Origin: Bifidobacterium apousia | GTDB lineage: Bacteria; Actinomycetota; Actinomycetes; Actinomycetales; Bifidobacteriaceae | Assembly (NCBI RefSeq): GCF_007559275.1 | Contig: NZ_VMHK01000001.1 | Location: 434,001 to 498,000, forward strand | DNA: 64,000 nucleotides | Direction of reading: 5' to 3' | Shown here: one piece after another, positions 1 through 64,000 of the stretch | Numbering within the stretch: position 1 is the stretch's first letter | Layout of the letters: the number at the start of each line of letters is the position of its first letter | Translations under genes and position numbers: made by a program | The notes under the pieces: model-generated | The model's database searches: none | The model's input: the letters and a program-made list of their open reading frames with translations, nothing else | What the model was told of the DNA's origin: nothing

Positions 1-309
1 GTCAAGAAGTTCGAGGACGAGTTCGACGTCGAGGCCTCCGCCCCCGTGGCCGTGGCCGCTGCCGCTCCCGGTGCTGCTGCTCCGGCTGAGGAGGAGAAGA
101 CCGAGTTCGACGTCGTCCTCTCCGCCATCGGTGACAAGAAGATCCAGGTCATCAAGGCCGTCAAGGCCATCACCAACCTGGGCCTGGCCGACGCCAAGGC
201 TCTGGTTGACGGTGCCCCCAAGGCCGTCCTGGAAGGTGCCAAGAAGGAGGACGCCGACAAGGCCAAGGCTCAGCTGGAAGAGGCCGGCGCCACCGTCGAG
301 CTCAAGTAG
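1..309 (+). CDS. rplL: 50S ribosomal protein L7/L12 (5' end outside window)
   Basis: The window opens inside this gene. The visible 102 residues include the Ala/Pro hinge followed by the complete C-terminal factor-binding domain (EKTEFDVVL...[22 protein letters not shown]...GATVELK). L7/L12 forms the ribosomal stalk that recruits EF-Tu and EF-G. The N-terminal dimerisation helix lies upstream of base 1; frame 1 is open from the first base and ends at TAG 307-309. A strong hairpin follows at 340-378, so this is probably the end of an rplJ-rplL unit. Identification is secure. Confidence 0.97.
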
Positions 310-339
310 TCATCGGCTCTTTCTGAGCCCTTGCATGCT

Positions 340-378
340 GGAAAGCCCTGTGCCGTCACAGACGGCCCGGGGCTTTCC
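340..378 (+). terminator. Hairpin after rplL
   Basis: A 9-bp perfect stem (GGAAAGCCC at 340-348 with GGGCTTTCC at 370-378) lies 31 bases after the rplL stop. It has no run of T after it, so it may be a weak terminator or need Rho. Confidence 0.6.
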
Positions 379-676
379 CATATCCGGCCATACCATGGGG
401 GATGGGTGTGCCTATTCGCTCGAAGACTATCTGTACCTGGGTTGCCCGAAGTGTCTGAATTGATTCATGGCAGGCAATGAACCACGTGCCGTTTGCGCAA
501 TCAGGTTTGTAGATACTGCCGATTCGGAGGGCTCCAAGTGGTGCGCTATGCCTGCGAGCCTCTCATGTGTCCTTTATCAGGTAATTCGGCACGCAATCAA
601 TCCTATCTCTGGGTTTCATGACAGAATAGGCGATAGTACCGAGTGAAGGCGGCTGCAGATTTGGGAGGTCGAAAAC
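379..676. other. Intergenic region, no gene seen
   Basis: Between the rplL hairpin and the FHA gene no reading frame resembles a protein family. The only clear signal is the GGGAGGT ribosome binding site at 664-670 ahead of the GTG at 677. It probably holds the promoter of the FHA-helicase pair, but I could not pick convincing -35/-10 boxes. Confidence 0.5.
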
Positions 677-2200
677 GTGAGTGACGATCGGCGACCGGGG
701 CAGGTGTGGATAATCAAGTTCAATGGGGCGGAAGAGACCCGGCTCAAGCCTGGCGAGACCGTCGAGATCGGCCGCAAGCCTCTGCGTCCGCTGGCCGATG
801 ACGGTCGGCGTCGTCTGGAGGTGCCCGATCAGACTAAATCCATGTCCAAGCGGCATGCCATTTTCGCCGTCGACCAGGACGGTCTGGCCACCCTGCGCGA
901 CATGGGTTCCACCAACGGCTCCTATCTGATCCAGTCCGACGGATCGCTGGTCAGGCTGCCCGTGGACGCCGCCTTCCCCCTGTCCAGCAGCTCGGCTCGC
1001 TTTCAGTTCGGTGATGTCCCTGTCGACTTCGTGCGCATCAGCAATCCCGAAGAGGATAAGACCGATCCCTCGCCCCGGGTGCCCGACCTCTTCTCATACT
1101 CCACACAGCCCCGGGGCATGGTGGAGCCTGATGCGGCCGAAATGTCCGTCGATGACATTCTGGACATGCGCGCCGGCGAGCCCACTGGCATCTTCAAGGC
1201 CGACGGGGTCCGCAACCGGGTCACTGCCCTTCACGATATGGCTTTGGGCGCTGCCAAGACAGCCGATGCTTCCCAAGAGGTCGGCGGTGCTTCACAGGAT
1301 CGTCCCAGGACTGCCCCAGCCGCTCAAGGTTCGGAGGGCAATCCGTCGCCGCCTTTCTCCGGAAGAGCAGAGCCCACAGATTCGCGAGGCCCGCAGGCTC
1401 GGTATTCTGACGATGCTGATTCAGCCGATCATGGCCAGGCTGACAGGGCATTCGAATCCCGCGAAGGCGATCGCCGTGGAGGGGACTTCCAGACCCAGGA
1501 CGCTCGTGGCGAAGCCCGCCAGCCTCTGCCATGGCAAGAGCACGAATCCGAGCAGAGTCTGCCGCTGGTCGGCACTCGGCAGGAGGACAGCCAGCCGGTC
1601 GACCGTGATCTTTTCGCTGATGCTCGTCGTTCCCGTTCCGCTGAATCCGCTCCTGATCAGGATCCCTACGACCAGGATGCTCGCGATGCCCGTGAAGATC
1701 GTCGTCATCGCGATGATCGCGCGGCTTCCGGCCGCAGGGGATATGCCGATGGTCAATCTCGTCCAGGCCGAGCTGGCGAAACGGACACGGCCCAGGGATT
1801 CACCCCGCTGGGAGCCGTGGAGCTGGCCCGCCTTTCCAGGAAGGAATCAGATCAGGCTCGGCGTCCTCAGCCAGCGGATCAGCCGGAGGATGACCAGCGG
1901 TATCAGCCGGCTTTCGAGCCTGGATCCGTTTTCGAGCGGGTTTCCAAGGGTGACTATGACCGTGGTCAGGAGGCTATCGAGGTGGATGGGATGAGCTCCG
2001 ATGATGCCAAGCGCACCGGGGACTTCGCCCTGCAGTTCGCCATGGCCAAGCATCGCCAGTTGCTGCCTTTCCTGGCGATGAATCCGGCCCTCTATGATGA
2101 TCTGTACGCCTGGTTGGAGGCTCAGGGCGACCAGGACATCGACGCGGCCCTGCGCAACAATGACGGGTATCACGAATATCTGAACGCCGTGCGGAAGTGA
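677..2200 (+). CDS. FHA-domain protein with LRV-like C-terminus
   Basis: A 507-residue protein. Residues about 20-120 form a forkhead-associated phosphothreonine-binding domain: a GR turn (GRKPL), the SxxH-type motif SKRH and the STNGSY loop are all present. Residues about 200-410 are low-complexity, rich in Arg, Asp, Gln and Pro, and probably disordered. The last 80 residues (LLPFLAMNPALYDDLYAWLEAQGD) look like the variant leucine-rich-repeat-type helical domain common in bifidobacterial proteins. The GTG start is chosen from the GGGAGGT site. Its stop overlaps the start of the next gene (GTGA), so the two are translationally coupled. A signalling or scaffold role that recognises Ser/Thr-kinase-phosphorylated partners is inferred. 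Confidence 0.8.
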   Translation: MSDDRRPGQVWIIKFNGAEETRLKPGETVEIGRKPLRPLADDGRRRLEVPDQTKSMSKRHAIFAVDQDGLATLRDMGSTNGSYLIQSDGSLVRLPVDAAFPLSSSSARFQFGDVPVDFVRISNPEEDKTDPSPRVPDLFSYSTQPRGMVEPDAAEMSVDDILDMRAGEPTGIFKADGVRNRVTALHDMALGAAKTADASQEVGGASQDRPRTAPAAQGSEGNPSPPFSGRAEPTDSRGPQARYSDDADSADHGQADRAFESREGDRRGGDFQTQDARGEARQPLPWQEHESEQSLPLVGTRQEDSQPVDRDLFADARRSRSAESAPDQDPYDQDARDAREDRRHRDDRAASGRRGYADGQSRPGRAGETDTAQGFTPLGAVELARLSRKESDQARRPQPADQPEDDQRYQPAFEPGSVFERVSKGDYDRGQEAIEVDGMSSDDAKRTGDFALQFAMAKHRQLLPFLAMNPALYDDLYAWLEAQGDQDIDAALRNNDGYHEYLNAVRK

Positions 2201-5200
2201 GTGGACGGATGAGCGAGACGGTAATGAGCACCGGGGGATCGGAAGATGACAAACGGGCCGAAGATGCACAGGCATCAACGGCCGGGTCCTCCTCCGACCG
2301 TGCGGCAGAAGAAGTCAAGGCCCCGTTGACGCCCCTAGAGCGAATCCGGGGATGGCGTCAGGACTATCAGAACCAGGTGGGACTGACCCCCTTGGAGAAT
2401 GTGTCGCAGCTGGCCGCGCAGATGGACCTGACGCACGCGCATCCTTCAGGCATTGCCCAGCTTTTCGCCAGCGGCCAGGTTCATCTGGATGCGCTGTTCC
2501 GTGACCGCGGCATGCTGCGTGCGGCCCACCGCCGCATGGAGCGGGTTCTGGACGATCAGGCCGCCAAGGAGCGTGCCAGCGGTTTCGCCCAGCTCTCCAT
2601 GGTCGTAGGGGTGGCTGCCTGGCAGGGGCGCGACATGCCCGTACTGCTCTATCCCGTGCGCATCGATGAGAGCACACAGGGGGCCTCCAGGGCTTCCATC
2701 AGATTCACAGGCAAGGTGGATCTTAATCCTGCCTTGATCTCGGCCATGCGCGAGCGTGGCATCACCCTGGATCCGGATCGCCTGTTTTCTGCCTCCCATT
2801 ATCAGGGCGGCACCCCTGAAACCTCATCGCTTTTCAAGGACATGACGGCTCTGATCACGCCGCATATCAGTGACTTCACCATTGAGCGGAAAATCGTTCT
2901 GGGGTGCTTTATCGAGCCATCGGCCCAGTTGCTGGGCGAAAGCCTTCGGATTCTGGACCGGATGACCGCTGGGTCCACCGGCAACGATCTGCTGGATGCC
3001 TTGGCTGGCGACCAGGCAGCCTCCGAGCGGCTCAAGGGCGGACCAGTGCCCGACTACAGCCCCTTCGATGCTGACCCTCACAGCGAGTTTGAGGCTGGAG
3101 ACGTGGACAACCGGGTCCGTTATGCCGCCCAGCTGGTGGCGACCGGGCACAGCGTGCTTGTGGATGAGCAGACCGGCCTCCACAGCGCCGACGATGCCCT
3201 GGCCATCGCCTCGCGCTGCGTCACCGCCGGCAGGACCGTGCTCTATGTGCCCTGCGTGGTGGAGGAGAAGCGGCGTTTCCAGCATCGTTTGGATGCCGCT
3301 GGGATGGCTGATATGGCCCTCGATCTGACCGATGATCAACTGGGCAGGGTCCTGGACCAACGGCTGATCGATGCAGTGGGGTTCAAACCCGGCAAGGCCA
3401 GCGAGCATTTTGACCAGGTGGCTGATGAGCTTGTGGGTGTCCGTTCCCGACTGACCCGCTACCTGGGCGATCTGCATGGGGTGGATTCCAGCTGGGGGGT
3501 TTCGGCCTACCAAACCATTCAGAATCTGGCCAACATCGCCAATATGCCTACGCACCCTGCCACCCGTGTCCGTCTGGGCGCGGCCACCGCCCACGATCTG
3601 CAACCCGATTTGGATACGTGGGCGGACAAGCTGGAGAGGGCTGCCGAGCTGGGCGAATTCGTCATCGGCCCCCAGGACACCCCCTGGTTCGGAGCCACCC
3701 TGGTCAACGAGAACGAGGCTGTGGACGCGTACTCCCGTGTGGTCCGTCTTCTGCAGCGGCTTCTGCCGGACACCCGTGAGCAGGTCAAATCCACGGTAGA
3801 GACCTGCGGATTCCCTGTGCCTGCCACCGTCAAGGATTGGGGACGGCAGGTGGTGGTCCTCAAGAACCTGCGCCGGGTCTTGGATGTCTTCCAGCCTTCC
3901 ATATTCGAGCGCGACATTCCCGCCATGATCGAGGCCACCAAGTCCAAGGCCGATCGCAAGGCCAACGGCACCAACCTGGGATTCTGGGAACGCAGACGTC
4001 TGGTCAAGGAGGCCAAGAGCTTGCTCAGGCCCGGGGCCCAGGTCGAGGATCTGCATGAGTCGCTGGTGGTGGTCTCCAAGCAGGCCGAGCAGTGGCGGAC
4101 CTTCGTCCCCCACGGCGGCTGGCCGGTCCTGCCGCCCAAACTGGACGTCATCATCGACACGCAGGAATCCCTGATCCGCGACATGACAGCTCTGGACACC
4201 GTCCTGGACTCGACTCCGGCCGGGGGCGATCTGGAGACCATGGACCTCAACAAGGTGGAGGAGCGGCTCAAGGCGCTCTTTGACGACCATACAGCCTTGG
4301 ATACCTTGCCTGAGCGCTGCGCTTTGGAGGGTGAATTCAGCAAGGCAGGGCTGCAGGAGCTGGTCCAGGACCTGCGCAACCGTCAGGTTGAAGGCAAGGC
4401 GGTGCGGGCCGAGCTGCAACTGGCCTGGTGGACCACGGTCTTCGACGACATCATGCGTTCCTCGCAGATCATCTCCAACCAGGATGGTTCCGCCCTGTCC
4501 AACGCAGCCGACCGCTTCAGCCAGGTGGATGCCCAGCACGTGGCCAGCGTAGGGCCCATGGTTGCCCAGGAGAGTGAAAAGCGTCTGTCCGAGCTGCTCT
4601 TCTCGCGCACCCAGGAGGCCAATCAGCTGCACACCATGCTGGCCGGCAACCCCGGTGCCTCCCTTACGGTCTTCCAACAGGCCCACCCTGGTATCCTGTC
4701 GGCGGCCAAGCCCATCATCATCGCGACTCCGGCCACACTGGCAACCAGGACCAATCCGACACAGCTGGCCGATACGGTCATCATCGATGCCGGAGCCCAT
4801 ATGCCTTCCATCCAGGTGCTGACTGTGTTGGCTCGGGCCCGGCAGGTGGCGGTCATCGCCCACCGGCCTACCATCACTTCGGATGGCCTTTTGCAACTGG
4901 TCGGCCATCTGGTCCCGGTCACCGTCAAAGCCCGCCCCTCGCGCCGCTCGGTTCGCTTGGACACCTTCCTGAAGGATCACGGCTATGGGGATCTGTCGGC
5001 ACCTGTTCCTGATTGTCGGGAACCTGGCAGGGTGACCCTGACCAGGGTGGAGGGCGCTGGCGTCCCGGTCATGGCCACCGGGCTGGTCGAGTCCAGCCAA
5101 CAGGAGGTCGCTGCCGTTGTCGACATGCTCAAGCGCAGGGCCGGATCCTTCTCCCTGGTGCCGAACAGTTATTTGCTGACTGTGGTCACGCTGTCGGCAA

Positions 5201-5919
5201 CCCATCGCTCCCGGCTGGGCGCTGAACTCAAATCGGCGGCAGCCAAGGACAGGGTTTTCGCCAAGTTCCTGCGGCATGTACGCATCGTCGGCATTGACGA
5301 GGTCTGTGGTGCTCGCGCCACGGACGTAATCCTGACTCTGGGGTTTGCCAAGACCACTCACGGCCGTCTCCTGCAGCAGTTCGGCGATCTGGAAGGCGAA
5401 GGGGGCAAGGGCATGCTGCTGGATGCTCTCGTTCTGCCGGATCGGAATCTGGACATCGTCGCGGCATTTTCCGCTGAGGATCTGGAAGACGACCGTCTTC
5501 ACCAGCCCGGGCCCCGTCTGCTCAAGGATCTGCTGACCTGGGCTGAGCACCCCGACGCGGAACCGGTCCGGCCCGAGCAGGCCGAGCAGTCCACTAATGT
5601 GCTCTTCCGGGATCTGGCCCAGCGGCTGCGAACCCGGGGGCTGGATGTAGCCCTGGATTACGGGTACGACCAGGCGCCCCGAGTTCCGTTGGTGGTCGGG
5701 CTCAAGAACAAGCCCTATGCTTTGGCGGTGCTGACAGACGACGCCGAGTTCATGCACACCCAGTCCACCCGTGAACGTCACCGGTTCACCACCGAGGACC
5801 TGCAGTATCTTGGATGGTCGGTCATGACCGTCTGGAGTGTTTCGGCCTTTGTCAACCCTGACAAAGAAGCCGACAGGATCGTCGCCCGCCTTGCCGATAT
5901 CTACCAGCAGGCGCGTTAA
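2197..5919 (+). CDS. Degenerate superfamily-1 helicase / Vsr-like nuclease-type protein
   Basis: A 1240-residue protein whose layout recalls the DUF4011-type SF1 helicases: an N-terminal conserved region, a helicase-like core, and a C-terminal restriction-endonuclease-like fold (RERHRFTTEDLQYLGWSVMTVWSVSAFVNP, matching the usual RDRLRQ..LEGLGW.I.R.WS..W...P). The expected Walker A is replaced by HSVLVDEQTGLHSADDA (no GKT/S), Walker B by TVIIDAGAH, and the acidic nuclease residues are not evident, so ATPase and nuclease activities are probably lost. The start GTG overlaps the FHA gene's stop; ATG 2209 is an alternative. Its coupling to an FHA protein suggests a complex controlled by phosphorylation. 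Family placement is by motif only. Confidence 0.65.
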   Translation: MSGRMSETVMSTGGSEDDKRAEDAQASTAGSSSDRAAEEVKAPLTPLERIRGWRQDYQNQVGLTPLENVSQLAAQMDLTHAHPSGIAQLFASGQVHLDALFRDRGMLRAAHRRMERVLDDQAAKERASGFAQLSMVVGVAAWQGRDMPVLLYPVRIDESTQGASRASIRFTGKVDLNPALISAMRERGITLDPDRLFSASHYQGGTPETSSLFKDMTALITPHISDFTIERKIVLGCFIEPSAQLLGESLRILDRMTAGSTGNDLLDALAGDQAASERLKGGPVPDYSPFDADPHSEFEAGDVDNRVRYAAQLVATGHSVLVDEQTGLHSADDALAIASRCVTAGRTVLYVPCVVEEKRRFQHRLDAAGMADMALDLTDDQLGRVLDQRLIDAVGFKPGKASEHFDQVADELVGVRSRLTRYLGDLHGVDSSWGVSAYQTIQNLANIANMPTHPATRVRLGAATAHDLQPDLDTWADKLERAAELGEFVIGPQDTPWFGATLVNENEAVDAYSRVVRLLQRLLPDTREQVKSTVETCGFPVPATVKDWGRQVVVLKNLRRVLDVFQPSIFERDIPAMIEATKSKADRKANGTNLGFWERRRLVKEAKSLLRPGAQVEDLHESLVVVSKQAEQWRTFVPHGGWPVLPPKLDVIIDTQESLIRDMTALDTVLDSTPAGGDLETMDLNKVEERLKALFDDHTALDTLPERCALEGEFSKAGLQELVQDLRNRQVEGKAVRAELQLAWWTTVFDDIMRSSQIISNQDGSALSNAADRFSQVDAQHVASVGPMVAQESEKRLSELLFSRTQEANQLHTMLAGNPGASLTVFQQAHPGILSAAKPIIIATPATLATRTNPTQLADTVIIDAGAHMPSIQVLTVLARARQVAVIAHRPTITSDGLLQLVGHLVPVTVKARPSRRSVRLDTFLKDHGYGDLSAPVPDCREPGRVTLTRVEGAGVPVMATGLVESSQQEVAAVVDMLKRRAGSFSLVPNSYLLTVVTLSATHRSRLGAELKSAAAKDRVFAKFLRHVRIVGIDEVCGARATDVILTLGFAKTTHGRLLQQFGDLEGEGGKGMLLDALVLPDRNLDIVAAFSAEDLEDDRLHQPGPRLLKDLLTWAEHPDAEPVRPEQAEQSTNVLFRDLAQRLRTRGLDVALDYGYDQAPRVPLVVGLKNKPYALAVLTDDAEFMHTQSTRERHRFTTEDLQYLGWSVMTVWSVSAFVNPDKEADRIVARLADIYQQAR

Positions 5920-6155
5920 TGGCGAAGGATGACCAACCAGAGCGCGGGAAGCAGCCCGGTGAGCCTGCAGCTTCGCACCCGCGTCGGCATCGCCGGGTAG
6001 TTCGTCCAGGCAGGGAACGGTTTGATGTTGATGGCACCGAGGAAGATCCTCAGGATCGGGTCTGTGCGCAGGATCGTCTTGACGGGGATGATCGGCGGAT
6101 CCTGGGCGAGCTGCCCCCGCATTGGGGGCTCTTTCCCCATGAGCGCGGCGACTGA
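5919..6155 (+). CDS. Possible small protein coupled to the helicase-like gene
   Basis: A 78-codon frame begins at an ATG that overlaps the helicase-like gene's stop (TAATG). The product would be very charged (MAKDDQPERGKQPGEPAAS...DDRRILGELPPHWGLFPHERGD) and matches no family I recognise. On the other strand the same stretch has a 74-codon hydrophobic frame (5916-6140) with no visible ribosome binding site. The overlapping start favours the plus-strand frame, but codon bias is only moderate and it may not be a gene. Confidence 0.3.
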   Translation: MAKDDQPERGKQPGEPAASHPRRHRRVVRPGRERFDVDGTEEDPQDRVCAQDRLDGDDRRILGELPPHWGLFPHERGD

Positions 6156-6164
6156 CCGCTGATC

Positions 6165-6695
6165 CTAATCCTGGCCCTTGGGCAGTTCGGTTCCAGTCTG
6201 TTGACTGTCGCTTGCACCTGTTGACCGGTGGATGTCGTCGGCGATCTGGCGAAGCAGCTGCAGGCTTTGGTCTTGCGGGCTGGGTGCATTGGGCTGGTCC
6301 TTGATGCCCGAGGCTGCCCGGCTCAGCTGGCGCAGCTTGTTGATGGGCATGATGATGCAGAAGTAGACGGCGATGGCGATCAAGAGGAAGTTGAGCAGGG
6401 CCGTCAGAATGGCGCCAAAGGAAATAGTGGCGTTCCGGTAGCTGATGGTCAGGAGTCCCGACAGGTCCGGTTTGCCGAAGATCATGGCGATCAGCGGGCT
6501 GATCAGATTGTTGACGATGGCGTTGACCACACTGGTCACCGCCGAACCCATGACCACGCCCACGGCCATATCCACCATGGAACCGCGTGAGATGAACTGC
6601 TTGAACTCGCCCAGCACGCCCTTGTTGCTGATCTGCGAGATTTTGTGGACTGCTTCGGCGGTATCCTTGGCCGCCACCTGATTGATCGAGGCCAT
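6165..6695 (-). CDS. mscL: Large-conductance mechanosensitive channel MscL
   Basis: A 176-residue MscL, a homopentameric inner-membrane channel that opens under membrane tension and releases solutes on osmotic downshift. The N-terminal helix and TM1 are clear (FKQFISRGSMVDMAVGVVMGSAV), TM2 is at about residues 90-115 (FGAILTALLNFLLIAIAVYFCIIMPINKL), followed by a charged cytoplasmic helix region with a Gln/Ser-rich tail. It is longer than the usual 130-150 residues because of about 18 extra residues at the N-terminus and a longer tail. The ATG at 6695 is chosen because GGAAGGA precedes it; a longer open frame upstream overlaps the SAF gene and is not supported. Confidence 0.9.
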   Translation of the reverse strand: MASINQVAAKDTAEAVHKISQISNKGVLGEFKQFISRGSMVDMAVGVVMGSAVTSVVNAIVNNLISPLIAMIFGKPDLSGLLTISYRNATISFGAILTALLNFLLIAIAVYFCIIMPINKLRQLSRAASGIKDQPNAPSPQDQSLQLLRQIADDIHRSTGASDSQQTGTELPKGQD

Positions 6696-6754
6696 TCTGC
6701 ATCCTTCCGTAGCTGATGTGAGGCATGGAGCGCCCATGCCTGCTTCTTCCTCCA

Positions 6755-7539
6755 TTATCGCGGGCCCAGAATGGTTTCGGTTTTCCGACATGATTGGAGG
6801 GTGTCGGTGCAGAAGTTCTGTCGGAGCGGATGGCGATGACAGGGGTGGAAGGATCCAGCGACAGCAGGAGCAGAGCCTGGCCGGCATCCAGAGCGAAGAC
6901 GGCCTGGGACGCTTGCCGGACTTGGTTGCCCTCCCGCCCTTCCGGGTCGGATCGGTCCCTGGGGATTGTCTGCGCCGGTTGTAGAGCCAGAGCTTTCTCG
7001 GCTATCATGCAATGTCCGCCGCCTGAGGCCTGCCCGGAATTCGGCTGGACAGGGTGCGGGCCGGCATCAGCAGGGCAGTCCCCTGAAGCCAGCAAACTCA
7101 CCTTGTCCCCAGCCTGCAGGTCTCCCGGATCGTCAGTCAAGCGGACGGTCACCGGAGTGGTCCCGGGCGGCTGTGTCGGTCTGGCGCTGATCATGGCCGT
7201 CGTTAGCGGTTGTCCCGTATGGACGCTGATCATCAGCCGCCGTCCACGGACTTGCCCATATGAGGAGATCAGGCCGGGCAGCCGCTCCCTGCCATGCAGG
7301 ATCCGCCTTTCAACCATGGCAGGTTCGATGGCTGATCCGCGTGCAATGGGCCGTGCGGCGACCAGTATAGACAGGCGGCCCTGGGCCTGGACCAGGATCT
7401 GCAGGGTACAGAACACTGCCAGCCCCAATGCCAGGGCGGTCCCCACACGCCTGAGCCGAAAAAGTCGCCGCCGGCGGGTCAGGGATCCGGCTGCCGATGA
7501 AGGCTTATCCTTCTTGCTGAAGATGGAAAAATCGACCAT
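6755..7539 (-). CDS. SAF-domain protein (CpaB/FlgA-like), 3' end unresolved
   Basis: The frame starting at ATG 7539 encodes a basic cytoplasmic N-terminus, one membrane anchor (TALALGLAVFCTLQILVQA, about residues 34-52) and a SAF domain (LSILVAARPIARGSAIEPAMVERR...GQPLTTAMIS), then a second beta domain ending near FALDAGQALLLLSLDPSTPVIAIRS (residue 239, base 6823). Such proteins (CpaB/RcpC) assist pilus secretion systems. The odd point is the end: this frame has no stop codon at residue 240 or anywhere before base 2824, so it would run through mscL on the same strand. A one-base shift near 6820 would end it at TAA 6755, the limit given here. Either a frameshift or an abnormal terminus is present. 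Confidence 0.6.
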
Positions 7540-7611
7540 GCCCCCAGCCTGCCAGGATCTTGGCCGGCCTATGGGTCTGCATGGTCGATGTGGTCGAATG
7601 TGCCTCTCGGT

Positions 7612-7824
7612 CTACTTGCTGCTGGTGGAGATCGAAGAGGAGGATGAGGCTCCGTCGGTCCGGTAGAAGCCATGACCCTTGAACTCGATGGGCACTGCGG
7701 AGAAGATCTTACGGACCTGCTGTTGCCCGCACTTGGGGCAGATGGTGATGGGTTCGTCGTTGAAGGACTGCTCCTTGGTGAAGTCGTATCCGCAGTTCTT
7801 GCAGCGATAATGATAGGTGGGCAC
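7612..7824 (-). CDS. FmdB-family zinc-ribbon protein
   Basis: A 70-residue protein with the FmdB-type zinc ribbon: CKNC near residue 9 and CPKC near residue 30 bind one zinc, followed by KIFSAVPIEFKGHGFYRTD and a Ser-rich tail. The family's function is not settled; it has been called a putative regulatory protein. The GTG at 7824 (PTYHYRCKNCG) is chosen because GGAGGG precedes it by 8 bases and the family begins with MPTY; an upstream in-frame ATG at 7914 adds 30 unrelated residues. It lies about 100 bases after the 5-formyl-THF cyclo-ligase gene on the same strand and may share its transcript, as in other actinobacteria. Confidence 0.88.
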   Translation of the reverse strand: MPTYHYRCKNCGYDFTKEQSFNDEPITICPKCGQQQVRKIFSAVPIEFKGHGFYRTDGASSSSSISTSSK

Positions 7825-7925
7825 CGTTCTTTCCCTCCGCTGATGGTCGGTTCGCTCGACGATTGGTTCAATACCCAATATCCTAGTGGTGGCTTCGACC
7901 AGAAGAATCGGCACCGGGCCTCTCG

Positions 7926-8603
7926 TCAGCCTTGTTCATCACCATTATGGTCTGTGCCGGGCCTTCGTGACAGACCTGTGGCTGTGGGCGTGAAACCTGC
8001 AGGCGTCAGGACTGCATCCACGGGGAGATCATGGTCCAGATGGGGCAGAGGGGCTTCCACGAATTCGCCGGGCCAGCAGATGCCTACTACTGGGGTCCGG
8101 TCTGCACGCATGACCAGAGCACGGTCATACCAGCCGCCGCCCCGACCCAGGCGAATGCCGGCATGGTCGATGGCCAGCGCTGGCACCAGAATCAGATCGG
8201 CCGTACCCAAGGCCTGTGCCGACAGGGCAGGCATATCGGGTTCGTCAGGCCGCCAACCTGGAATCCGCTTCATGTCACCCAGATCCTGCCTTGATTGCAG
8301 TCGACCCCAACCTACTTCGGTGCCTGTACCCAGCATGGGAATGAGCACCTGGTCGCCCCGGCCCAGGAGGAGTTCCAGGCTGGGATCCATGGCTATCTCC
8401 CCTCGAATGGAGGCAAAAGCAGCCACGGTCAGGCCTTGGCCGCCTCGGGAGCGTTCGACCCTGGCAAGCACCTGGCCTGCCAGCAGGTCGGCAAGCTTGC
8501 GGCCTGCGTCCAGGCATTGGGCCGGGTCGATACGCCGTCGGGCTTCAAGCAACCGGCCGCGTCGATCCTGCTTGTCCACATCGATGCGTTCCTGCTCGTT
8601 CAT
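7926..8603 (-). CDS. 5-formyltetrahydrofolate cyclo-ligase
   Basis: A 225-residue enzyme that converts 5-formyl-THF to 5,10-methenyl-THF with ATP, keeping the one-carbon folate pool usable. The substrate-binding motif near the C-terminus (IRLGRGGGWYDRAL) is the family signature. The N-terminal basic stretch (KQDRRGRLLEARRRI) and FASIRGEIAMDP loop are also typical. It is divergent from the acetyltransferase gene at 8684, leaving about 80 bases for both promoters, and is followed by the fmdB-like gene. The usual names are ygfA or fau. Function is confident from the motif. Confidence 0.9.
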   Translation of the reverse strand: MNEQERIDVDKQDRRGRLLEARRRIDPAQCLDAGRKLADLLAGQVLARVERSRGGQGLTVAAFASIRGEIAMDPSLELLLGRGDQVLIPMLGTGTEVGWGRLQSRQDLGDMKRIPGWRPDEPDMPALSAQALGTADLILVPALAIDHAGIRLGRGGGWYDRALVMRADRTPVVGICWPGEFVEAPLPHLDHDLPVDAVLTPAGFTPTATGLSRRPGTDHNGDEQG

Positions 8604-8683
8604 GCCCTCAGTTCTACCAGCAGGGGGCTCTCCCTGGTGGACGCATGCCCGCTTCGGCTGCCGTTCGGTGAGAACATGGAGTC

Positions 8684-9337
8684 ATGTCGGTTCTGCATAC
8701 CTTCCGCCAGGTCTGGCAGGGTTCCCGAGCCCGTTCGGACCATGCCCTGGATCTGCCTGATCGTCTGACTTCGCCCCCGGGCCATGGGGACTTCCTGCTG
8801 AGGCCCATCCGCGAGGGCGACCAAGCAGCCTGGAACGCGGTCCGATGGAGGAATCGCGACTGGCTGGCCCCATGGGAGTCAGGGGATCCCCGCCACGGAC
8901 CTGGCATGACCTATGCCCAGTGGATGCAGGAGCTGGAACGTGCCCGGCAGGAGGGCACTTCAGCGGTCTTTCTGATGGAGTTTCATCAGAGCATCGTGGG
9001 GCAGATTTCCTTGGGTGCCATCCGCTACGGGTCCATGCGTACAGCGACAGCGGGCTACTGGGTGGACCAGGATTGGATTGGTCATGGGTTCGCGCCCCTG
9101 GCTCTGACCATGCTGGCTGACTGGGCATTCAGAGACAGGAGGGGCCCCCATCTGCACCGGCTTGAAGTGGCGATTCTGCCAGAAAACGAACGGTCCCTGC
9201 GCGTAGTCCGGAAGCTGGGCATGGAGCCCGAGGGGCTGCGCCGCAGCTACATGTACGTCAACGGACAGTGGCGGGACCACCTGACCTTTGCCTGGATCAG
9301 TGACCAATTCGATCCGGATTTGCTGGCTCGTCTATGA
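8684..9337 (+). CDS. GNAT-family N-acetyltransferase, RimJ-like
   Basis: A 217-residue GNAT protein. The RimJ/RimL-type layout is visible: substrate loop FLLRPIREGDQAAWNAVRWRNRDWLAPWE at residues 36-65, the beta4-beta5 region (GYWVDQDWIGHGFAPLALTMLADWAF) that binds acetyl-CoA, and the closing LEVAILPENERSLRVVRKLGMEPEG. RimJ-type enzymes acetylate the N-terminal alanine of ribosomal protein S5 in E. coli, but related proteins use other substrates, so the target here is only inferred. Another ATG is not needed; the one at 8684 precedes the conserved part by about 35 residues. Confidence 0.85.
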   Translation: MSVLHTFRQVWQGSRARSDHALDLPDRLTSPPGHGDFLLRPIREGDQAAWNAVRWRNRDWLAPWESGDPRHGPGMTYAQWMQELERARQEGTSAVFLMEFHQSIVGQISLGAIRYGSMRTATAGYWVDQDWIGHGFAPLALTMLADWAFRDRRGPHLHRLEVAILPENERSLRVVRKLGMEPEGLRRSYMYVNGQWRDHLTFAWISDQFDPDLLARL

Positions 9338-9413
9338 GCTCCTGGAACGGACATGGTCGACACGCTGGGTTTGACTTGCCGCTTGGGGCATACCGTCAAC
9401 TAACGTAGTACCT

Positions 9414-10802
9414 ATGGTTTATGAATCACTCAGCAGCATCGTGGTTTTGGTGATTGCGGTGATTCTGGTGCTGGGTTGGCTGCCGTTTCGCACCGTCAAG
9501 GGCATGAAGCGGGCCTCGGAGCATCGCCAGGACAGGCTTTCCACCTCCCTGCACATGGTGGGTCGGGAAGACGGCATGAGGTTCTGCGACAGGCAGTCGA
9601 GGACGGTGAAAGGGTTGGTCATGCAGCAAGGGCAGCAGGATGGCAACCGGCGCAGTCAAGCCCAGCGCATCAAGCAGATCAGACAGTTGCGCCGCGCGGC
9701 CATACGTCGTCGTCGCATCCTGGTTCTTGCCCTCTTGGTCATCACCCTGCTGGTGGCCGGCTGCTCCTTCCTTGTGGACTACAGCCCATGGTTTACGCTG
9801 ATTCCTCTGGCGCTGGTGGTAGTGGTGTTGGCCGCCGGCGCGCATGCCTCGGCTCAGGCCCGGGCCTGGGAGCGCAATTTAGCCCAGCGGCGTGCCCGGC
9901 AGCGTCGTCAGCAGGCAGCCAGTCTGACTAAGAGCAAGACCTCCGGCAAACCCGGTCAGGCCAAGAGTGAGGGCCGCACGGAAACTGCCACGGATGTGTT
10001 GGACCAGGGCGAGATCCGTCGAACGCTGGCCCAGGCCAAGGCTGATCAGCAGGCAGCTCTTCAGGCCAGACAGCACAATTCCTCCAAGCCTGCAAATCCG
10101 GCAGTCGGCAGCAGTAAGACTCAAGGTTCGGCTGGGTCCGTCAAGTCGACCGAGAAGGCCGCTGCGCAGACCGGGCATGCGACGAGCAGGCCATCCGCTG
10201 CCAAGAAGGCCTCTGATCGGACCCCAGCCAAACAAGCGGCTTCTCGACCGAAGGCTTCCAAACCGGCAACCACCAAATCTTCAACGGCCGCAAAGGCTGC
10301 CTCCAAGCCCGCAGCGTCCAAGTCGTCGTTGGACAAGTCCGCTGCCTCCAAGCCTGCAGCCCGGTCCGCCGCTGCCCAGTCGGGCAAGTCGGGACCAGTC
10401 TCTGGCAATGCGCGCCCAGCTTCGTCGGCCCAGGACGACGCCACTAATGAGCTCAAGCGCATCAGTCCCTCTCCGGCCTTGGATGCCTTCGGTATGGCGG
10501 CGGGCCAGGATCTGATCTCCTTCTCCCTAGGATCAGCCAGTGGCGAGGGATCGGACATGGATGGCAAGAAGAGCGAGGATGAGGGTCCTCACAGCTTGGA
10601 GATCAAGTCCACCCGGCAGGTCTCCGTGGCCCGTCCCCCAGAAAAGAAACAGGCGGATCAGAAGAAAGCCGACAAGCGGCCCGACGACTTTCACAAGCAG
10701 GAAATGCAGGCCCAGGTCGAGGTGCCCGACCGCAGCGAGGACTCCCTGTCCATCGGCGTGGAGGCCATCCTGGCCCGGCGGCGTCCGGCATCTAAGTCCT
10801 GA
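9414..10802 (+). CDS. Membrane protein with long Ala/Lys/Ser-rich tail, unknown function
   Basis: A 462-residue protein of unknown function. One hydrophobic segment lies at residues 7-23 (SIVVLVIAVILVLGWLP) and two more at about 100-120 and 126-145 (ILVLALLVITLLVAGCSF, WFTLIPLALVVVVLAAGA), between basic stretches. Residues about 165-345 are low-complexity, built of repeated Ala/Lys/Ser/Pro units (KPAASKS, ASKPAARS) resembling disordered linkers. A conserved-looking block follows (SPSPALDAFGMAAGQDLISFSLGS), then a charged C-terminus. Similar layouts occur in actinobacterial cell-envelope or division-associated proteins, but I do not recognise this one. The ATG has no strong ribosome binding site; a leaderless start is possible. 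Confidence 0.7.
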   Translation: MVYESLSSIVVLVIAVILVLGWLPFRTVKGMKRASEHRQDRLSTSLHMVGREDGMRFCDRQSRTVKGLVMQQGQQDGNRRSQAQRIKQIRQLRRAAIRRRRILVLALLVITLLVAGCSFLVDYSPWFTLIPLALVVVVLAAGAHASAQARAWERNLAQRRARQRRQQAASLTKSKTSGKPGQAKSEGRTETATDVLDQGEIRRTLAQAKADQQAALQARQHNSSKPANPAVGSSKTQGSAGSVKSTEKAAAQTGHATSRPSAAKKASDRTPAKQAASRPKASKPATTKSSTAAKAASKPAASKSSLDKSAASKPAARSAAAQSGKSGPVSGNARPASSAQDDATNELKRISPSPALDAFGMAAGQDLISFSLGSASGEGSDMDGKKSEDEGPHSLEIKSTRQVSVARPPEKKQADQKKADKRPDDFHKQEMQAQVEVPDRSEDSLSIGVEAILARRRPASKS

Positions 10803-10837
10803 GGGGCCGATCCGGTATTGATCTTTCACCACCAGCG

Positions 10838-10864
10838 TTAGCACTCAAGTTGGCAGAGTGCTAA
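10838..10864 (+). promoter_or_regulatory. CIRCE operator (HrcA site)
   Basis: TTAGCACTC (10838-10846) and GAGTGCTAA (10856-10864) are separated by 9 bases and match the CIRCE consensus exactly. HrcA represses class I heat-shock genes through it. It overlaps the -35 box of the groES promoter. Confidence 0.97.
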
Positions 10865-10878
10865 TTTCGCGCTACTAT
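10850..10878 (+). promoter_or_regulatory. groES promoter
   Basis: TTGGCA (10850-10855) and TACTAT (10873-10878) are 17 bases apart. The -35 box lies inside the CIRCE dyad, so bound HrcA would block RNA polymerase. The predicted leader is about 95 bases. Confidence 0.8.
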
Positions 10879-10980
10879 GACTTGTAGCGCAAAGGAATGC
10901 GTGGTGAGTGTTCGTCAGCCTCTCATCGACGTTCCGGCGTGGGTTCATTGGCTGTTCTCACAAGATGTAGGAGGTCCACA

Positions 10981-11274
10981 GTGTCGATTTCACTCACACC
11001 GTTGGAAGACAAGATCGTCATCAAGCAGGCTGAGGCGGAGACCAAGACCGCTTCCGGGCTGGTCATTCCCGATACCGCCAAGGAGAAGCCCCAGCAGGGC
11101 GAGGTGCTGGCGGCAGGCCCCGGCCGTCGTGACGACAAGGGCGAGCGCATCCCCATGGATGTCAAGGTTGGCGACAAGGTTCTGTACTCCAAGTATGGCG
11201 GCACCGAGGTCAACTACGGCGGCGAGGACTACCTGATCGTGTCCGCGCGCGACGTTCTGGCCATCCTCAAGTAA
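10981..11274 (+). CDS. groES: Co-chaperonin GroES
   Basis: A 97-residue 10-kDa chaperonin that caps the GroEL ring during ATP-driven folding in the cytoplasm. The sequence is diagnostic: [44 protein letters not shown] carries the mobile loop, and [13 protein letters not shown]...[13 protein letters not shown] ends it. The start is GTG 10981, set by AGGAGGT at 10969-10975. A longer frame starting at 10897 is only leader sequence. It stands alone without groEL, as is usual in bifidobacteria, is controlled by the CIRCE element upstream, and is closed by a hairpin at 11290-11320. Confidence 0.97.
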
Positions 11275-11289
11275 AGAGGCGGTGATAGT

Positions 11290-11320
11290 GGCCCCTGGTC
11301 CTGCGCAAGGACCGGGGGCC
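11290..11320 (+). terminator. Terminator hairpin after groES
   Basis: GGCCCCTGGTCCT (11290-11302) pairs with AAGGACCGGGGGCC (11307-11320), leaving a 4-base loop with one bulge or mismatch. It lies 15 bases after the groES stop; a T run is missing. Confidence 0.7.
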
Positions 11321-11368
11321 ATTCGCGTCTCGGGAGACCGTGCAGCGGAACAGACGCCGCGGAGACAT

Positions 11369-12493
11369 ATGGCGGCCACTAGCATGGTGCTCATGTACTA
11401 TCGTCATCGCGCCAGCATTGATTCCCTGCCCGGATACCGGCAGGGCAGCACGGCACCAGCCGTTCCCGGGTTGACCAGCTACAAGATCTCCAGCAACGAG
11501 AACCCCTACCCGCCTCTGCCGGGCGTGCTCCAGACCGTCTCGGAGCAGGCCTTGGGCCATCTGAACCGCTATCCGGACATGCATGGCACCCGTCTGGTGG
11601 AGCGGCTGGCCCAGCTGCACGGGGTGGATCCTGCATGCATCCAGCTGGGATGCGGGTCCACTGAGGTCATTACCCAGCTGGTTGACCTGGTGGCCGGTCA
11701 TGGCGACCAGGTGGTCTATCCCTGGCGTAGTTTCGAGGCCTATCCCATCATCGTCACCTCGGCCGGAGCCACAGGGGTGCCCGTGCCCTTGGATAAAGAG
11801 GGGCGGCATGACATCGAGGCCATGATCGCCGCGGTCAACGACCACACCAGACTGGTCATCGTCAACAACCCCAACAATCCGACTGCGACCAACGTCGACC
11901 GCGACCAGGCCGAACGGCTGCTGCAGGCCCTGCCCGCCGACCTGCCGGTGCTCTTTGACGAGGCCTATATACAGTTCAACGACGATCCTGACCGCGCCGG
12001 CGGATTGTCACTCATGCGCGAGCATCCCAATGTGATCGTGGCCCGGACCTTCTCCAAGGCCTACGGACTGGCCGGTCTGCGGATCGGGTACGCCGTGGCT
12101 GCCGAGCCAATCATTGCCGGCATGAACAAGGTGGCCCTGCCCTTCGGCGTCACCGATGTGGCCCAGACGGCGGCAATGGCCAGCCTGGATGCACAGGACC
12201 GCCTGGCCGAGCGGGTCCAGGCACTCAAGCAGGAACGGGCCAGAATCCTGGCTGGTTTGCAGGAGCAGGGGTGGAAGATCCCCCAACCTCGGGCCAACTA
12301 CTACTGGCTGCCTCTGGGCCAGGCCGCCACGCAGGCTGATCAGCATTTCCGCGACGCAGGCCTATCGGTCAGAACCTTCCCTGGCGAGGGCATCCGCATC
12401 ACTGTGGGGGAGAGGGAGGCCAACGACCGGGTGCTGGAGGTCTGCGCCGACCTGCGTCGACAGGGTTTGCCGCTGGACCCGATCGCCGACTGA
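11369..12493 (+). CDS. Histidinol-phosphate / aromatic aminotransferase (HisC family)
   Basis: A 374-residue class I/II PLP aminotransferase of the HisC family. Visible are the substrate-binding SSNENPYPPLP, the PLP-phosphate turn LGCGSTEVITQL, NNPNNPTATN, the aspartate in LFDEAYIQF, and the Schiff-base lysine in ARTFSKAYGLAGLRIGYA. HisC converts imidazole-acetol phosphate to histidinol phosphate; stand-alone copies outside a his operon, as here, may instead transaminate phenylpyruvate or other aromatic keto acids. The start is uncertain: ATG 11369 has a weak GGAG site, and ATGs at 11384 and 11393 are close by. The track back to 11282 crosses the groES terminator and is rejected. Confidence 0.85.
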   Translation: MAATSMVLMYYRHRASIDSLPGYRQGSTAPAVPGLTSYKISSNENPYPPLPGVLQTVSEQALGHLNRYPDMHGTRLVERLAQLHGVDPACIQLGCGSTEVITQLVDLVAGHGDQVVYPWRSFEAYPIIVTSAGATGVPVPLDKEGRHDIEAMIAAVNDHTRLVIVNNPNNPTATNVDRDQAERLLQALPADLPVLFDEAYIQFNDDPDRAGGLSLMREHPNVIVARTFSKAYGLAGLRIGYAVAAEPIIAGMNKVALPFGVTDVAQTAAMASLDAQDRLAERVQALKQERARILAGLQEQGWKIPQPRANYYWLPLGQAATQADQHFRDAGLSVRTFPGEGIRITVGEREANDRVLEVCADLRRQGLPLDPIAD

Positions 12494-12529
12494 AGGTTGC
12501 GCTGGCGCAATCGTCAATGTATTCGACTG

Positions 12530-12572
12530 CCGTCCCTGCTGTTGTATGGAATGTCACAGCGGGGACGGTTTT
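12530..12572 (+). terminator. Terminator after the hisC-like gene
   Basis: CCGTCCCTGCTGT (12530-12542) pairs with ACAGCGGGGACGG (12556-12568) and is followed by TTTT, a good intrinsic terminator (one mismatch in the stem). Confidence 0.8.
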
Positions 12573-12601
12573 GCCCCTGTGAACTTGTGTCGTCTTGGAT
12601 A

Positions 12602-12649
12602 AACCTATATATTGTGGTTGGCTGGCCAAGTCAATCCAATATATAGTGT
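12602..12649 (+). promoter_or_regulatory. Pair of NrdR boxes over the nrdI-nrdF promoter
   Basis: Two copies of the NrdR box (core CwAtATaTwGtG) occur: CTATATATTGTG centred in 12602-12617 and CAATATATAGTG in 12634-12649, with centres 32 bases apart, the usual three-turn spacing. A promoter fits between them: TTGGCT at 12618-12623 and TATATA at 12640-12645, 16 bases apart, the second box covering the -10. NrdR is the ATP/dATP-sensing repressor of nrd genes. Confidence 0.9.
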
Positions 12650-12671
12650 TTACCAAGGAGCAGCAGTCTCT

Positions 12672-13160
12672 ATGTCCTTAGCAGATGTGGATCGGCACGA
12701 TCCTCCCGATGGTGCCTCCAGGCTGGTGTATTTCTCCAGCGTCTCCAACAACACCCACCGCTTTGTGCAGCGGCTGGGCGTGGAGGAGCCTCTCCGCATC
12801 CCCCTGTACGAGCGGCGCCAGCCCATGCTCGTCATGGATGCGCCCTACCTTCTGCTGGTGCCCACCTATGGCGGCGGGTCAGCCAAGGGGGCCGTGCCCA
12901 AACAGGTCATCCACTTCCTGAACAATCCGGTCAACCGCGGGCTGATCCGCGGGGTCATCACCTCGGGCAACCGGAACTTCGGCAGCGCCTATTGCGCGGC
13001 CGGACCGCTGATAGCCCACCGGTGCGGCGTCCCTGAGCTCTATCGCTTCGAGCTGCTGGGCACCGCGGAGGACGTTCGGGCGGTCAGGGCCATTCTGGCC
13101 GGAATGGGAGTGCAGCTCCAGCAGCAGTCGACTGATTCACGAAAGGCGGTTTTGTCATGA
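12672..13160 (+). CDS. nrdI: NrdI flavodoxin, first copy (next to the class Ie-like NrdF)
   Basis: A 162-residue NrdI, the small FMN protein that makes the oxidant used to build the radical in NrdF. Seen are the FMN phosphate loop [25 protein letters not shown] and the isoalloxazine-side loop [13 protein letters not shown]. The start is ATG 12672 behind AAGGAG at 12655-12660; it stands behind two NrdR boxes. The stop overlaps the nrdF start (ATGA), so the two are translationally coupled. A second, clearly different NrdI is encoded at 14397. The pairing suggests this one serves the metal-free-type NrdF, where NrdI is also required (known for class Ie); that assignment is inferred. Confidence 0.93.
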
Positions 13161-14221
13161 GCCAGCAGGAAAGCACCAAAGAAAACACCAAGGCAGAGTC
13201 CAGCGTCTATGCCGACGACGAGATGATGCGCCAATCCATCACCCCGCCCCAGTACCGTGTCACCCCTGAGGCCAGGATCCGCCCGGTCAACTGGAACAAG
13301 ATCACCGACGAGAAGGATCTGGAGGTCTGGAACCGCCTGGTCTCCAACTTCTGGCTGCCCGAGAAGGTGCCCCTGTCCAATGACATCCCATCCTGGAACA
13401 CCCTGACCGATCATGAGCGCCAGACCACGGTCCGCGTCTTCACCGGACTGACCATGCTGGACACCACCCAGGCCACCATCGGCGAGCTGGTGCAGATCGA
13501 TCACGCCCGCACCGAGCAGGAGCAGGCCATCTACACCAATATCGCCTTCATGCAGTCGGTCCATGCCCGGTCCTACTCCTCGGTCTTCTCCACCCTCTGC
13601 TCCAGCGAGGAGATCGACAAGGCCTATCGCTGGGCCGTGGCCAACGACGTCCTCCAGGAGCGCGTCCACACGGTCCTGCACGAGTACGTCAGCGAGGATC
13701 CCCTGAAGCGCAAGGTGGCCTCCACCATGCTCTCCTCGCTTATGCTCTATGCAGGCTTCTACCTGCCCCTCTACTTTTCCAGCCATGCCAAGCTGATGAA
13801 CACGGCTGACATGATCCGGCTGATCCTGCGCGACAAGGCCATCCACGGCTATTACTCGGGCTACAAGTATCAGCGGGGTCTGGAGGAGAGGACCCAGGCC
13901 GACCAGGCCATGCTGGAGAAGTTCACCAACGATTTGCTGGACAAGCTCTACGATCTGGAGATGGTCTACTCCGGGCAGATCTATGAGGGCTTCCCCTTCG
14001 TCGAGGATGTCTTCGCCTTCGTCCGCTACAATGCCAACAAGGCGCTGATGAACCTGGGTTACCCGGCCCGGTTCGCAGCCGACCAGACCGATGTCAGCTC
14101 GGAGATCCTGGCGGCCCTGTCGCCATCGGCCAACGAGAACCATGATTTCTTCTCGGGTTCGGGCTCCTCCTACGTCATGGGGCACTCCGAGTCCACGGAC
14201 GACGACGATTGGGACTTCTGA
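13157..14221 (+). CDS. nrdF: Ribonucleotide reductase radical subunit, class Ie (QSK) NrdF
   Basis: A 354-residue NrdF-type beta subunit. Aligned to class Ib by spacing, the six metal-ligand positions read Asp102, Gln133, His136, Ser193, Lys227 and His230, so three of four glutamates are replaced ([31 protein letters not shown]). The radical tyrosine is kept (Tyr140) and so is the C-terminal tail that docks on NrdE. Gln/Ser/Lys at exactly these places defines the QSK group of class Ie, in which this tyrosine is hydroxylated to DOPA and forms a stable radical without metal, with NrdI needed. The frame is intact and coupled to nrdI. It carries an extra N-terminal extension of about 24 residues over the canonical paralogue at 17312. 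Confidence 0.92.
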
Positions 14222-14258
14222 ACGAATCGGAACCGGTGTGATATTGGGCACAGAAAAC

Positions 14259-14301
14259 CCTAGATATGGTCACCGTTTTCAATATCAACAGCACATATAG
14301 T
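14259..14301 (+). promoter_or_regulatory. Second, degenerate NrdR box pair
   Basis: CCTAGATATGGT (14259-14270) and GCACATATAGTAG (14291-14303) resemble weak NrdR boxes, with centres about 31 bases apart, the spacing expected for a pair. The second holds TATAGT (14296-14301), a possible -10. They lie between nrdF and the second nrdI and would let nrdI-nrdE be expressed separately. Confidence 0.5.
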
Positions 14302-14396
14302 AGTTCAGGCTCGCGCTGGGCGGGTTCTGATCGGTCCGTCCTCAGGGCGGGCATCACCGTCAAGACAGGCTCTGGATGGCCTGATCAGGAGGAAGC

Positions 14397-14894
14397 ATGG
14401 AGCAACAGCAGACCGCCGGAACTGATTCGGAGCTCAGCGCTCCCGAGTTCGCCGCCCAGGGTCAGCGCCTGGGGGCTGTGGTCTACTTCTCATCGGCCTC
14501 GCGCAACACCGCCCGGTTCATCGCCAACTGCCATTTGGATGAGGAGGGGATCGATGTCTTCCGCATCCCTCTGAGGCCCAAGGACCCGCCGCTCAACATT
14601 CGACAGCCCTACATCCTGATCGTCCCCACCTATGGGGGCGGATCGGCCAAGAAGGCGGTCATGCCGCAGATCAAGCGCTTCCTGAACGACCCGGACAACC
14701 GGGCCGGCATCCGCGGGGTCATCGCCTCCGGCAACACCAACTTCGGGGAGGCCTTCTGCATGGCGGGGGACATCATCTCCCGCAAGTGCAATGTGCCCTT
14801 CCTCTACTATTTCGAGCTCATGGGCACCAAGGAGGACCAGGAGAAGGTCCGCCGCGGGGTTGTGGATTTCTTCCGCAACCATCCCGAGTCCTGA
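14397..14894 (+). CDS. nrdI: NrdI flavodoxin, second copy (next to nrdE)
   Basis: A 165-residue NrdI that differs from the copy at 12672 throughout but keeps the same motifs: YFSSASRNTARF for FMN phosphate, [13 protein letters not shown] and IASGNTNFGEAFCMAG. It has a 20-residue polar N-terminal extension. NrdI reacts with oxygen to give the superoxide or peroxide used to form the dimanganese-tyrosyl radical in class Ib NrdF. The ATG follows GGAGGAAGC. It precedes nrdE by 51 bases, so it is likely the classical class Ib partner. No nrdH glutaredoxin gene is found in the locus. Confidence 0.92.
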   Translation: MEQQQTAGTDSELSAPEFAAQGQRLGAVVYFSSASRNTARFIANCHLDEEGIDVFRIPLRPKDPPLNIRQPYILIVPTYGGGSAKKAVMPQIKRFLNDPDNRAGIRGVIASGNTNFGEAFCMAGDIISRKCNVPFLYYFELMGTKEDQEKVRRGVVDFFRNHPES

Positions 14895-14945
14895 GCCAAT
14901 TGCATTACACGTACTATCACCGTAATTTTCATGAAAGGACACCCG

Positions 14946-17141
14946 ATGGGAGCAAACGAGGACACGTCCCTGGCCCTGGACAGGACCGCATCCGAGGATG
15001 AGGAGACCTTCGACCCGGCTCACGACTACCATGCCCTGAACGCCATGCTGAACCTGTACGACAAGGACGGCAGGATCCAGTTCGACAAGGACCACGAGGC
15101 CGAGCGCCAGTACATGGACCGGCACGTGGGGCCCAACACCATGACCTTCCCCTCCACGGCCGAGCGGATCGCCTACCTCCTGGACCACGAGTACTACGAT
15201 CGGAAGGTCTTCGAGCGCTACACCCCTGAGTTCCTGGACAGGATCTACCAGCATGCGGCCGAGAGCGGCTTTGAATTCGAGACCTTCCTGGGCGCCTTCA
15301 AGTTCTACACCTCCTACGCGCTGAAGACCTTCGACGGCAAGCGCTACCTGGAGGACTTCCCCCAGCGCTGCGTGGCCGTGGCCCTGGAACTGGCCGACGG
15401 GGACGAGCAGGCCGCCATGAAGTACACGGACGAGATCATCTCCGGCCGCTTCCAGCCCGCCACCCCCACCTTCCTGAACCTGGGCAAGGCCCAGCGCGGC
15501 GAGCCGGTCTCCTGCTTCCTGGTGCGCATCGAAGACAACATGGAGTCCATCTCCCGCGGTGTCAACGCCGCCCTGCAGCTGTCCAAGAGGGGCGGCGGCG
15601 TGGCCCTGCTGCTCAGCAACCTGCGCGAGATGGGCGCGCCCATCAAGCACATCGAGAACCAGTCCAGCGGCGTGGTCCCGGTCATGAAGCTCCTGGAGGA
15701 TTCCTTCTCCTACGCCAACCAGCTGGGCGCCCGCCAGGGTGCCGGCGCCGTCTACCTGTCGGCCCACCACCCTGACATCATGCGCTTCCTGGACACCAAG
15801 CGGGAGAATGCGGATGAGAAGATCCGCATCAAGTCTCTGGCCCTGGGCGTGGTCATCCCCGACATCACCTTCGAGCTGGCCAAGCGCAAGGAGCCCATGG
15901 CCCTCTTCTCGCCCTACGACGTGGAGCGGGTCTACGGCAAGCCCTTCGCCGACATCCCCATCACCGAGCACTATGAGGAGATGGTCAAGGACAAGCGGAT
16001 CCACAAGAAGTACATCGACGCCCGTGACTTCTTCATGACCCTGGCCGAGATCCAGTTCGAGTCCGGCTACCCCTACATCCTCTTCGAGGACACGGTCAAC
16101 AAGGCCAACCCCATCGACGGCCGGATCACCATGTCCAACCTCTGCTCGGAGATCCTGCAGGTCCAGGAGCCCAGCACCTACTCCGAGAACCTGAACTACG
16201 AGCATATCGGCCGCGACATCTCATGCAACCTGGGGTCCCTCAACATCGCCAAGGCCATGGACGGCGGACTGGCTGACACGGTCGAAACCTCGGTGCGGGC
16301 CCTGACCTCCGTCTCCGACCACACCAACATCGAGGCCGTCCCCTCCATCAAGCGGGGCAACGACGAGGGCCATGCCATCGGCCTGGGCCAGATGAACCTC
16401 CACGGCTTCCTGGCCCGCGAGGGCATCCACTACGGGTCCGAGGAGGGGCTGGACTTCACGGACATGTACTTCATGACCGTGGCCTACCACGCCTACAGGG
16501 CCTCCCATGCCCTGGCCGTGGAGCGGGGGAAGGCCTTCGCCTCCTTCGCCAAGTCCGACTATGCCAAGCCGGCAGGCCAAGGGAACTACTTCGACAAGTA
16601 CACCGAGGGCAGCCGTTCCCTGGAGCCCAGGACCCAGCGAATCAAGGACCTCTTCGACCAGTACCAGGTCCACATCCCCACGGTGGAGGACTGGAAGGAA
16701 CTCCAGGCGGCCATCCTCAAGGACGGCATTTACAACCAGAACCTCCAGGCTGTCCCCCCGACCGGGTCCATCTCCTACATCAACCACTCCACCAGCTCCA
16801 TCCACCCGATCGCCTCCAAGATCGAGATCCGCAAGGAGGGCAAGATCGGGCGCGTCTACTACCCGGCTCCCTACATGACCAACGAGAACCTGGACTACTT
16901 CGAGGATGCCTACGAGATCGGCTGGAAGAAGATCGTGGACACCTACGCCGAGGCCACCCAGCATGTGGATCAGGGGCTCTCGCTGACCCTCTTCTTCCCC
17001 GACACGGCCACCACCCGCGACCTGAACAAGGCTCAGATCTACGCCTGGCGCAAGGGGATCAAGACCCTCTACTACATCAGGATCCGCCAGCAGGCGCTGG
17101 AAGGCACCGAGGTCGAAGGCTGCGTCAGCTGCATGCTTTAA
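14946..17141 (+). CDS. nrdE: Class Ib ribonucleotide reductase catalytic subunit NrdE
   Basis: A 731-residue alpha subunit that reduces ribonucleoside diphosphates to the deoxy forms in the cytoplasm. The first active-site cysteine lies in [14 protein letters not shown]; the Asn-Cys-Glu triad is MSNLCSEI; NxSTSSIHP binds phosphate; and the chain ends in the redox pair GCVSCML that is reduced by NrdH or thioredoxin. It lacks the N-terminal ATP cone, as class Ib enzymes do. ATG 14946 is chosen because GAAAGGA precedes it; ATG 14931 is less likely. It is the only alpha subunit in the window, so both NrdF proteins may share it. Confidence 0.95.
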
Positions 17142-17251
17142 GGCATCTGTCCTCAGGCCTATGCAATCACTGGTCGGTGCCGTCTTTGAGGGCGGCGCCG
17201 GCCCTTTGGTATCCACATCCACAGGTCGGGTCCGTCCATGCGGTAGACTGA

Positions 17252-18307
<1,056 letters not shown>

Positions 18308-18314
18308 CCCATCC

Positions 18315-18354
18315 GTCCCGCTCTGACGGGGAAGACACGACGTTGGAGCGGGAC
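18315..18354 (+). terminator. Terminator after the nrd locus
   Basis: GTCCCGCTC (18315-18323) and GAGCGGGAC (18346-18354) form a perfect 9-bp stem 8 bases after the second nrdF stop. Confidence 0.65.
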
Positions 18355-18423
18355 TTGCGGAAAACAGAAAAACATGTCATTATAGGCAAGTTGCCGTACG
18401 GAGCTCCGGTTCTAGTGCGGCAT

Positions 18424-18505
18424 GGCGGATTTCCCAAGCGGTCAAAGGGAGCTGACTGTAAATCAGCCGCGTAATGCTTCAGAGGTTCGAATCCTCTATC
18501 CGCCA
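18424..18505 (+). tRNA. tRNA-Tyr (GTA)
   Basis: The acceptor arms GGCGGAT and ATCCGCC pair; the anticodon is GTA at 18458-18460; the TTCGAAT T-loop and a long variable arm, typical of bacterial tRNA-Tyr, are present. CCA is not encoded. TTGCGG (18355) and CATTAT (18378) could be its promoter. Confidence 0.95.
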
Positions 18506-18506
18506 C

Positions 18507-18578
18507 GCCTCGGTAGCTCAGTGGCAGAGCACTTCCTTGGTAAGGAAGAGGTCGTGAGTCCGATTCTCACCCGAGGCT
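18507..18578 (+). tRNA. tRNA-Thr (GGT)
   Basis: GCCTCGG pairs with CCGAGGC; the D-loop (AGCTCAGTGGCAGAGC), anticodon GGT at 18539-18541 and T-loop are complete. It follows tRNA-Tyr by one base, so the three tRNAs are one transcript. Confidence 0.95.
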
Positions 18579-18582
18579 CTCT

Positions 18583-18656
18583 GGCGGGGTAGCTCAGCTG
18601 GCTAGAGCGTACGACTCATAATCGTAAGGTCAAGAGTTCGAGTCTCTTCCTCGCTA
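18583..18656 (+). tRNA. tRNA-Met (CAT), elongator type
   Basis: GGCGGGG pairs with CCTCGCT through two G-U pairs; anticodon CAT lies at 18617-18619 and the D and T loops are normal. The fully paired first acceptor position fits an elongator rather than an initiator tRNA; a CAT tRNA modified to read isoleucine AUA cannot be excluded. Confidence 0.9.
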
Positions 18657-18702
18657 CTGTGGCCGACATACGTCGGTCGTGCAACGACTATAGAGGTGAA
18701 CC

Positions 18703-18870
18703 ATGGCAAAAGCCGCAGATATCCGTCCTGGCATTACGCTGGCGTGCACCGTGTGCAAGGAGCGTAATTACATTACGACCAAGAACCGTCGTAACACTCC
18801 TGACCGTCTGGAGCTCAAGAAGTTCTGCCCCCGTTGCGGCAAGCATACCCTGCACCGGGAGACCCGCTGA
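18703..18870 (+). CDS. rpmG: 50S ribosomal protein L33
   Basis: A 55-residue L33, a small protein near the E site of the large subunit. The chain ([20 protein letters not shown]...[28 protein letters not shown]) has both CxxC pairs, so it is the zinc-binding form; genomes with this form may induce zinc-free copies under zinc starvation. The start follows AGAGGTGA. It lies 46 bases after tRNA-Met and is followed by a strong terminator, so it is probably the last gene of the tRNA operon. Confidence 0.96.
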
Positions 18871-18896
18871 GTTCTTCCCGTCTTTTGGCTTCATCG

Positions 18897-18926
18897 GAAC
18901 CCGACCATCTGGTCGGGTTCTTTTTT
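18897..18926 (+). terminator. Terminator after rpmG
   Basis: GAACCCGACCA (18897-18907) pairs with TGGTCGGGTTC (18910-18920) and a T run follows directly: a textbook intrinsic terminator. Confidence 0.92.
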
Positions 18927-19031
18927 ATACAAGCGTTCTTCCTTATACAAATCCGCCTATGTTCCTGACCCGCATTATCTGCGGATAGTGTTGGAAGCAG
19001 AACGGGTTTGGCGATGTAGGGGGCTCAGCCT

Positions 19032-20363
19032 TCAGAGAGCGCCCTGGTAGGCGGCCGCAAAGGCCTGATCCAGATCGGCGATCAGGTCGTCCGGGTTCTC
19101 CAGGCCTACGGAGATTCGAATCAGGTCGTCGCCCACACCGGCGCTGAGGCGGTAGGGTTCTGGAACCTCCCTGTGGGTGATCCTGGCCGGGTCCACAATC
19201 AGGGTGCGGCAGTCGCCGATGTTGGGCATGTAGCTCATGAGACGCACCGAGTCCACGATGCGCTTGACCTGTTCGTAGCCCCCTTGGACCCTGAAGGAGA
19301 GAATCGTGCCGACGCCCTTGGGCAGCAGGGTCGATGCCAGGCGGTCCTGCTGGTCTGCATCGCCCTGGTGCCGCCCTTCGGGTATGCCCGAATAGTTGAC
19401 CCGCTCCACCTGGGGAATGGTCAGCAGGTGGCGGGCCAGGGTTGTTGCCGTTTTCACCTCGGTGGCGACCCGCTGGGCCAGGGTCTCGAGGCCGGTCAGC
19501 TGCAGGTAGGCGGTGAAGGGGCTCATGACCGCCCCGAAGGTGTGCAGGTACTTGGTATGGACCCTGTGCAGGAAGGCCATCTTGCCGAAGGCATCCAGAA
19601 AGCTGACCATGGACCCGTGCCGCTCGTCGCTGATGATCAGCTCGGGCTGGCTCATCTGCGGGAAGCGACCATTGCCCCAGTCGAACCGTCCCGCATCCAC
19701 GATGACCCCGCCCAGGGCGTTGCCGTGGCCGCTGATCCCCTTGGTGGTCGAGTGGACGACGATGTCGGCGCCGAAGTCGATCGGCTTGAGCAGGTAGGGC
19801 GTGGGCACCGTATTGTCGATGATCAGGGCCAGTCCATGCCGGTGGGCCAGGTCGGCCAGGCCGGGGATGTCGGCGATGGCTGTGGACGGATTGGCCACGG
19901 ATTCGGCGAAGATGGCCCTGGTGTTGTCCTGGATCAGGGATTCCACTGCCTCAAGGTCGTTGATGTCGTCCACAAAATCCGTTTCGATGCCGAAGTTGGG
20001 AAAGAAGGTCTTCATGGTATCCACGGATGTTCCATAAAGATCGACAGGGGAGATCAGCCTCCCGCTACCTTCGGCTGCGCACATGAGGGCGGACGACACG
20101 GCGGCCATCCCCGAGGCCATGGCCACAGCCCCCTTGCCCCCCTCCAGACTGGCCAGGCGGTCCTCCAGGACCTTGACCGTGGGGTTGGCCAGGCGAGAGT
20201 ATGAGAATCCTTGAATTTCGCCGGCGGCCAGGGCATCTCCCCGGTCGGCGGTGACCATGTCAAAGGCGGCCGACTGGTAGATGGGGACGCTGGCTGCGCC
20301 CCCGCCCTGGCTTTGACAGTCATAGCCGTCATGGACGGCTCTTGTTGCGAATCCTTTGCTCAT
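19032..20363 (-). CDS. metY: O-acetylhomoserine sulfhydrylase (MetY type)
   Basis: A 443-residue Cys/Met-metabolism PLP enzyme. The PLP lysine is in VVHSTTKGISGHG; SGMAAVSSAL, DNTVPTPYLLKPIDFGAD and the C-terminal LIRISVGLENPDDLIADL are family marks. MetY joins sulfide or methanethiol to O-acetylhomoserine to give homocysteine or methionine. Length (443) fits MetY rather than cystathionine gamma-synthase (about 390). It is the last gene of the minus-strand cluster after the Liv-type importer, 103 bases downstream, so it may be cotranscribed with it. No SAM riboswitch is seen in the upstream gap. Confidence 0.9.
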   Translation of the reverse strand: MSKGFATRAVHDGYDCQSQGGGAASVPIYQSAAFDMVTADRGDALAAGEIQGFSYSRLANPTVKVLEDRLASLEGGKGAVAMASGMAAVSSALMCAAEGSGRLISPVDLYGTSVDTMKTFFPNFGIETDFVDDINDLEAVESLIQDNTRAIFAESVANPSTAIADIPGLADLAHRHGLALIIDNTVPTPYLLKPIDFGADIVVHSTTKGISGHGNALGGVIVDAGRFDWGNGRFPQMSQPELIISDERHGSMVSFLDAFGKMAFLHRVHTKYLHTFGAVMSPFTAYLQLTGLETLAQRVATEVKTATTLARHLLTIPQVERVNYSGIPEGRHQGDADQQDRLASTLLPKGVGTILSFRVQGGYEQVKRIVDSVRLMSYMPNIGDCRTLIVDPARITHREVPEPYRLSAGVGDDLIRISVGLENPDDLIADLDQAFAAAYQGAL

Positions 20364-20465
20364 ACGGTTGTGCCCCTCTGCTTGTGTCCGGTTGGGAATC
20401 CCTTGCTAGCCCACCATCGAATCTTCTTTCAGAGTCTCAGGCAAGGTTGCTCCCATAGGTGTTCC

Positions 20466-22250
20466 TTATCGCCCGCTATCGGAGGTTGCCTTGCCCAGGT
20501 ATGCCTGGCGGACACGTTCATCATTCAAGAGCTGTCGGGCGGGCCCCTCCAGACGGATCAAGCCGTTCTGCAGCACGTACCCGTAGTCGGCGATGGACAG
20601 GGCCAGCTCGGCCTGCTGCTCGACCAAAAGGATGGAGATGCCCAGCTGGTCGCGAAGGGAGGCGATCTGCTCAAGCACCTGGTCGACCAGCTTGGGCGAT
20701 AGGCCCATGGTCGGCTCGTCCATGCATATCAGCCGGGGATGGCTCATCAGGGCCCTGCCGAAGGCCAGCATCTGCTGTTCCCCTCCTGAAAGGGTGCCGG
20801 CCTGCTGCCCGCGGCGTTCGGCCAGGCGCGGGAACCGCTCATATATGGCATCCAGATCCTGTTCGATCTGACTGCGTTGTCTTTGGGTGAAGGCGCCCAT
20901 GCGCAGGTTCTCCTCTACGCTCATGGCTGCGAAGACCCTTCTTGCCTCAGGGACCGAGGCGATTCCGGAACGGACCCGATCCTTGGTGGGGGTGTGGGTG
21001 ATTTCCTGTCCATCCAAACGGATGGTCCCCTCCTTTGGAGCCAGCAGGCCCAGGATGGTCTTCATGGTTGTGGACTTGCCCGACGCATTCCCGCCCAGAA
21101 GGGAAACGATGCCGCCTTGGGGAATGCGAAGGCTGACATGGTCCAGGGCCTTGACCGGGCCATAGCTCACATCGACGCCATCCAGGGAGAGCAATGTTCG
21201 TTCCCCCTCGGCTGTCGGCTTCCCCTCATCATCAGAGGCCTCAGCCTTGGCTCTCAGCCTGGTTCCCGTGCTGTCGGGATCCTGGCCATCAATCGGTTCC
21301 GCAGCGGTGACCGGAGCCAGGGCATTTTGCCGGGCCAGAACATCCGCCTGCCCGTTCATGGGGGCATCGTTGCGGGGTCTGCGGTCGCCCAGGTATGCGG
21401 TGATGACGCGGGGGTCGGCACTGACCTGCCTGGGAAGTCCGGAGGCGATGATCCGGCCGCCGTCCATGGCGATGACCTGGTCGCAAAGCGCTTCGATCAG
21501 ATCGATCTTGTGCTCGACCAGAAGCATGGTCTGACCCTGGGCCTTGAGCTCCAGGAGCTGTTGCAGCACCTCGGCCGTCTCCGACTGGTTCATTCCTGCG
21601 GTGGGTTCGTCCAAAACCAGGATGTCGGGGGAGCTGACGTGGGCTCTGGCTATCTCGGTGCGTCGCCGGTTGGCGTAGGACAGGGTGTAGGCGGCCTGGG
21701 TGCGATGTTCCTCCAGGCGCTCGCTGAATCTGTCGATCTCGGACTGGACGGCCTTGCGTTCGGCGCCCGCCTCCCTCCGGCAGGCGGGACCGGGCACCAG
21801 CGTCAGCCAGGTCTGCGCCAGCAGGGGAATCCATCGCAGGATGGGCCACCTTTCCAAACGGCGAAAGGGCCTGCGGGCTTCCAGGCGCCTATGGAATCCT
21901 ACGGCCACGTTCTCTTCAACGCTCATGGTCGGGAAGACCCTGCCGTTCTGGAAGGTGCGGGACACCCCCTGCTCGGCCATGTCCGTGGCGGGCAGGCCGG
22001 TCACGGTGCGTCCCCTCAGGCTGATCTGGCCCGAGTCGGGCTTGAGAAAGCCGCAGATCAGGTTGATGGTCGTGGACTTTCCTGATCCGTTGGGACCGAT
22101 GATGCCTATCACCTGGCCGGATGCCAGATCCATGTTGACGTCGGCCACCGCCTGCAGTCCCTGGAAGCTCTTGCTCAGATCGCGCACGCTGAGCAGGGGT
22201 TGGTCGGGATTGCCACGTACCGGTTCGGGACTATGCTGACTGCCTGTCAT
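20466..22250 (-). CDS. Fused Liv-type ABC transporter ATPase (LivG-LivF)
   Basis: A 594-residue protein with two complete nucleotide-binding domains. The LivG-like half has Walker A GPNGSGKST at 52-60, signature LSYANRRRTEIARA, and LVLDEPTAGMN; the LivF-like half has GGNASGKST at 386-394, LSGGEQQ near 488 and LICMDEPTMGLSP. An acidic, disordered linker lies at about 292-350. It powers the importer for a branched-chain-type amino acid or related small molecule. ATG 22250 is chosen from AAGGAGG; it shares one base with the permease stop. The longer upstream frame reads antisense through the permease and is not real. Confidence 0.92.
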   Translation of the reverse strand: MTGSQHSPEPVRGNPDQPLLSVRDLSKSFQGLQAVADVNMDLASGQVIGIIGPNGSGKSTTINLICGFLKPDSGQISLRGRTVTGLPATDMAEQGVSRTFQNGRVFPTMSVEENVAVGFHRRLEARRPFRRLERWPILRWIPLLAQTWLTLVPGPACRREAGAERKAVQSEIDRFSERLEEHRTQAAYTLSYANRRRTEIARAHVSSPDILVLDEPTAGMNQSETAEVLQQLLELKAQGQTMLLVEHKIDLIEALCDQVIAMDGGRIIASGLPRQVSADPRVITAYLGDRRPRNDAPMNGQADVLARQNALAPVTAAEPIDGQDPDSTGTRLRAKAEASDDEGKPTAEGERTLLSLDGVDVSYGPVKALDHVSLRIPQGGIVSLLGGNASGKSTTMKTILGLLAPKEGTIRLDGQEITHTPTKDRVRSGIASVPEARRVFAAMSVEENLRMGAFTQRQRSQIEQDLDAIYERFPRLAERRGQQAGTLSGGEQQMLAFGRALMSHPRLICMDEPTMGLSPKLVDQVLEQIASLRDQLGISILLVEQQAELALSIADYGYVLQNGLIRLEGPARQLLNDERVRQAYLGKATSDSGR

Positions 22251-24070
22251 CATGCCCTCCTTTTGGTTGAGAACAGGCCTTGTGGTCTGCAGATGATGAA
22301 GATGATCAGGACGAGTCCGTAGGCCATGATTCTCACCTCGGGCAGGATGCGCAGCAGTTCCGGGGCGCCTACCAGGATCAAAGAGCCGATCACGGCTCCG
22401 GTCGGGGACTTCATCCCGCCCAGGACGATGATGGTCAGAATCAAGGTCGACATGGTCGGGTTGAAGAGGGTTGGGTCGATGTAGGTGTACTGGTGCGCCA
22501 GCAGAGCGCCAGCGATACCTGCCGACCCGCATGCCAGGGCGTAGGCCAGCGCCTTGTAGGCCCCGGTCCTGATCCCCAGGGACCAGGCCGCTTGGCCGTC
22601 CTCGCCGATGGCTTCGAAGACGTGACCCAGGTGTGAGGTCCTGATCCGAGAGGTCACCGCAAGGACGAGCAGAAGAACGACCAGGTCCAGCAGGTACTGC
22701 ATCTGCTGGGTGTAGAGCGGCTTGCCCAGGAAGGTCGGCAGGGGAATGCCCTGCAGACCCAGCGAGCCCCTGGTCAGCGGTTCCCAGATGCGGATGACGG
22801 CGACCATGACTGCTCCCACCCCTATGGTGGCGATAGCCACATAGTGGCCACTGAGCTTCCATACCGGGAATGTCAGCAGGGATGCGGCCACGGCGGCGAT
22901 GACGGCCGCGCCCAGCAGGGAGAGCGTGAAAGGCCAATGCAGACGCATGGTCAAGAGAGCCGAAGCGTAGGCTCCCACGGCCACAGGTCCCGCCAACCCC
23001 AGGATGGTCTGGCCGGCCGAGCCCGAGATCAAGGTCAGGCCCACTGCGGCAATGGCGTAGATGGCAACCTGGGTCCCGATCCCAGCCAGGTGGTCGGAGA
23101 AAATGAAGGGGGTGGCCAGAGCGGCTGCCGCAAGGCCGAGGTTGGCCCAAAGCGGCAGTCGGATGGGTCTGGCGGCTTCCGGGAGGGTTCCGGTCATGGG
23201 TTCCTTGCCCATGTCCGCCTTGCGGCCCAGGAAGCCTGAAGGCTTGAGGATCAGCACCAGCAGGAGGGTGCCGAAGGTGATCAGGTCATGCACGCCATCG
23301 CCGAAGAGTCCTACGCCGACAGCCTCGGCCAAACCCAGCACCAGGCCGCCGATGATGGCTCCGGGGATGGAACCCAGCCCGCCGATGGCTGCGGCTACAA
23401 AGGCCGTCATGCCGATGGCGTTGCCGTCCATGGGGTTGATGTTCGTCTTGAACAGGCCGATGAAAATTCCCGCGATGCCCGCCAGGATCGAACCGATGAC
23501 GAAAGCAATGGTGCGGATGGAGGTGACCGGCACCCCCATCTGCAATGCGGCCTGGGAATCCTGGGAGGTGGCCCTGATGGCTTGGCCGGTCCTGCCGTAG
23601 GTCAAGAAGGCCCAGAGCGCAACCATGCTGGCCAGGGCGACCAGACCCATGACCAGGTCGGAGGTGCCGAAGCTGATGCCTAGCGCATGCAGGTTGTGGG
23701 TGGGCAGCAGCTGGGGGAAGGGCCTGGTCTGAGAGCCGAAGATCAGCTGCATCCCGTTATCCAGGACCTGTCCTAGACCCACAGTGCCCAGGAGGGCGGC
23801 GATCGGTTGCCGGCCTTCCAGGGGAGTGATGACCAGGAGGTTGGTGATCAGGCCGACCAGGCCCGTGACCAGGACGACGGCCAATATGGTGGGAACGAGT
23901 CCCCAGCCTAGGGAGGAGCCTACCCACCAGGCCGTCATCATGCCGACCGCTACCAGGGATCCTTGTGCGAAGTTGGCCACATTGGTCACTCCGAAGACCA
24001 GGGACATTCCCACGGCGGCCAGAGCGTACACACCGCCGTGGATGAGTCCGGAAAAGAGCGTCTCGACCAT
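22250..24070 (-). CDS. Fused Liv-type ABC transporter permease (LivH-LivM)
   Basis: A 606-residue membrane protein. Residues 1-285 are LivH-like (GLIHGGVYALAAVGMSLVFGVTNVANFAQGS at the N-terminus; AIGGLGSIPGAIIGGLVLGLAEA near the end). Residues about 305-600 are LivM-like (VGLTLISGSAGQTILGLAGPVAVGAYASALL; GGMKSPTGAVIGSLIL). The two are normally separate subunits that dimerise; here a linker of about 25 residues (LGRKADMGKEPMTGTL) joins them. The gene starts 9 bases after the binding-protein stop and overlaps the ATPase gene, so the importer is one tight operon. Substrate is not fixed by sequence. Confidence 0.92.
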   Translation of the reverse strand: MVETLFSGLIHGGVYALAAVGMSLVFGVTNVANFAQGSLVAVGMMTAWWVGSSLGWGLVPTILAVVLVTGLVGLITNLLVITPLEGRQPIAALLGTVGLGQVLDNGMQLIFGSQTRPFPQLLPTHNLHALGISFGTSDLVMGLVALASMVALWAFLTYGRTGQAIRATSQDSQAALQMGVPVTSIRTIAFVIGSILAGIAGIFIGLFKTNINPMDGNAIGMTAFVAAAIGGLGSIPGAIIGGLVLGLAEAVGVGLFGDGVHDLITFGTLLLVLILKPSGFLGRKADMGKEPMTGTLPEAARPIRLPLWANLGLAAAALATPFIFSDHLAGIGTQVAIYAIAAVGLTLISGSAGQTILGLAGPVAVGAYASALLTMRLHWPFTLSLLGAAVIAAVAASLLTFPVWKLSGHYVAIATIGVGAVMVAVIRIWEPLTRGSLGLQGIPLPTFLGKPLYTQQMQYLLDLVVLLLVLAVTSRIRTSHLGHVFEAIGEDGQAAWSLGIRTGAYKALAYALACGSAGIAGALLAHQYTYIDPTLFNPTMSTLILTIIVLGGMKSPTGAVIGSLILVGAPELLRILPEVRIMAYGLVLIIFIICRPQGLFSTKRRA

Positions 24071-24079
24071 GATCGCTGC

Positions 24080-25270
24080 TCACTCCTCGATCTGTTTGAA
24101 TTTGCCCTGATCCACCTGGAGGAGGATGGGCTTGATCGTATCCGCCCGTCGGGTCTTGGTATTGAACCGGAAGGTTCCTCCCCGGCCTTGGTAGAGCGGG
24201 AAGTCCTTGACCTTGCCCAGGGCCTCCTGGATGCCCTCCCTGGTGGGGCTGGTCTTCTCGCCCGCGTAGGCCAGATCCATAATGGCCTGGTAGGCAGTGA
24301 TTTCGAAGTTGCCCGGAACGGTGTGGTACCGGTCCTCGAAGCTCTTGACGAAAGCCTTGGCTTTCGCGTCCTTGGTGCCTGTCGCTGAAAAGACGCCGGT
24401 AATGATGGCCCCCTGGGCGTTCGCTCCGGTCAAGGAGAGGAACTCCTTGGTCTCCTGACCGCCGAAGAAGGGTCCCTTATAGTCCAGCTTGTCTCGCAGG
24501 GTGTTGGCGACCAGCGCCCCATCTGGTCCGTAGCCGATGTTCACGACGGCCTCGGGGGCAGCGTTCTTGGCCGGGATCAGTATCGGAGTCAGGTCCGTGG
24601 AATCGGGCAGATAGGAGGACTGGTAGACGATCTGCACCCCGAGCCGTTCCGCAGCCTCCTTGAAGTACTGGAAGGATTCCTTCCCCCAGTCGTTTTCTAT
24701 ATAGACGACGGAGATCTTCTTGGCTCGCTTGGCCACCGCCTCAGCGTTGACTTCCTGGTTAATCTTCTGCGAGATCTGCGGTGTCCAGACATGATCACCC
24801 GAATTCGTGAATGTCGGCGAGGAGTTGTTGAAGCCGTAATGGACCAGCCCGGCCTGTTGGAAAATAGGCGATGCGGCTGAGGAGGCTGGCGAGGAATAGT
24901 CACCCACAACGGCGATGACCGATTTGTCGGAGGCGATCTTGGGGGCGACGGCGGCATCCTGCTTGGCGTCTGACTGGGTGTCGTAGTAGGCGATGTCCAG
25001 GCGCTTGCCCTGTATGCCGCCCTTCTTGTTGACTTGGTCCTTGGCCAGATCAAAACCCTGTTGGAACATTTTGCCGTACTCGGCGTAGAGACCGGTCTTA
25101 GGGTAGATGGCAGCGATGGTCACATGGTCTGACGATCCTGCGGAGGAACCCTGGTCGCCTCCCAATCCGCAGGCCGACAGCGCCCCGGCCATGGCCATGG
25201 TGATCATGAGGGCAACCATTGCCCTGATGCTGCCACGATGCTGCCGGTGCTGCTTTGATGTGATGACCAT
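24080..25270 (-). CDS. Liv-type substrate-binding lipoprotein
   Basis: A 396-residue extracytoplasmic solute-binding protein of the LivJ/Leu-Ile-Val-binding family. A signal peptide with lipobox (MAMAGALSACGLGG) gives acylation at Cys34. The mature part has VTIAAIYPKTGLYAEYGKMFQQGFDLAKDQVNKKGGI and AVVGDYSSPASSAASPIF, typical of these periplasmic-binding folds. The start is ATG 25270, preceded by GGGAG; an upstream frame to 25396 is leader only. It is the third gene from the cluster's promoter, 50 bases after the UROD-like gene. Ligand is unknown: a branched-chain amino acid, or, given the neighbours, a sulfur or methylated compound. Confidence 0.9.
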   Translation of the reverse strand: MVITSKQHRQHRGSIRAMVALMITMAMAGALSACGLGGDQGSSAGSSDHVTIAAIYPKTGLYAEYGKMFQQGFDLAKDQVNKKGGIQGKRLDIAYYDTQSDAKQDAAVAPKIASDKSVIAVVGDYSSPASSAASPIFQQAGLVHYGFNNSSPTFTNSGDHVWTPQISQKINQEVNAEAVAKRAKKISVVYIENDWGKESFQYFKEAAERLGVQIVYQSSYLPDSTDLTPILIPAKNAAPEAVVNIGYGPDGALVANTLRDKLDYKGPFFGGQETKEFLSLTGANAQGAIITGVFSATGTKDAKAKAFVKSFEDRYHTVPGNFEITAYQAIMDLAYAGEKTSPTREGIQEALGKVKDFPLYQGRGGTFRFNTKTRRADTIKPILLQVDQGKFKQIEE

Positions 25271-25320
25271 GATGTCTCCCTTGGAGTTTGACGGTTGATG
25301 TCGGTGGGTTGTGTGTGGAT

Positions 25321-26385
25321 TCAGCGTTGCTTGGGGGCCCGGGTTCCGCTCAGGAGGCGCAGGGCCTCCTCGTCGGCGGGCGTCGGAATGGTGCATGAGG
25401 GCGCCAGGAGGAAGGGACGGCCTTGACTGGCCTGGATGGTCTGATCCAATTCCTGGCGGATCTGGTCCACATCGCTGCCCGGGTTGAAGAGTTCGAAGTC
25501 GGCTCCTCCCACGGGCACCGCTGGAAAGTCGGTGCTGATTTCAGGATTGCCTGGGCGGAACTGATCCCAATGAAGAAAATCAGGATTCAGGTCGGTGAAT
25601 TCTTCGGGGTGCGCATCCTCCCGGCAGGTATGCACCAGGACCAGGGCTTCGGGATCGGCCTGTCTGACCGCCTGGATCACGATCCGGTCATAGGGCTTGG
25701 CCCATTCCTCCAGTTGCGCCTGGTTGAAGTAGCCATGGCTGGCCAGCCCCGTTTCGGCGAAGAAGATGCCGTCCAAGCCGGCCCCGCCCTGCTCCTTGGG
25801 GCTGACCAGCAGGGTTGCGTAGTCGGCCAGGGTTCGGGCGATCTTGTCCAGCGCTGACTTGGCCGCCTCGGGCTGGTCGAAGATCAGTGTCTGTCTGTTC
25901 AGGCCCCTGTCGTCCTCCTGCGCGGAGCCCTGCCCCTCGGGGTAGAGGGGAAGATCGGCCAATTGCAGAAGGACCGAGAGCGGGGAGAAGACCGTGTCGA
26001 TGACTGCTCGGTCCTCAAGGTCGTCGCGGATGGCCCTGGCAGCCTGGATCTGTTCTTGGAGGACCTTGTTGGTTTCAGGGTCGCGATAGTCGATGCGGGC
26101 GATGTCCCCTGCCTCCTGGATGGCCGTGCGGACGGTGCGTGGGATCAGCCAATCATAGTCATCCCTGTCGTAGACTGCGTCCCAGACCTCGGCGTAGTAG
26201 ATGGCCCTCGGGTTGATCTTGACCCAGTCCCAATCCCACTTGCGAACGAAGTCCAAGGTGGCTGCGGCAAAATTCTCAGCACCGTACTCGTGACCGATGT
26301 GGTGCTGCCAGGCAGAGGTCAGCCAGGGGCGGCTTGTCTGGCCATGGGCTATCTGGTGGAACTGGGTTCTTCTGTCTTCTGTCAT
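25321..26385 (-). CDS. UROD-family methyltransferase-like protein (MtaA/CmuA-like)
   Basis: A 354-residue protein of the uroporphyrinogen-decarboxylase superfamily. It is not a heme enzyme by the look of its active site: the substrate-binding Arg motif of HemE is missing, and instead it has an HTC motif (VLVHTCREDAHPEE, about residue 255) and a late cysteine (LLAPSCTIPTP, about residue 330) in the positions of the HxC...C zinc ligands of MtaA/MtbA/CmuA-type methyltransferases and MetE-like proteins. It is the first gene of the cluster with a Liv importer and MetY, which suggests methyl transfer in methionine or methylthiol metabolism. The reaction is not known; the zinc-site reading is mine. 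Confidence 0.7.
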   Translation of the reverse strand: MTEDRRTQFHQIAHGQTSRPWLTSAWQHHIGHEYGAENFAAATLDFVRKWDWDWVKINPRAIYYAEVWDAVYDRDDYDWLIPRTVRTAIQEAGDIARIDYRDPETNKVLQEQIQAARAIRDDLEDRAVIDTVFSPLSVLLQLADLPLYPEGQGSAQEDDRGLNRQTLIFDQPEAAKSALDKIARTLADYATLLVSPKEQGGAGLDGIFFAETGLASHGYFNQAQLEEWAKPYDRIVIQAVRQADPEALVLVHTCREDAHPEEFTDLNPDFLHWDQFRPGNPEISTDFPAVPVGGADFELFNPGSDVDQIRQELDQTIQASQGRPFLLAPSCTIPTPADEEALRLLSGTRAPKQR

Positions 26386-26503
26386 TGCATGCTCATTTCC
26401 TGGTATGTGTCCTATGAACGCCCGGTCAGGTGTCCAGGTGGTTCCGGTGCCCTTCGTCCGGAAACAGGGCTTTGGAGATTCCCCTTCCCAAAGCTCTTGT
26501 CAC

Positions 26504-26532
26504 ATAAAACCCCCAGGAAGCAAGCCCGTCAA
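26504..26532 (-). promoter_or_regulatory. Promoter of the UROD-like/Liv/metY cluster
   Basis: Read on the minus strand, TTGACG (26532-26527) and TTTTAT (26509-26504) are 17 bases apart. A start near 26497 gives a leader of about 110 bases that begins with a hairpin (GCTTTGG 26469-26475 with CCAAAGC 26488-26494). Confidence 0.6.
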
Positions 26533-26543
26533 CGACCTGGCAT

Positions 26544-26558
26544 ATAGGTAATATCTAT
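26544..26558. promoter_or_regulatory. Imperfect inverted repeat, candidate operator
   Basis: ATAGGTAATATCTAT is a 15-base near-palindrome (ATAGnTAnTAnCTAT) just upstream of the -35 box of the minus-strand cluster, within the 361-base divergent gap to murB. Its place suits an activator or repressor; no known regulator consensus matches. The rest of the gap (26559-26746) shows no gene. Confidence 0.45.
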
Positions 26559-26746
26559 CGCCGCTCATCGTCCCCTGGCCCTGCGCGGGTCTTGCGAAAG
26601 CTATAGGAAAAGCTGATAGGGGGGTCAGACAGGACTTCGCAGTCACCTTGATGCCCTTGCTTTGCTATCCGAGTATGACCGATCGATGATCGCCAAGGGC
26701 GACAGGGGGCATTTCAGGTCTGGCATGGCAAGGGGACGATGATACA

Positions 26747-27985
26747 GTGAATTGCATGTCTGACGTATCCTCCAGAGACACCATTCCGACCTTTGCCGAT
26801 ATCACCACTGTGGGTGTGGGCGGGAGCATGGCCGCCTTCGTTCAGCCTCAAAGCCGTGTGGGCATGATCGAGGCTGTGGAGGACGCGGATTCCAAGGGGT
26901 TGCCCCTCTGCCTAATCGGCGGGGGATCCAACCTGCTGGCCTCCGACCAGGATTTTCCGGGCGTGGTTGTGCGTGACACCCGTCAGGACATCAGCGTGCC
27001 CGACGAGGTGGCTCCGCCTGAGGGCGGCCTTCCCGTCGTTCACATCAATGCTACGGCTGGGACCAACTGGGATGATCTGGTCTCCTACTGCGTGCGCATG
27101 CATCTGATCGGGGTAGAGGGCCTATCCGGCATCCCCGGGACTGTCGGAGCCTCGGTGGTCCAGAACATCGGCGCCTACGGCCAGGAGGTCGGACGCCTTG
27201 TCGACTCGGTCGAGGTCTGGGATCGTCAGGACAAGGTCACTGCCTATCTGCGGGCCTCGGATCTGGATTTCGGATACAGGACCTCCCTGCTCAAGCAGAC
27301 CATGTACCAGGAGCCGGCTGTGCCCGACGCACGGTTCTTCCCCACGCCGCGCTACGTGGTCCTTGCGGTCACCCTGGTCCTGCGACACGGATCCGCGGCT
27401 CAGGTGGGTTCCGCCCAGCTGGCCAGGGCCCTGGGTGTCGAGGTTGGGACAACCCTTCCCCTGGAGCGGATTCGCCAGGCGGTTCTGACGGTCAGAGCAG
27501 CCAAGGGGATGCTGGAGGATCCCTATCGGTACCTGACCGATTGGATGGGATCCTGCCGTCGAACCTCCGACCTGGAAGAGGCTCTGGAGGCGGTCCAGGA
27601 TGACCTTCACGGCCCCAGGGGCGAAAGGGTGCTGCTCGACCGCCATAGCTGCGGGAGTTTCTTCACCAATCCGATCATCAGTCGTGAGGCTGCGAATGCC
27701 CTGCCGGCGGATGCTCCGCGCTATCCTGTCGAAGACTCGGCATCGGTCAAGACCTCAGCAGCCTGGCTGATCGATCATGCGGGCTTCCACAAGGGCTTCG
27801 CCTTGGGGGAGAGGTCGGCAGCCGCCCTGTCTGATGTGCATACACTGGCCTTGACCAACCGCGGAGGTGCTCGCTCAGACGACTTGGTGGCCTTGGCCCG
27901 TGCCATCCAGAAAGGCGTGGATTCCACCTTCGGCATCCATCTGATTCCCGAGCCCGTTACCCCAGGCATCGACCTGGCCTGGTAG
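26747..27985 (+). CDS. murB: UDP-N-acetylenolpyruvoylglucosamine reductase MurB
   Basis: A 412-residue FAD enzyme that reduces UDP-GlcNAc-enolpyruvate to UDP-MurNAc with NADPH in peptidoglycan synthesis. FAD-binding loops are visible (VGVGGSMAAFVQP; LIGGGSNLLASDQDFPGVVV; GVEGLSGIPGTVGASVVQNIGAYGQEV), as is the active-site serine in LDRHSCGSFFTNPI. It is long because it is the type I form. GTG 26747 is preceded by AAGGGGA; ATG 26756 is an alternative start. It is transcribed alone, away from the divergent UROD-like cluster. Confidence 0.95.
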   Translation: MNCMSDVSSRDTIPTFADITTVGVGGSMAAFVQPQSRVGMIEAVEDADSKGLPLCLIGGGSNLLASDQDFPGVVVRDTRQDISVPDEVAPPEGGLPVVHINATAGTNWDDLVSYCVRMHLIGVEGLSGIPGTVGASVVQNIGAYGQEVGRLVDSVEVWDRQDKVTAYLRASDLDFGYRTSLLKQTMYQEPAVPDARFFPTPRYVVLAVTLVLRHGSAAQVGSAQLARALGVEVGTTLPLERIRQAVLTVRAAKGMLEDPYRYLTDWMGSCRRTSDLEEALEAVQDDLHGPRGERVLLDRHSCGSFFTNPIISREAANALPADAPRYPVEDSASVKTSAAWLIDHAGFHKGFALGERSAAALSDVHTLALTNRGGARSDDLVALARAIQKGVDSTFGIHLIPEPVTPGIDLAW

Positions 27986-28078
27986 CTCCTGCTTTCACGT
28001 AATGAGCGTATTTCGGTTTTGTATGGCACCATATCCTATGATTACTCGCCGGAGCGGGACTCGTGAGTCGGGAGCAAG

Positions 28079-29602
28079 ATGGAATTATTCAGGAAGAAAT
28101 CGGTTGAACAGACCCTGGCAGAGACCGGGGAGGAGGGCAGGTCGCTCAAGCGGACGCTGACCACCTGGGATCTGGCCATCATGGCCGTCGCAGTGGCTGT
28201 GGGCGCGGGCATCTTCTCGGTGGGGGCCCAGGCAGCGGCCTTCCATGCGGGTCCGGCCGTCATTATCTCCTTCGTCATCGCAGGCATCGTCTGTGCAGCG
28301 GCCGTCATGTGCTACGCGGAGTTCGCCTCCATGATCCCGGTTTCAGGCTCGGCCTACACCTTCACCTACAACACCATGGGCGAACTGGTGGCTTGGATCA
28401 TCGGCTGGGACCTGATTCTGGAGATGCTCATGGCCGCCTCGGTCATCTCCAAGTACTGGGGCGTCTACCTGAACGACTTCATCCATCTGATGGGCGGCAC
28501 CTCCTTCAGCTCCAGCTTCCATCTGGGCGGCCTGGATGTGGATCTGGCCCCGCTGGCGGTCGTCACCCTCTTCACGGTCCTGCTGGTCCTGGGCACCAAG
28601 CTTTCAGCCCGGTTCGACGGCGCCCTGACCGTCCTCAAGATCGGCATCGTGGTCTTCGTCATCGTAGTGGGCTTCTTCTACGTCAAGTTGGACAACTACC
28701 GGCCCTTCATCCCGCCTTCTGAGCCGGCTTCTGCCGTTCCGGGGGCCAGCGTGCCGGGCATCATGGGCCAGCCCCTTTGGCAGTGGGTTTCAGGCATGCA
28801 GCCCACCATCTACGGTATCCCCGGCATCCTCTCAGGCGCAGCCCTGGTCTTCTTCGCCTTCGTAGGTTTCGACATTGTCGCCACCACCTCCGAGGAGGCC
28901 AAGGAACCCCATAAGACCATTCCTCGTGGAATCGGCCTGGGCATGCTGATCGTCATCACCCTGTACATCCTGGTCGCCATCGTCACCACCGGCATGGTCT
29001 CCTACAAGGATCTGGCCAAGGCCAAGAACCCCTCACTGGCCACCGGCTTCGAGATGGTCGGGGCTCCCTGGGCTGCCAAGATCATCTCCTTCGGCATCGT
29101 GGTGGGGCTGACCACTGTGGTCATGGTGCTCCTGCTGGGGCTGACCCGCATCATCTTCGCCATGAGCCGCGACGGGCTCCTTCCACGTGCCCTCTCCCGC
29201 ACCGGCCGTCATGGCACGCCGGCCCGCATTCAGATCCTGGGCGGCATCGTGGTGGCTGTGGTGGCCTCCTGCTTCCCCATAGACGTCCTGTCCGACATGG
29301 TCAACATCGGCACGCTCTCGGCCTTCCTGCTGGTGGCCATCTCCCTGCCCATCATGCGCAAGCGCCGGCCTGACCTGCCCCGGTCCTTCAAGATGCCCGG
29401 CAACCCTTGGGTTCCCATACTGATCGCCCTGGCCTGCCTCTGGCTCATGCTCAACCTGACCGTGCTGACCTGGATTCGATTCGTGGTCTGGCTGGCTGCA
29501 GGACTGGCCATCTACTTCGCCTATTCCTACCGGCACTCTCTGCTCGGCCGTCATCAGCTCAGCGGGAAGATATCCGAGGCCACCCAGGCCGGTCTGGACT
29601 GA
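28079..29602 (+). CDS. APC-family amino acid permease (CAT-like)
   Basis: A 507-residue inner-membrane transporter with about 12 membrane helices. The first helix has the APC signature (MAVAVAVGAGIFSVGAQAA) and the family's unwound-helix motif; a cytoplasmic loop has FAFVGFDIVATTSEEAKEPHKTIPRGI, the most conserved APC motif, and helix 8-9 loop FAMSRDGLLPRALS. It resembles the YfnA/CAT cationic or broad amino acid transporters, so it probably imports an amino acid with protons. Substrate cannot be fixed. It stands between murB and fdxA with its own leader; ATG 28079 follows a GGGAGCAAG site. Confidence 0.88.
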   Translation: MELFRKKSVEQTLAETGEEGRSLKRTLTTWDLAIMAVAVAVGAGIFSVGAQAAAFHAGPAVIISFVIAGIVCAAAVMCYAEFASMIPVSGSAYTFTYNTMGELVAWIIGWDLILEMLMAASVISKYWGVYLNDFIHLMGGTSFSSSFHLGGLDVDLAPLAVVTLFTVLLVLGTKLSARFDGALTVLKIGIVVFVIVVGFFYVKLDNYRPFIPPSEPASAVPGASVPGIMGQPLWQWVSGMQPTIYGIPGILSGAALVFFAFVGFDIVATTSEEAKEPHKTIPRGIGLGMLIVITLYILVAIVTTGMVSYKDLAKAKNPSLATGFEMVGAPWAAKIISFGIVVGLTTVVMVLLLGLTRIIFAMSRDGLLPRALSRTGRHGTPARIQILGGIVVAVVASCFPIDVLSDMVNIGTLSAFLLVAISLPIMRKRRPDLPRSFKMPGNPWVPILIALACLWLMLNLTVLTWIRFVVWLAAGLAIYFAYSYRHSLLGRHQLSGKISEATQAGLD

Positions 29603-29659
29603 CCCGGAGCGTCGGCGCTGCAGTGTAAAGTGAGTATTCGCATACTCAGGAGGTAACCC

Positions 29660-29977
29660 ATGACCTACGTCATCGCTCAGCCCTGCGTGGACGTCAAGGA
29701 CAAGGCCTGCGTGGATGAATGCCCAGTGGACTGCATCTACGAGGGCGTCCGCTCGCTCTACATCAACCCCAACGAGTGCGTGGACTGCGGCGCCTGCGAG
29801 CCGGTCTGCCCGGTGGAGGCCATCTTCTACGAGGACGACCTGCCCGAGGAGTGGACCTGGTACAAGGATGCGGCTACTGATTTCTTCGCCCAGGTGGGGG
29901 ATGCCGGCGGCGCCGCTGCGGTCGGTCCCTACGATCATGATCCGGAGGGTGTGGCAGCCCTGCCACCCAACAAGTAG
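29660..29977 (+). CDS. fdxA: 7Fe ferredoxin
   Basis: A 105-residue ferredoxin with one 3Fe-4S and one 4Fe-4S centre. Cysteines are arranged as in actinobacterial Fdx[15 protein letters not shown] and [17 protein letters not shown], with an acidic C-terminal half. It carries electrons to reductases or oxygenases. ATG 29660 follows AGGAGG by 6 bases. The next gene is dapC, 70 bases on, the standard actinobacterial pairing. Confidence 0.96.
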
Positions 29978-30047
29978 TCGATGAAGGCTGACGAGCCGCG
30001 GATGGGAGCCATCCCACCGCGGCTTACTTATAGGAGAAAGGCGGACC

Positions 30048-31202
30048 ATGGGTTTCCACTCTTTCGCATCCCCCTACGACTGGTCAAGGATTGACTCCTA
30101 TCGGCGGCGTGCCGAGCAATGCCCCGGCGGTCTGGTCGACCTGTCGGTGGGTTCGCCGGTGGACCCTGTACCCAGGTCGGTCAGGGAGGCCTTGGCGGCT
30201 GCTGCGGATGATGGCCAGGCACGAGGCTACCCGAAGACTGCCGGTGATGGTCTCCTGAGGCAGGCCGCAGCCGACTGGTTCCGTCGTTGTCGCGGGGTCG
30301 ATTTGGATGCCTTGGGAGCGGATCTGGTGCCCACGGTCGGATCCAAGGAAGCGGTGGCGCTCATGGCCTCCCTTCTGCATCTGGGGCCGGGGGACCGGGT
30401 GGTGCAACCGGCGGTGTCCTATCCCACCTATGCCATCGGAACCCAGCTGGCCGGGGCCCAGGTGACGACCGTGAAGGATCCGGCTGACACGGATTCATGG
30501 GTGGACCTGCCCGGCGTGCGAGCCATATGGATCAATTCGCCGGGCAACCCCGGCGGGCAGATCATCGACCGAACCGGCTTGGCCAGGATTGTACGGGCGG
30601 CCCGTTCGATAGGGGCCACGGTTCTGAGCGACGAGTGCTATGCCTTGTTGCATTGGTCTGGGCCGGACCAAACGGGGCAGGATGCGCCGATCCCCGCCTC
30701 GCCCTGCATCCTGGAGCCTGAAGTCTGCGGCGGCGATGCCAGCGGGATACTCTGCCTGTACTCAATGAGCAAGCAGTCCAACATGGCCGGATACAGGGCG
30801 GCCCTGGTGGCTGGCGATGCTCAGCTGGTGGAGGCCATGACCGCCTACCGCAAGCAGGTGGGACTGATTGTGCCAGGTCCAGTGCAAGGGGCTATGCGGG
30901 CCGCTCTGGAGGATGGCGAGGCTGTGATGGCCCAGCGCGATGTCTACGCTCGTCGCTTGCATGCCCTGACTGAAGCTCTCGGAGCTTACGGATACGATGC
31001 CGTCATGCCTCAGGGCGGCCTTTATATCTGGGCACCAGCCCGCTCGGGAGACTGTTGGGCCGATATGGCAGACCTGTCCCGTCTGGGCATTCTGGCTAGT
31101 CCCGGGGAGTTCTACGGGGATGGCCGCTATCTGCGGTTCTCGTCAACCATCAATGACGAGCAGCTGGAGCTGGCCTTGGGGCGTCTGCGGAGCGCCGCTT
31201 AG
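30048..31202 (+). CDS. dapC: Succinyldiaminopimelate aminotransferase (DapC)
   Basis: A 384-residue class I PLP aminotransferase. The Schiff-base lysine is in YSMSKQSNMAGYRAALVAGD, with WINSPGNPGGQ and LSDECYALLHW for PLP binding. DapC transfers the amino group from glutamate to N-succinyl-2-amino-6-ketopimelate in lysine and diaminopimelate synthesis. It follows fdxA as in other actinobacteria, which supports the call; substrate choice is not proven by motif alone. The ATG follows AGGAGAAAGG. Its stop overlaps the convergent dinB stop by four bases. Confidence 0.9.
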   Translation: MGFHSFASPYDWSRIDSYRRRAEQCPGGLVDLSVGSPVDPVPRSVREALAAAADDGQARGYPKTAGDGLLRQAAADWFRRCRGVDLDALGADLVPTVGSKEAVALMASLLHLGPGDRVVQPAVSYPTYAIGTQLAGAQVTTVKDPADTDSWVDLPGVRAIWINSPGNPGGQIIDRTGLARIVRAARSIGATVLSDECYALLHWSGPDQTGQDAPIPASPCILEPEVCGGDASGILCLYSMSKQSNMAGYRAALVAGDAQLVEAMTAYRKQVGLIVPGPVQGAMRAALEDGEAVMAQRDVYARRLHALTEALGAYGYDAVMPQGGLYIWAPARSGDCWADMADLSRLGILASPGEFYGDGRYLRFSSTINDEQLELALGRLRSAA

Positions 31203-32470
31203 AGGCCCATGCTGACCGAGCCCTTGCCGTAGCGGTTCCTGATGGAGTCCATGGTGGCCTCTGCCTGGTCCAGGCGCTGGGCCTCGCTGCCGGTGCTACG
31301 TTTGCTCTCGTGGATGATGTCGTCCAAGGACGGCTGGATGGGCGTGTCCTCCACCCGGCTCAGGCCGGATGCGCTGACGCCGGCCAGGCGGATCAACCTG
31401 GGTAGGGGTGTGTCCATGGGCACGCCATCGGGCAGCCCCAGCATGGCCTTCAGCAGACCGACTGCTTGCGGATAGATGCGGTTGGCTGAGTTGACCGGTG
31501 TCTCCAGGGTGTGGGCCTTGGTCATATAGCGCAGATCATCGAAGCGGAGTTTGACGGTGATGGTTCGGGCGATCAGGTCATGCGATCGCAGTCCGGTGGC
31601 CACTTCGTTGCTGCAGACGCGCAGGAGGTCGCAGACCTGCTTCATGCTGGTGGTGTCGTGCAGAAAGGTGCGTTCCGCGCCTAGGGATTTCTCTGGCGCT
31701 CGCGGCTGGACCGGATCGTCGTCCAGTCCGTGTGAGGCCTGTGCCAGCTTCCTGGCTGTCAGGCTCGAACCTGTGGCCCGTGTCAGATCCCGCTCGCTCA
31801 TGGTGGCCAGGTCGGCCACATCCTTGATGGCCCAGGCGTTGAGCCGCTTCTCCAGGGCCGGTCCGATGCCGGGGATGCCGCGCAGGGGCATCAGCTGGAC
31901 GAACTCGGCCTGCCGGGCCTTGGGGATCAGCAGCATGCCGTCGGGCTTGGCGTTGGTGGAGGCCATCTTGGCTACCAGCTTGTTGGTGGCGATGCCCACC
32001 GAGCAGGTCACGTGGAATTGTCGGGCCACGCTGGCTCGAATCCACCGGGCGATGGCCGTGGGCATGCCCCAGCGCATGAGCGCCCCGGACACGTCCATAT
32101 AGCATTCATCTACTGAGACCTGCTCGATCTGATCAGTAATTCGTGAGAAAACCGTATCAAATATCCTTCGTGAGATATTCCGGTAATAGGTCATGTCGAC
32201 CGGGAGGAACACCCCTTGAGGGCACAGTCGCTCGGCACGTGCCAGGGGCATGGCCGAGTTGATGCCGAAAGCCCTGGCTTCATAGCTGGCTGCGGAGACC
32301 ACCGACCGCCGTCCGGTGCCGATGATGACCGGCCGGCCCTGCAATTGAGGGTGTCGGGCGACTTCGCAGGAGGCGTAGAAGGCATCCATGTCAATGTGCA
32401 GCACCGTGCAGCCGGTCTCGTCATGTCCCCAGTCTTTCTTGGCGGCTGCAAGCCTTGGTGCGGTACTCAT
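31199..32470 (-). CDS. dinB: DNA polymerase IV (Y-family)
   Basis: A 423-residue error-prone translesion polymerase. The catalytic acids are in HIDMDAFYASCE and QVSVDECYMDVSG, with the steric-gate tyrosine/phenylalanine region (DAFYASC), the thumb GIPGIGPALEKRL helix-hairpin-helix, and a little-finger domain with RTITVKLRFDD. The start at ATG 32470 gives a 20-residue N-terminal extension to the conserved part. No LexA-type SOS box was seen upstream. It ends convergently on dapC with a four-base overlap. No beta-clamp motif was mapped. Confidence 0.93.
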   Translation of the reverse strand: MSTAPRLAAAKKDWGHDETGCTVLHIDMDAFYASCEVARHPQLQGRPVIIGTGRRSVVSAASYEARAFGINSAMPLARAERLCPQGVFLPVDMTYYRNISRRIFDTVFSRITDQIEQVSVDECYMDVSGALMRWGMPTAIARWIRASVARQFHVTCSVGIATNKLVAKMASTNAKPDGMLLIPKARQAEFVQLMPLRGIPGIGPALEKRLNAWAIKDVADLATMSERDLTRATGSSLTARKLAQASHGLDDDPVQPRAPEKSLGAERTFLHDTTSMKQVCDLLRVCSNEVATGLRSHDLIARTITVKLRFDDLRYMTKAHTLETPVNSANRIYPQAVGLLKAMLGLPDGVPMDTPLPRLIRLAGVSASGLSRVEDTPIQPSLDDIIHESKRSTGSEAQRLDQAEATMDSIRNRYGKGSVSMGL

Positions 32471-32696
32471 GGCTCCATGATATAAGGGGGTCCCAGAGGA
32501 ACATGCGATAAATTATTCTCAAACGCAAATTCTTGGAAAAGATTCACATCTCTGGTTTTTATCCATGAAAATGGATGAATCTGTCCTGTGCTGTATTGCA
32601 TCCTGCCGCACCGGCGAGTCAGGTCGGTCAATCATGGTATTCTATTGTTTTGTTCTCGAAACTATGGGGCTCGGACCCTGGATCGGGAGCCTGCAT
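32471..32696. other. Intergenic region between dinB and tRNA-Ser
   Basis: No gene, repeat or structured RNA is seen here. It holds the promoters of dinB (minus) and tRNA-Ser (plus); I could not assign boxes with confidence. Confidence 0.4.
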
Positions 32697-32783
32697 GGAG
32701 ACGTGCCTGAGTGGCCGAAAGGGGCACCCTGCTAAGGTGTTGACTGCGCAAGCGGTCCAGGAGTTCGAATCTCCTCGTCTCCG
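32697..32783 (+). tRNA. tRNA-Ser (GCT)
   Basis: GGAGACG pairs with CGTCTCC; the anticodon GCT is at 32731-32733, the variable arm is long as in all tRNA-Ser, and the T-loop TTCGAAT is present. The hairpin at 32791-32826 follows. Confidence 0.95.
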
Positions 32784-32790
32784 CCTGATG

Positions 32791-32826
32791 ACCGGTGATC
32801 GCTGATCTTGCACGATCGCCGGTTTT
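32791..32826 (+). terminator. Terminator after tRNA-Ser, possibly bidirectional
   Basis: ACCGGTGATCG (32791-32801) pairs with CGATCGCCGGT (32813-32823, one mismatch) and TTTT follows. yigZ ends at 32832 on the other strand and may share it. Confidence 0.7.
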
Positions 32827-32831
32827 ATTCA

Positions 32832-33467
32832 TTACTGGGGAATCAGCCTGCGGCCTTGGCCCAACGCGCTCGGCTGGGCACGGCCCTGCAGAAGGTCGTC
32901 CAGCCGACCATGAAAGGCTGGCACAGCGGCGGGCTCCAGGGCGTAGGTCAATCGGACCCTGTCAGTGAAGTCCTCGGTCTCCACGTGCCCCCCGGAGGTG
33001 CGGATCAGACGGCGCAGAGGATCGTACTCTGGATAGTCCACGGTGATCGCGAATCGCTGGGTCGGGAGCACACGTGCCTGCTTTGCCGCCTTGAGCGCCA
33101 GGGAGGCTGCTGAGGAGTAGGCCCGGATCAACCCCCCTGACCCGAGGAGAATCCCCCCGAAGTAACGAGTCACCGTCAGGACGCAGTCGGTCAGTCCCTG
33201 CCGACGCATGACCTCAAGCATGGGCTTGCCGGCCGTCCCGGAGGGCTCCCCGTCATCGCTCATGCGTTCGCTGGTGCGGCCCTCCGGTCCCCAGATCGCG
33301 CAGTGGCAGACGTGCCGGGCCTTGGGGTGCTGTAAACGAACCTCTTGGACGAAGGCCATGGCTGCCTCCTGGTCCTCCACATGGCAGGCCTGGCCGATGA
33401 ACTCGGACTTCCGCTCGGTCAGAGAGCCCGTAGCCGGTTTCTGCGGCGTATCCAGTATGGTGAGCAA
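32832..33467 (-). CDS. yigZ: YigZ/IMPACT-family protein
   Basis: A 211-residue protein of the UPF0029/IMPACT family. The first domain has the marks KSEFIGQACHV, HPKARHVCHCAIWG, DDGEPSGTAGKPMLEVM and TRYFGGILLGSGGLIRAYS; the second is a ferredoxin-like fold (FAITVDYPEYDPLRRLI). Bacterial YigZ is linked to ribosome or translation control but its biochemical role is not settled. Start ATG 33467. The gene is divergent from the LRV-like gene at 33576, leaving about 108 bases for promoters. Confidence 0.9.
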   Translation of the reverse strand: MLTILDTPQKPATGSLTERKSEFIGQACHVEDQEAAMAFVQEVRLQHPKARHVCHCAIWGPEGRTSERMSDDGEPSGTAGKPMLEVMRRQGLTDCVLTVTRYFGGILLGSGGLIRAYSSAASLALKAAKQARVLPTQRFAITVDYPEYDPLRRLIRTSGGHVETEDFTDRVRLTYALEPAAVPAFHGRLDDLLQGRAQPSALGQGRRLIPQ

Positions 33468-33575
33468 ATCGGCTTGCCTCCTATGCCTATCGTCTCCTCG
33501 GTGCTTGCATTATCTCCATGCTAGAGGGGATCCCGGGCCGGGTCTGATATCAAGGAGACGACCTAAGCTGGCCGC

Positions 33576-34208
33576 ATGACCAATCCCCAGGACCAACCGG
33601 AAACCGAATCCCCATCAGCCGGCAAGCCCCACGAGGCCCTGACCGTGTTCTATGAAAGGCTCAGGCACTCCACGGATACGGCCGAGCTGCACGAGTTCGC
33701 CCGCAGCCCTCTGCCCGACAGGTCCGACCAGGCCGCCTTCTCACGCTTCACGGCACTGCTGGAGGCGGTGGCCGGCAATGAGCATACGCCCGTGGAGGAC
33801 AGGGTCTACCTGGCACAGACCATGCCTTTCCCCAATATCCTGGTCAAGCTCTCCCAGGATTCCAGCCCTGAGGTCCGCCGGGCGGTGGCCGCCAACAAGG
33901 ACGACAAGAACTGGCTGGCCGGTCTGCTCACCAAGGACGAGGACGCCGGTGTCAGGGATGCCGCGCTGACCAACCCCATGACCTCCTGGAAAATGCGTCT
34001 GGAGGGCGCCCAGGACGAGCGCACCGATGCCGATACCCTCGACTTTCTAGGGGCTCTGGGCACTCGCGACGAGCAGGATGCCCCCCACGTGCTGGCCGCC
34101 ATGGTGCGCCGGGCCGTGGCCCTGAATCCCAACACCGGGCAGGCGACCCTTGAGGCTCTGCGCAAGGATCCGGACGGGCAGGTGGCACGGGCAGCCGCCT
34201 CCCGCTGA
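33576..34208 (+). CDS. LRV-type repeat protein, unknown function
   Basis: A 210-residue acidic protein with repeated helical units resembling variant leucine-rich or HEAT repeats: AQTMPFPNILVKLSQDSSPEVRRAVAANKD, GLLTKDEDAGVRDAALTNP and TLEALRKDPDGQVARAAASR. Such proteins are scaffolds; no catalytic motif is seen. It shares this kind of domain with the C-terminus of the FHA protein at 677, and similar proteins recur in bifidobacteria. It lies in front of rplM but is separated from it by a clear promoter at 34229-34256, so it is not in the same operon by necessity. Confidence 0.65.
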   Translation: MTNPQDQPETESPSAGKPHEALTVFYERLRHSTDTAELHEFARSPLPDRSDQAAFSRFTALLEAVAGNEHTPVEDRVYLAQTMPFPNILVKLSQDSSPEVRRAVAANKDDKNWLAGLLTKDEDAGVRDAALTNPMTSWKMRLEGAQDERTDADTLDFLGALGTRDEQDAPHVLAAMVRRAVALNPNTGQATLEALRKDPDGQVARAAASR

Positions 34209-34228
34209 AACTAGGGCCGACGCGAATT

Positions 34229-34256
34229 TTGACGAACGGCACTCAGGCGTTACAAT
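34229..34256 (+). promoter_or_regulatory. rplM-rpsI promoter
   Basis: TTGACG (34229-34234) and TACAAT (34251-34256) are 16 bases apart, a strong pair. The leader to the GTG at 34412 is about 150 bases, long enough for an L13-binding leader, although I could not draw one with confidence. Confidence 0.7.
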
Positions 34257-34411
34257 AATGGATTGTTGTGTTTCCCTAAGGGGTCCTCAAAGCGCTTTTC
34301 CCACTCGCCGTCTAGGACTTTCAGGGAGCCCACGGAATACATGGCTTTCGGCCAGCATGGCAGCATGCGGCGCGGAGAGCCCGAAACACAATGCAAGGAA
34401 AAGGTTGAATC

Positions 34412-34861
34412 GTGAAGACTTTCACCCCGAAACCAGCCGATCTGACACATGACTGGTATATCGTCGATGCCTCCGGTGTGGTGCTGGGGCGTCTGGCAGC
34501 CCAGGTGGCCGATCTGCTGCGCGGCAAGAACAAGCCCACCTATGCGCCATACGCCGACTCCGGCAACAACGTCATCGTCATCAACGCGTCCAAGATGGTG
34601 CTGACGGGCAACAAGAACGACAAGGTGCTCTACACCCACTCCGGCCGCCCTGGCGGTCTGCGTCGCGACTCCTACGGGCAGTTGATGGAGCACAACCCCG
34701 AGCGCATCATCACGACGGCGGTCAAGGGCATGCTGCCCAAGAACAAGCTGGCCAAGGTCCAGCTGACCAGGCTGCGGGTCTTCGCAGGCGAGGAGCATCC
34801 TCACACCTCGCAGCAGCCTATTGAGTACAAGATCCATCAGGTCGCCCAGCAGGCCAAGTAG
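34412..34861 (+). CDS. rplM: 50S ribosomal protein L13
   Basis: A 149-residue L13, an early-assembly protein of the large subunit. Diagnostic stretches are [29 protein letters not shown] and [17 protein letters not shown], ending [24 protein letters not shown]. The start is GTG 34412 ([15 protein letters not shown]) behind AAGGAAAAGG. It is followed at 20 bases by rpsI, the usual two-gene operon, transcribed from the promoter at 34229. The first residues [10 protein letters not shown] are typical of actinobacterial L13. Confidence 0.97.
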
Positions 34862-34881
34862 GACCAGAGGAGATAATCACC

Positions 34882-35373
34882 ATGGCTGACAACAACAACA
34901 GCTCCGCGGTTCTTGAGGCCGAGGAGACCAGCGCTTCCTACACTTCCGAGACCAACGCCGGCGCAGGCACCGGCACCTCCGCCATCGAGCCGGGCTACGG
35001 CACCGGCCGCCGCAAGGAGGCCGTCGCCCGTGTCCGTCTGATCCCGGGCTCCGGCAAGTGGAGCATCAACGGACACACCCTGGAGGAGTACTTCCCCAGC
35101 AAGCTGCACCAGCGCGAGGTCAACTCGCCGATCGTGCTGCTCAAGCTTGAGAACAAGTTCGACGTGGTCGTGCGCGTCGAGGGCGGCGGCGTGACCGGCC
35201 AGGCTGGCGCAGTCCGTCTGGGCGTTGCACGCGCCCTGAACGCCATAGACCGGGACGCCAACCGTCCTGCCCTGAAGAAGGCCGGGTTCCTGACCCGTGA
35301 CGCCCGCGTGGTGGAGCGCAAGAAGGCCGGTCTGCACAAGGCCCGTCGCGCCCCGCAGTTCTCCAAGCGCTGA
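34882..35373 (+). CDS. rpsI: 30S ribosomal protein S9
   Basis: A 163-residue S9. The core ([28 protein letters not shown]...[14 protein letters not shown]-type tail ending [17 protein letters not shown]) contacts the P-site tRNA through its C-terminal lysine and arginine. An acidic, low-complexity N-terminal extension of about 33 residues ([20 protein letters not shown]) is present, as in other bifidobacteria. ATG 34882 follows GAGGAG. The strong terminator at 35391-35422 ends the operon. Confidence 0.97.
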
Positions 35374-35390
35374 CGTTCACAGTTTCTTCC

Positions 35391-35422
35391 ATCCCCGAGG
35401 TTCACAGACCTCGGGGATTTTT
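35391..35422 (+). terminator. Terminator after rpsI
   Basis: ATCCCCGAGG (35391-35400) pairs with CCTCGGGGAT (35409-35418) and TTTT follows: an intrinsic terminator 18 bases after the stop. The rest of the gap (35423-35565) holds no gene. Confidence 0.95.
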
Positions 35423-35565
35423 CATGCTTTGACGGTCCCTGCAGAAGCGAACGGCAAAGCGCACGTTGGCGTGCGGAAAATGACCAGAAAAACCACGAAT
35501 TCCCACACGACACGCTTCAAGCGAACGTTCGCTCATCCTGGGGCTCAATGGTGACCCCTCTGGTC

Positions 35566-35587
35566 TATATTGTGACTTTCGTCACGT
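35566..35587 (+). promoter_or_regulatory. Candidate Rex or CRP/GlxR-type operator at the adhE promoter
   Basis: TTGTGACTTTCGTCACGT (35570-35587) overlaps TATATT (35566-35571), a plausible -10. It resembles both a Rex site (TTGTGA-n6-TCACAA) and a CRP/GlxR site (TGTGA-n6-TCACA). Repression by Rex would fit NADH-driven control of adhE. Confidence 0.5.
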
Positions 35588-35675
35588 TATGACGGATGTC
35601 CTTCGTGGACTGGCACGGTCTGAGACTGTCTGCCGTTCTGACCGGCATCCGCGGAACATGAGGAGGGCCAATATC

Positions 35676-38441
35676 GTGGCTGGAATGCAGAAGCAAAAGC
35701 ATGAGCATCAAGTACAGGAGCCGGCAGCTGGCGGGAAAGAAGTCCGGGCGGACAGTGGTGAGATGGCCCGCAGGGAGGTCGATGCCCTGGTCGTCCGCGC
35801 ACAGTCGGCTTTGCGCGCCTTTGAAGAGCTCGACCAGGGCCAAGTTGATCGGATCGTGGCCAAGGCTTCGATCGCGGCCCTGAACAAGCACCTGCCGCTG
35901 GCGCAGATGGCCGTGGAGGAGACCGGACGCGGCCTGGTGGAGGACAAGGCCACCAAGAACATCTTCGCCTGCGAGCATGTGACCAATTACCTGGCCAGGC
36001 AGCGCACCGTGGGCATCATCAGCGAGAACGACGTGGACGGCATCATCGAGGTGGCCGAGCCGGTGGGGGTCGTGGCTGGCGTGACTCCGGTGACCAATCC
36101 CACTTCGACTGCCATCTTCAAATCACTGCTGGCCCTGAAGACCCGCTGTCCCATCGTCTTCGGATTCCACCCCTACGCCCAGCGTTGCTCGGTGGAGGCG
36201 GCCCGGATCGTCCGCGACGCGGCCATTGAGGCAGGCGCTCCGCGCGATTGCATCCAGTGGATCGAGCACCCTTCAGTCGAGGCCACCGGCGCCCTGATGC
36301 AGCATCCCGGTGTGGCCACCATACTGGCCACCGGCGGCCCCGGCATGGTCAAGGCCGCCTACTCTTCGGGCAAGCCTGCCCTAGGTGTGGGAGCCGGCAA
36401 TGCCCCGGCTTATGTGGATCGCAGGGTCAACGTGCCCCGGGCCGCCAACGACCTGATCCTGTCCAAGCATTTCGACTACGGCATGATCTGCGCCACAGAG
36501 CAGGCTATCATCGCTCATCAGGATGTGCATGACCGGGTGATCGAGGAGATGAAGCGGCGCAAGGCTTACTTCGTCAATCCCGAGGAGAAGGCCAAGCTGG
36601 AGGAGTACATGTTCGGCGTGCGGGCCCATGCCGGTGCCGACGCTCCCGCTCCTAGGCTCAATTCCGAGGTTCCGGGCAAGTCTCCACAGTTCATCGCCCG
36701 TCAAGCCGGGTTCGAGATCCCCGAGGACGCGACCATCCTGGCAGCCCAATGCGACCAGGTCGGCCCCATGGAACCCCTGACCCTGGAGAAGCTGGCTCCG
36801 GTTCAGGCCGTGCTCAAGGCTCGCAACAAGGACGAGGGCTTCTCCCTCTGCGAGCAGATGCTGCGCTACGGCGCCGGGCACACGGCAGCCATCCACACCG
36901 ACGACGAGAGGCTGGTGCGCGAGTACGGCCAGCGCATGCACGCCTGCCGGATCGTCTGGAACCAGCCCAGCTCCCTGGGCGGCATCGGCGACATCTACAA
37001 TGCCATCGCCCCCTCCCTGACCCTGGGTTGCGGCTCCTACGGCGGCAACTCGGTCTCGGGCAACGTTCAGGCGGTCAATCTGATCAACATCAAGCGGATC
37101 GCGCGGAGGAACAACAACATGCAGTGGTTCAAGGTGCCCCCCAAGACCTACTTCGAGCCCAACTCCGTCCGCTACCTGCGCGACATGTTCGGCATCCGCC
37201 GGGCCGTCATCGTATGCGACAAGGTCATGGAGCAGCTGGGGATCGTCGACAAGATCATCGATCAGCTGCGGGCCAGGTCCGAGCCCGTCACCTTCCGCAT
37301 CATCGACTACGTAGAGCCGGAGCCCAGCGTCGAGACGGTGGAGCGCGGTGCGGCCATGATGCGCGATGAGTTCGGCCCCGACACCATTATCGCCGTGGGC
37401 GGCGGCAGCCCCATGGACGCGGCCAAGATCATGTGGCTGCTCTATGAGCATCCGGAGATCTCCTTTGCCGATGTTCGAGAGAAGTTCTTCGACATCCGCA
37501 AGCGGGCCTTCAAGATTCCGCCCCTGGGCACCAAGGCCAGGCTGGTCTGCATTCCCACCTCTTCAGGCACGGGTTCGGAGGTCACCCCGTTTGCGGTCAT
37601 CACTGACCATAAAACCGGATACAAGTACCCCATCACCGACTATGCCCTTACTCCCAGCGTGGCCATCGTGGATCCGGTACTGGCCCGCACCCAGCCCAAG
37701 AGGCTGGCCTGCGACTCGGGCTTCGATGCCCTGACCCACTGCATGGAGGCCTTCGTTTCGGTCTACGCCAATGACTACACCGACGCCATGGCCCTGCACG
37801 CGGCCAAGCTGATCTGGGACAACCTGGAGCCTGCCGTGGGCACCGCCGGCGGCGAGGCCAAGGTGCGCGCCCAGGAGAAGATGCACAATGCGGCGACCAT
37901 GGCTGGGATGGCTTTCGGTTCGGCCTTCCTGGGCATGTGCCACGGCATGGCGCATACCATCGGAGCCCTCTGCCACGTGGCCCATGGGCGGGCCAACTCC
38001 ATCCTCCTGCCCTACGTGATCCGCTACAACGGACGCATCCCGGACGAGCCCACCAGCTGGCCCAAGTACAGCGAGTATGTGGCCCCGGAGCGCTACAGGC
38101 AGATGGCCCATGTGCTGGGCATCGAATCCGCTACTCCCGAGGAGGGCGTGGAGCTCTTGGCCCGTGCGGTGGAATCCTACAGGGACGAGCGCCTGGGCAT
38201 GGATGCCTCCTTCCAGGCCGCAGGGGTGGACGAGGACCTCTACTGGCAGTCCTTGGATCAGATCGGCATGCGCGCCTATGAGGATCAGTGCACGCCCGCC
38301 AACCCCCGCATTCCGCTGATTGAAGACATGAAGGACATCGCCGTGGCTGCCTACTACGGGGTCAGCCAGGAGGAGGGCCACCGGATGAGGGTTGCCCGCC
38401 AGGGCGAGGATGTGGTCCAGGAGGCCTCCCAGCGGGCCTGA
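35676..38441 (+). CDS. adhE: Bifunctional acetaldehyde-CoA/alcohol dehydrogenase AdhE
   Basis: A 921-residue two-domain enzyme that reduces acetyl-CoA to acetaldehyde and then ethanol, regenerating NAD in fermentation. The N-terminal ALDH half has the thioester Cys272 (FDYGMICATEQA); the C-terminal iron alcohol dehydrogenase half starts near residue 490 and has AVGGGSPMDAAK, GTGSEVTPFAVI and the iron-binding histidines in MCHGMAHTIGALCHVAHG. The start is GTG 35676 with AGGAGGG at 35661-35667; in-frame ATGs at 35658 and 35685 are less well placed. The domain order is that of spirosome-forming AdhE. It stands alone with a regulated-looking promoter. Confidence 0.96.
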   Translation: MAGMQKQKHEHQVQEPAAGGKEVRADSGEMARREVDALVVRAQSALRAFEELDQGQVDRIVAKASIAALNKHLPLAQMAVEETGRGLVEDKATKNIFACEHVTNYLARQRTVGIISENDVDGIIEVAEPVGVVAGVTPVTNPTSTAIFKSLLALKTRCPIVFGFHPYAQRCSVEAARIVRDAAIEAGAPRDCIQWIEHPSVEATGALMQHPGVATILATGGPGMVKAAYSSGKPALGVGAGNAPAYVDRRVNVPRAANDLILSKHFDYGMICATEQAIIAHQDVHDRVIEEMKRRKAYFVNPEEKAKLEEYMFGVRAHAGADAPAPRLNSEVPGKSPQFIARQAGFEIPEDATILAAQCDQVGPMEPLTLEKLAPVQAVLKARNKDEGFSLCEQMLRYGAGHTAAIHTDDERLVREYGQRMHACRIVWNQPSSLGGIGDIYNAIAPSLTLGCGSYGGNSVSGNVQAVNLINIKRIARRNNNMQWFKVPPKTYFEPNSVRYLRDMFGIRRAVIVCDKVMEQLGIVDKIIDQLRARSEPVTFRIIDYVEPEPSVETVERGAAMMRDEFGPDTIIAVGGGSPMDAAKIMWLLYEHPEISFADVREKFFDIRKRAFKIPPLGTKARLVCIPTSSGTGSEVTPFAVITDHKTGYKYPITDYALTPSVAIVDPVLARTQPKRLACDSGFDALTHCMEAFVSVYANDYTDAMALHAAKLIWDNLEPAVGTAGGEAKVRAQEKMHNAATMAGMAFGSAFLGMCHGMAHTIGALCHVAHGRANSILLPYVIRYNGRIPDEPTSWPKYSEYVAPERYRQMAHVLGIESATPEEGVELLARAVESYRDERLGMDASFQAAGVDEDLYWQSLDQIGMRAYEDQCTPANPRIPLIEDMKDIAVAAYYGVSQEEGHRMRVARQGEDVVQEASQRA

Positions 38442-38460
38442 CAGGGCTGGAATTGAGCAG

Positions 38461-38512
38461 AGGGTTCCCCTGGAAGCGGAGCGACACGCCCGGATTCTTC
38501 TAGGGGAACCCT
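38461..38512 (+). terminator. Terminator hairpin after adhE
   Basis: AGGGTTCCCCT (38461-38471) pairs with AGGGGAACCCT (38502-38512), 11 bp, 19 bases after the adhE stop; the loop is about 30 bases. The following gap to rpsJ (38513-38726) holds the S10 promoter region, but boxes are not obvious. Confidence 0.7.
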
Positions 38513-38726
38513 CGTGCTTTAATAAGAAAGTTGCCTGTTTTGGGCTCGCATTTTGTCAATCACAATAGCGGGTGCAGCGAGGAGTCCCATCCCCACGGGA
38601 TTCTCCACGGCTGCGCATGGATCCGGCTGAGGCCTGTCGGGAGGAATGTCTCCTGCGGCTGTCGTTCCGTGCCCTCGAAACAGACTGGGTAATCAGTTCA
38701 TAGATCGCTAGAAAGGGCGGACGGCA

Positions 38727-39035
38727 ATGGCGGGACAGAAAATCCGCATCAGGCTAAAGTCCTATGACCATGAGGTCATCGACCAATCGGCGAAGAAGAT
38801 CGTCGAGACGGTGACGAACGCGGGCGCAACTGTGGTTGGCCCCGTTCCGCTGCCGACTGAGAAGAACGTGTATGTTGTCATCCGTTCTCCTCATAAGTAC
38901 AAGGACTCCCGCGAGCACTTCGAGATGCGCACCCACAAGCGTCTGATCGACATCGTGGATCCCACGCCCAAGGCTGTGGATTCGCTGATGCATATCGATC
39001 TGCCAGCGGACGTCAACATTGAGATCAAGCTGTAG
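38727..39035 (+). CDS. rpsJ: 30S ribosomal protein S10
   Basis: A 102-residue S10 ([46 protein letters not shown], ending DVNIEIKL). It binds the small-subunit head and is also the NusE transcription antitermination factor. It opens the S10 ribosomal operon, as in most bacteria, and follows a 214-base leader region after the adhE terminator. ATG 38727 follows AAAGGGCGGA. It is followed at 16 bases by rplC. Confidence 0.97.
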
Positions 39036-39051
39036 GGGAGGAGGAAACCGC

Positions 39052-39705
39052 ATGGCTGAAGAGCAGAGGAACCGCAAGGCTCTCCTGGGCCGCAAGCTGG
39101 GCATGTCCCAGGTCTGGGACGAGAACGGCTTCTTCGTCCCGGTGACCCTGGTGGATGTGTCTACCAACGTGGTGACCGCGGTCAAGAACCAGGAGAAGGA
39201 CGGCTACCAGGCCATCCAGATCGGCTACGGGCAGATCGACCCCACCAAGGTGACCAAGCCGCTGGCTGGCCACTTCGCCAAGGCCGGAGTGACCCCGCGT
39301 CGTCACTTGGTTGAGGTTCGCACCGCCGATGCCGACAGCTATCAGCCCGGCCAGGAGCTGGGCCTGGACCTGCTGCCTGAGGGCAGCGAGGTCGATGTGA
39401 CCGGCACCACCAAGGGCAAGGGCTTTGCCGGCACCATCAAGCGTTGGGGCTTCAAGTCCTATCGCCGCACCCACGGCTCGCACAAGAACGAGCGTCGTCC
39501 CGGTTCTGTCGGCGCATGCGCCACCCCCAGCCGCATCCTCAAGGGGAAGCGGATGGCCGGCCGCATGGGCCACGACACCTCGACCGTCCAGAACCTGACC
39601 ATCGTCTCCGCAGATGCCGAGAAGGGCGTCATCGCCATCAAGGGTGCCCTGCCCGGGCCCCGCGGCGCCATCGTCCTGGTTCGTTCGGCAGTGAAGGGAG
39701 CCTGA
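39052..39705 (+). CDS. rplC: 50S ribosomal protein L3
   Basis: A 217-residue L3 which reaches the peptidyl-transferase region. [31 protein letters not shown] and [30 protein letters not shown] are family marks; the last loop contacts the catalytic centre. ATG 39052 follows GGGAGGAGG; the longer open frame from 39019 overlaps the end of rpsJ. It is in the S10 operon, four bases before rplD. Confidence 0.97.
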
Positions 39706-39709
39706 AACC

Positions 39710-40384
39710 ATGGCTAAGTTGACTCTGAACATCACCGACGCCCAGGGCAAGAACACCGGGACCGTGGATGCACCCGAGCAGATCTTCGGCATTGCCGAGG
39801 AGGATGTCCGCTCGCACGTGCCGCTGATCCACCAGGTGGTCGTCGCCCAGCTGGCTGCAGCCCGCCAGGGCACGCACTCGGTCAAGACCCGGTCCACCGT
39901 CTCCGGCGGCGGCCGCAAGCCTTGGAAGCAGAAGGGCACCGGACGCGCTCGTCAGGGCTCCATCCGTGCTCCCCAGTGGACTGGTGGCGCTATTGTCCAC
40001 GGCCCGCAGCCGCGTGACTACTCCCAGCGCACCCCCAAGAAGATGAAGGCCGCAGCCCTGCGCTACGTCCTGTCCGACCGGGTCAACGCCGGGCGCGTGC
40101 ACGTGGTCGACTTCGGCATTGGCGAGACCCCGTCTACCAAGGCCGCCAAAGCAGCCCTGCTGCCCCTGGTCGACAACAGATTCACCACCGTCGTGCTGTC
40201 CCGCGAGAACATCAACGAGTGGCTCTCCGTCAGGAACCTGCCCACCGTCCATGTCCTCTTCGCCGATCAGCTCAACACCTACGATGTGGTCACGGCCGAG
40301 GATGTCGTTTTCAGCAAGGATGGCTTCGATGCCTTCCTGGCTGTCAAGGGCGGCGCCAAGTCCGAGACCGTCAAGGAGGCCTGA
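39710..40384 (+). CDS. rplD: 50S ribosomal protein L4
   Basis: A 224-residue L4, a tunnel-lining protein that in other bacteria represses its own operon. Seen are [37 protein letters not shown] (the extended loop in the exit tunnel) and the globular part ending [18 protein letters not shown] 39710 follows AGGGAGCCTGAAACC. It sits between rplC and rplW at the standard place. Confidence 0.97.
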
Positions 40385-40389
40385 TTTTC

Positions 40390-40692
40390 ATGGCAGCTAT
40401 TCACAAGCCAGCACACGACATCATTCTGCGCCCGGTCGTCTCCGAGAAGAGCTACGCCAACTCGGACCGCGGCCAGTACACATTCGTGGTGGACCCTGAT
40501 GCCAACAAGGTCGCCATCAAGCAGGCCATCGAGCAGATCTTCAATGTGAAGGTCACATCGGTCAACACCCTCAATCGGCAGGGCAAGCGGACCCGGACCC
40601 GTACAGGCTGGGGTCGTCGCGCCGCCGAGAAGCGCGCCATCGTCAAGGTGGCCGAGGGCCAGTCGATCGATGTCTTCGGTACCAACAACTGA
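40390..40692 (+). CDS. rplW: 50S ribosomal protein L23
   Basis: A 100-residue L23, at the tunnel exit, where trigger factor and SRP dock. [23 protein letters not shown], the [24 protein letters not shown] core and the basic loop [11 protein letters not shown] are present. ATG 40390 is chosen as 5 bases after the rplD stop; longer upstream open frame overlaps rplD and is not real. Confidence 0.96.
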
Positions 40693-40727
40693 AGGCTAGC
40701 CGAGAAAAGTTAAGGAAGAACTAGATT

Positions 40728-41558
40728 ATGGCTATCCGTACATACAAGCCGACGACCGCGGGCCGTCGCAACGCCTCGGTTTCGGACTTCGCCGAAATCA
40801 CGCGCTCCAAGCCCGAGAAGTCGCTGGTTCGCAAGCTGAGCAAGACCGGCGGACGCAACTCCTATGGCCGCGTCACCAGCCGTCACCGCGGCGGCGGACA
40901 CAAGCGCCAGTACCGCCTCATCGACTTCCGTCGCTGGGACAAGGACGGCGTGCCCGCCAAGGTGGCTGAGATCGAATACGATCCCAACCGCTCGGCCCGC
41001 ATCGCCCTTCTGCACTTCGCAGACGGCGAGAAGCGCTACATCATCGCCCCGCAGGGCATTAAGCAGGGTGACGTCATCGAGACCGGTCCCCAGGCCGACA
41101 TCAAGCCCGGCAACAACCTGCCTCTGCGCAACATCCCCACCGGCACCATCGTCCATGCCATTGAGCTGCGGCCCCTGGGCGGCGCCAAGATCGCCCGCTC
41201 GGCCGGCGCTGCCGTCCAGCTGGTGGCCAAGGACGGGGCCTACGCCCAGCTGCGTATGCCCTCCGGCGAAATCCGCAACGTCGATTCCCGTTGCCGTGCA
41301 ACGGTGGGCGAGGTCGGCAACAACGACCACGCCAACGTCCAGCTCGGCAAGGCAGGACGTGCCCGCTGGATGGGTCGCAGGCCCATCACCCGTGGTGAGT
41401 CCATGAACCCGGTCGACCACCCGCATGGCGGACGTACTCGTGGCGGCAAGCCGCCAGTGTCTCCCTGGGGCAAGGGCGAGGTTCGCACCCGCAGGCCCAA
41501 GAAGGCCTCCAACAAGATGATCGTGCGTCGTCGTCCAAATGGTAAGAACCGCAAGTAA
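40728..41558 (+). CDS. rplB: 50S ribosomal protein L2
   Basis: A 276-residue L2, needed for subunit association and peptidyl transfer. The conserved [17 protein letters not shown] start, [16 protein letters not shown] and the C-terminal [20 protein letters not shown] (with the functional histidine region) are all visible. ATG 40728 follows AAGGAAGAA. The 36-base gap to rplW is normal for this operon. Confidence 0.98.
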
Positions 41559-41573
41559 GGGAGTGTCGGAAAG

Positions 41574-41852
41574 ATGACTCGTAGCATCAAGAAGGGCCCA
41601 TTCGTCGACGCCCACTTGCAGAAGAAAGTCGACGAGCAGAACGAGAAGGGCACCAAGAACGTCATCAAGACCTGGTCCCGTCGTTCCATGATCACCCCGG
41701 ACTTCATCGGGCACACTTTTGCTGTGCACGATGGCCGCAAGCATGTCCCGGTCTTCGTCACCGAGGCCATGGTCGGCCACAAGCTCGGCGAATTCGCCCC
41801 CACCAGGACCTTCAGGGGTCACGTGAAGGACGACAAGAAAGCACGCCGCTGA
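41574..41852 (+). CDS. rpsS: 30S ribosomal protein S19
   Basis: A 92-residue S19 of the small-subunit head ([72 protein letters not shown]-type core). It makes a bridge to the large subunit and binds S13. It follows rplB at 15 bases and precedes rplV at 21 bases. Confidence 0.98.
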
Positions 41853-41873
41853 GGCGAGGGAGAGTAGAGACAC

Positions 41874-42233
41874 ATGGAAGCTAAGGCAATTGCACGTCAC
41901 GTTCGCGTGACGCCTCGCAAGGCTCGCCGCGTCGTCGACCTCATCCGAGGCAAGCAGGCGACCGAGGCCGTGACCATTCTGAAGTTCGCCCCCCAGGACG
42001 CGGCCGTTCCGGTTCGCAAGTGCCTGGAGAGCGCCATCGCCAACGCGCGTGTCAAGGCGGACAAGGCCAACCAGCCCTTCCGCGAGAACGAGCTGATGGT
42101 TCGTGAGACCTACGTGGACGAGGGCACCACCCTGAGGCGGTTCCGAGCCCGCGCCCAGGGTCGTGCGGCCCGCATCAACAAGCGGACCAGCCACATCACC
42201 GTCGTGGTGGCCGACAAGGAAGGAGCCCGATAA
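41874..42233 (+). CDS. rplV: 50S ribosomal protein L22
   Basis: A 119-residue L22 with [21 protein letters not shown], the beta-hairpin that forms part of the exit tunnel (macrolide site), and the C-terminal ARGRA-type motif ([24 protein letters not shown]). ATG 41874 follows GAGGGAGAG. The last base overlaps the ATG of rpsC. Confidence 0.97.
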
Positions 42234-43078
42234 TGGGGCAGAAGATCAACCCGTTTGGGTACCGACTCGGCATCACCGAGGAGCACCGCAGCAAGTGGTA
42301 CTCCGACTCCAACAAGGCGGGGGAGCGTTACAGCGACTTCGTCCTTGAGGATGACAAGATCCGCAAGGAGATGAACAAGGATCTGGAGCGCGCAGGCGTC
42401 TCCAAGATCGTCATCGAGCGGACCCGCGACCGTGTGCGCGTCGACATCCACACCGCCCGGCCGGGCATCGTCATCGGCCGTCGCGGCGCCGAGGCCGAGC
42501 GCGTGCGCGCCAAGCTGGAGAAGATCACCGGCAAGCAGGTCCAGCTGAACATCTTCGAGGTCAAGAACGCCTCCATCGATGCCCAGCTGGTGGCTCAGGG
42601 CATCGCCGAGCAGTTGACCAACCGCGTCACCTTCCGCAGGGCCATGCGCAAGGCTCAGCAGGATGCCATGCGCGCCGGAGCCAAGGGCATCAGGATCAAG
42701 CTGTCCGGCCGCCTGGGCGGAGCCGAGATGAGCCGTTCGGAGTTCTACCGCGAGGGCCGCGTGCCCCTGCAGACGCTCCGCGCCCTGATCGATTACGGCT
42801 TCTTCGAGGCCAGGACCACCTATGGCCGCATCGGCGTCAAGGTATGGATCTACAAGGGCGACATGACCGAGCGTCAGTTCGAGGAGCAGCAGGCTCAGCA
42901 GAACAACCGCCCCGGTCGGCGTGGCGATCGTCGTCCCCGTCGTGGTGTTCGTCCCTCTGAGGGACGCACCCGCCGCGAGCAGGATGCAGCCAAGCAGAAC
43001 AGCGGTGTGGCCGCGCCGCCAGCGGCGGCTCAGGAGCAGACCGCCTCGGCCCCCGTCGCAACCGAAGCAAAGGAGTGA
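42233..43078 (+). CDS. rpsC: 30S ribosomal protein S3
   Basis: A 281-residue S3 with the KH domain ([32 protein letters not shown]-type, split here) and the C-terminal S3 domain ([33 protein letters not shown]). S3 lines the mRNA entry channel. It has the longer Arg/Gln/Ala-rich disordered tail seen in actinobacteria (about residues 220-281). ATG 42233 overlaps the rplV stop by one base. Confidence 0.97.
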
Positions 43079-43081
43079 GCC

Positions 43082-43501
43082 GTGCTTATCCCAAAGAGGA
43101 CTAAATACCGCAAGCAGCATCGTCCGGGTCGTTCGGGCATGTCCAAGGGCGGAAACGAGATCGCTTTCGGCGATTACGGCATCCAGGCCCTGGCTCCGGC
43201 CTACCTGACCAACCGGCAGATCGAGGCGGCCCGTATCGCCATGACCAGGTACATCAAGCGTGGTGGCCGCGTCTGGATCACGGTCTTCCCGGATCGTCCC
43301 CTGACCAAGCACGCCCTGGGATCCCGAATGGGTTCCGGCAAGGGCGCGCCCGAGTTCTGGGTGGCCAATGTCCGTCCCGGCCGGGTGCTCTTCGAGATCG
43401 GCGGCGTGAGCGAGGATGTGGCCCGCGAGGCCCTTCGCCGCGCTACTGACAAGCTTCCCATGAAGTGCCGGATTATTGCACGTGAAGGCGGTGACATCTG
43501 A
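43082..43501 (+). CDS. rplP: 50S ribosomal protein L16
   Basis: A 139-residue L16 located near the A site of the peptidyl-transferase centre. Diagnostic: [49 protein letters not shown] and [16 protein letters not shown] 43082 is the start, 3 bases after rpsC. The stop shares its last base with the rpmC start. Confidence 0.97.
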
Positions 43502-43764
43502 TGTCAGTCGGAACAGCCGAGTATTCCATCAAGAATCTGAATGAAAAGACCAATGCGGAGATCGAGGATTTCCTGAAGAAGTCCAAGGAAGAGCTGTTCA
43601 ACCTGCGCTTCCAGTCGGCCACCGGTCAGCTGGAGAACACCTCCCGCCTCAAGGCCGTCAAGCACGACATCGCCAGGATGTACACCGTCCTGCGTGAGCG
43701 CGAGCTGGGCATCAGCCAGGAGCCCGCCGAAGCAAAGGCCGAGAGCAAAGCTGAGGAGAAGTAA
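43501..43764 (+). CDS. rpmC: 50S ribosomal protein L29
   Basis: An 87-residue L29, at the exit tunnel. The helical hairpin [46 protein letters not shown] is typical; short extensions at each end, with an Ala/Glu/Lys-rich tail, make it longer than the usual 65. The ATG overlaps the L16 stop (TGATG). Followed by rpsQ at 2 bases. Confidence 0.95.
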
Positions 43765-43766
43765 GC

Positions 43767-44033
43767 ATGGCTGACAAGCAGGAGCGCAACTTCCGCAAGG
43801 TTCGCAGCGGCTACGTCGTGTCCGACAAGATGGACAAGACCATCACCGTAGAGCTGGAGCAGCGTTCGACCCACCCCCTGTACGGCAAGGTCGTCCGCAG
43901 CAACCGCAAGGTCAAGGCCCATGATGAGAAGAACGAGGCCCATGTGGGCGACTTCGTGAGTATCATGGAGACCCGTCCTCTGAGCAAGACCAAGCGCTGG
44001 CGTCTCGACTCCATCGTCGAGCGCGCCAAGTAA
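43767..44033 (+). CDS. rpsQ: 30S ribosomal protein S17
   Basis: An 88-residue S17 that binds the 5' domain of 16S rRNA. The OB-fold core is visible: [60 protein letters not shown]. It directly follows rpmC. After it comes a 79-base spacer with a partial hairpin (GCCTTGTC-type, 44061-44080) before rplN, the usual small break in the spc part. Confidence 0.97.
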
Positions 44034-44112
44034 CAAGTTCGGCCAGGCTCCGCATTTCATCCCGCCTTGTCGCGGGGTGTCTGCGGAGAACCAGCGCGGC
44101 TAAGGAGAATCA

Positions 44113-44481
44113 ATGATTCAGCAGGAATCGCGGCTTCAGGTCGCCGACAACACGGGTGCCAAGGAGATCCTGGCCATCCGCGTGCTCGGCGGGTCGAAGC
44201 GACGCTATGCCGGCATTGGCGACGTGATCGTCGCCACCGTCAAGGATGCCATTCCCGGCGGGTCGGTCAAGAAGGGCGAGGTCGTCAAGGCGGTCGTCGT
44301 CCGTACGGTCAAGGAGCATCGTCGTCACGACGGCTCCTACATCAAGTTCGACGAGAACGCGGCGGTCATCCTCGGCACCGGCCGTGAGCCCCGCGGCACT
44401 CGTATCTTCGGACCGGTCGGTCGTGAGCTGCGCGACAAGCGCTTCATGAAGATCGTGTCCCTGGCACCGGAGGTGATCTGA
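44113..44481 (+). CDS. rplN: 50S ribosomal protein L14
   Basis: A 122-residue L14, which contacts the small subunit at bridge B8. [28 protein letters not shown] and the C-terminal [21 protein letters not shown] match the family. ATG 44113 follows AAGGAG. The stop overlaps the GTG of rplX by no bases; one base separates them. Confidence 0.98.
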
Positions 44482-44482
44482 A

Positions 44483-44818
44483 GTGGTAGCCAAGATCAAG
44501 ACAGGCGACCAGGTCAAGGTCATCCGCGGCAAGGATCGCGGCAAGGAGGGCAAGGTCCTGCGGATTCTGCCCAATGACCGTCTGATCGTCGAGGGTATTC
44601 AGATCGTCAAGAAGCATGTGCGCGCCACCCAGCAGGGTCAGGAGTCGGGCATCGTCCCGACCGAGGCGCCCATCCATCGCTCAAACGTGATGGTCATCGA
44701 CCCGGAGACCAAGAAGCCGACTCGCATCGGCGTAAACATCAAGGAGGAGGCGCGTGACGGCAAGGTCAAGGTCGTGCGCACCCGCTTCGCCAAGAAGTCA
44801 GGCAAGGAGCTGTCATGA
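44483..44818 (+). CDS. rplX: 50S ribosomal protein L24
   Basis: A 111-residue L24, an assembly initiator. The KOW motif is [29 protein letters not shown]; the rest ends [10 protein letters not shown]. Start is GTG 44483, directly after rplN with GGAGGTGATC for the ribosome. It overlaps rplE by four bases (ATGA), so the two are coupled. Confidence 0.97.
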
Positions 44819-45387
44819 GCGATACCACCGTTGAAGCACCGGCAGTCCCTCGTTTGCTGCAGCAGTACCGCGAGAGCATCGTGCCCGAGCTGGAGAAGGA
44901 GTTCAAGTTCTCCAACCCCATGCAGGTGCCCAGGATCGAGAAGGTCGTGGTCTCCATGGGCGTGGGGGCCGCGGCACGTGACTCCAAGCTGATCGAGGGC
45001 GCGGTCAAGGACCTGACGGCCATCACCGGCCAGAAGCCCAAGATCACCAAGGCCAAGAAGTCTGTGGCGCAGTTCCACCTGCGTGAGGGACAGGCCATCG
45101 GCGCCTTCGCCACCCTGCGCGGCGTGCGCATGTGGGAGTTCCTGGATCGTCTGCTGACCCTGGCCCTGCCCCGCATTCGTGACTTCCGCGGCATCAGCGA
45201 CCGTCAGTTCGACGGCCAGGGCAACTACAACTTCGGTCTCACGGAGCAGTCCATGTTCCACGAGATCGATCCTGATCAGATCGATCACCAGCGTGGTATG
45301 GATATCACCGTGGTGACCTCCACCAAGAACGATCAGGAGGCCCGGGCGCTGCTCAAGCAGCTGGGCTTCCCCTTCAAGGAGAACTGA
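44815..45387 (+). CDS. rplE: 50S ribosomal protein L5
   Basis: A 190-residue L5 that carries 5S rRNA into the large subunit. Seen are [51 protein letters not shown], and the C-terminal [23 protein letters not shown]. An N-terminal short polar extension precedes the conserved [17 protein letters not shown]. It starts inside the rplX end and is followed at 1 base by rpsN. Confidence 0.98.
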
Positions 45388-45388
45388 T

Positions 45389-45574
45389 ATGGCAAAAACC
45401 GCTCTGAGAAACAAGGCGGCACGCAAGCCGAAGTTCAAGGTGCGTGGATACACGCGCTGCCAGGTCTGCGGTCGTCCTCATTCCGTCTATCGCAAGTTCG
45501 GCCTGTGCCGCATCTGCCTTCGCGAGAAGGCCCATCGCGGCGAGCTGCCGGGTGTGACGAAGTCCAGTTGGTAA
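45389..45574 (+). CDS. rpsN: 30S ribosomal protein S14, zinc type
   Basis: A 61-residue S14 with the four-cysteine zinc motif [22 protein letters not shown] (two CxxC pairs). The short zinc form (rpsZ) is the house-keeping S14 here; a longer zinc-free form may be encoded elsewhere. It follows rplE directly. After it an 80-base gap precedes rpsH. Confidence 0.97.
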
Positions 45575-45654
45575 AGATCGACGCTGAAGGTCCGCGGTCG
45601 CGGCAGTTTGCTGCCCGGCGGCGGAAACCACGGCGAGGAAGGGCATAAGCCCAC

Positions 45655-46053
45655 ATGACAATGACAGATCCCATCGCAGACATGCTGACACGTCTGCGTA
45701 ATGCGAGTGCGGCCAAGCATGAAACAGTCGACATGCCGTACTCCAAGTTCAAGGCGAACATCGCGCAGATCCTCAAGCGCGAAGGCTTCATCGCCGATTA
45801 CCGTGCCAAGGAGGCGCGTGTCGGGCAGGATCTGGAGATCACGCTCAAGTACGGTCCCGATGGACGCCAGTCCATTCAGGGCATCAAGCGTGTCTCCAAG
45901 CCCGGTCTGCGCCGCTACGCCAAGTCGGATTCCCTGCCTATGCCCCTGGGCGGGCTGGGAATCGCCATCATCTCGACCAGCTCGGGACTGATGACCCAGA
46001 AGGAATGCCTCGACAGGGGCATCGGCGGCGAAATCGTCGCCTACGTATGGTGA
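45655..46053 (+). CDS. rpsH: 30S ribosomal protein S8
   Basis: A 132-residue S8 ([46 protein letters not shown], ending [26 protein letters not shown]). It binds the central domain of 16S rRNA and in E. coli represses the spc operon. ATG 45655 or 45661 (DPIADML) could be the start; the first is preceded by GAAGGGC. It sits at its normal place between rpsN and rplF. Confidence 0.96.
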
Positions 46054-46069
46054 GAAAGGAGAGCTGAAC

Positions 46070-46609
46070 ATGGCATCGCATATTGGTAAGCTCCCCATCG
46101 CCGTTCCGGCAGGTGTGGAGGTGGCCTTCAAGGGCCAGGAATTCACCGCCAAGGGCCCCAAGGGCTCCGACGGGTACACGCTGCCCGATGGCATCACCGG
46201 CAAGGTCGAGGGCAATGAGATCATCATGACCCCGGCCGACGAGGATCGCACCACCAAGGCCAAGCACGGACTGAGCCGCTCCATCGTGGCTTCCATGGTC
46301 GAAGGCGTCTCCAAGGGCTACAGCAAGCACCTGCAGATCGTCGGCACCGGCTACCGCGTGGTCGCCAAGGGCAAGTCCTTGGAGTTCTCGCTGGGCTACT
46401 CGCACACCATCACTGTCGACCCCCCGGAGGGCATCACCTTCGAGACGCCGAACGCCAACGAAGTGGTCGTCTCCGGCATCGACAAGCAGGCTGTCGGCCA
46501 GGCTGCGGCAAATATCCGCGCCCTGCGTGCACCCGAGCCTTACAAGGGCAAGGGCATCAAGTACGCGGACGAGCACATCCTGCGCAAGGCTGGAAAGGCT
46601 GGTAAGTGA
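46070..46609 (+). CDS. rplF: 50S ribosomal protein L6
   Basis: A 179-residue L6 with [18 protein letters not shown], the two repeated domains, and the C-terminal signature [25 protein letters not shown]. It lies near the GTPase-associated centre. ATG 46070 follows AAGGAGAGC. It precedes rplR without gap. Confidence 0.98.
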
Positions 46610-46610
46610 T

Positions 46611-46982
46611 ATGACGGTCTCGATACTAGGCAAAGGCAAGAAGATCGCCCGTCTGCGCCGCCATGCCCGTCTGCGCAAGCACGTCTCCGGCACGGCAGAG
46701 CGTCCCCGTCTGGTGGTCACACGGACCAACCGCAACATGATCGCCCAGATCGTCGACGACACCAGGGGCGTCACCCTGGTCAGCGAGTCGACCATGGCTT
46801 CGGACTACGGCTCCTTCAAGGGCACCAAGACCGAGGCTGCCCGCAAGGTGGGCGAGCAGATCGCGGCCAAGGCCAAGAAGGCCGGCATCACCACCGTGGT
46901 CTTCGACCGTGGTGGCAACAAGTACCACGGAAGGGTCGCAGCGGTTGCGGAAGGCGCCCGTGAGGGAGGTTTGGCACTGTGA
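46611..46982 (+). CDS. rplR: 50S ribosomal protein L18
   Basis: A 123-residue L18, a 5S rRNA-binding protein ([48 protein letters not shown]; ending [26 protein letters not shown]). ATG 46611 is preceded by a GGAAAGG-type sequence in the rplF end; the longer frame from 46527 overlaps rplF. Its stop overlaps the GTG of rpsE by four bases. Confidence 0.96.
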
Positions 46983-47740
46983 GCGACAACGAAACGACAA
47001 AGGAAACAACCCAGGTGACTGAAGATTCCACAAACGCTCAGTCCAGCCAGGGTGGCAGAAGAGACCGGAACGACCGGAACGATGATCGCCGCGGTGGTCG
47101 TCGTGGCGGTTCCCGTGACGGCCGCAGGGATGGTCGTCGTGGCCGTCGCGATCGCGACGACCGTGACGACATGCTCGACAGGGTCGTGACCATCAACCGT
47201 GTGTCCAAGGTCCACAAGGGCGGTCGAACCTTCAGCTTCGCGGCTCTGGTGGTCGTGGGCGACGGCAAGGGCACTGTGGGCGTTGGCTACGGCAAGTCCC
47301 GCGAGGTTCCGGCAGCCATCTCCAAGGGTCAGCTGGACGCTAAGAAGCACATGTTCACTGTTCCCCGCATCCGCGGCACCGTCACCCACCCCGTGATAGG
47401 CCACGATGCGGCCGGCACTGTCCTCCTGCGGCCTGCGGCCCCCGGAACCGGCGTTATCGCCGGCGGTCCGGTCCGCGCCGTCCTGGAGTGCGCCGGCATC
47501 ACCGACATCCTGAGCAAGTCCATGGGATCGGCCACGGCCGTCAACATGGTGCGGGCCACTGTGGCTGCCCTGAAGCAGCTGGAGGAGCCCGAGGAGATCG
47601 CGGCACGCCGTGGTCTGCCTCTGGAGGAGGTCGCCCCCGACTCCCTCCTGCGCGCACGTGCCGCCGGCATCGCCGACGAGCGCAAGGAGCGCGAAGAGGC
47701 CAAGGCCAAGGCTGACGAGCAGTCGAAGGCAGGTGAGTGA
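46979..47740 (+). CDS. rpsE: 30S ribosomal protein S5
   Basis: A 253-residue S5 with an unusually long N-terminal extension (residues 1-62) that is rich in Arg, Asp and Gly ([18 protein letters not shown]), plus a charged tail. The core starts at [22 protein letters not shown] and has [17 protein letters not shown] and the [19 protein letters not shown] end. S5 lines the mRNA entry and affects accuracy. GTG 46979 overlaps rplR by four bases. The extension is common in bifidobacteria. Confidence 0.97.
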
Positions 47741-47925
47741 TGACCAAGCAGATCAAGATCACCCTGGTCAAGGGCGTGGCTCATGCCACCGACCGCCAGA
47801 AGGAGAACGTCAGGTCGCTGGGCCTTCACAAGATCGGCCAGACCGTCCTGCGTGAGGACACCCCCGTCTACCGGGGGATGGCCGACAAGGTCCGCCACCT
47901 GGTGAACGTAGAGGAGGCAGACTGA
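47740..47925 (+). CDS. rpmD: 50S ribosomal protein L30
   Basis: A 61-residue L30 ([51 protein letters not shown]-type, family length). ATG 47740 overlaps the S5 stop by one base; an in-frame GTG at 47737 is another possible start. It precedes rplO by 2 bases. Confidence 0.96.
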
Positions 47926-47927
47926 TT

Positions 47928-48392
47928 ATGGCCAGCGACAAGCAAGAGCCCACCATCCTGCAGATGCATGACCTGCGTCCGGCTCCGGGCGCCAAGCGCG
48001 ACCGCATCCGTGTAGGTCGCGGCGAGGGGTCCAAGGGCAAGACCTCCGGTCGTGGCACCAAGGGCACCAAGGCACGCTATCAGGTCCGTCCGGGCTTTGA
48101 AGGCGGCCAGCTGCCCCTGTACATGCGGCTGCCCAAGCTGCGCGGGTTCAGGAGCCCCTTCAAGAAGGAGTACCAGGTGGTCAACCTGGGTGCCCTGGAA
48201 GGACTCTTCCCCAAGGGCGGCGAGGTCACCGTCGAGGATCTGGTCAACAAGGGAGCCGTTCGCAAGGGCCGCCCTGTCAAGGTTCTGGGTGACGGCGACG
48301 TCAAGGCCGCTTTCACCCTCAAGGGCGTCAAGGCCTCGGCCTCGGCCAGAAGCAAGATAGAAGCCGCAGGCGGGTCCGTCTCCGAGAACTGA
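47928..48392 (+). CDS. rplO: 50S ribosomal protein L15
   Basis: A 154-residue L15 ([64 protein letters not shown]-type basic N-terminal half), a late-assembly protein. It ends the spc ribosomal run; a strong hairpin follows before secY. Confidence 0.97.
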
Positions 48393-48423
48393 TACTCGCA
48401 GGGGACAGACCGCAAGGCAGATG

Positions 48424-48463
48424 ATTCCGGCCCTCCCCGCTCCAAGCGGGCGGGGGCCGGAAT
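48424..48463 (+). terminator. Hairpin between rplO and secY
   Basis: ATTCCGGCCC (48424-48433) pairs with GGGCCGGAAT (48454-48463), extended by CCCGC/GCGGG. No T run follows, so it may be an attenuator rather than a full stop before secY. Confidence 0.65.
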
Positions 48464-48577
48464 TCGTTTCCGACCCGGTTGCCATCATGATTTGACGGAA
48501 CCATCGGTTAAGCTGGTCGGAGCAAGAAGGTGCGATGCACCGAGACCAACGCGCGGTCGCGTAGGGAGGGAACTTAG

Positions 48578-49906
48578 GTGAGGACGTTAATCCAGGCCTT
48601 CAAGACCAAGGAGCTGAGGAAGAAAATCTTCTTCGTTCTTGGCATCATCATCATCTATCGCATTGGGTCGTTCATACCTACCCCAGGCGTGGATTATCCT
48701 TCCGTGCAGAAGTGCATCACCACGGCCGGCAATGAGGACTTCATCGGTCTGGTAAACCTGTTCTCCGGCGGAGCACTGCTGCAGCTGTCCATCTTCGCAC
48801 TGGGCATCATGCCCTACATCACCGCATCCATCGTGGTGCAGCTGCTGCGCGTGGTCATTCCCCGCTTCGAGGCTCTGCACAAGGAGGGTCAGTCCGGCGA
48901 GGCCAAGCTGACCGAATACACCAGGTATCTGACCATCGGCCTGGCCGTGCTGCAGTCCACGACCATTCTGGTCACAGCCCGCAACGGTGCGCTTTTCAAC
49001 GGGGCCTGCCAGCAACAGGTCATTCCTGACAGTTCTGTTTGGAATCTGGTCGTCATGGTTTTGATTATGACCGGCGGCACGGGTCTGATCATGTGGATGG
49101 CCGAGTTGATCACCGACAAGGGCATTGGCAACGGCATGTCCGTCCTGATCTTCATCTCCATCTGCTCCGGCTTCCTGCCGCAGCTCTGGAACATCGGCTG
49201 GGGAACCAACGGCAAGAACGGCGACTGGGTCAAATTCGGCATTGTGGTGACCGTCCTGGTGGTCATCCTGATTCTGGTCGACTACGTGGAGCTGGCGCAG
49301 CGCCGCATTCCCGTCCAGTACACCCGTAGGATGATCGGCCGCAAGATGTACGGCGGGTCCTCCACCTATCTGCCGCTCAAGATCAATATGTCAGGCGTGA
49401 TTCCCCCCATCTTCGCCTCTTCCATTCTGGCTATTCCCACCCTTATCGCCCAGTTCGGCAAGTCCGATCAGAACTGGGTCAAGTGGATCAACGCCAACAT
49501 GGCCAATACGACCTCGGTCTGGTACATCGTGCTCTACTCGGTCATGATTGTCTTCTTCTGCTTCTTCTACACTTCAATCACTTTCAACCCTGACGAGACT
49601 GCCGACAACATGAAGGAGTACGGCGGCTTCATCCCGGGCATCAGGGCCGGACGGGCCACCAGCCGGTACCTATCATACGTAATGAACCGGCTGAACACGG
49701 TCGGGGCCATCTACCTGCTCTTTGTGGCCCTGATTCCCACGGTGCTGATCATGCTGCTGAAGATCAACTCCAAGCTGCCCTTCGGCGGGACCACCATACT
49801 GATTATCGCCGGCGTCGGTCTGGACACCCTGCGCCAGGCCAGGGCGCAGACCGAGCAGTTCCAGTACACCGGTTTCCTGCTGGAGGGCGACCACAAGGAG
49901 GGCTGA
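48578..49906 (+). CDS. secY: Preprotein translocase subunit SecY
   Basis: A 442-residue ten-helix membrane protein that forms the Sec channel with SecE and SecG. FIPTPGVD, the plug-region helix (GGALLQLSIFALGIMPYITASIVVQLL), and the cytoplasmic loop YTRRMIGRKMYGGSSTYLPLKINMSGVIPPIFASS are typical. GTG 48578 follows GGGAGGG. It lies after rplO and before adk, the normal spc order, but behind a hairpin and thus perhaps with its own promoter. Confidence 0.97.
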   Translation: MRTLIQAFKTKELRKKIFFVLGIIIIYRIGSFIPTPGVDYPSVQKCITTAGNEDFIGLVNLFSGGALLQLSIFALGIMPYITASIVVQLLRVVIPRFEALHKEGQSGEAKLTEYTRYLTIGLAVLQSTTILVTARNGALFNGACQQQVIPDSSVWNLVVMVLIMTGGTGLIMWMAELITDKGIGNGMSVLIFISICSGFLPQLWNIGWGTNGKNGDWVKFGIVVTVLVVILILVDYVELAQRRIPVQYTRRMIGRKMYGGSSTYLPLKINMSGVIPPIFASSILAIPTLIAQFGKSDQNWVKWINANMANTTSVWYIVLYSVMIVFFCFFYTSITFNPDETADNMKEYGGFIPGIRAGRATSRYLSYVMNRLNTVGAIYLLFVALIPTVLIMLLKINSKLPFGGTTILIIAGVGLDTLRQARAQTEQFQYTGFLLEGDHKEG

Positions 49907-49952
49907 TCCTTCGGTCGAACACCTGCAGGTGGTATCAATCCAAACAGATGAA

Positions 49953-49994
49953 GGTCCGGCCCTGTCACTTGCTGGCAGGGAGCCGGACCATTTT
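49953..49994 (+). terminator. Terminator after secY
   Basis: GGTCCGGCCCTG (49953-49964) pairs with CAGGGAGCCGGACC (49976-49989, one bulged A) and ATTTT follows. Confidence 0.8.
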
Positions 49995-50147
49995 GTGTTA
50001 GTCCTGAGTCAGGAAGACTGTTCGTGTGAGTTTTAGCGAGTGAAACCTGCTCTTGGAGCGGGCAGCCGCTAGCATACGGTAAAGAGGGTTCTTCGCGGTT
50101 GGTCCGCCTAGGACTGTAGACCAAGAACATCAAGCAAAGGATAGGGA

Positions 50148-50720
50148 ATGGCACAGCGACTGTTGATCATGGGACCTCAAGGTGTAGGCAAGGGCACGCA
50201 GGCGGCCTTGCTCAGCAAGCATTATGGGATTCCGGCCATATCCACTGGTGACATTTTCCGCTACAACCTGAAGAACGGAACCGAGCTGGGTAAGCAGGCC
50301 AGGGCCTACACCGACAAGGGCGAGCTTGTTCCGGACGAGCTGACCAATACAATCGTCAAGGACCGTTTGGGCATGGATGATGCGGCCCAGGGCTGGATTC
50401 TGGACGGCTACCCCCGTTCGGCATCCCAGGTCGAGGCGCTGGACAAGATGCTCGAAGAGCTGGGCACTCCGCTGACGGCTGTGGTGGCCCTGGATGCCAA
50501 CCATGAGGTTCTTATGCAGCGCATCGCCAAGCGAGCCAAGGAGGAGGGTCGGGCAGACGATACCCCCGAGGCCATTGCCAAACGGCTGGATATCTATGCC
50601 AAGGAGACTGCCCCCTTGCTGAACACCTACAAGAGCCGTGGCCTTCTGGTTGCAGTGGACGGCCAGGGCGAGGTCGATAAGATATCCAAGGAGATTATCG
50701 CGCAGCTGGACAAGCGCTAA
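50148..50720 (+). CDS. adk: Adenylate kinase
   Basis: A 190-residue short-form (no zinc LID) adenylate kinase, which interconverts ATP+AMP and 2 ADP. Seen are the P-loop MGPQGVGKGTQAALL, STGDIFR for AMP, GWILDGYPRS and RADDTPEAIAKRLDIY. The ATG follows AAAGGATAGGG. In related genomes adk is followed by infA; here an ABC exporter, gdhA and hsp20 lie between. Confidence 0.97.
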   Translation: MAQRLLIMGPQGVGKGTQAALLSKHYGIPAISTGDIFRYNLKNGTELGKQARAYTDKGELVPDELTNTIVKDRLGMDDAAQGWILDGYPRSASQVEALDKMLEELGTPLTAVVALDANHEVLMQRIAKRAKEEGRADDTPEAIAKRLDIYAKETAPLLNTYKSRGLLVAVDGQGEVDKISKEIIAQLDKR

Positions 50721-50847
50721 TTCATGGCTTGTCAGGCGAGAGGCTTGCCGCCGGCGCAATCAACCGATGCCAGGCAATGAGCAAGACCAAGCGTGCCTTG
50801 TTCAGCACACACTGGTAAGACTTGCTGATACGACTATGCGAGCCATA

Positions 50848-50886
50848 GAAGCTGCATGACCCCGAGGGGCATGGCAGCTTCTTTTT
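50848..50886 (+). terminator. Terminator after adk
   Basis: GAAGCTGC (50848-50855) pairs with GCAGCTTC (50874-50881), extended by an inner CCCC/GGGG, and a T run follows at 50882-50886. The rest of the 316-base gap (50721-51036) has no gene; a promoter for the exporter must lie before 51037. Confidence 0.85.
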
Positions 50887-51036
50887 GTGGATGGCGGAAA
50901 TCCATGCGCGTCCGCCCCACTCTGGTGGACAGGGTGATAGCCTTGGTGCATCCATGCCCTCTTGCTAAGGGTAAATGCATGTCGGTGATTGGCCGTAAAA
51001 GATAGAGCAATCAATACAGAAACAGAAGAGGTCCAT

Positions 51037-52863
51037 TTGAAGGGGTCTACGGCATCCGTGGTCAGATCGGATAAACAGGAACCAGCGCGTCCGAAGCACA
51101 CCATCCGAACCATTCTGCGCTCCCTGCGCGAATACCGGAAGGCCAGTTTTCTGGCTCCGGCTTTCGTTTTTTTGGAGAGCGTCCTCGAGATTGTGATCCC
51201 GACCATCATGGCTTCCCTGATTGACCAAGGGGTCTCGGGGAGGTCCATGCCGGCCATCTTCAAATTCGGGCTGATCCTGCTGGCCTGCTCGGCCGTCTCC
51301 CTGTTCTCAGGATTCATGTCCGGGCGGTATGCGGCCATCGCCTCTTCCGGCCTGGCCAAGAATGTCCGCAGCGATCTGTTCGCCAAGGTGCAGTCCTTCA
51401 GCTTCACCAACATCGACCGCTTCTCGACCGGGTCCATCATCACCAGGCTGACCACCGATGTGACCAACCTGCAGAACGCCTATCAGATGGTCATCAGGGT
51501 CGGGGTCAGGGCGCCGATCATGGTCATCGTGGCCTGGCTCTTTTCTTATAGGATCTCCAGGCCCATATCCCTGGTCTTCCTGATCGCCATCCCCATCCTG
51601 GGCTTCGGTCTGATCGGCCTGTCCCTGCTGGTTCATCCCATCTTCGAGCGGGTCTTCCACACCTACGACCACCTCAACAATGTGGTGGACGAGAACCTTC
51701 AGGGCATCAGGGTGGTCAAGTCCTACAACCGGGAGGACTACGAGGAGCGCAAATTCAACGGTATTTCTTTGGCTATCTACCGGGCCTTCTGCAAGGCCGA
51801 GCGGATCATGAGCCTGAACCCGGCGCTGTTGAACTTCTGCATCTACGCCTCTCTGCTGGTCATATCCTGGATGGGCGCCTCCCAGATTGTGGCCTCCGGA
51901 AACAATGCCGCCCTGGGGCTGACCACGGGCGATTTGACCGCCCTGGTCACCTATGCCATCCAGATCATGATGGCCATGAACATGGTCTCCATGATCGTGG
52001 TCATGGTCGTCATCTCCCAGGCCTCGGCCGAGCGCATCTGCCAGGTGCTCAACGAGGTCAGCACCGTGCATGATCCCGCCAAGCCGGTCATGAAGGTGGC
52101 CGACGGCTCCATCAGCTTCCAGGATGTGACCTTCCGCTACTCGGAGCGGTCCGAACGTCCCGTTCTGAGCCACATCAACCTGCAGGTTCCCTCGGGCTCC
52201 ACCCTGGGCATCGTGGGCGGGACCGGCTCCTCCAAGTCCAGCCTGGTCCAGCTCATCCCCCGTCTCTACGACGTGACCGAGGGGTCCCTCCAGGTGGGCG
52301 GCGTGGACGTGCGCCAGTACGACCTGACCGTCCTGCGCGACCAGGTGGCCATGGTGCTCCAGAAGAATGTCCTGTTCACCGGGACCATCGCCGAGAACCT
52401 ACGTTGGGGCAACCCTGAGGCCACGGACGAAGATCTGGTGCGCGCCTGCACCCTGGCCCAGGCCGACGATTTCGTGCGGGAGTTTCCTGATGGCTATCAG
52501 ACCTATCTGGACGAGGGCGGCACCAACCTTTCTGGCGGCCAGCGACAGCGTCTGTGCATAGCGCGGGCCCTGCTGAAGAAGCCCGACATCCTGATTCTGG
52601 ACGACTCGACCAGCGCCGTGGACACCAAAACCGACCAGCTGATCCGCCGCGCCTTCAGCCAGGAAATCCCTGACACCACCAAGATCATCATCTCCCAGCG
52701 CCTGGCCTCTGTGGAGGACGCCGACATGATCGTGGTCCTGGAGGAGGGCAGGATTCTCGACAAGGGCACCCACCAGGAGCTCCTGCGAACATGTCAGGAG
52801 TACCGATCCATCTACGAGTCCCAGACCAGGAACCAGAGCGAGGAGGACAAGGACCATGAGTGA
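51037..52863 (+). CDS. ABC exporter half-transporter (degenerate-site subunit)
   Basis: A 608-residue TMD-NBD protein. Six membrane helices (residues about 30-310) precede an NBD with Walker A VGGTGSSKSSL, LSGGQRQRL and Walker B LILDDSTSAVD, in which Asp stands where the catalytic Glu is normal. With the next gene it would form a heterodimeric LmrCD/TM287-288-type exporter with one degenerate ATP site. Substrate is unknown; drugs, peptides or lipids are usual. TTG 51037 is chosen because AGAAGAGG stands 5 bases upstream; TTG 50989 is an alternative. It overlaps the next gene by 8 bases. Confidence 0.88.
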   Translation: MKGSTASVVRSDKQEPARPKHTIRTILRSLREYRKASFLAPAFVFLESVLEIVIPTIMASLIDQGVSGRSMPAIFKFGLILLACSAVSLFSGFMSGRYAAIASSGLAKNVRSDLFAKVQSFSFTNIDRFSTGSIITRLTTDVTNLQNAYQMVIRVGVRAPIMVIVAWLFSYRISRPISLVFLIAIPILGFGLIGLSLLVHPIFERVFHTYDHLNNVVDENLQGIRVVKSYNREDYEERKFNGISLAIYRAFCKAERIMSLNPALLNFCIYASLLVISWMGASQIVASGNNAALGLTTGDLTALVTYAIQIMMAMNMVSMIVVMVVISQASAERICQVLNEVSTVHDPAKPVMKVADGSISFQDVTFRYSERSERPVLSHINLQVPSGSTLGIVGGTGSSKSSLVQLIPRLYDVTEGSLQVGGVDVRQYDLTVLRDQVAMVLQKNVLFTGTIAENLRWGNPEATDEDLVRACTLAQADDFVREFPDGYQTYLDEGGTNLSGGQRQRLCIARALLKKPDILILDDSTSAVDTKTDQLIRRAFSQEIPDTTKIIISQRLASVEDADMIVVLEEGRILDKGTHQELLRTCQEYRSIYESQTRNQSEEDKDHE

Positions 52864-54868
52864 CGGATCATTCAAGGACCGCAAGCCCCGCCTGGACAAG
52901 GCCGCGCCGGGAACGACCCGTCGCATCCTGGGCTACTTGCTGGCCTACCGCTGGCAGCTGGCGGTGATCGTGGTCTGCATCATCATCAGCGCCGGGGCCC
53001 AGGCGGCATCGGCCTTCTTCCTCCAGCCGCTGATCGACCACTACATCCTGCCGCTGGTCGGGGCCGCCGACCCTGACTGGGGACCGCTGATGAGGACCCT
53101 GATCCTGATGGGCTGCCTCTATGCAGTGGGGACCTTCTGCTCCTGGTTCTGGAACTGGCTGATCGTCAAGGTGGAGCAGGGCACCCTGAAGACCATCCGC
53201 GACCAGATGTTCGCCCACCAGCAGGAGCTGCCCATCGGCTTCTTCGACACCCATGAGCATGGCGACACCATGAGCCGCTACACCAACGACACGGATACCC
53301 TCCGTCAGGCCATCTCGCAGTCCTTCCCGCAGATGGTCTCCTCGGTCCTGTCCGCCTTGGCAGCCCTGATCTCCATGCTCTGGCTCTCCATCCCCTTCAC
53401 CGTCCTGACCCTGGTCTTCGCGGCGGTCCTGATCGTGGTAGTCCGGGTTCTGGTCACCCGAAGCGGCCGGTACTTTGTTCACCAGCAGCGCTATCTGGGT
53501 CAGGTGAACGCCTTCGTGGAAGAGGCCGTCAACGGGCAGAAGGTCATCAAGGTCTTCAACCATGAGGATGCCACCGCCAAGGTCTTCGAGCAGAGGAACC
53601 AGGAGCTCTTCCATGCCTCGGCCCAGGCCAACACCTACGGCAACGTCACCATGCCGGTCGTGGGCAACATGGGCTACCTGCTCTATGTCATCCTGGCCAT
53701 CGTGGGCGGTCTGGCCGGCATCGCGGGCATGGGCAATGTAGGACTGACCGGGGCTGGGCCGCTGACCCTGGGAACCATCGTCTCCCTTCTAACCCTCTCC
53801 CGCTCCTTCATCAACCCCATCGGCCAGGTCTCCATGCAGTTCAACATGGTCATGATGGCCCTGGCAGGCGCCTCCCGGATCTTCGACCTGATGGACGAGC
53901 CTGTCGAGTCCGACCAGGGCACGGTCAGATTGGTCAGCGTCGAACTGGCCTCGGACGGCCGGACCATGACCCCTGTCGACCATGAGACAGGGCACTGGGC
54001 CTGGAAGCGTGAGGCCGACGACGACGGCAGGCGCTCGCTGGAGGCTGCCATGAAGCTTCCCGGCGATGCCCGCGATGTGGCCCTGAAGGCCAAGGACCAG
54101 GCCATCACCTCCCCTGACGGCCGATACACCCTCCTCCAGGGGGATGTGCGATTCACCGACGTCAGCTTCGGGTATGACCCGAAGAAGCCTGTCCTGCACG
54201 ACATCACCTGGTTCGCCAAGCCCGGGCAGAAGGTGGCGCTTGTCGGCGCCACCGGTGCCGGCAAGACCACGATCACCAACCTGATCAACCGTTTCTACGA
54301 CATCCAGCAGGGGCAGATCCTCTATGACGGCATCGATGTGAGGAACATCCGCAAGCCTGACCTCCGCCGCTCCCTGGGCATCGTCCTGCAGGATGTCAAC
54401 CTCTTCACGGGCACCGTCCTGGACAACATCCGCTATGGGCGCCTGGACGCTACAGACGAAGAGTGTATCGAGGCTGCCAAGATGACCAACGCCGACAGCT
54501 TCATCCGCATGCTTCCCCAGGGCTACCAGACCGTTCTTGAGGGGGATGGAAGCGGACTGTCCCAGGGTCAGCGACAGCTGATCTCCATTGCCAGGGCGGC
54601 GGTGGCCGATCCGCCGGCCATGATTCTGGACGAAGCCACTTCCTCAATCGACACCCGCACCGAGGAGGTGGTCCAGCAAGGCATGGACGCATTGATGCGA
54701 GGCCGGACGGTCTTCGTCATCGCCCATAGGCTCTCCACGGTTCGCAACTCCGATGTGATCATGGTCCTGGACCACGGGCGGATCATCGAGCGCGGCAATC
54801 ACGATGAGCTGATGACCAGGCATGGCGAGTACTACCAGCTCTACACCGGAGCCCTGGAACTGGAGTAA
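52856..54868 (+). CDS. ABC exporter half-transporter (catalytic subunit)
   Basis: A 670-residue TMD-NBD protein, partner of the previous gene. Its NBD has Walker A GATGAGKTT, LSQGQRQLIS and a normal Walker B MILDEATSSID with the catalytic Glu. Between the membrane part and the NBD lies an insertion of about 90 residues (SVELASDGRTMTPVDHETGHWAWKREADDD...) as in LmrD-like partners. The start ATG lies inside the end of the first gene, so the two are translated together. The pair is inserted between adk and infA relative to the usual operon order. Confidence 0.9.
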   Translation: MSDGSFKDRKPRLDKAAPGTTRRILGYLLAYRWQLAVIVVCIIISAGAQAASAFFLQPLIDHYILPLVGAADPDWGPLMRTLILMGCLYAVGTFCSWFWNWLIVKVEQGTLKTIRDQMFAHQQELPIGFFDTHEHGDTMSRYTNDTDTLRQAISQSFPQMVSSVLSALAALISMLWLSIPFTVLTLVFAAVLIVVVRVLVTRSGRYFVHQQRYLGQVNAFVEEAVNGQKVIKVFNHEDATAKVFEQRNQELFHASAQANTYGNVTMPVVGNMGYLLYVILAIVGGLAGIAGMGNVGLTGAGPLTLGTIVSLLTLSRSFINPIGQVSMQFNMVMMALAGASRIFDLMDEPVESDQGTVRLVSVELASDGRTMTPVDHETGHWAWKREADDDGRRSLEAAMKLPGDARDVALKAKDQAITSPDGRYTLLQGDVRFTDVSFGYDPKKPVLHDITWFAKPGQKVALVGATGAGKTTITNLINRFYDIQQGQILYDGIDVRNIRKPDLRRSLGIVLQDVNLFTGTVLDNIRYGRLDATDEECIEAAKMTNADSFIRMLPQGYQTVLEGDGSGLSQGQRQLISIARAAVADPPAMILDEATSSIDTRTEEVVQQGMDALMRGRTVFVIAHRLSTVRNSDVIMVLDHGRIIERGNHDELMTRHGEYYQLYTGALELE

Positions 54869-55260
54869 GACACTCTGGGATTGCCGAACGTTAGCAGAAG
54901 GTACGGTGGGCTTTTTGATTCGGCAATAAGCAAAACCAGTGGGGCGGGGCGGCACATGACTGATGCCCCGCCCCTGAGTGTAGCTGATGGCTGGGAACTT
55001 CGCCGACAACCAACCTGATTTCACCCAGCTCAAACCTCATATGGCAAGACTTCTTCCGCGTGCTGGTTCATGAGGCACATGTGGAGCGGGTACATCCAAC
55101 GTCTGCCACTACCGGCTGCTGGACTTCGGCGATCAGTGCTTGGCTGTCTGATGAATTGGGCCACAGGGCAATTCGTATCTGCGCGAAGGCACGGGCAAGA
55201 TGGCATTGACTGGAGCCTGGCGGTTTGATCTTCGTCTGAGCTGCTGGTAGTTGGCCCACT
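54869..55260. other. Intergenic region after the ABC pair, no confident gene
   Basis: Two stem-loops lie here: ATTGCCGAA (54880-54888) with TTCGGCAAT (54919-54927), and GGGGCGGGGC (54941-54950) with GCCCCGCCCC (54965-54974), the latter a likely terminator. The stretch 54981-55260 has short open frames on both strands (for example DFFRVLVHEAHVERV) but no recognisable family; a decayed gene is possible. Confidence 0.5.
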
Positions 55261-55296
55261 AAAAGAAGGACCTGACCCACAAATCAGCAGGTCAGG
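55261..55296 (-). terminator. Terminator after gdhA
   Basis: On the minus strand CCTGACC (55296-55290) pairs with GGTCAGG (55277-55271), then a T-rich run follows. Confidence 0.75.
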
Positions 55297-55325
55297 CCCT
55301 ATACGAACAGGAATCAGGTTCGATC

Positions 55326-56672
55326 TCAGAGGATCCCCTGGGCCACCATGGCATCGGCCACCTTGGTGAAGCCGGCCACGTTGGCGCCCAGCATCAGGTC
55401 GCCCTCATGCCCGTATTCCTGGGAGGCCTGGTAGGACTTCTGGAAGATTCCAGTCATGATGTCCTTGAGTCGCTGGTCCACTTCGTCGAAGGTCCACTGC
55501 AGGCGCAGCGAATTCTGGCTCATCTCCAGGCCGGAGACGGCCACGCCGCCGGCATTGGCGGCCTTGGCGGGTCCGTAGAGCACCTTGTTATCCTGGTAGA
55601 CCTGGATGGCCTCGGGGGTGGAGGGCATGTTGGCGCCTTCGCATACCACGGTGCATCCGTTGGCGACCAGGGTCTTTGCTGATTCCTCGTCGATTTCGTT
55701 CTGCGTGGCGCAGGGCAGGGCGATGTCGCAGGGCACAGTCCAGACGCCCTTGCAGCCCTCGTGGTACTCAGCGGAGTCCACACGGTCCGCATACTCGCGA
55801 ATTCGGCCGCGGTGACCAAGCTTAATGTCCTTGACGACATCCAGGTCAATCCCCTTGGGATCATAGACGTATCCGTTGGAGTCGGATGCCGTTACCACCT
55901 TGGCGCCTAGTTGCTGGGCCTTTTCGGTGGCGAAGATGGCCACGTTGCCCGAACCGGAGATGACGACGGTCTTGCCCTGGAAGGAATCCTTGCGCAGCGT
56001 CTGCAGGGCCTCCTGGGTGTAGTAGCACAGGCCGTAACCCGTGGCCTCGGTCCTGGCCAGGGAGCCGCCGAAGGTCAGGTCCTTGCCGGTCAGCACGCCC
56101 GAGTACTCGTCGCGCATTCTCTTGTACTGGCCGAACAGGTAGCCGATCTCGCGGGATCCCACGTTGATGTCGCCGGCGGGCACGTCGGTGAACTGGCCGA
56201 TGTGGCGCTGCAGCTCAGTCATGAAGGCCTGGCAGAAGCGCATGACCTCGGCATCCGAGCGGCCCTTGGGGTCGAAGTCGGATCCTCCCTTGGCGCCGCC
56301 CATAGGCAGCCCGGTCAGCGAATTCTTCAGAATCTGCTCGAAGCCCAGGAACTTGATGACCGACTCGGTCACGGTCGGGTGGAAGCGAAGGCCGCCCTTG
56401 TAGGGGCCGATGGCCGAATTGAATTGGATCCGGTAGCCGCGGTTGACCTGCACATGGCCTTGGTCATCGGTCCAGGCCACACGGAACTTGACTGCACGCT
56501 CGGGCTCGACCAGACGTTCCAGCACGCCGTTGGCCTCATACTCTGGATGCCGCTCCACCACGGGTTCCAGGCTGGAGAAAACTTCGCGGACAGCCTGCAG
56601 GAATTCCGGCTGGTCGCCGTCGCGCTTCTCAACCTGCTGGTATACGCGCTTGATGTATTCGTTGGTGAGCAT
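55326..56672 (-). CDS. gdhA: NADP-type glutamate dehydrogenase
   Basis: A 448-residue class I glutamate dehydrogenase, which aminates 2-oxoglutarate with ammonia. The catalytic lysine region is IGPYKGGLRFHPTV...GLPMGGAKGGSDFDPKGRSDAEVMRF, and the nucleotide fold is VVISGSGNVAIFATEKAQQLGAKVV. Length and sequence fit the hexameric NADP(H) form. Start ATG 56672 follows AAAGGAGC; the frame extends to 56714 but that is leader. It is single, with a terminator at 55261-55296 and is divergent to hsp20. Confidence 0.95.
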   Translation of the reverse strand: MLTNEYIKRVYQQVEKRDGDQPEFLQAVREVFSSLEPVVERHPEYEANGVLERLVEPERAVKFRVAWTDDQGHVQVNRGYRIQFNSAIGPYKGGLRFHPTVTESVIKFLGFEQILKNSLTGLPMGGAKGGSDFDPKGRSDAEVMRFCQAFMTELQRHIGQFTDVPAGDINVGSREIGYLFGQYKRMRDEYSGVLTGKDLTFGGSLARTEATGYGLCYYTQEALQTLRKDSFQGKTVVISGSGNVAIFATEKAQQLGAKVVTASDSNGYVYDPKGIDLDVVKDIKLGHRGRIREYADRVDSAEYHEGCKGVWTVPCDIALPCATQNEIDEESAKTLVANGCTVVCEGANMPSTPEAIQVYQDNKVLYGPAKAANAGGVAVSGLEMSQNSLRLQWTFDEVDQRLKDIMTGIFQKSYQASQEYGHEGDLMLGANVAGFTKVADAMVAQGIL

Positions 56673-56881
56673 CTGAGCTCCTTTGACTAGGAATGGCCGG
56701 TCCGTCCGGTCCACATGCGATTGGGTCCGCCCTCAAGAGCCTGCGGGGGCTGGCGGAATCTTATCCTATGGTAAAGGTCTCAAAGTTACGTCACAAGAAT
56801 TCCGGCCCGCAATGTCTGGCATGTGGTCATTCAAGGCCCGAAGAATGAGAGAACAAGAACGAGCAAGCAAAACTGCTGACG

Positions 56882-56914
56882 AAAGTTGAGTCTCCTAGAC
56901 TCAACTTTTATTCC
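56882..56914 (+). promoter_or_regulatory. HAIR element (HspR site) and hsp20 promoter
   Basis: GTTGAGT (56885-56891) and ACTCAAC (56899-56905) are 7 bases apart and match the HAIR element CTTGAGT-n7-ACTCAAG apart from the outermost bases; the dyad extends to 12-base arms at 56882-56893 and 56897-56908. TTGAGT (56886-56891) with TATTCC (56909-56914), 17 bases apart, may be the promoter it covers. It lies in the 384-base divergent gap between gdhA and hsp20 (56673-57056). Confidence 0.8.
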
Positions 56915-57056
56915 TTGGGTGAACAGTGGGCATGGAACCCGGCGCCTGCGGTTTGGACAAAGTGAAGGGCAGGGAGCCCGGGAGGACAGGTCAGGATGTC
57001 CACCCGGGGTTCCGGTCCGCAGAAACTATTGACTTTGAGAATCAGGAGATGCGATT

Positions 57057-57518
57057 ATGGCTATGTTTCCCGCATTGATGAACAATTCGATCTTCGGCGA
57101 CTTCTTCGACGATCCCTTCTTCAACAACTGGCGTGACGGGCGTCGGCAGGGTCAGGGCGCCAAGAACGCGCTGAACAGCCCCTTGATGAACACGGATGTG
57201 CGTGAGCAGGACGGGCAGTACCAGCTCTCCATCGACATGCCCGGCTTCGACAAGAAGGACATCGGTCTGCGTCTGGAGGATGGCTACCTGATTGTCTCCG
57301 CCCAGAAGAACAGTGACCAGGGCGACAAGGACGACCAGGGACGGTGGATTCGGCGTGAGCGTTACACCGGGTCCTGCTCCCGCAGCTTCTATGTGGGCGA
57401 CAAGGTCCGCCAGGAGGACATTCATGCCCACTATGCCAACGGCACCCTGGAGGTGACCCTGCCCAAGACCAGCATCGAGCCGGCTGACCACACGCAGAAC
57501 ATCGCCATTGAGGACTGA
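57057..57518 (+). CDS. hsp20: Small heat-shock protein, Hsp20 family
   Basis: A 153-residue ATP-independent holdase. The alpha-crystallin domain covers residues about 43-140 (MNTDVREQDGQYQLSIDMPGFDKKDIGLRLEDGYLIVSAQK...SFYVGDKVRQEDIHAHYANGTLEVTLPK), and the N-terminus has an aromatic arm (MFPALMNNSIFGDFFDDPFF). The GTLEVTLPK strand is the family mark. ATG 57057 follows GGAG. The HAIR element upstream means HspR control. It lies just before infA. Confidence 0.93.
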   Translation: MAMFPALMNNSIFGDFFDDPFFNNWRDGRRQGQGAKNALNSPLMNTDVREQDGQYQLSIDMPGFDKKDIGLRLEDGYLIVSAQKNSDQGDKDDQGRWIRRERYTGSCSRSFYVGDKVRQEDIHAHYANGTLEVTLPKTSIEPADHTQNIAIED

Positions 57519-57552
57519 GGGATTCGGGTCCTCATCGGACCGCCTGAACGAC

Positions 57553-57642
57553 TGCTATACTGATTGAGCGACAGCCGTTCAGACGGCCCTTTTGTCGTGT
57601 CAACACGCTATTGCCCAATTTTGGGTGCATCAATGCTATACT
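57553..57642 (+). promoter_or_regulatory. Two extended -10 elements ahead of infA
   Basis: TGCTATACT occurs at 57553-57561 and again at 57634-57642. Each is an extended -10 (TGn plus TATACT). The second lies 60 bases ahead of the infA ATG. They would restart transcription of the alpha operon after the inserted genes. Confidence 0.6.
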
Positions 57643-57702
57643 TGCCATTTGGCGTGTCTTTCGGCGCGCTGTGTAACCGGCCGAGGATCGGATAGAAGGC
57701 TT

Positions 57703-57921
57703 ATGGCAAAAGATGGTGTGATCGAGGTGGAAGGGCGTGTGGTCGAGGCCCTCCCCAATGCGATGTTCCGCGTCGAGCTCGAGAACAAGCACCTGGTGCT
57801 GGCCACCATTTCCGGCAAAATGCGCAAGAACTATATCCGCATTCTGCCCCAGGATCGGGTGGTGCTCGAAATGAGTCCCTACGATCTGAACCGCGGACGG
57901 ATTACGTACCGGTACAAGTAA
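57703..57921 (+). CDS. infA: Translation initiation factor IF-1
   Basis: A 72-residue OB-fold protein ([72 protein letters not shown] pattern; shown here only by its motifs [17 protein letters not shown] and [11 protein letters not shown]). It occupies the A site during initiation. ATG 57703 follows AGAAGGC. It begins the infA-rpmJ-rpsM-rpsK-rpoA-rplQ operon; the upstream extension of the frame is not translated. Confidence 0.97.
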
Positions 57922-57946
57922 CAAGGTACACAAGCAAAGGAAAACC

Positions 57947-58060
57947 ATGAAGGTCAGCCCTAGTGTGAAGAGAATCTGCGAGAACTGCCGCGTGATTCGT
58001 CGTCACGGCCGCGTCATGGTGATCTGCAAAAACCCACGCCACAAGCAGCGCCAGGGCTGA
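57947..58060 (+). CDS. rpmJ: 50S ribosomal protein L36
   Basis: A 37-residue L36 with the zinc ligands [24 protein letters not shown] (three Cys and one His). It directly follows infA (25 bases), ATG behind AAAGGAAAACC. It is the zinc form, so a zinc-free paralogue may exist elsewhere, as in other actinobacteria. Confidence 0.97.
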
Positions 58061-58192
58061 GCGGATTCCCAGCGGCAACGAACACCAAAGGCGCTGAGTC
58101 ACAGCCGACAGGCTGAACCCCGGGTGCGCAGGCCCGGGCCGGGAGACCGGAAGACTCGGTGCACGACCTGCGTAGAACAAAAAGGAATCGCA

Positions 58193-58570
58193 ATGGCACG
58201 TCTTGCCGGAGTCGACATCCCCAACGAGAAGCGCATAGAGATAGCCCTCACCTACATCTTCGGTGTGGGCCGTACTCGCGCCAAGGAAACACTTGCCGCG
58301 ACCGGAGTGAATCCGGACACCCGCGTCAAGGATCTCACGGACGAGCAGCTCATTACGCTGCGTGATTACCTCGAGGGAAACTACAAGATCGAGGGTGATC
58401 TGCGTCGTGAGATCGACGCCGATATTCGCCGTAAGATCCAGATCAATTGCTATCAGGGCCAGCGCCACCGCAGGGGCCTGCCCGTGCGTGGCCAGCGGAC
58501 CAAGACCAATGCCCGCACCCGCAAGGGACCCAAGCGCACCGTCGCCGGAAAGAAGAAGGCGACCAAGTAA
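58193..58570 (+). CDS. rpsM: 30S ribosomal protein S13
   Basis: A 125-residue S13 of the small-subunit head. [34 protein letters not shown], the [47 protein letters not shown]-type basic end, and [12 protein letters not shown] are typical. ATG 58193 follows AAGGAATCGCA; the upstream frame is leader. The gap of 132 bases from rpmJ includes a GC-rich hairpin-prone stretch. Confidence 0.97.
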
Positions 58571-58650
58571 GGCCGAATGCGAAGCGGGGATGAGGGTCCC
58601 CGAGGATTCGCACGAGCAATCAGTTATTCGTGACAAGGAAACGAGGATCA

Positions 58651-59049
58651 ATGGCAGCAGCAAAGCAGGCCGCGCGCAAGCCTCGTCGTCGGGATCGCAA
58701 GTCGGTTCCGGTCGGGCAGGCGCATATCAAGTCAACATTCAACAACACCATCATCTCCATCACCGATCCTTCCGGTGCTGTAGTGGCCTGGGCTTCAGGC
58801 GGCGACGTAGGCTTCAAGGGCTCCCGCAAGTCCACTCCTTACGCAGCGGGAATGGCCGCCGAATCCGCAGCCCGCAAGGCCATGGAGCATGGGGTCAAGA
58901 AGGTGGATGTCTTCGTCAAGGGCCCGGGTTCGGGCCGCGAGACCGCCATCCGCTCCCTGCAGTCCGCAGGCCTGGAGGTCGGTTCCATCTCTGATGTGAC
59001 CCCACAGGCACACAATGGCGTTCGTCCTCCCAAGCGCCGTCGCGTCTGA
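58651..59049 (+). CDS. rpsK: 30S ribosomal protein S11
   Basis: A 132-residue S11 ([50 protein letters not shown]; ending PKRRRV), at the platform near the mRNA exit. ATG 58651 follows AAGGAAACGAGG. In many actinobacteria rpsD lies next; here rpoA follows directly, so rpsD is elsewhere. Confidence 0.97.
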
Positions 59050-59124
59050 GCACTAAAAAACCCATGAATCCACCCGCGAAGACCGGTGAGTGCACCACCG
59101 GTCGGAGCTGAAAGGATAGCAACA

Positions 59125-60120
59125 GTGCTTATTGCACAGCGTCCGACTCTTACTGAAGAAGTCGTCAATGCCCAGCGCTCCCGTTTCACCATCGAGCCGC
59201 TGGAGCCCGGATTCGGGTACACCCTGGGCAACTCCCTGCGTCGTACCCTGCTGAGCTCCATACCGGGAGCGGCTGTGACCTCGGTTCGCATCTCGGGTGC
59301 CCTGCACGAGTTCACCACGCTGCCTGGTGTGGAGGAGGACGTCACCGAGATCCTGCTCAACATCAAGGGCATCGTGCTGACCAGCGAGTACGACGAGCCT
59401 GTGGTCATGTATTTGCGCAAGAGCGGCAAGGGCGAGGCCACCGCCGGGGACATTACCCCGCCGGCCGGTGTCACCGTGGCCAATCCTGATCTGCATATCG
59501 CGACCTTGGCCGAGGATGGCGAGCTGGAGATTGAGTTTACGGTGGAGCGTGGGCGTGGATACGTCCAGGCCCAGCTCAACAAGCAGGACAACGATGAGAT
59601 TGGCCGCATCCCGGTCGATTCCATCTACTCTCCCGTGCTCAAGGTCAGCTACAAGGTCGAGGCCACCCGCGTCGAGCAGCGCACGGATTTCGACAAGCTG
59701 ATCCTGGATGTGGAGACCAAGCCTGCCATCTCGCCGCGCGACGCGGTGGCATCCGCAGGGTCGACCCTGGTCGAGCTCTTCGGCCTCTGCCGCGAGCTCA
59801 ACACTCAGGCTGAGGGCGTGGAAGTCGGACCCGAGCCGGTGGTGGAAGAGGCCGATCCGCAGATGTCCGTGCCGATTGAGGACCTGAACCTGACGCAGCG
59901 TTCCTACAACTGCCTCAAGCGCGAGGGAATCCATACCATCGGCGAACTGGTCTCGCATACCGAGCAGGATCTGCTGGACATCCGCAACTTCGGCATGAAG
60001 TCCATCGACGAGGTCAAGGAGAAGCTTGAGGGCATGGGGCTGTCGCTGAAGGCCTCCCCGCTGGGCTTCGACACCAATAATCTCGAGGGAGGCACCTTCT
60101 TCTCGCCTGACGACGAGTGA
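59125..60120 (+). CDS. rpoA: RNA polymerase alpha subunit
   Basis: A 331-residue alpha subunit: the N-terminal dimerisation domain ([36 protein letters not shown]), and the C-terminal domain ([49 protein letters not shown]) that binds UP elements and activators. Start is GTG 59125 behind AAAGGA. It is in its normal position between rpsK and rplQ. Confidence 0.98.
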
Positions 60121-60248
60121 AGAAGGATCGCAGCCTTCGTATGAGCGGGCGAGGGGAAGGGTTCCGTCGCCTGCTGACAGCAATTCCGGGAAGTCGGATG
60201 TTCGGGCGTATGCCCACCTGTCCTCCCGGGCCGTAAGGAGATAATCCA

Positions 60249-60893
60249 ATGCCAAAACCTAGCAAGGGCCCACGTCTGGCCTCCAGCCCGGCGCACGAGC
60301 GGCTGATGCTGGCCAACATGGCCACCAGCCTCTTTGCCAACGGCCGTATCACGACCACTCTGCCCAAGGCCAAGCGCCTGCGTCCGCTGGCTGAGCGGCT
60401 GATCACCTTCGCCAAGCGTGGGGATCTGCCTGCCCGTCGCCGCGTCATGCGCGTCATCCGCGACAAGTCTGTGGTCCACATCCTGTTCACGCAGATCGCC
60501 GAGCAGATGCAGCAGCGCGAGGGCGGCTACACCCGCATCACCAAGATCGCGCCTCGCCGTGGAGACAACTCCCCCCAGGCCGTGATCGAGCTGGTCACCG
60601 AGCCCCTGTCGGCCAAGAAGGCCGTCGTCAAGGAGGCTGAGTCCGCAGCCAAGGTGGCCGCCAAGGACGACAATGCCGAGGTGGCTGCGGCCACTGACGC
60701 CGCCGTCGCCGAAGGCGCTGCCAAGGACGCCGTCGACCAGGCCGTCGAGGCCAACGAGTCCGATCAGGACGTGTCCCAGGCCGACCAGGCCGCCGAGGAT
60801 CTGGAACAGACCGCTGACAAGGCGGATCAGGCCGAAGCCCAGGCTGAGGAAGATGCCGACGTGGCTGAGGATGCCGAGAAGACTGCCGAGTAA
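60249..60893 (+). CDS. rplQ: 50S ribosomal protein L17 with acidic tail
   Basis: A 214-residue L17. The first 120 residues are the normal protein ([37 protein letters not shown]). A C-terminal extension of about 90 residues is almost all Ala, Asp, Glu, Lys and Val and reads as disordered or coiled; similar but shorter tails occur in other bifidobacteria. It closes the alpha operon; a strong hairpin follows at 60911. Confidence 0.96.
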
Positions 60894-60910
60894 TCGGCTA
60901 TTGCATTCGA

Positions 60911-60952
60911 TGACGGGGTCGGGGAGCATGGCTCTCCGGCCCCGTTTGTCAT
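60911..60952 (+). terminator. Terminator after rplQ
   Basis: ACGGGGTCGGGGAG and CTCTCCGGCCCCGT form a long GC-rich stem and are followed by TTTG. Confidence 0.75.
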
Positions 60953-60971
60953 CGCTGCCAGGGAGGTCTTG

Positions 60972-61934
60972 ATGGAAGGTCAGGAAGGGAAGATGTCCCT
61001 TGTCAGGCTGCGCATGGATCTGGCCTATGACGGTGGCGGCTTCCATGGCTGGGCCCGGCAGCCAGGGCTTCGTACGGTCCAAGGTTGCATTGAGCAGGCT
61101 CTGTCTCTGATCACTGGAGCCCGCAGCTCACAAGGCGGCGTTCCCCATAACCACGACGTCTGGGAACCAAGACTGGTCGTGGCTGGCAGGACCGACACCG
61201 GGGTCCATGCGTCTCATCAGGTGGCGCACCTGGACATTCCCGATGGTGTGCTCGAGTCCTGCAGGGGCCATATGGAGGCAGACGGTGTTGTGGCCCTGGA
61301 ACGCCGTCTGAGGCACCTGCTGCCTGCTGACATCGTTCTGCTCGGTCTCGGATTGGCCCCTAGGGGCTTTGATGCCCGCTTCTCTGCTATGGAACGCACC
61401 TACCTGTATCGGGTCAGCCAGGGGGGTCAGCCAGGGGATCCCCGCATGCGGGGCTATGTGCTGGACCTGGAGGGAAGCCTGGATCTGCAAGCTATGAACG
61501 AGGCTGCAAGAGCGTGTATCGGCTTGCATGACTTCGGATCCTTCGCCAGGCCAAACCCTGGCGGCACGACCATCCGCAAGGTCCTGGCCGCACACTGGGA
61601 TCTGGTTCCGGCCGTGAATCTGTTCGGTGCGGCTCCGGACCAGAGTGTTGTCGGGTACCTTCCGACTTTCATGGAATCCGGGCTGACCGTCTTTCGGATC
61701 GTGGCTGACGCATTTGCCCACAATATGGTTCGCTCACTGGTAGCAGCCTGCATTCAGGTGGGCCTGGGACGCCGGTCAGTGCCATGGTTCGTCGACAAGG
61801 TAGCCCGCCCCCTGCGCGAAGGTTCCACCGGTCCCATAGATGCTCGGGGCCTGACCCTGGAGCATGTGGCCTACCCGCCTGATGGCCAGCTGGCTGAACG
61901 GGCGCAGGCTATCAGAGCCCGCCGTACATTATGA
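60972..61934 (+). CDS. truA: tRNA pseudouridine synthase A
   Basis: A 320-residue enzyme that makes pseudouridine at positions 38-40 of tRNA anticodon stems. RMDLAYDGGGFHGWARQPGLRTVQGCIEQAL, the catalytic-Asp motif VVAGRTDTGVHASHQVAH and the AFAHNMVRSLV end are present. ATG 60972 follows GGGAGG by 6 bases; TTG 60969 or ATG 60993 are other options. It follows rplQ past a terminator, the usual actinobacterial order. A middle insertion (about residues 90-115) makes it longer than E. coli TruA. Confidence 0.95.
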   Translation: MEGQEGKMSLVRLRMDLAYDGGGFHGWARQPGLRTVQGCIEQALSLITGARSSQGGVPHNHDVWEPRLVVAGRTDTGVHASHQVAHLDIPDGVLESCRGHMEADGVVALERRLRHLLPADIVLLGLGLAPRGFDARFSAMERTYLYRVSQGGQPGDPRMRGYVLDLEGSLDLQAMNEAARACIGLHDFGSFARPNPGGTTIRKVLAAHWDLVPAVNLFGAAPDQSVVGYLPTFMESGLTVFRIVADAFAHNMVRSLVAACIQVGLGRRSVPWFVDKVARPLREGSTGPIDARGLTLEHVAYPPDGQLAERAQAIRARRTL

Positions 61935-61976
61935 TCCTCTGCCTGTTCATGGCAATCGGTGACTGCGCCACGCCGC

Positions 61977-62004
61977 TTGCCAGGTAGGGACTCTGTGGCA
62001 TAAT
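61977..62004 (+). promoter_or_regulatory. Promoter of tRNA-Ser (CGA)
   Basis: TTGCCA (61977-61982) and CATAAT (61999-62004) are 16 bases apart, about 39 bases before the tRNA. Confidence 0.7.
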
Positions 62005-62042
62005 AGAAAAGTTGTTGTTCGGCAGTGTCGGGCAACGACCAT

Positions 62043-62128
62043 GGTTGAGTGTCCGAGCGGTCTAAGGAGCACGCCTCGAAAGCGTGTGAGGGCAACTCCC
62101 TCCGCGAGTTCGAATCTCGCCTCAACCG
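62043..62128 (+). tRNA. tRNA-Ser (CGA)
   Basis: GGTTGAG pairs with CTCAACC; anticodon CGA lies at 62077-62079; the long variable arm and T-loop TTCGAAT are present. The terminator follows at 62143. Confidence 0.95.
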
Positions 62129-62142
62129 CCCCCACTGGTCCC

Positions 62143-62166
62143 GGCCCCACGGTCGGGGCCTTTTTT
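62143..62166 (+). terminator. Terminator after tRNA-Ser (CGA)
   Basis: GGCCCC (62143-62148) pairs with GGGGCC (62155-62160) and TTTTTT follows. Confidence 0.9.
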
Positions 62167-62239
62167 CGTATACTGTCTGATGACGGCATGTGCATGATTA
62201 CGATAAAGGGGCTCATGCCTTCCTGCTGAAGGAGGTCCT

Positions 62240-63163
62240 TTGGTCGGCATCAAAGACGTGGCCGCTCTGGCGGGAGTTTCCATAAGCACTGTTTCCTATG
62301 TATTCTCGGGCAAACGACCGGTAAGCGACGCGACGAAGATCAGGGTGCTCAAGGCAGTCCAGCAATTGGATTACCACCCCGGATCAGGAGCCGCCATGCT
62401 CCGAAGGGACCGCAGAACCCATCTGATCGTGCTGAGCTCGCCAATGCATCCCTATACCGACTATTCGAACTACGCCACCTTTTTCTTCGCCGTAGTTGCC
62501 AGGGCCAGACACTACCACTACAACGTGGTCCTTTTGATGGATGAGGACGATACGGACGAACTCCTGAGAATGTCATACAGTGGCATGATCGACGGTGTCC
62601 TCCTCTTGGATGTGACCATGGAGGATCCGCGGGTAGCCCAGGCACATACCTCCTTGGTGCCCTATGTCTCCATTGGATATGCCAGCGATCCGTCCAATGT
62701 GCTTTCCGTTGACGTGGATTTTCATGCTATGGGCTTGTACAACTCACAATGGTCGATCGTCATCATATTCACGGTCATCCAGAGCGCATTCGGCACCTAT
62801 CTTCTGTCCAGCGTCTACGGAACCTTCCCCAAGGCCATTCTGGAAGCTGCCACCATAGATGGGGCCAGCCGGTGGAGAATTCTCAAGGACATTGTCTTCC
62901 CCATCTCCAAGCCCACGCTGAGCGTCATGCTGGTCTTCTTCTTCATCTGGACCTGGAATGAGTACATGATTCCTATGGCCTTCCTGATTGACAATTCCAA
63001 GCAGACGGTCCCCATTGCCATAGCGTCGTTGACTGGAGACAGGCTGATGGATGTGACCACCACGGCTGCGGCCTCACTGATCAGCATTGTGCCCACGCTG
63101 ATCTTCTATCTGATCTTCCAAAGGACCCTTTCCAAGGGCATTACTACAGGAGCTGTGAAATAA
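62240..63163 (+). CDS. Chimera: LacI-type regulator N-terminus fused to MalG-type permease C-terminus
   Basis: A 307-residue frame that cannot be one normal protein. Residues 1-163 are a LacI-family regulator: HTH (VGIKDVAALAGVSISTVSYVFSGKRPVSDAT), hinge and the first part of the effector domain (THLIVLSSPMHPY...LVPYVSIGYASD). From about residue 165 the sequence is the C-terminal half of a sugar ABC permease: YGTFPKAILEAATIDGASRWRILKDIVFPISKP is the EAA loop and WTWNEYMIPMAFLIDN and GITTGAVK end it. The frame passes the junction (bases about 62720-62740) cleanly. A deletion between a lacI gene and a permease gene is the simplest cause. TTG 62240 follows AAGGAGG. Permease function is lost; a membrane-tethered HTH product is conceivable. 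Confidence 0.8.
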   Translation: MVGIKDVAALAGVSISTVSYVFSGKRPVSDATKIRVLKAVQQLDYHPGSGAAMLRRDRRTHLIVLSSPMHPYTDYSNYATFFFAVVARARHYHYNVVLLMDEDDTDELLRMSYSGMIDGVLLLDVTMEDPRVAQAHTSLVPYVSIGYASDPSNVLSVDVDFHAMGLYNSQWSIVIIFTVIQSAFGTYLLSSVYGTFPKAILEAATIDGASRWRILKDIVFPISKPTLSVMLVFFFIWTWNEYMIPMAFLIDNSKQTVPIAIASLTGDRLMDVTTTAAASLISIVPTLIFYLIFQRTLSKGITTGAVK

Positions 63164-63164
63164 C

Positions 63165-64000
63165 ATGAAGTTCACCAATGGATATTGGCTGACCCGGCCC
63201 GGCGTCGAGGCTCTCTACGCACGTTCTCCCTATGAATTGTCGGTAGGGCCAGATGGGAGGAGCATCGATGTCCTGGCTACGACCAGGGTCGTGACCGGCC
63301 GGGCCGACACCCTGAATCTGCCGACCTTCCGGATCCATGCCACCTCGCCGGCTGAAGGGATCATCCAGGTGCAGGCAACCCATTGGAAGGGGACCAGGAC
63401 CTGTCCGGGCTTCCCTGTTCACGAGCAGGATCCGGATTCCGGATTCGTCAAGGCCAGCGCTCAAGGTGCTGGCGACGGCGAGGTCGGAGAAGACGGGGCT
63501 TCGGTGACTCTGACATCGGGCAACCTGAGCCTGACCATGACCAAGGGGCCCGTCTTCGACATGGCTTTTGCCTGCGAGGGCAAGGAGCTCACCCATGCCA
63601 GGGGCAAGTCTCTGGCAAGGTTCGCTTTGGCTCCCGACGCCGCCGTAAGTACGCAACCGGTGGGGGAGTTCGGCGTAGCGCCCACGGCCAGGGCCTATGA
63701 TGAGTCTCCGGTCTTCACTGCCATTCAACTTGGCTTGTCAGTCGGGGAAAGGGTCTACGGCTTTGGCGAAAGGTTCGGCCCATATCTGAAGAACGGGCAG
63801 AGCATAGACATCTGGAACGAAGATGGCGGCACAGCCAGCGAGCAAGGCTATAAGGACATTCCCTTCTATATGACCAGCAAGGGCTACGGTGTTCTGGTCA
63901 ACAACCGCGGGCACGTCTCCTTCGAGGTGGCCACGGAGAACACCGAGACCGTCCAGTTCAGCGTACCCGGCGAAGTTCTGGACTTCTATCTGATCGCCGG
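63165..64000 (+). CDS. yicI: Alpha-xylosidase, GH31 (YicI type), 3' end outside window
   Basis: The first 278 residues of a glycoside hydrolase family 31 enzyme begin at ATG 63165 (MKFTNGYWLTRPGVEALYARSPYEL), one base after the chimera's stop (TAAC-ATG). The N-terminal beta-domain and VYGFGERFGPYLKNGQSIDIWNEDGGTASEQGYKDIPFYMTSKGYGVLVNN match the alpha-xylosidase YicI group, which removes xylose from isoprimeverose and xyloglucan fragments. The catalytic Asp residues lie beyond the window. An ABC sugar importer normally precedes it; here only a fused remnant remains. Confidence 0.9.
   Translation, partial: MKFTNGYWLTRPGVEALYARSPYELSVGPDGRSIDVLATTRVVTGRADTLNLPTFRIHATSPAEGIIQVQATHWKGTRTCPGFPVHEQDPDSGFVKASAQGAGDGEVGEDGASVTLTSGNLSLTMTKGPVFDMAFACEGKELTHARGKSLARFALAPDAAVSTQPVGEFGVAPTARAYDESPVFTAIQLGLSVGERVYGFGERFGPYLKNGQSIDIWNEDGGTASEQGYKDIPFYMTSKGYGVLVNNRGHVSFEVATENTETVQFSVPGEVLDFYLIA

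Follow-up and report, generated by a model that had tools for sequence, protein, structure and literature searches.

Introduction

NrdR sites are the rule at ribonucleotide reductase (RNR) operons. In the described regulons of Streptomyces coelicolor (nrdRJ, nrdAB) and Escherichia coli (nrdHIEF, nrdDG, nrdAB), two boxes about 15–16 bp apart lie over the RNR promoters, and the repressor combines a Zn-ribbon with an ATP-cone (PMC9110341, PMC12051234, PMC12176259). The S. coelicolor protein requires dATP plus ATP or ADP to bind DNA; with ATP alone it is a dodecamer unable to bind DNA, and residues D15 and R17 matter for specific binding (PMC9110341). Binding is best with 15–17 bp between the boxes, the KD being 45 nM for a 15 bp spacer, 28 nM for 16 bp and 1658 nM for 19 bp (PMC12051234). 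For Bifidobacterium longum, NrdR sites are mentioned as ‘data not shown’ at class Ib nrdHIEF and class III nrdDG; these are the RNR clusters named in the passages concerned, and nrdH lies within the operon (PMC6244367).

The class Ie QSK type of RNR is defined in PMC11846895, which reports in vitro ribonucleotide reduction by the DOPA-containing QSK enzyme of Gardnerella. The main text of that paper contains no occurrence of NrdR.

We describe a pair of predicted NrdR boxes ahead of a class Ie nrdI-nrdF unit in Bifidobacterium apousia. In kind this is ordinary, as the B. longum sites already illustrate (PMC6244367). The arrangement resembles the S. coelicolor and E. coli regulons in its two boxes and in the architecture of the repressor, and differs from both in that one target is a class Ie nrdIF unit without an nrdE of its own and that nrdH is a separate target. 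The enzyme resembles the class Ie QSK RNR of Gardnerella vaginalis in three identical substitutions, and the unit resembles nrdIF stretches that seemingly use an nrdE from elsewhere, unlike the single nrdHIEF stretch of Gardnerella (PMC11846895).

A literature search for NrdR together with class Ie or Bifidobacteriaceae, whose scope excluded most subscription papers and RegPrecise, returned no explicit link of NrdR with class Ie QSK units or with a lone nrdH in the genus, and no mosaic nrdI; these three points are possibly new. The one paper that matched both NrdR and class Ie (PMC9531940) does not mention NrdR in its main text and names class Ie only among its references.

The nrd cluster

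The window is the whole stretch of 64,000 nucleotides that was analysed (G000:C6:434001-498000), from a genome of 2.06 Mb. It contains, in order, a hisC-like gene, two boxes, nrdI, nrdF, two weaker boxes, nrdI, nrdE and nrdF. The features are as follows, in window coordinates.

12602–12617, + strand: predicted NrdR box 1 (distal) of the class Ie unit, AACCTATATATTGTGG; matrix score and genome model scan
12634–12649, + strand: predicted NrdR box 2 (proximal) of the class Ie unit, ATCCAATATATAGTGT; matrix score and genome model scan
12672–13160, + strand: nrdI of the class Ie unit (NrdI flavodoxin); TIGR00333 146.5 bits, PF07972
13157–14221, + strand: class Ie nrdF, QSK type (Q133, S193, K227); profile match and alignment
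14257–14272, + strand: predicted NrdR box 1 of the class Ib operon, ACCCTAGATATGGTCA; pair 27.2 bits, model scan
14288–14303, + strand: predicted NrdR box 2 of the class Ib operon, ACAGCACATATAGTAG, after a 15-bp spacer; pair 27.2 bits, model scan
14397–14894, + strand: nrdI of the class Ib operon; TIGR00333 137.9 bits
14946–17141, + strand: nrdE, start placed by eye, with an in-frame ATG at 14931; TIGR04170 1157.5 bits
17312–18307, + strand: class Ib nrdF with the full metal-ligand set; profile match and alignment

The first NrdF has Q133, S193 and K227 where the class Ib NrdF has three glutamates, and retains D102, H136, Y140 and H230. With three metal-ligand glutamates replaced, the radical tyrosine Y140 present and an nrdI adjacent, it has the features of the class Ie QSK type. 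Its best PDB matches, at 607 bits, are 8rag and 8rah, which we take to be the Gardnerella protein. The closest named records among the matches listed, with NrdF 99% identical, are from B. choladohabitans and B. mellis, presumably both honey-bee gut species.

The genome has a single match to the catalytic subunit NrdE, and Pfam detects no ATP-cone in it. Among the five proteins searched with Pfam (NrdE, NrdR, class Ie NrdF and NrdI, and NrdD), an ATP-cone is found in NrdR and the anaerobic NrdD only, so NrdR is likely to be the main dATP sensor for the aerobic enzymes here.

The original prediction named absence of nrdR as a finding that would refute it. One nrdR gene above the curated cut-off is present in this genome, and nrdR passes that cut-off in 27/27 genomes of the genus, this one included. 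The protein has the Zn-ribbon with C3, C6, C31 and C34, the DNA-contact residues D15 and R17, RRRR, and the ATP-cone. It aligns over 147 residues with 7p37, which we assume to be an S. coelicolor-type NrdR.

The box pair

Both boxes were located where the original prediction had placed them ahead of the class Ie nrdI-nrdF, 32 bases apart centre to centre; the cores it gave, CTATATATTGTG and CAATATATAGTG, occupy 12605–12616 and 12637–12648. Each box is 16 bp long, with the conserved C and G ends and AT core expected of an NrdR operator, and a 16 bp spacer separates the two. Half-site symmetry is modest, at 8/16 and 10/16 self-complementary positions. Spacers of 16 bp (class Ie) and 15 bp (class Ib) lie within the 15–17 bp that give integer helix turns, and near the published optimum (PMC12051234). 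The pair sits upstream of RNR genes; its overlap with a promoter is predicted from the two hexamers listed next, which a ribosome binding site follows.

12618–12623, + strand: putative −35 hexamer TTGGCT, in the inter-box spacer; consensus match only, differing in 1/13 close genomes (L109)
12642–12647, + strand: putative −10 hexamer TATAGT, within box 2; consensus match only
12655–12660, + strand: ribosome binding site AAGGAG; sequence reading

The claim that the second box overlaps the likely −10 stands as a consensus match, with TTGGCT and TATAGT 18 bases apart at 12618–12647; taken alone it is no better than chance, as 0.7 such matches are expected in the scanned stretch. Since the box and −10 consensuses also overlap, we regard a −10 inside box 2 as no more than plausible. 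The class Ib pair has the identical TATAGT at the same offset inside its box 2 (14296–14301).

Single boxes do not discriminate. The window has 71 degenerate matches at up to three mismatches versus 104.9 expected, and the whole genome has 20 versus 26 for a reversed control, so there is no enrichment in either. Paired scans were therefore used: the signal is the pairing of boxes, not single boxes. A hand-weighted NrdR box consensus gives the class Ie pair 57 of 62 and the class Ib pair 47, and 30 Mb of simulated first-order Markov sequence has no pair of at least 47.

We then scored pairs with a matrix whose training set came from members of the genus that lack an intact class Ie gene: 56 symmetrised boxes from the promoters of class Ib in 7 genomes and of class III in 9. 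The register is ambiguous in two (L167, L168) of its 16 training pairs. Because the training boxes were first located with the consensus described above, the matrix owes nothing to the class Ie locus but does depend on the motif. In this genome the class Ie pair scores 38.7 bits, the class Ib pair 27.2, the class III pair 26.9 and the nrdH pair 20.9. The maximum in 60 Mb of simulated sequence is 22.6 bits, and the numbers of simulated pairs reaching these four scores are 0, 0, 0 and 1.

Conservation was assessed in 13 close genomes (this one and 12 others), whose promoter stretches are all distinct. Invariant bases make up 31/32 of the boxes, 7/16 of the spacer, 41/70 of the upstream flank (12532–12601) and 18/22 of the leader. 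The boxes are more conserved than flank and spacer together (48/86; Fisher p = 6e-6) or than these with the leader added (p = 5e-5); with such close relatives the alignment columns are partly dependent on one another, and the p values serve as a guide only. Box 1 is identical in 13/13 genomes and box 2 varies at one base (12640) in 1/13; the spacer varies in sequence and is constant in length.

Taken together, the pair ahead of the class Ie nrdI-nrdF is very probably an NrdR operator. By analogy with other bacterial RNRs, the class Ie enzyme is most likely switched off when dNTPs are plentiful. At a high ratio of dATP to ATP, NrdR carrying both nucleotides would bind as a tetramer, with one dimer per box three helix turns apart, and would cover the promoter (−35 in the spacer, −10 in box 2) so that transcription stops. 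As dATP falls, NrdR would form ATP-loaded oligomers and leave the DNA. The original prediction, that a metal-free-type enzyme is under dNTP-pool control, thus gains good support from the sequence, with both ‘metal-free’ and ‘dNTP-pool control’ argued by way of relatives.

Predicted regulon

The original prediction suggested scanning the genome for further boxes, and pairs turned up at the other RNR units. A genome model of 47 positions, built from 30 pairs, was scanned over the 2.06 Mb at E ≤ 10, and 116 first-look candidates were scored. Its six matches fall at four places. Class Ie nrdIF and class Ib nrdIEF are each matched on both strands, and the other two places are class III nrdDG and a lone nrdH. 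The model was built with these sites, so the scan shows that no further site of that strength was found and is not an independent discovery. Since class Ib (1.6 kb downstream), nrdDG and nrdH also have pairs, the class Ie unit is not singled out.

NrdR would accordingly also control class Ib nrdIEF, class III nrdDG and nrdH, and with a common repressor both radical generators that share the single NrdE would answer to one signal. This would place a class Ie (metal-free type) RNR in a common dNTP-feedback circuit with its metal-dependent and anaerobic partners. The set comprises four targets in one small genome and is testable with one purified protein.

The lone nrdH shares a contig with the nrd cluster, some 110 kb away from it, and is preceded by a pair of its own.

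L199:1347-1394 (G000:C6): predicted NrdR pair of nrdH, about 150 bp before the nrdH match at 337477; matrix scan, 20.9 bits

The pairs recur across the 27 genomes of the genus. For class Ie nrdF a pair is present in 18/18, at 32 bp in 16 and at 31 bp in 2. Class Ib has one in 25/25 genomes examined, all at 31 bp; the class Ib promoters of G004 and G005 were left out, the 6 kb fetched containing only nrdF. nrdD has a pair in 27/27 (25 at 31 bp, 2 at 33), as does nrdH (26 at 32 bp, 1 at 31), where the pair is the best of its locus in every genome and the weakest scores 13.7 bits. By hand weights, the lowest scores among these in the relatives, 44–47, belong to the class Ib pairs of the bee clade; 8 simulated pairs in 30 Mb reach 44.

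Autoregulation of nrdR was sought at the 27 nrdR loci, with no sign of it. The best pairs score 42.5, at spacings of 35 and 44 bp, and none reaches 45 by hand weights; S. coelicolor differs in having an nrdRJ target.

In G004 and G005 (L128, L127) the class Ib nrdF has no nrdE or nrdI in the 6 kb fetched (about 5 kb of it upstream), and the operon seems to be split.

A single near-consensus box at G000:C6:603467 (L004), before a frame named by eye as a GNAT-like acetyltransferase, was rejected as chance: it has no partner above −9 bits at 25–40 bp, its best pair reaches 2.4 bits and it is absent from the model scan.

QSK loci outside the genus set

Among 80 loci holding the best listed NrdF relatives, 42 are QSK. 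Two of these, L012 and L013 from the B. choladohabitans and B. mellis records, include the G011 and G019 loci with every base identical and were not counted twice, leaving 40 to be scanned. Among the matches listed, 26/40 have a pair of at least 16 bits at 31–32 bp upstream of nrdF: 8 Bifidobacteriaceae, 4 Streptomyces, 3 Leucobacter, 2 each of Brachybacterium, Actinotignum and Actinomyces, and one each of Micrococcus, Pseudoglutamicibacter, Gulosibacter, Helcobacillus and an Acidimicrobiia assembly. Three Gardnerella loci (L014–L016) also have the pair in the matrix scan. At off-phase spacings (26, 27, 36, 37) 3/40 loci reach 16 bits and downstream of the nrdF start 0/40 do, while simulation at window composition gives 2 such pairs in 20 Mb. 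The 16-bit threshold was set after the scores were seen, and two of the 26 pass it only narrowly (16.2, 16.5).

With this matrix the other 14/40 loci have no pair: 9 Corynebacterium, 4 Brevibacterium and 1 Mycetocola with 262 bases upstream only. The 13 Corynebacterium and Brevibacterium loci argue against NrdR control as a constant feature of class Ie, and these two genera offer a contrast set in which class Ie seems to do without NrdR pairs.

Five of the Corynebacterium loci without a pair (L041, L042, L044, L045, L047; around positions 2250–2285) have in common a palindromic 16-mer that stands alone, TCACCAGATTTGGTGT, close to where the first RNR gene starts. It is possibly another operator or coding sequence.

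A plasmid search returned 108 records at 60–90% identity; among the five matches listed, none covers 80% of the query, and the result was set aside.

Alternative explanations

A possible reading, which we favour less and which is compatible with an NrdR operator, is that the sites are real and bound but NrdR sets only the basal level, while the timing is decided by a different regulator at the class Ie promoter that relays signals of oxygen, superoxide or metal. In B. longum, nrdHIEF and nrdDG go up within 5–20 minutes of exposure to oxygen while nrdR mRNA falls (PMC6244367), and in E. coli the further proteins that bind RNR promoters include Fur, IscR, DnaA, Fnr and H-NS (PMC12176259). The partial conservation of the upstream flank (41/70 at 12532–12601) would also fit. 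Against this, no second operator was noticed in an unsystematic look at the locus, and the most constrained bases are the NrdR boxes themselves.

It is very unlikely that the boxes are relics, an operator without purpose before an inactive class Ie NrdF. Nine of the 27 genomes lack an intact class Ie gene, and one (G017) has only nrdF fragments; yet the class Ie frames are free of stops in the other 18, at 77–100% identity, the QSK residues and Y140 are retained in the aligned loci, and the boxes are under constraint. The Gardnerella QSK enzyme with DOPA is, moreover, active in vitro (PMC11846895).

Chance, or a likeness to promoters within a GC-rich genome, can be dismissed with near certainty as the source of the AT-rich palindromes: single-box counts at or below expectation and a −10 consensus that resembles half a box would suit such an origin, but pair scores far beyond simulated sequence, base conservation at fixed spacing and recurrence at the RNR units of 27 genomes do not.

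Evolution of the class Ie unit

An NrdR operator ahead of the class Ie unit remains the preferred reading, and the two genes behind it appear to differ in origin. In trees of a subset of loci, a 100/99 branch places the class Ie NrdI among actinobacterial NrdI proteins of non-bifidobacterial type, away from the bifidobacterial ones, its exact sister being unsupported (80/47). The class Ie NrdF groups with bifidobacterial QSK NrdF, with 100/99 for the 16-row clade, in a tree where long branches may meet falsely. In two genomes (G013, G014) nrdF(QSK) follows the boxes with no nrdI detected between, and in 13 bee-clade genomes nrdI lies between the boxes and nrdF(QSK). The class Ie nrdI was thus likely acquired horizontally, and the sequences are most simply read as the insertion of a foreign nrdI behind an NrdR operator that was already there. 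Alternatively, other lineages may have lost such an nrdI.

We suggest, tentatively and as a conjecture more likely wrong than right, that the class Ie unit of the bee clade is a patchwork, with a Bifidobacterium promoter and nrdF(QSK) and, inserted between operator and nrdF, an nrdI of actinobacterial but non-bifidobacterial type, kept as a tightly held reserve under the operator that scores highest in the genome (38.7 versus 27.2, 26.9 and 20.9 bits). If so, rising dATP would shut off the metal-free radical generator first, and competition with the class Ib NrdF for the one NrdE would occur only at low dNTPs. In the bee clade (five genomes recomputed of 13) class Ie pairs score 35.1–38.7 bits versus 23.7–27.2 for class Ib, and in G013 the values are 35.7 and 31.4. 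The order is reversed in G015, G023 and G024, with 36.1, 26.2 and 29.6 bits for class Ie versus 45.6, 46.0 and 49.2 for class Ib, and the hand weights agree. These three genomes rule out a stronger class Ie pair as a generality and count against the reserve as a general rule.

In G017 (L130, G017:C14:12505-12938) class Ie nrdF persists in its usual place only as fragments and the class Ib pair is intact. Upstream of the fragments no pair of at least 42 by hand weights is left, in this one case. G006 has a further R2-like frame of 509 aa in two copies near two contig ends (G006:C1:11930-13093 and 2179290-2180453), with about 33–36% identity to NrdF pieces.
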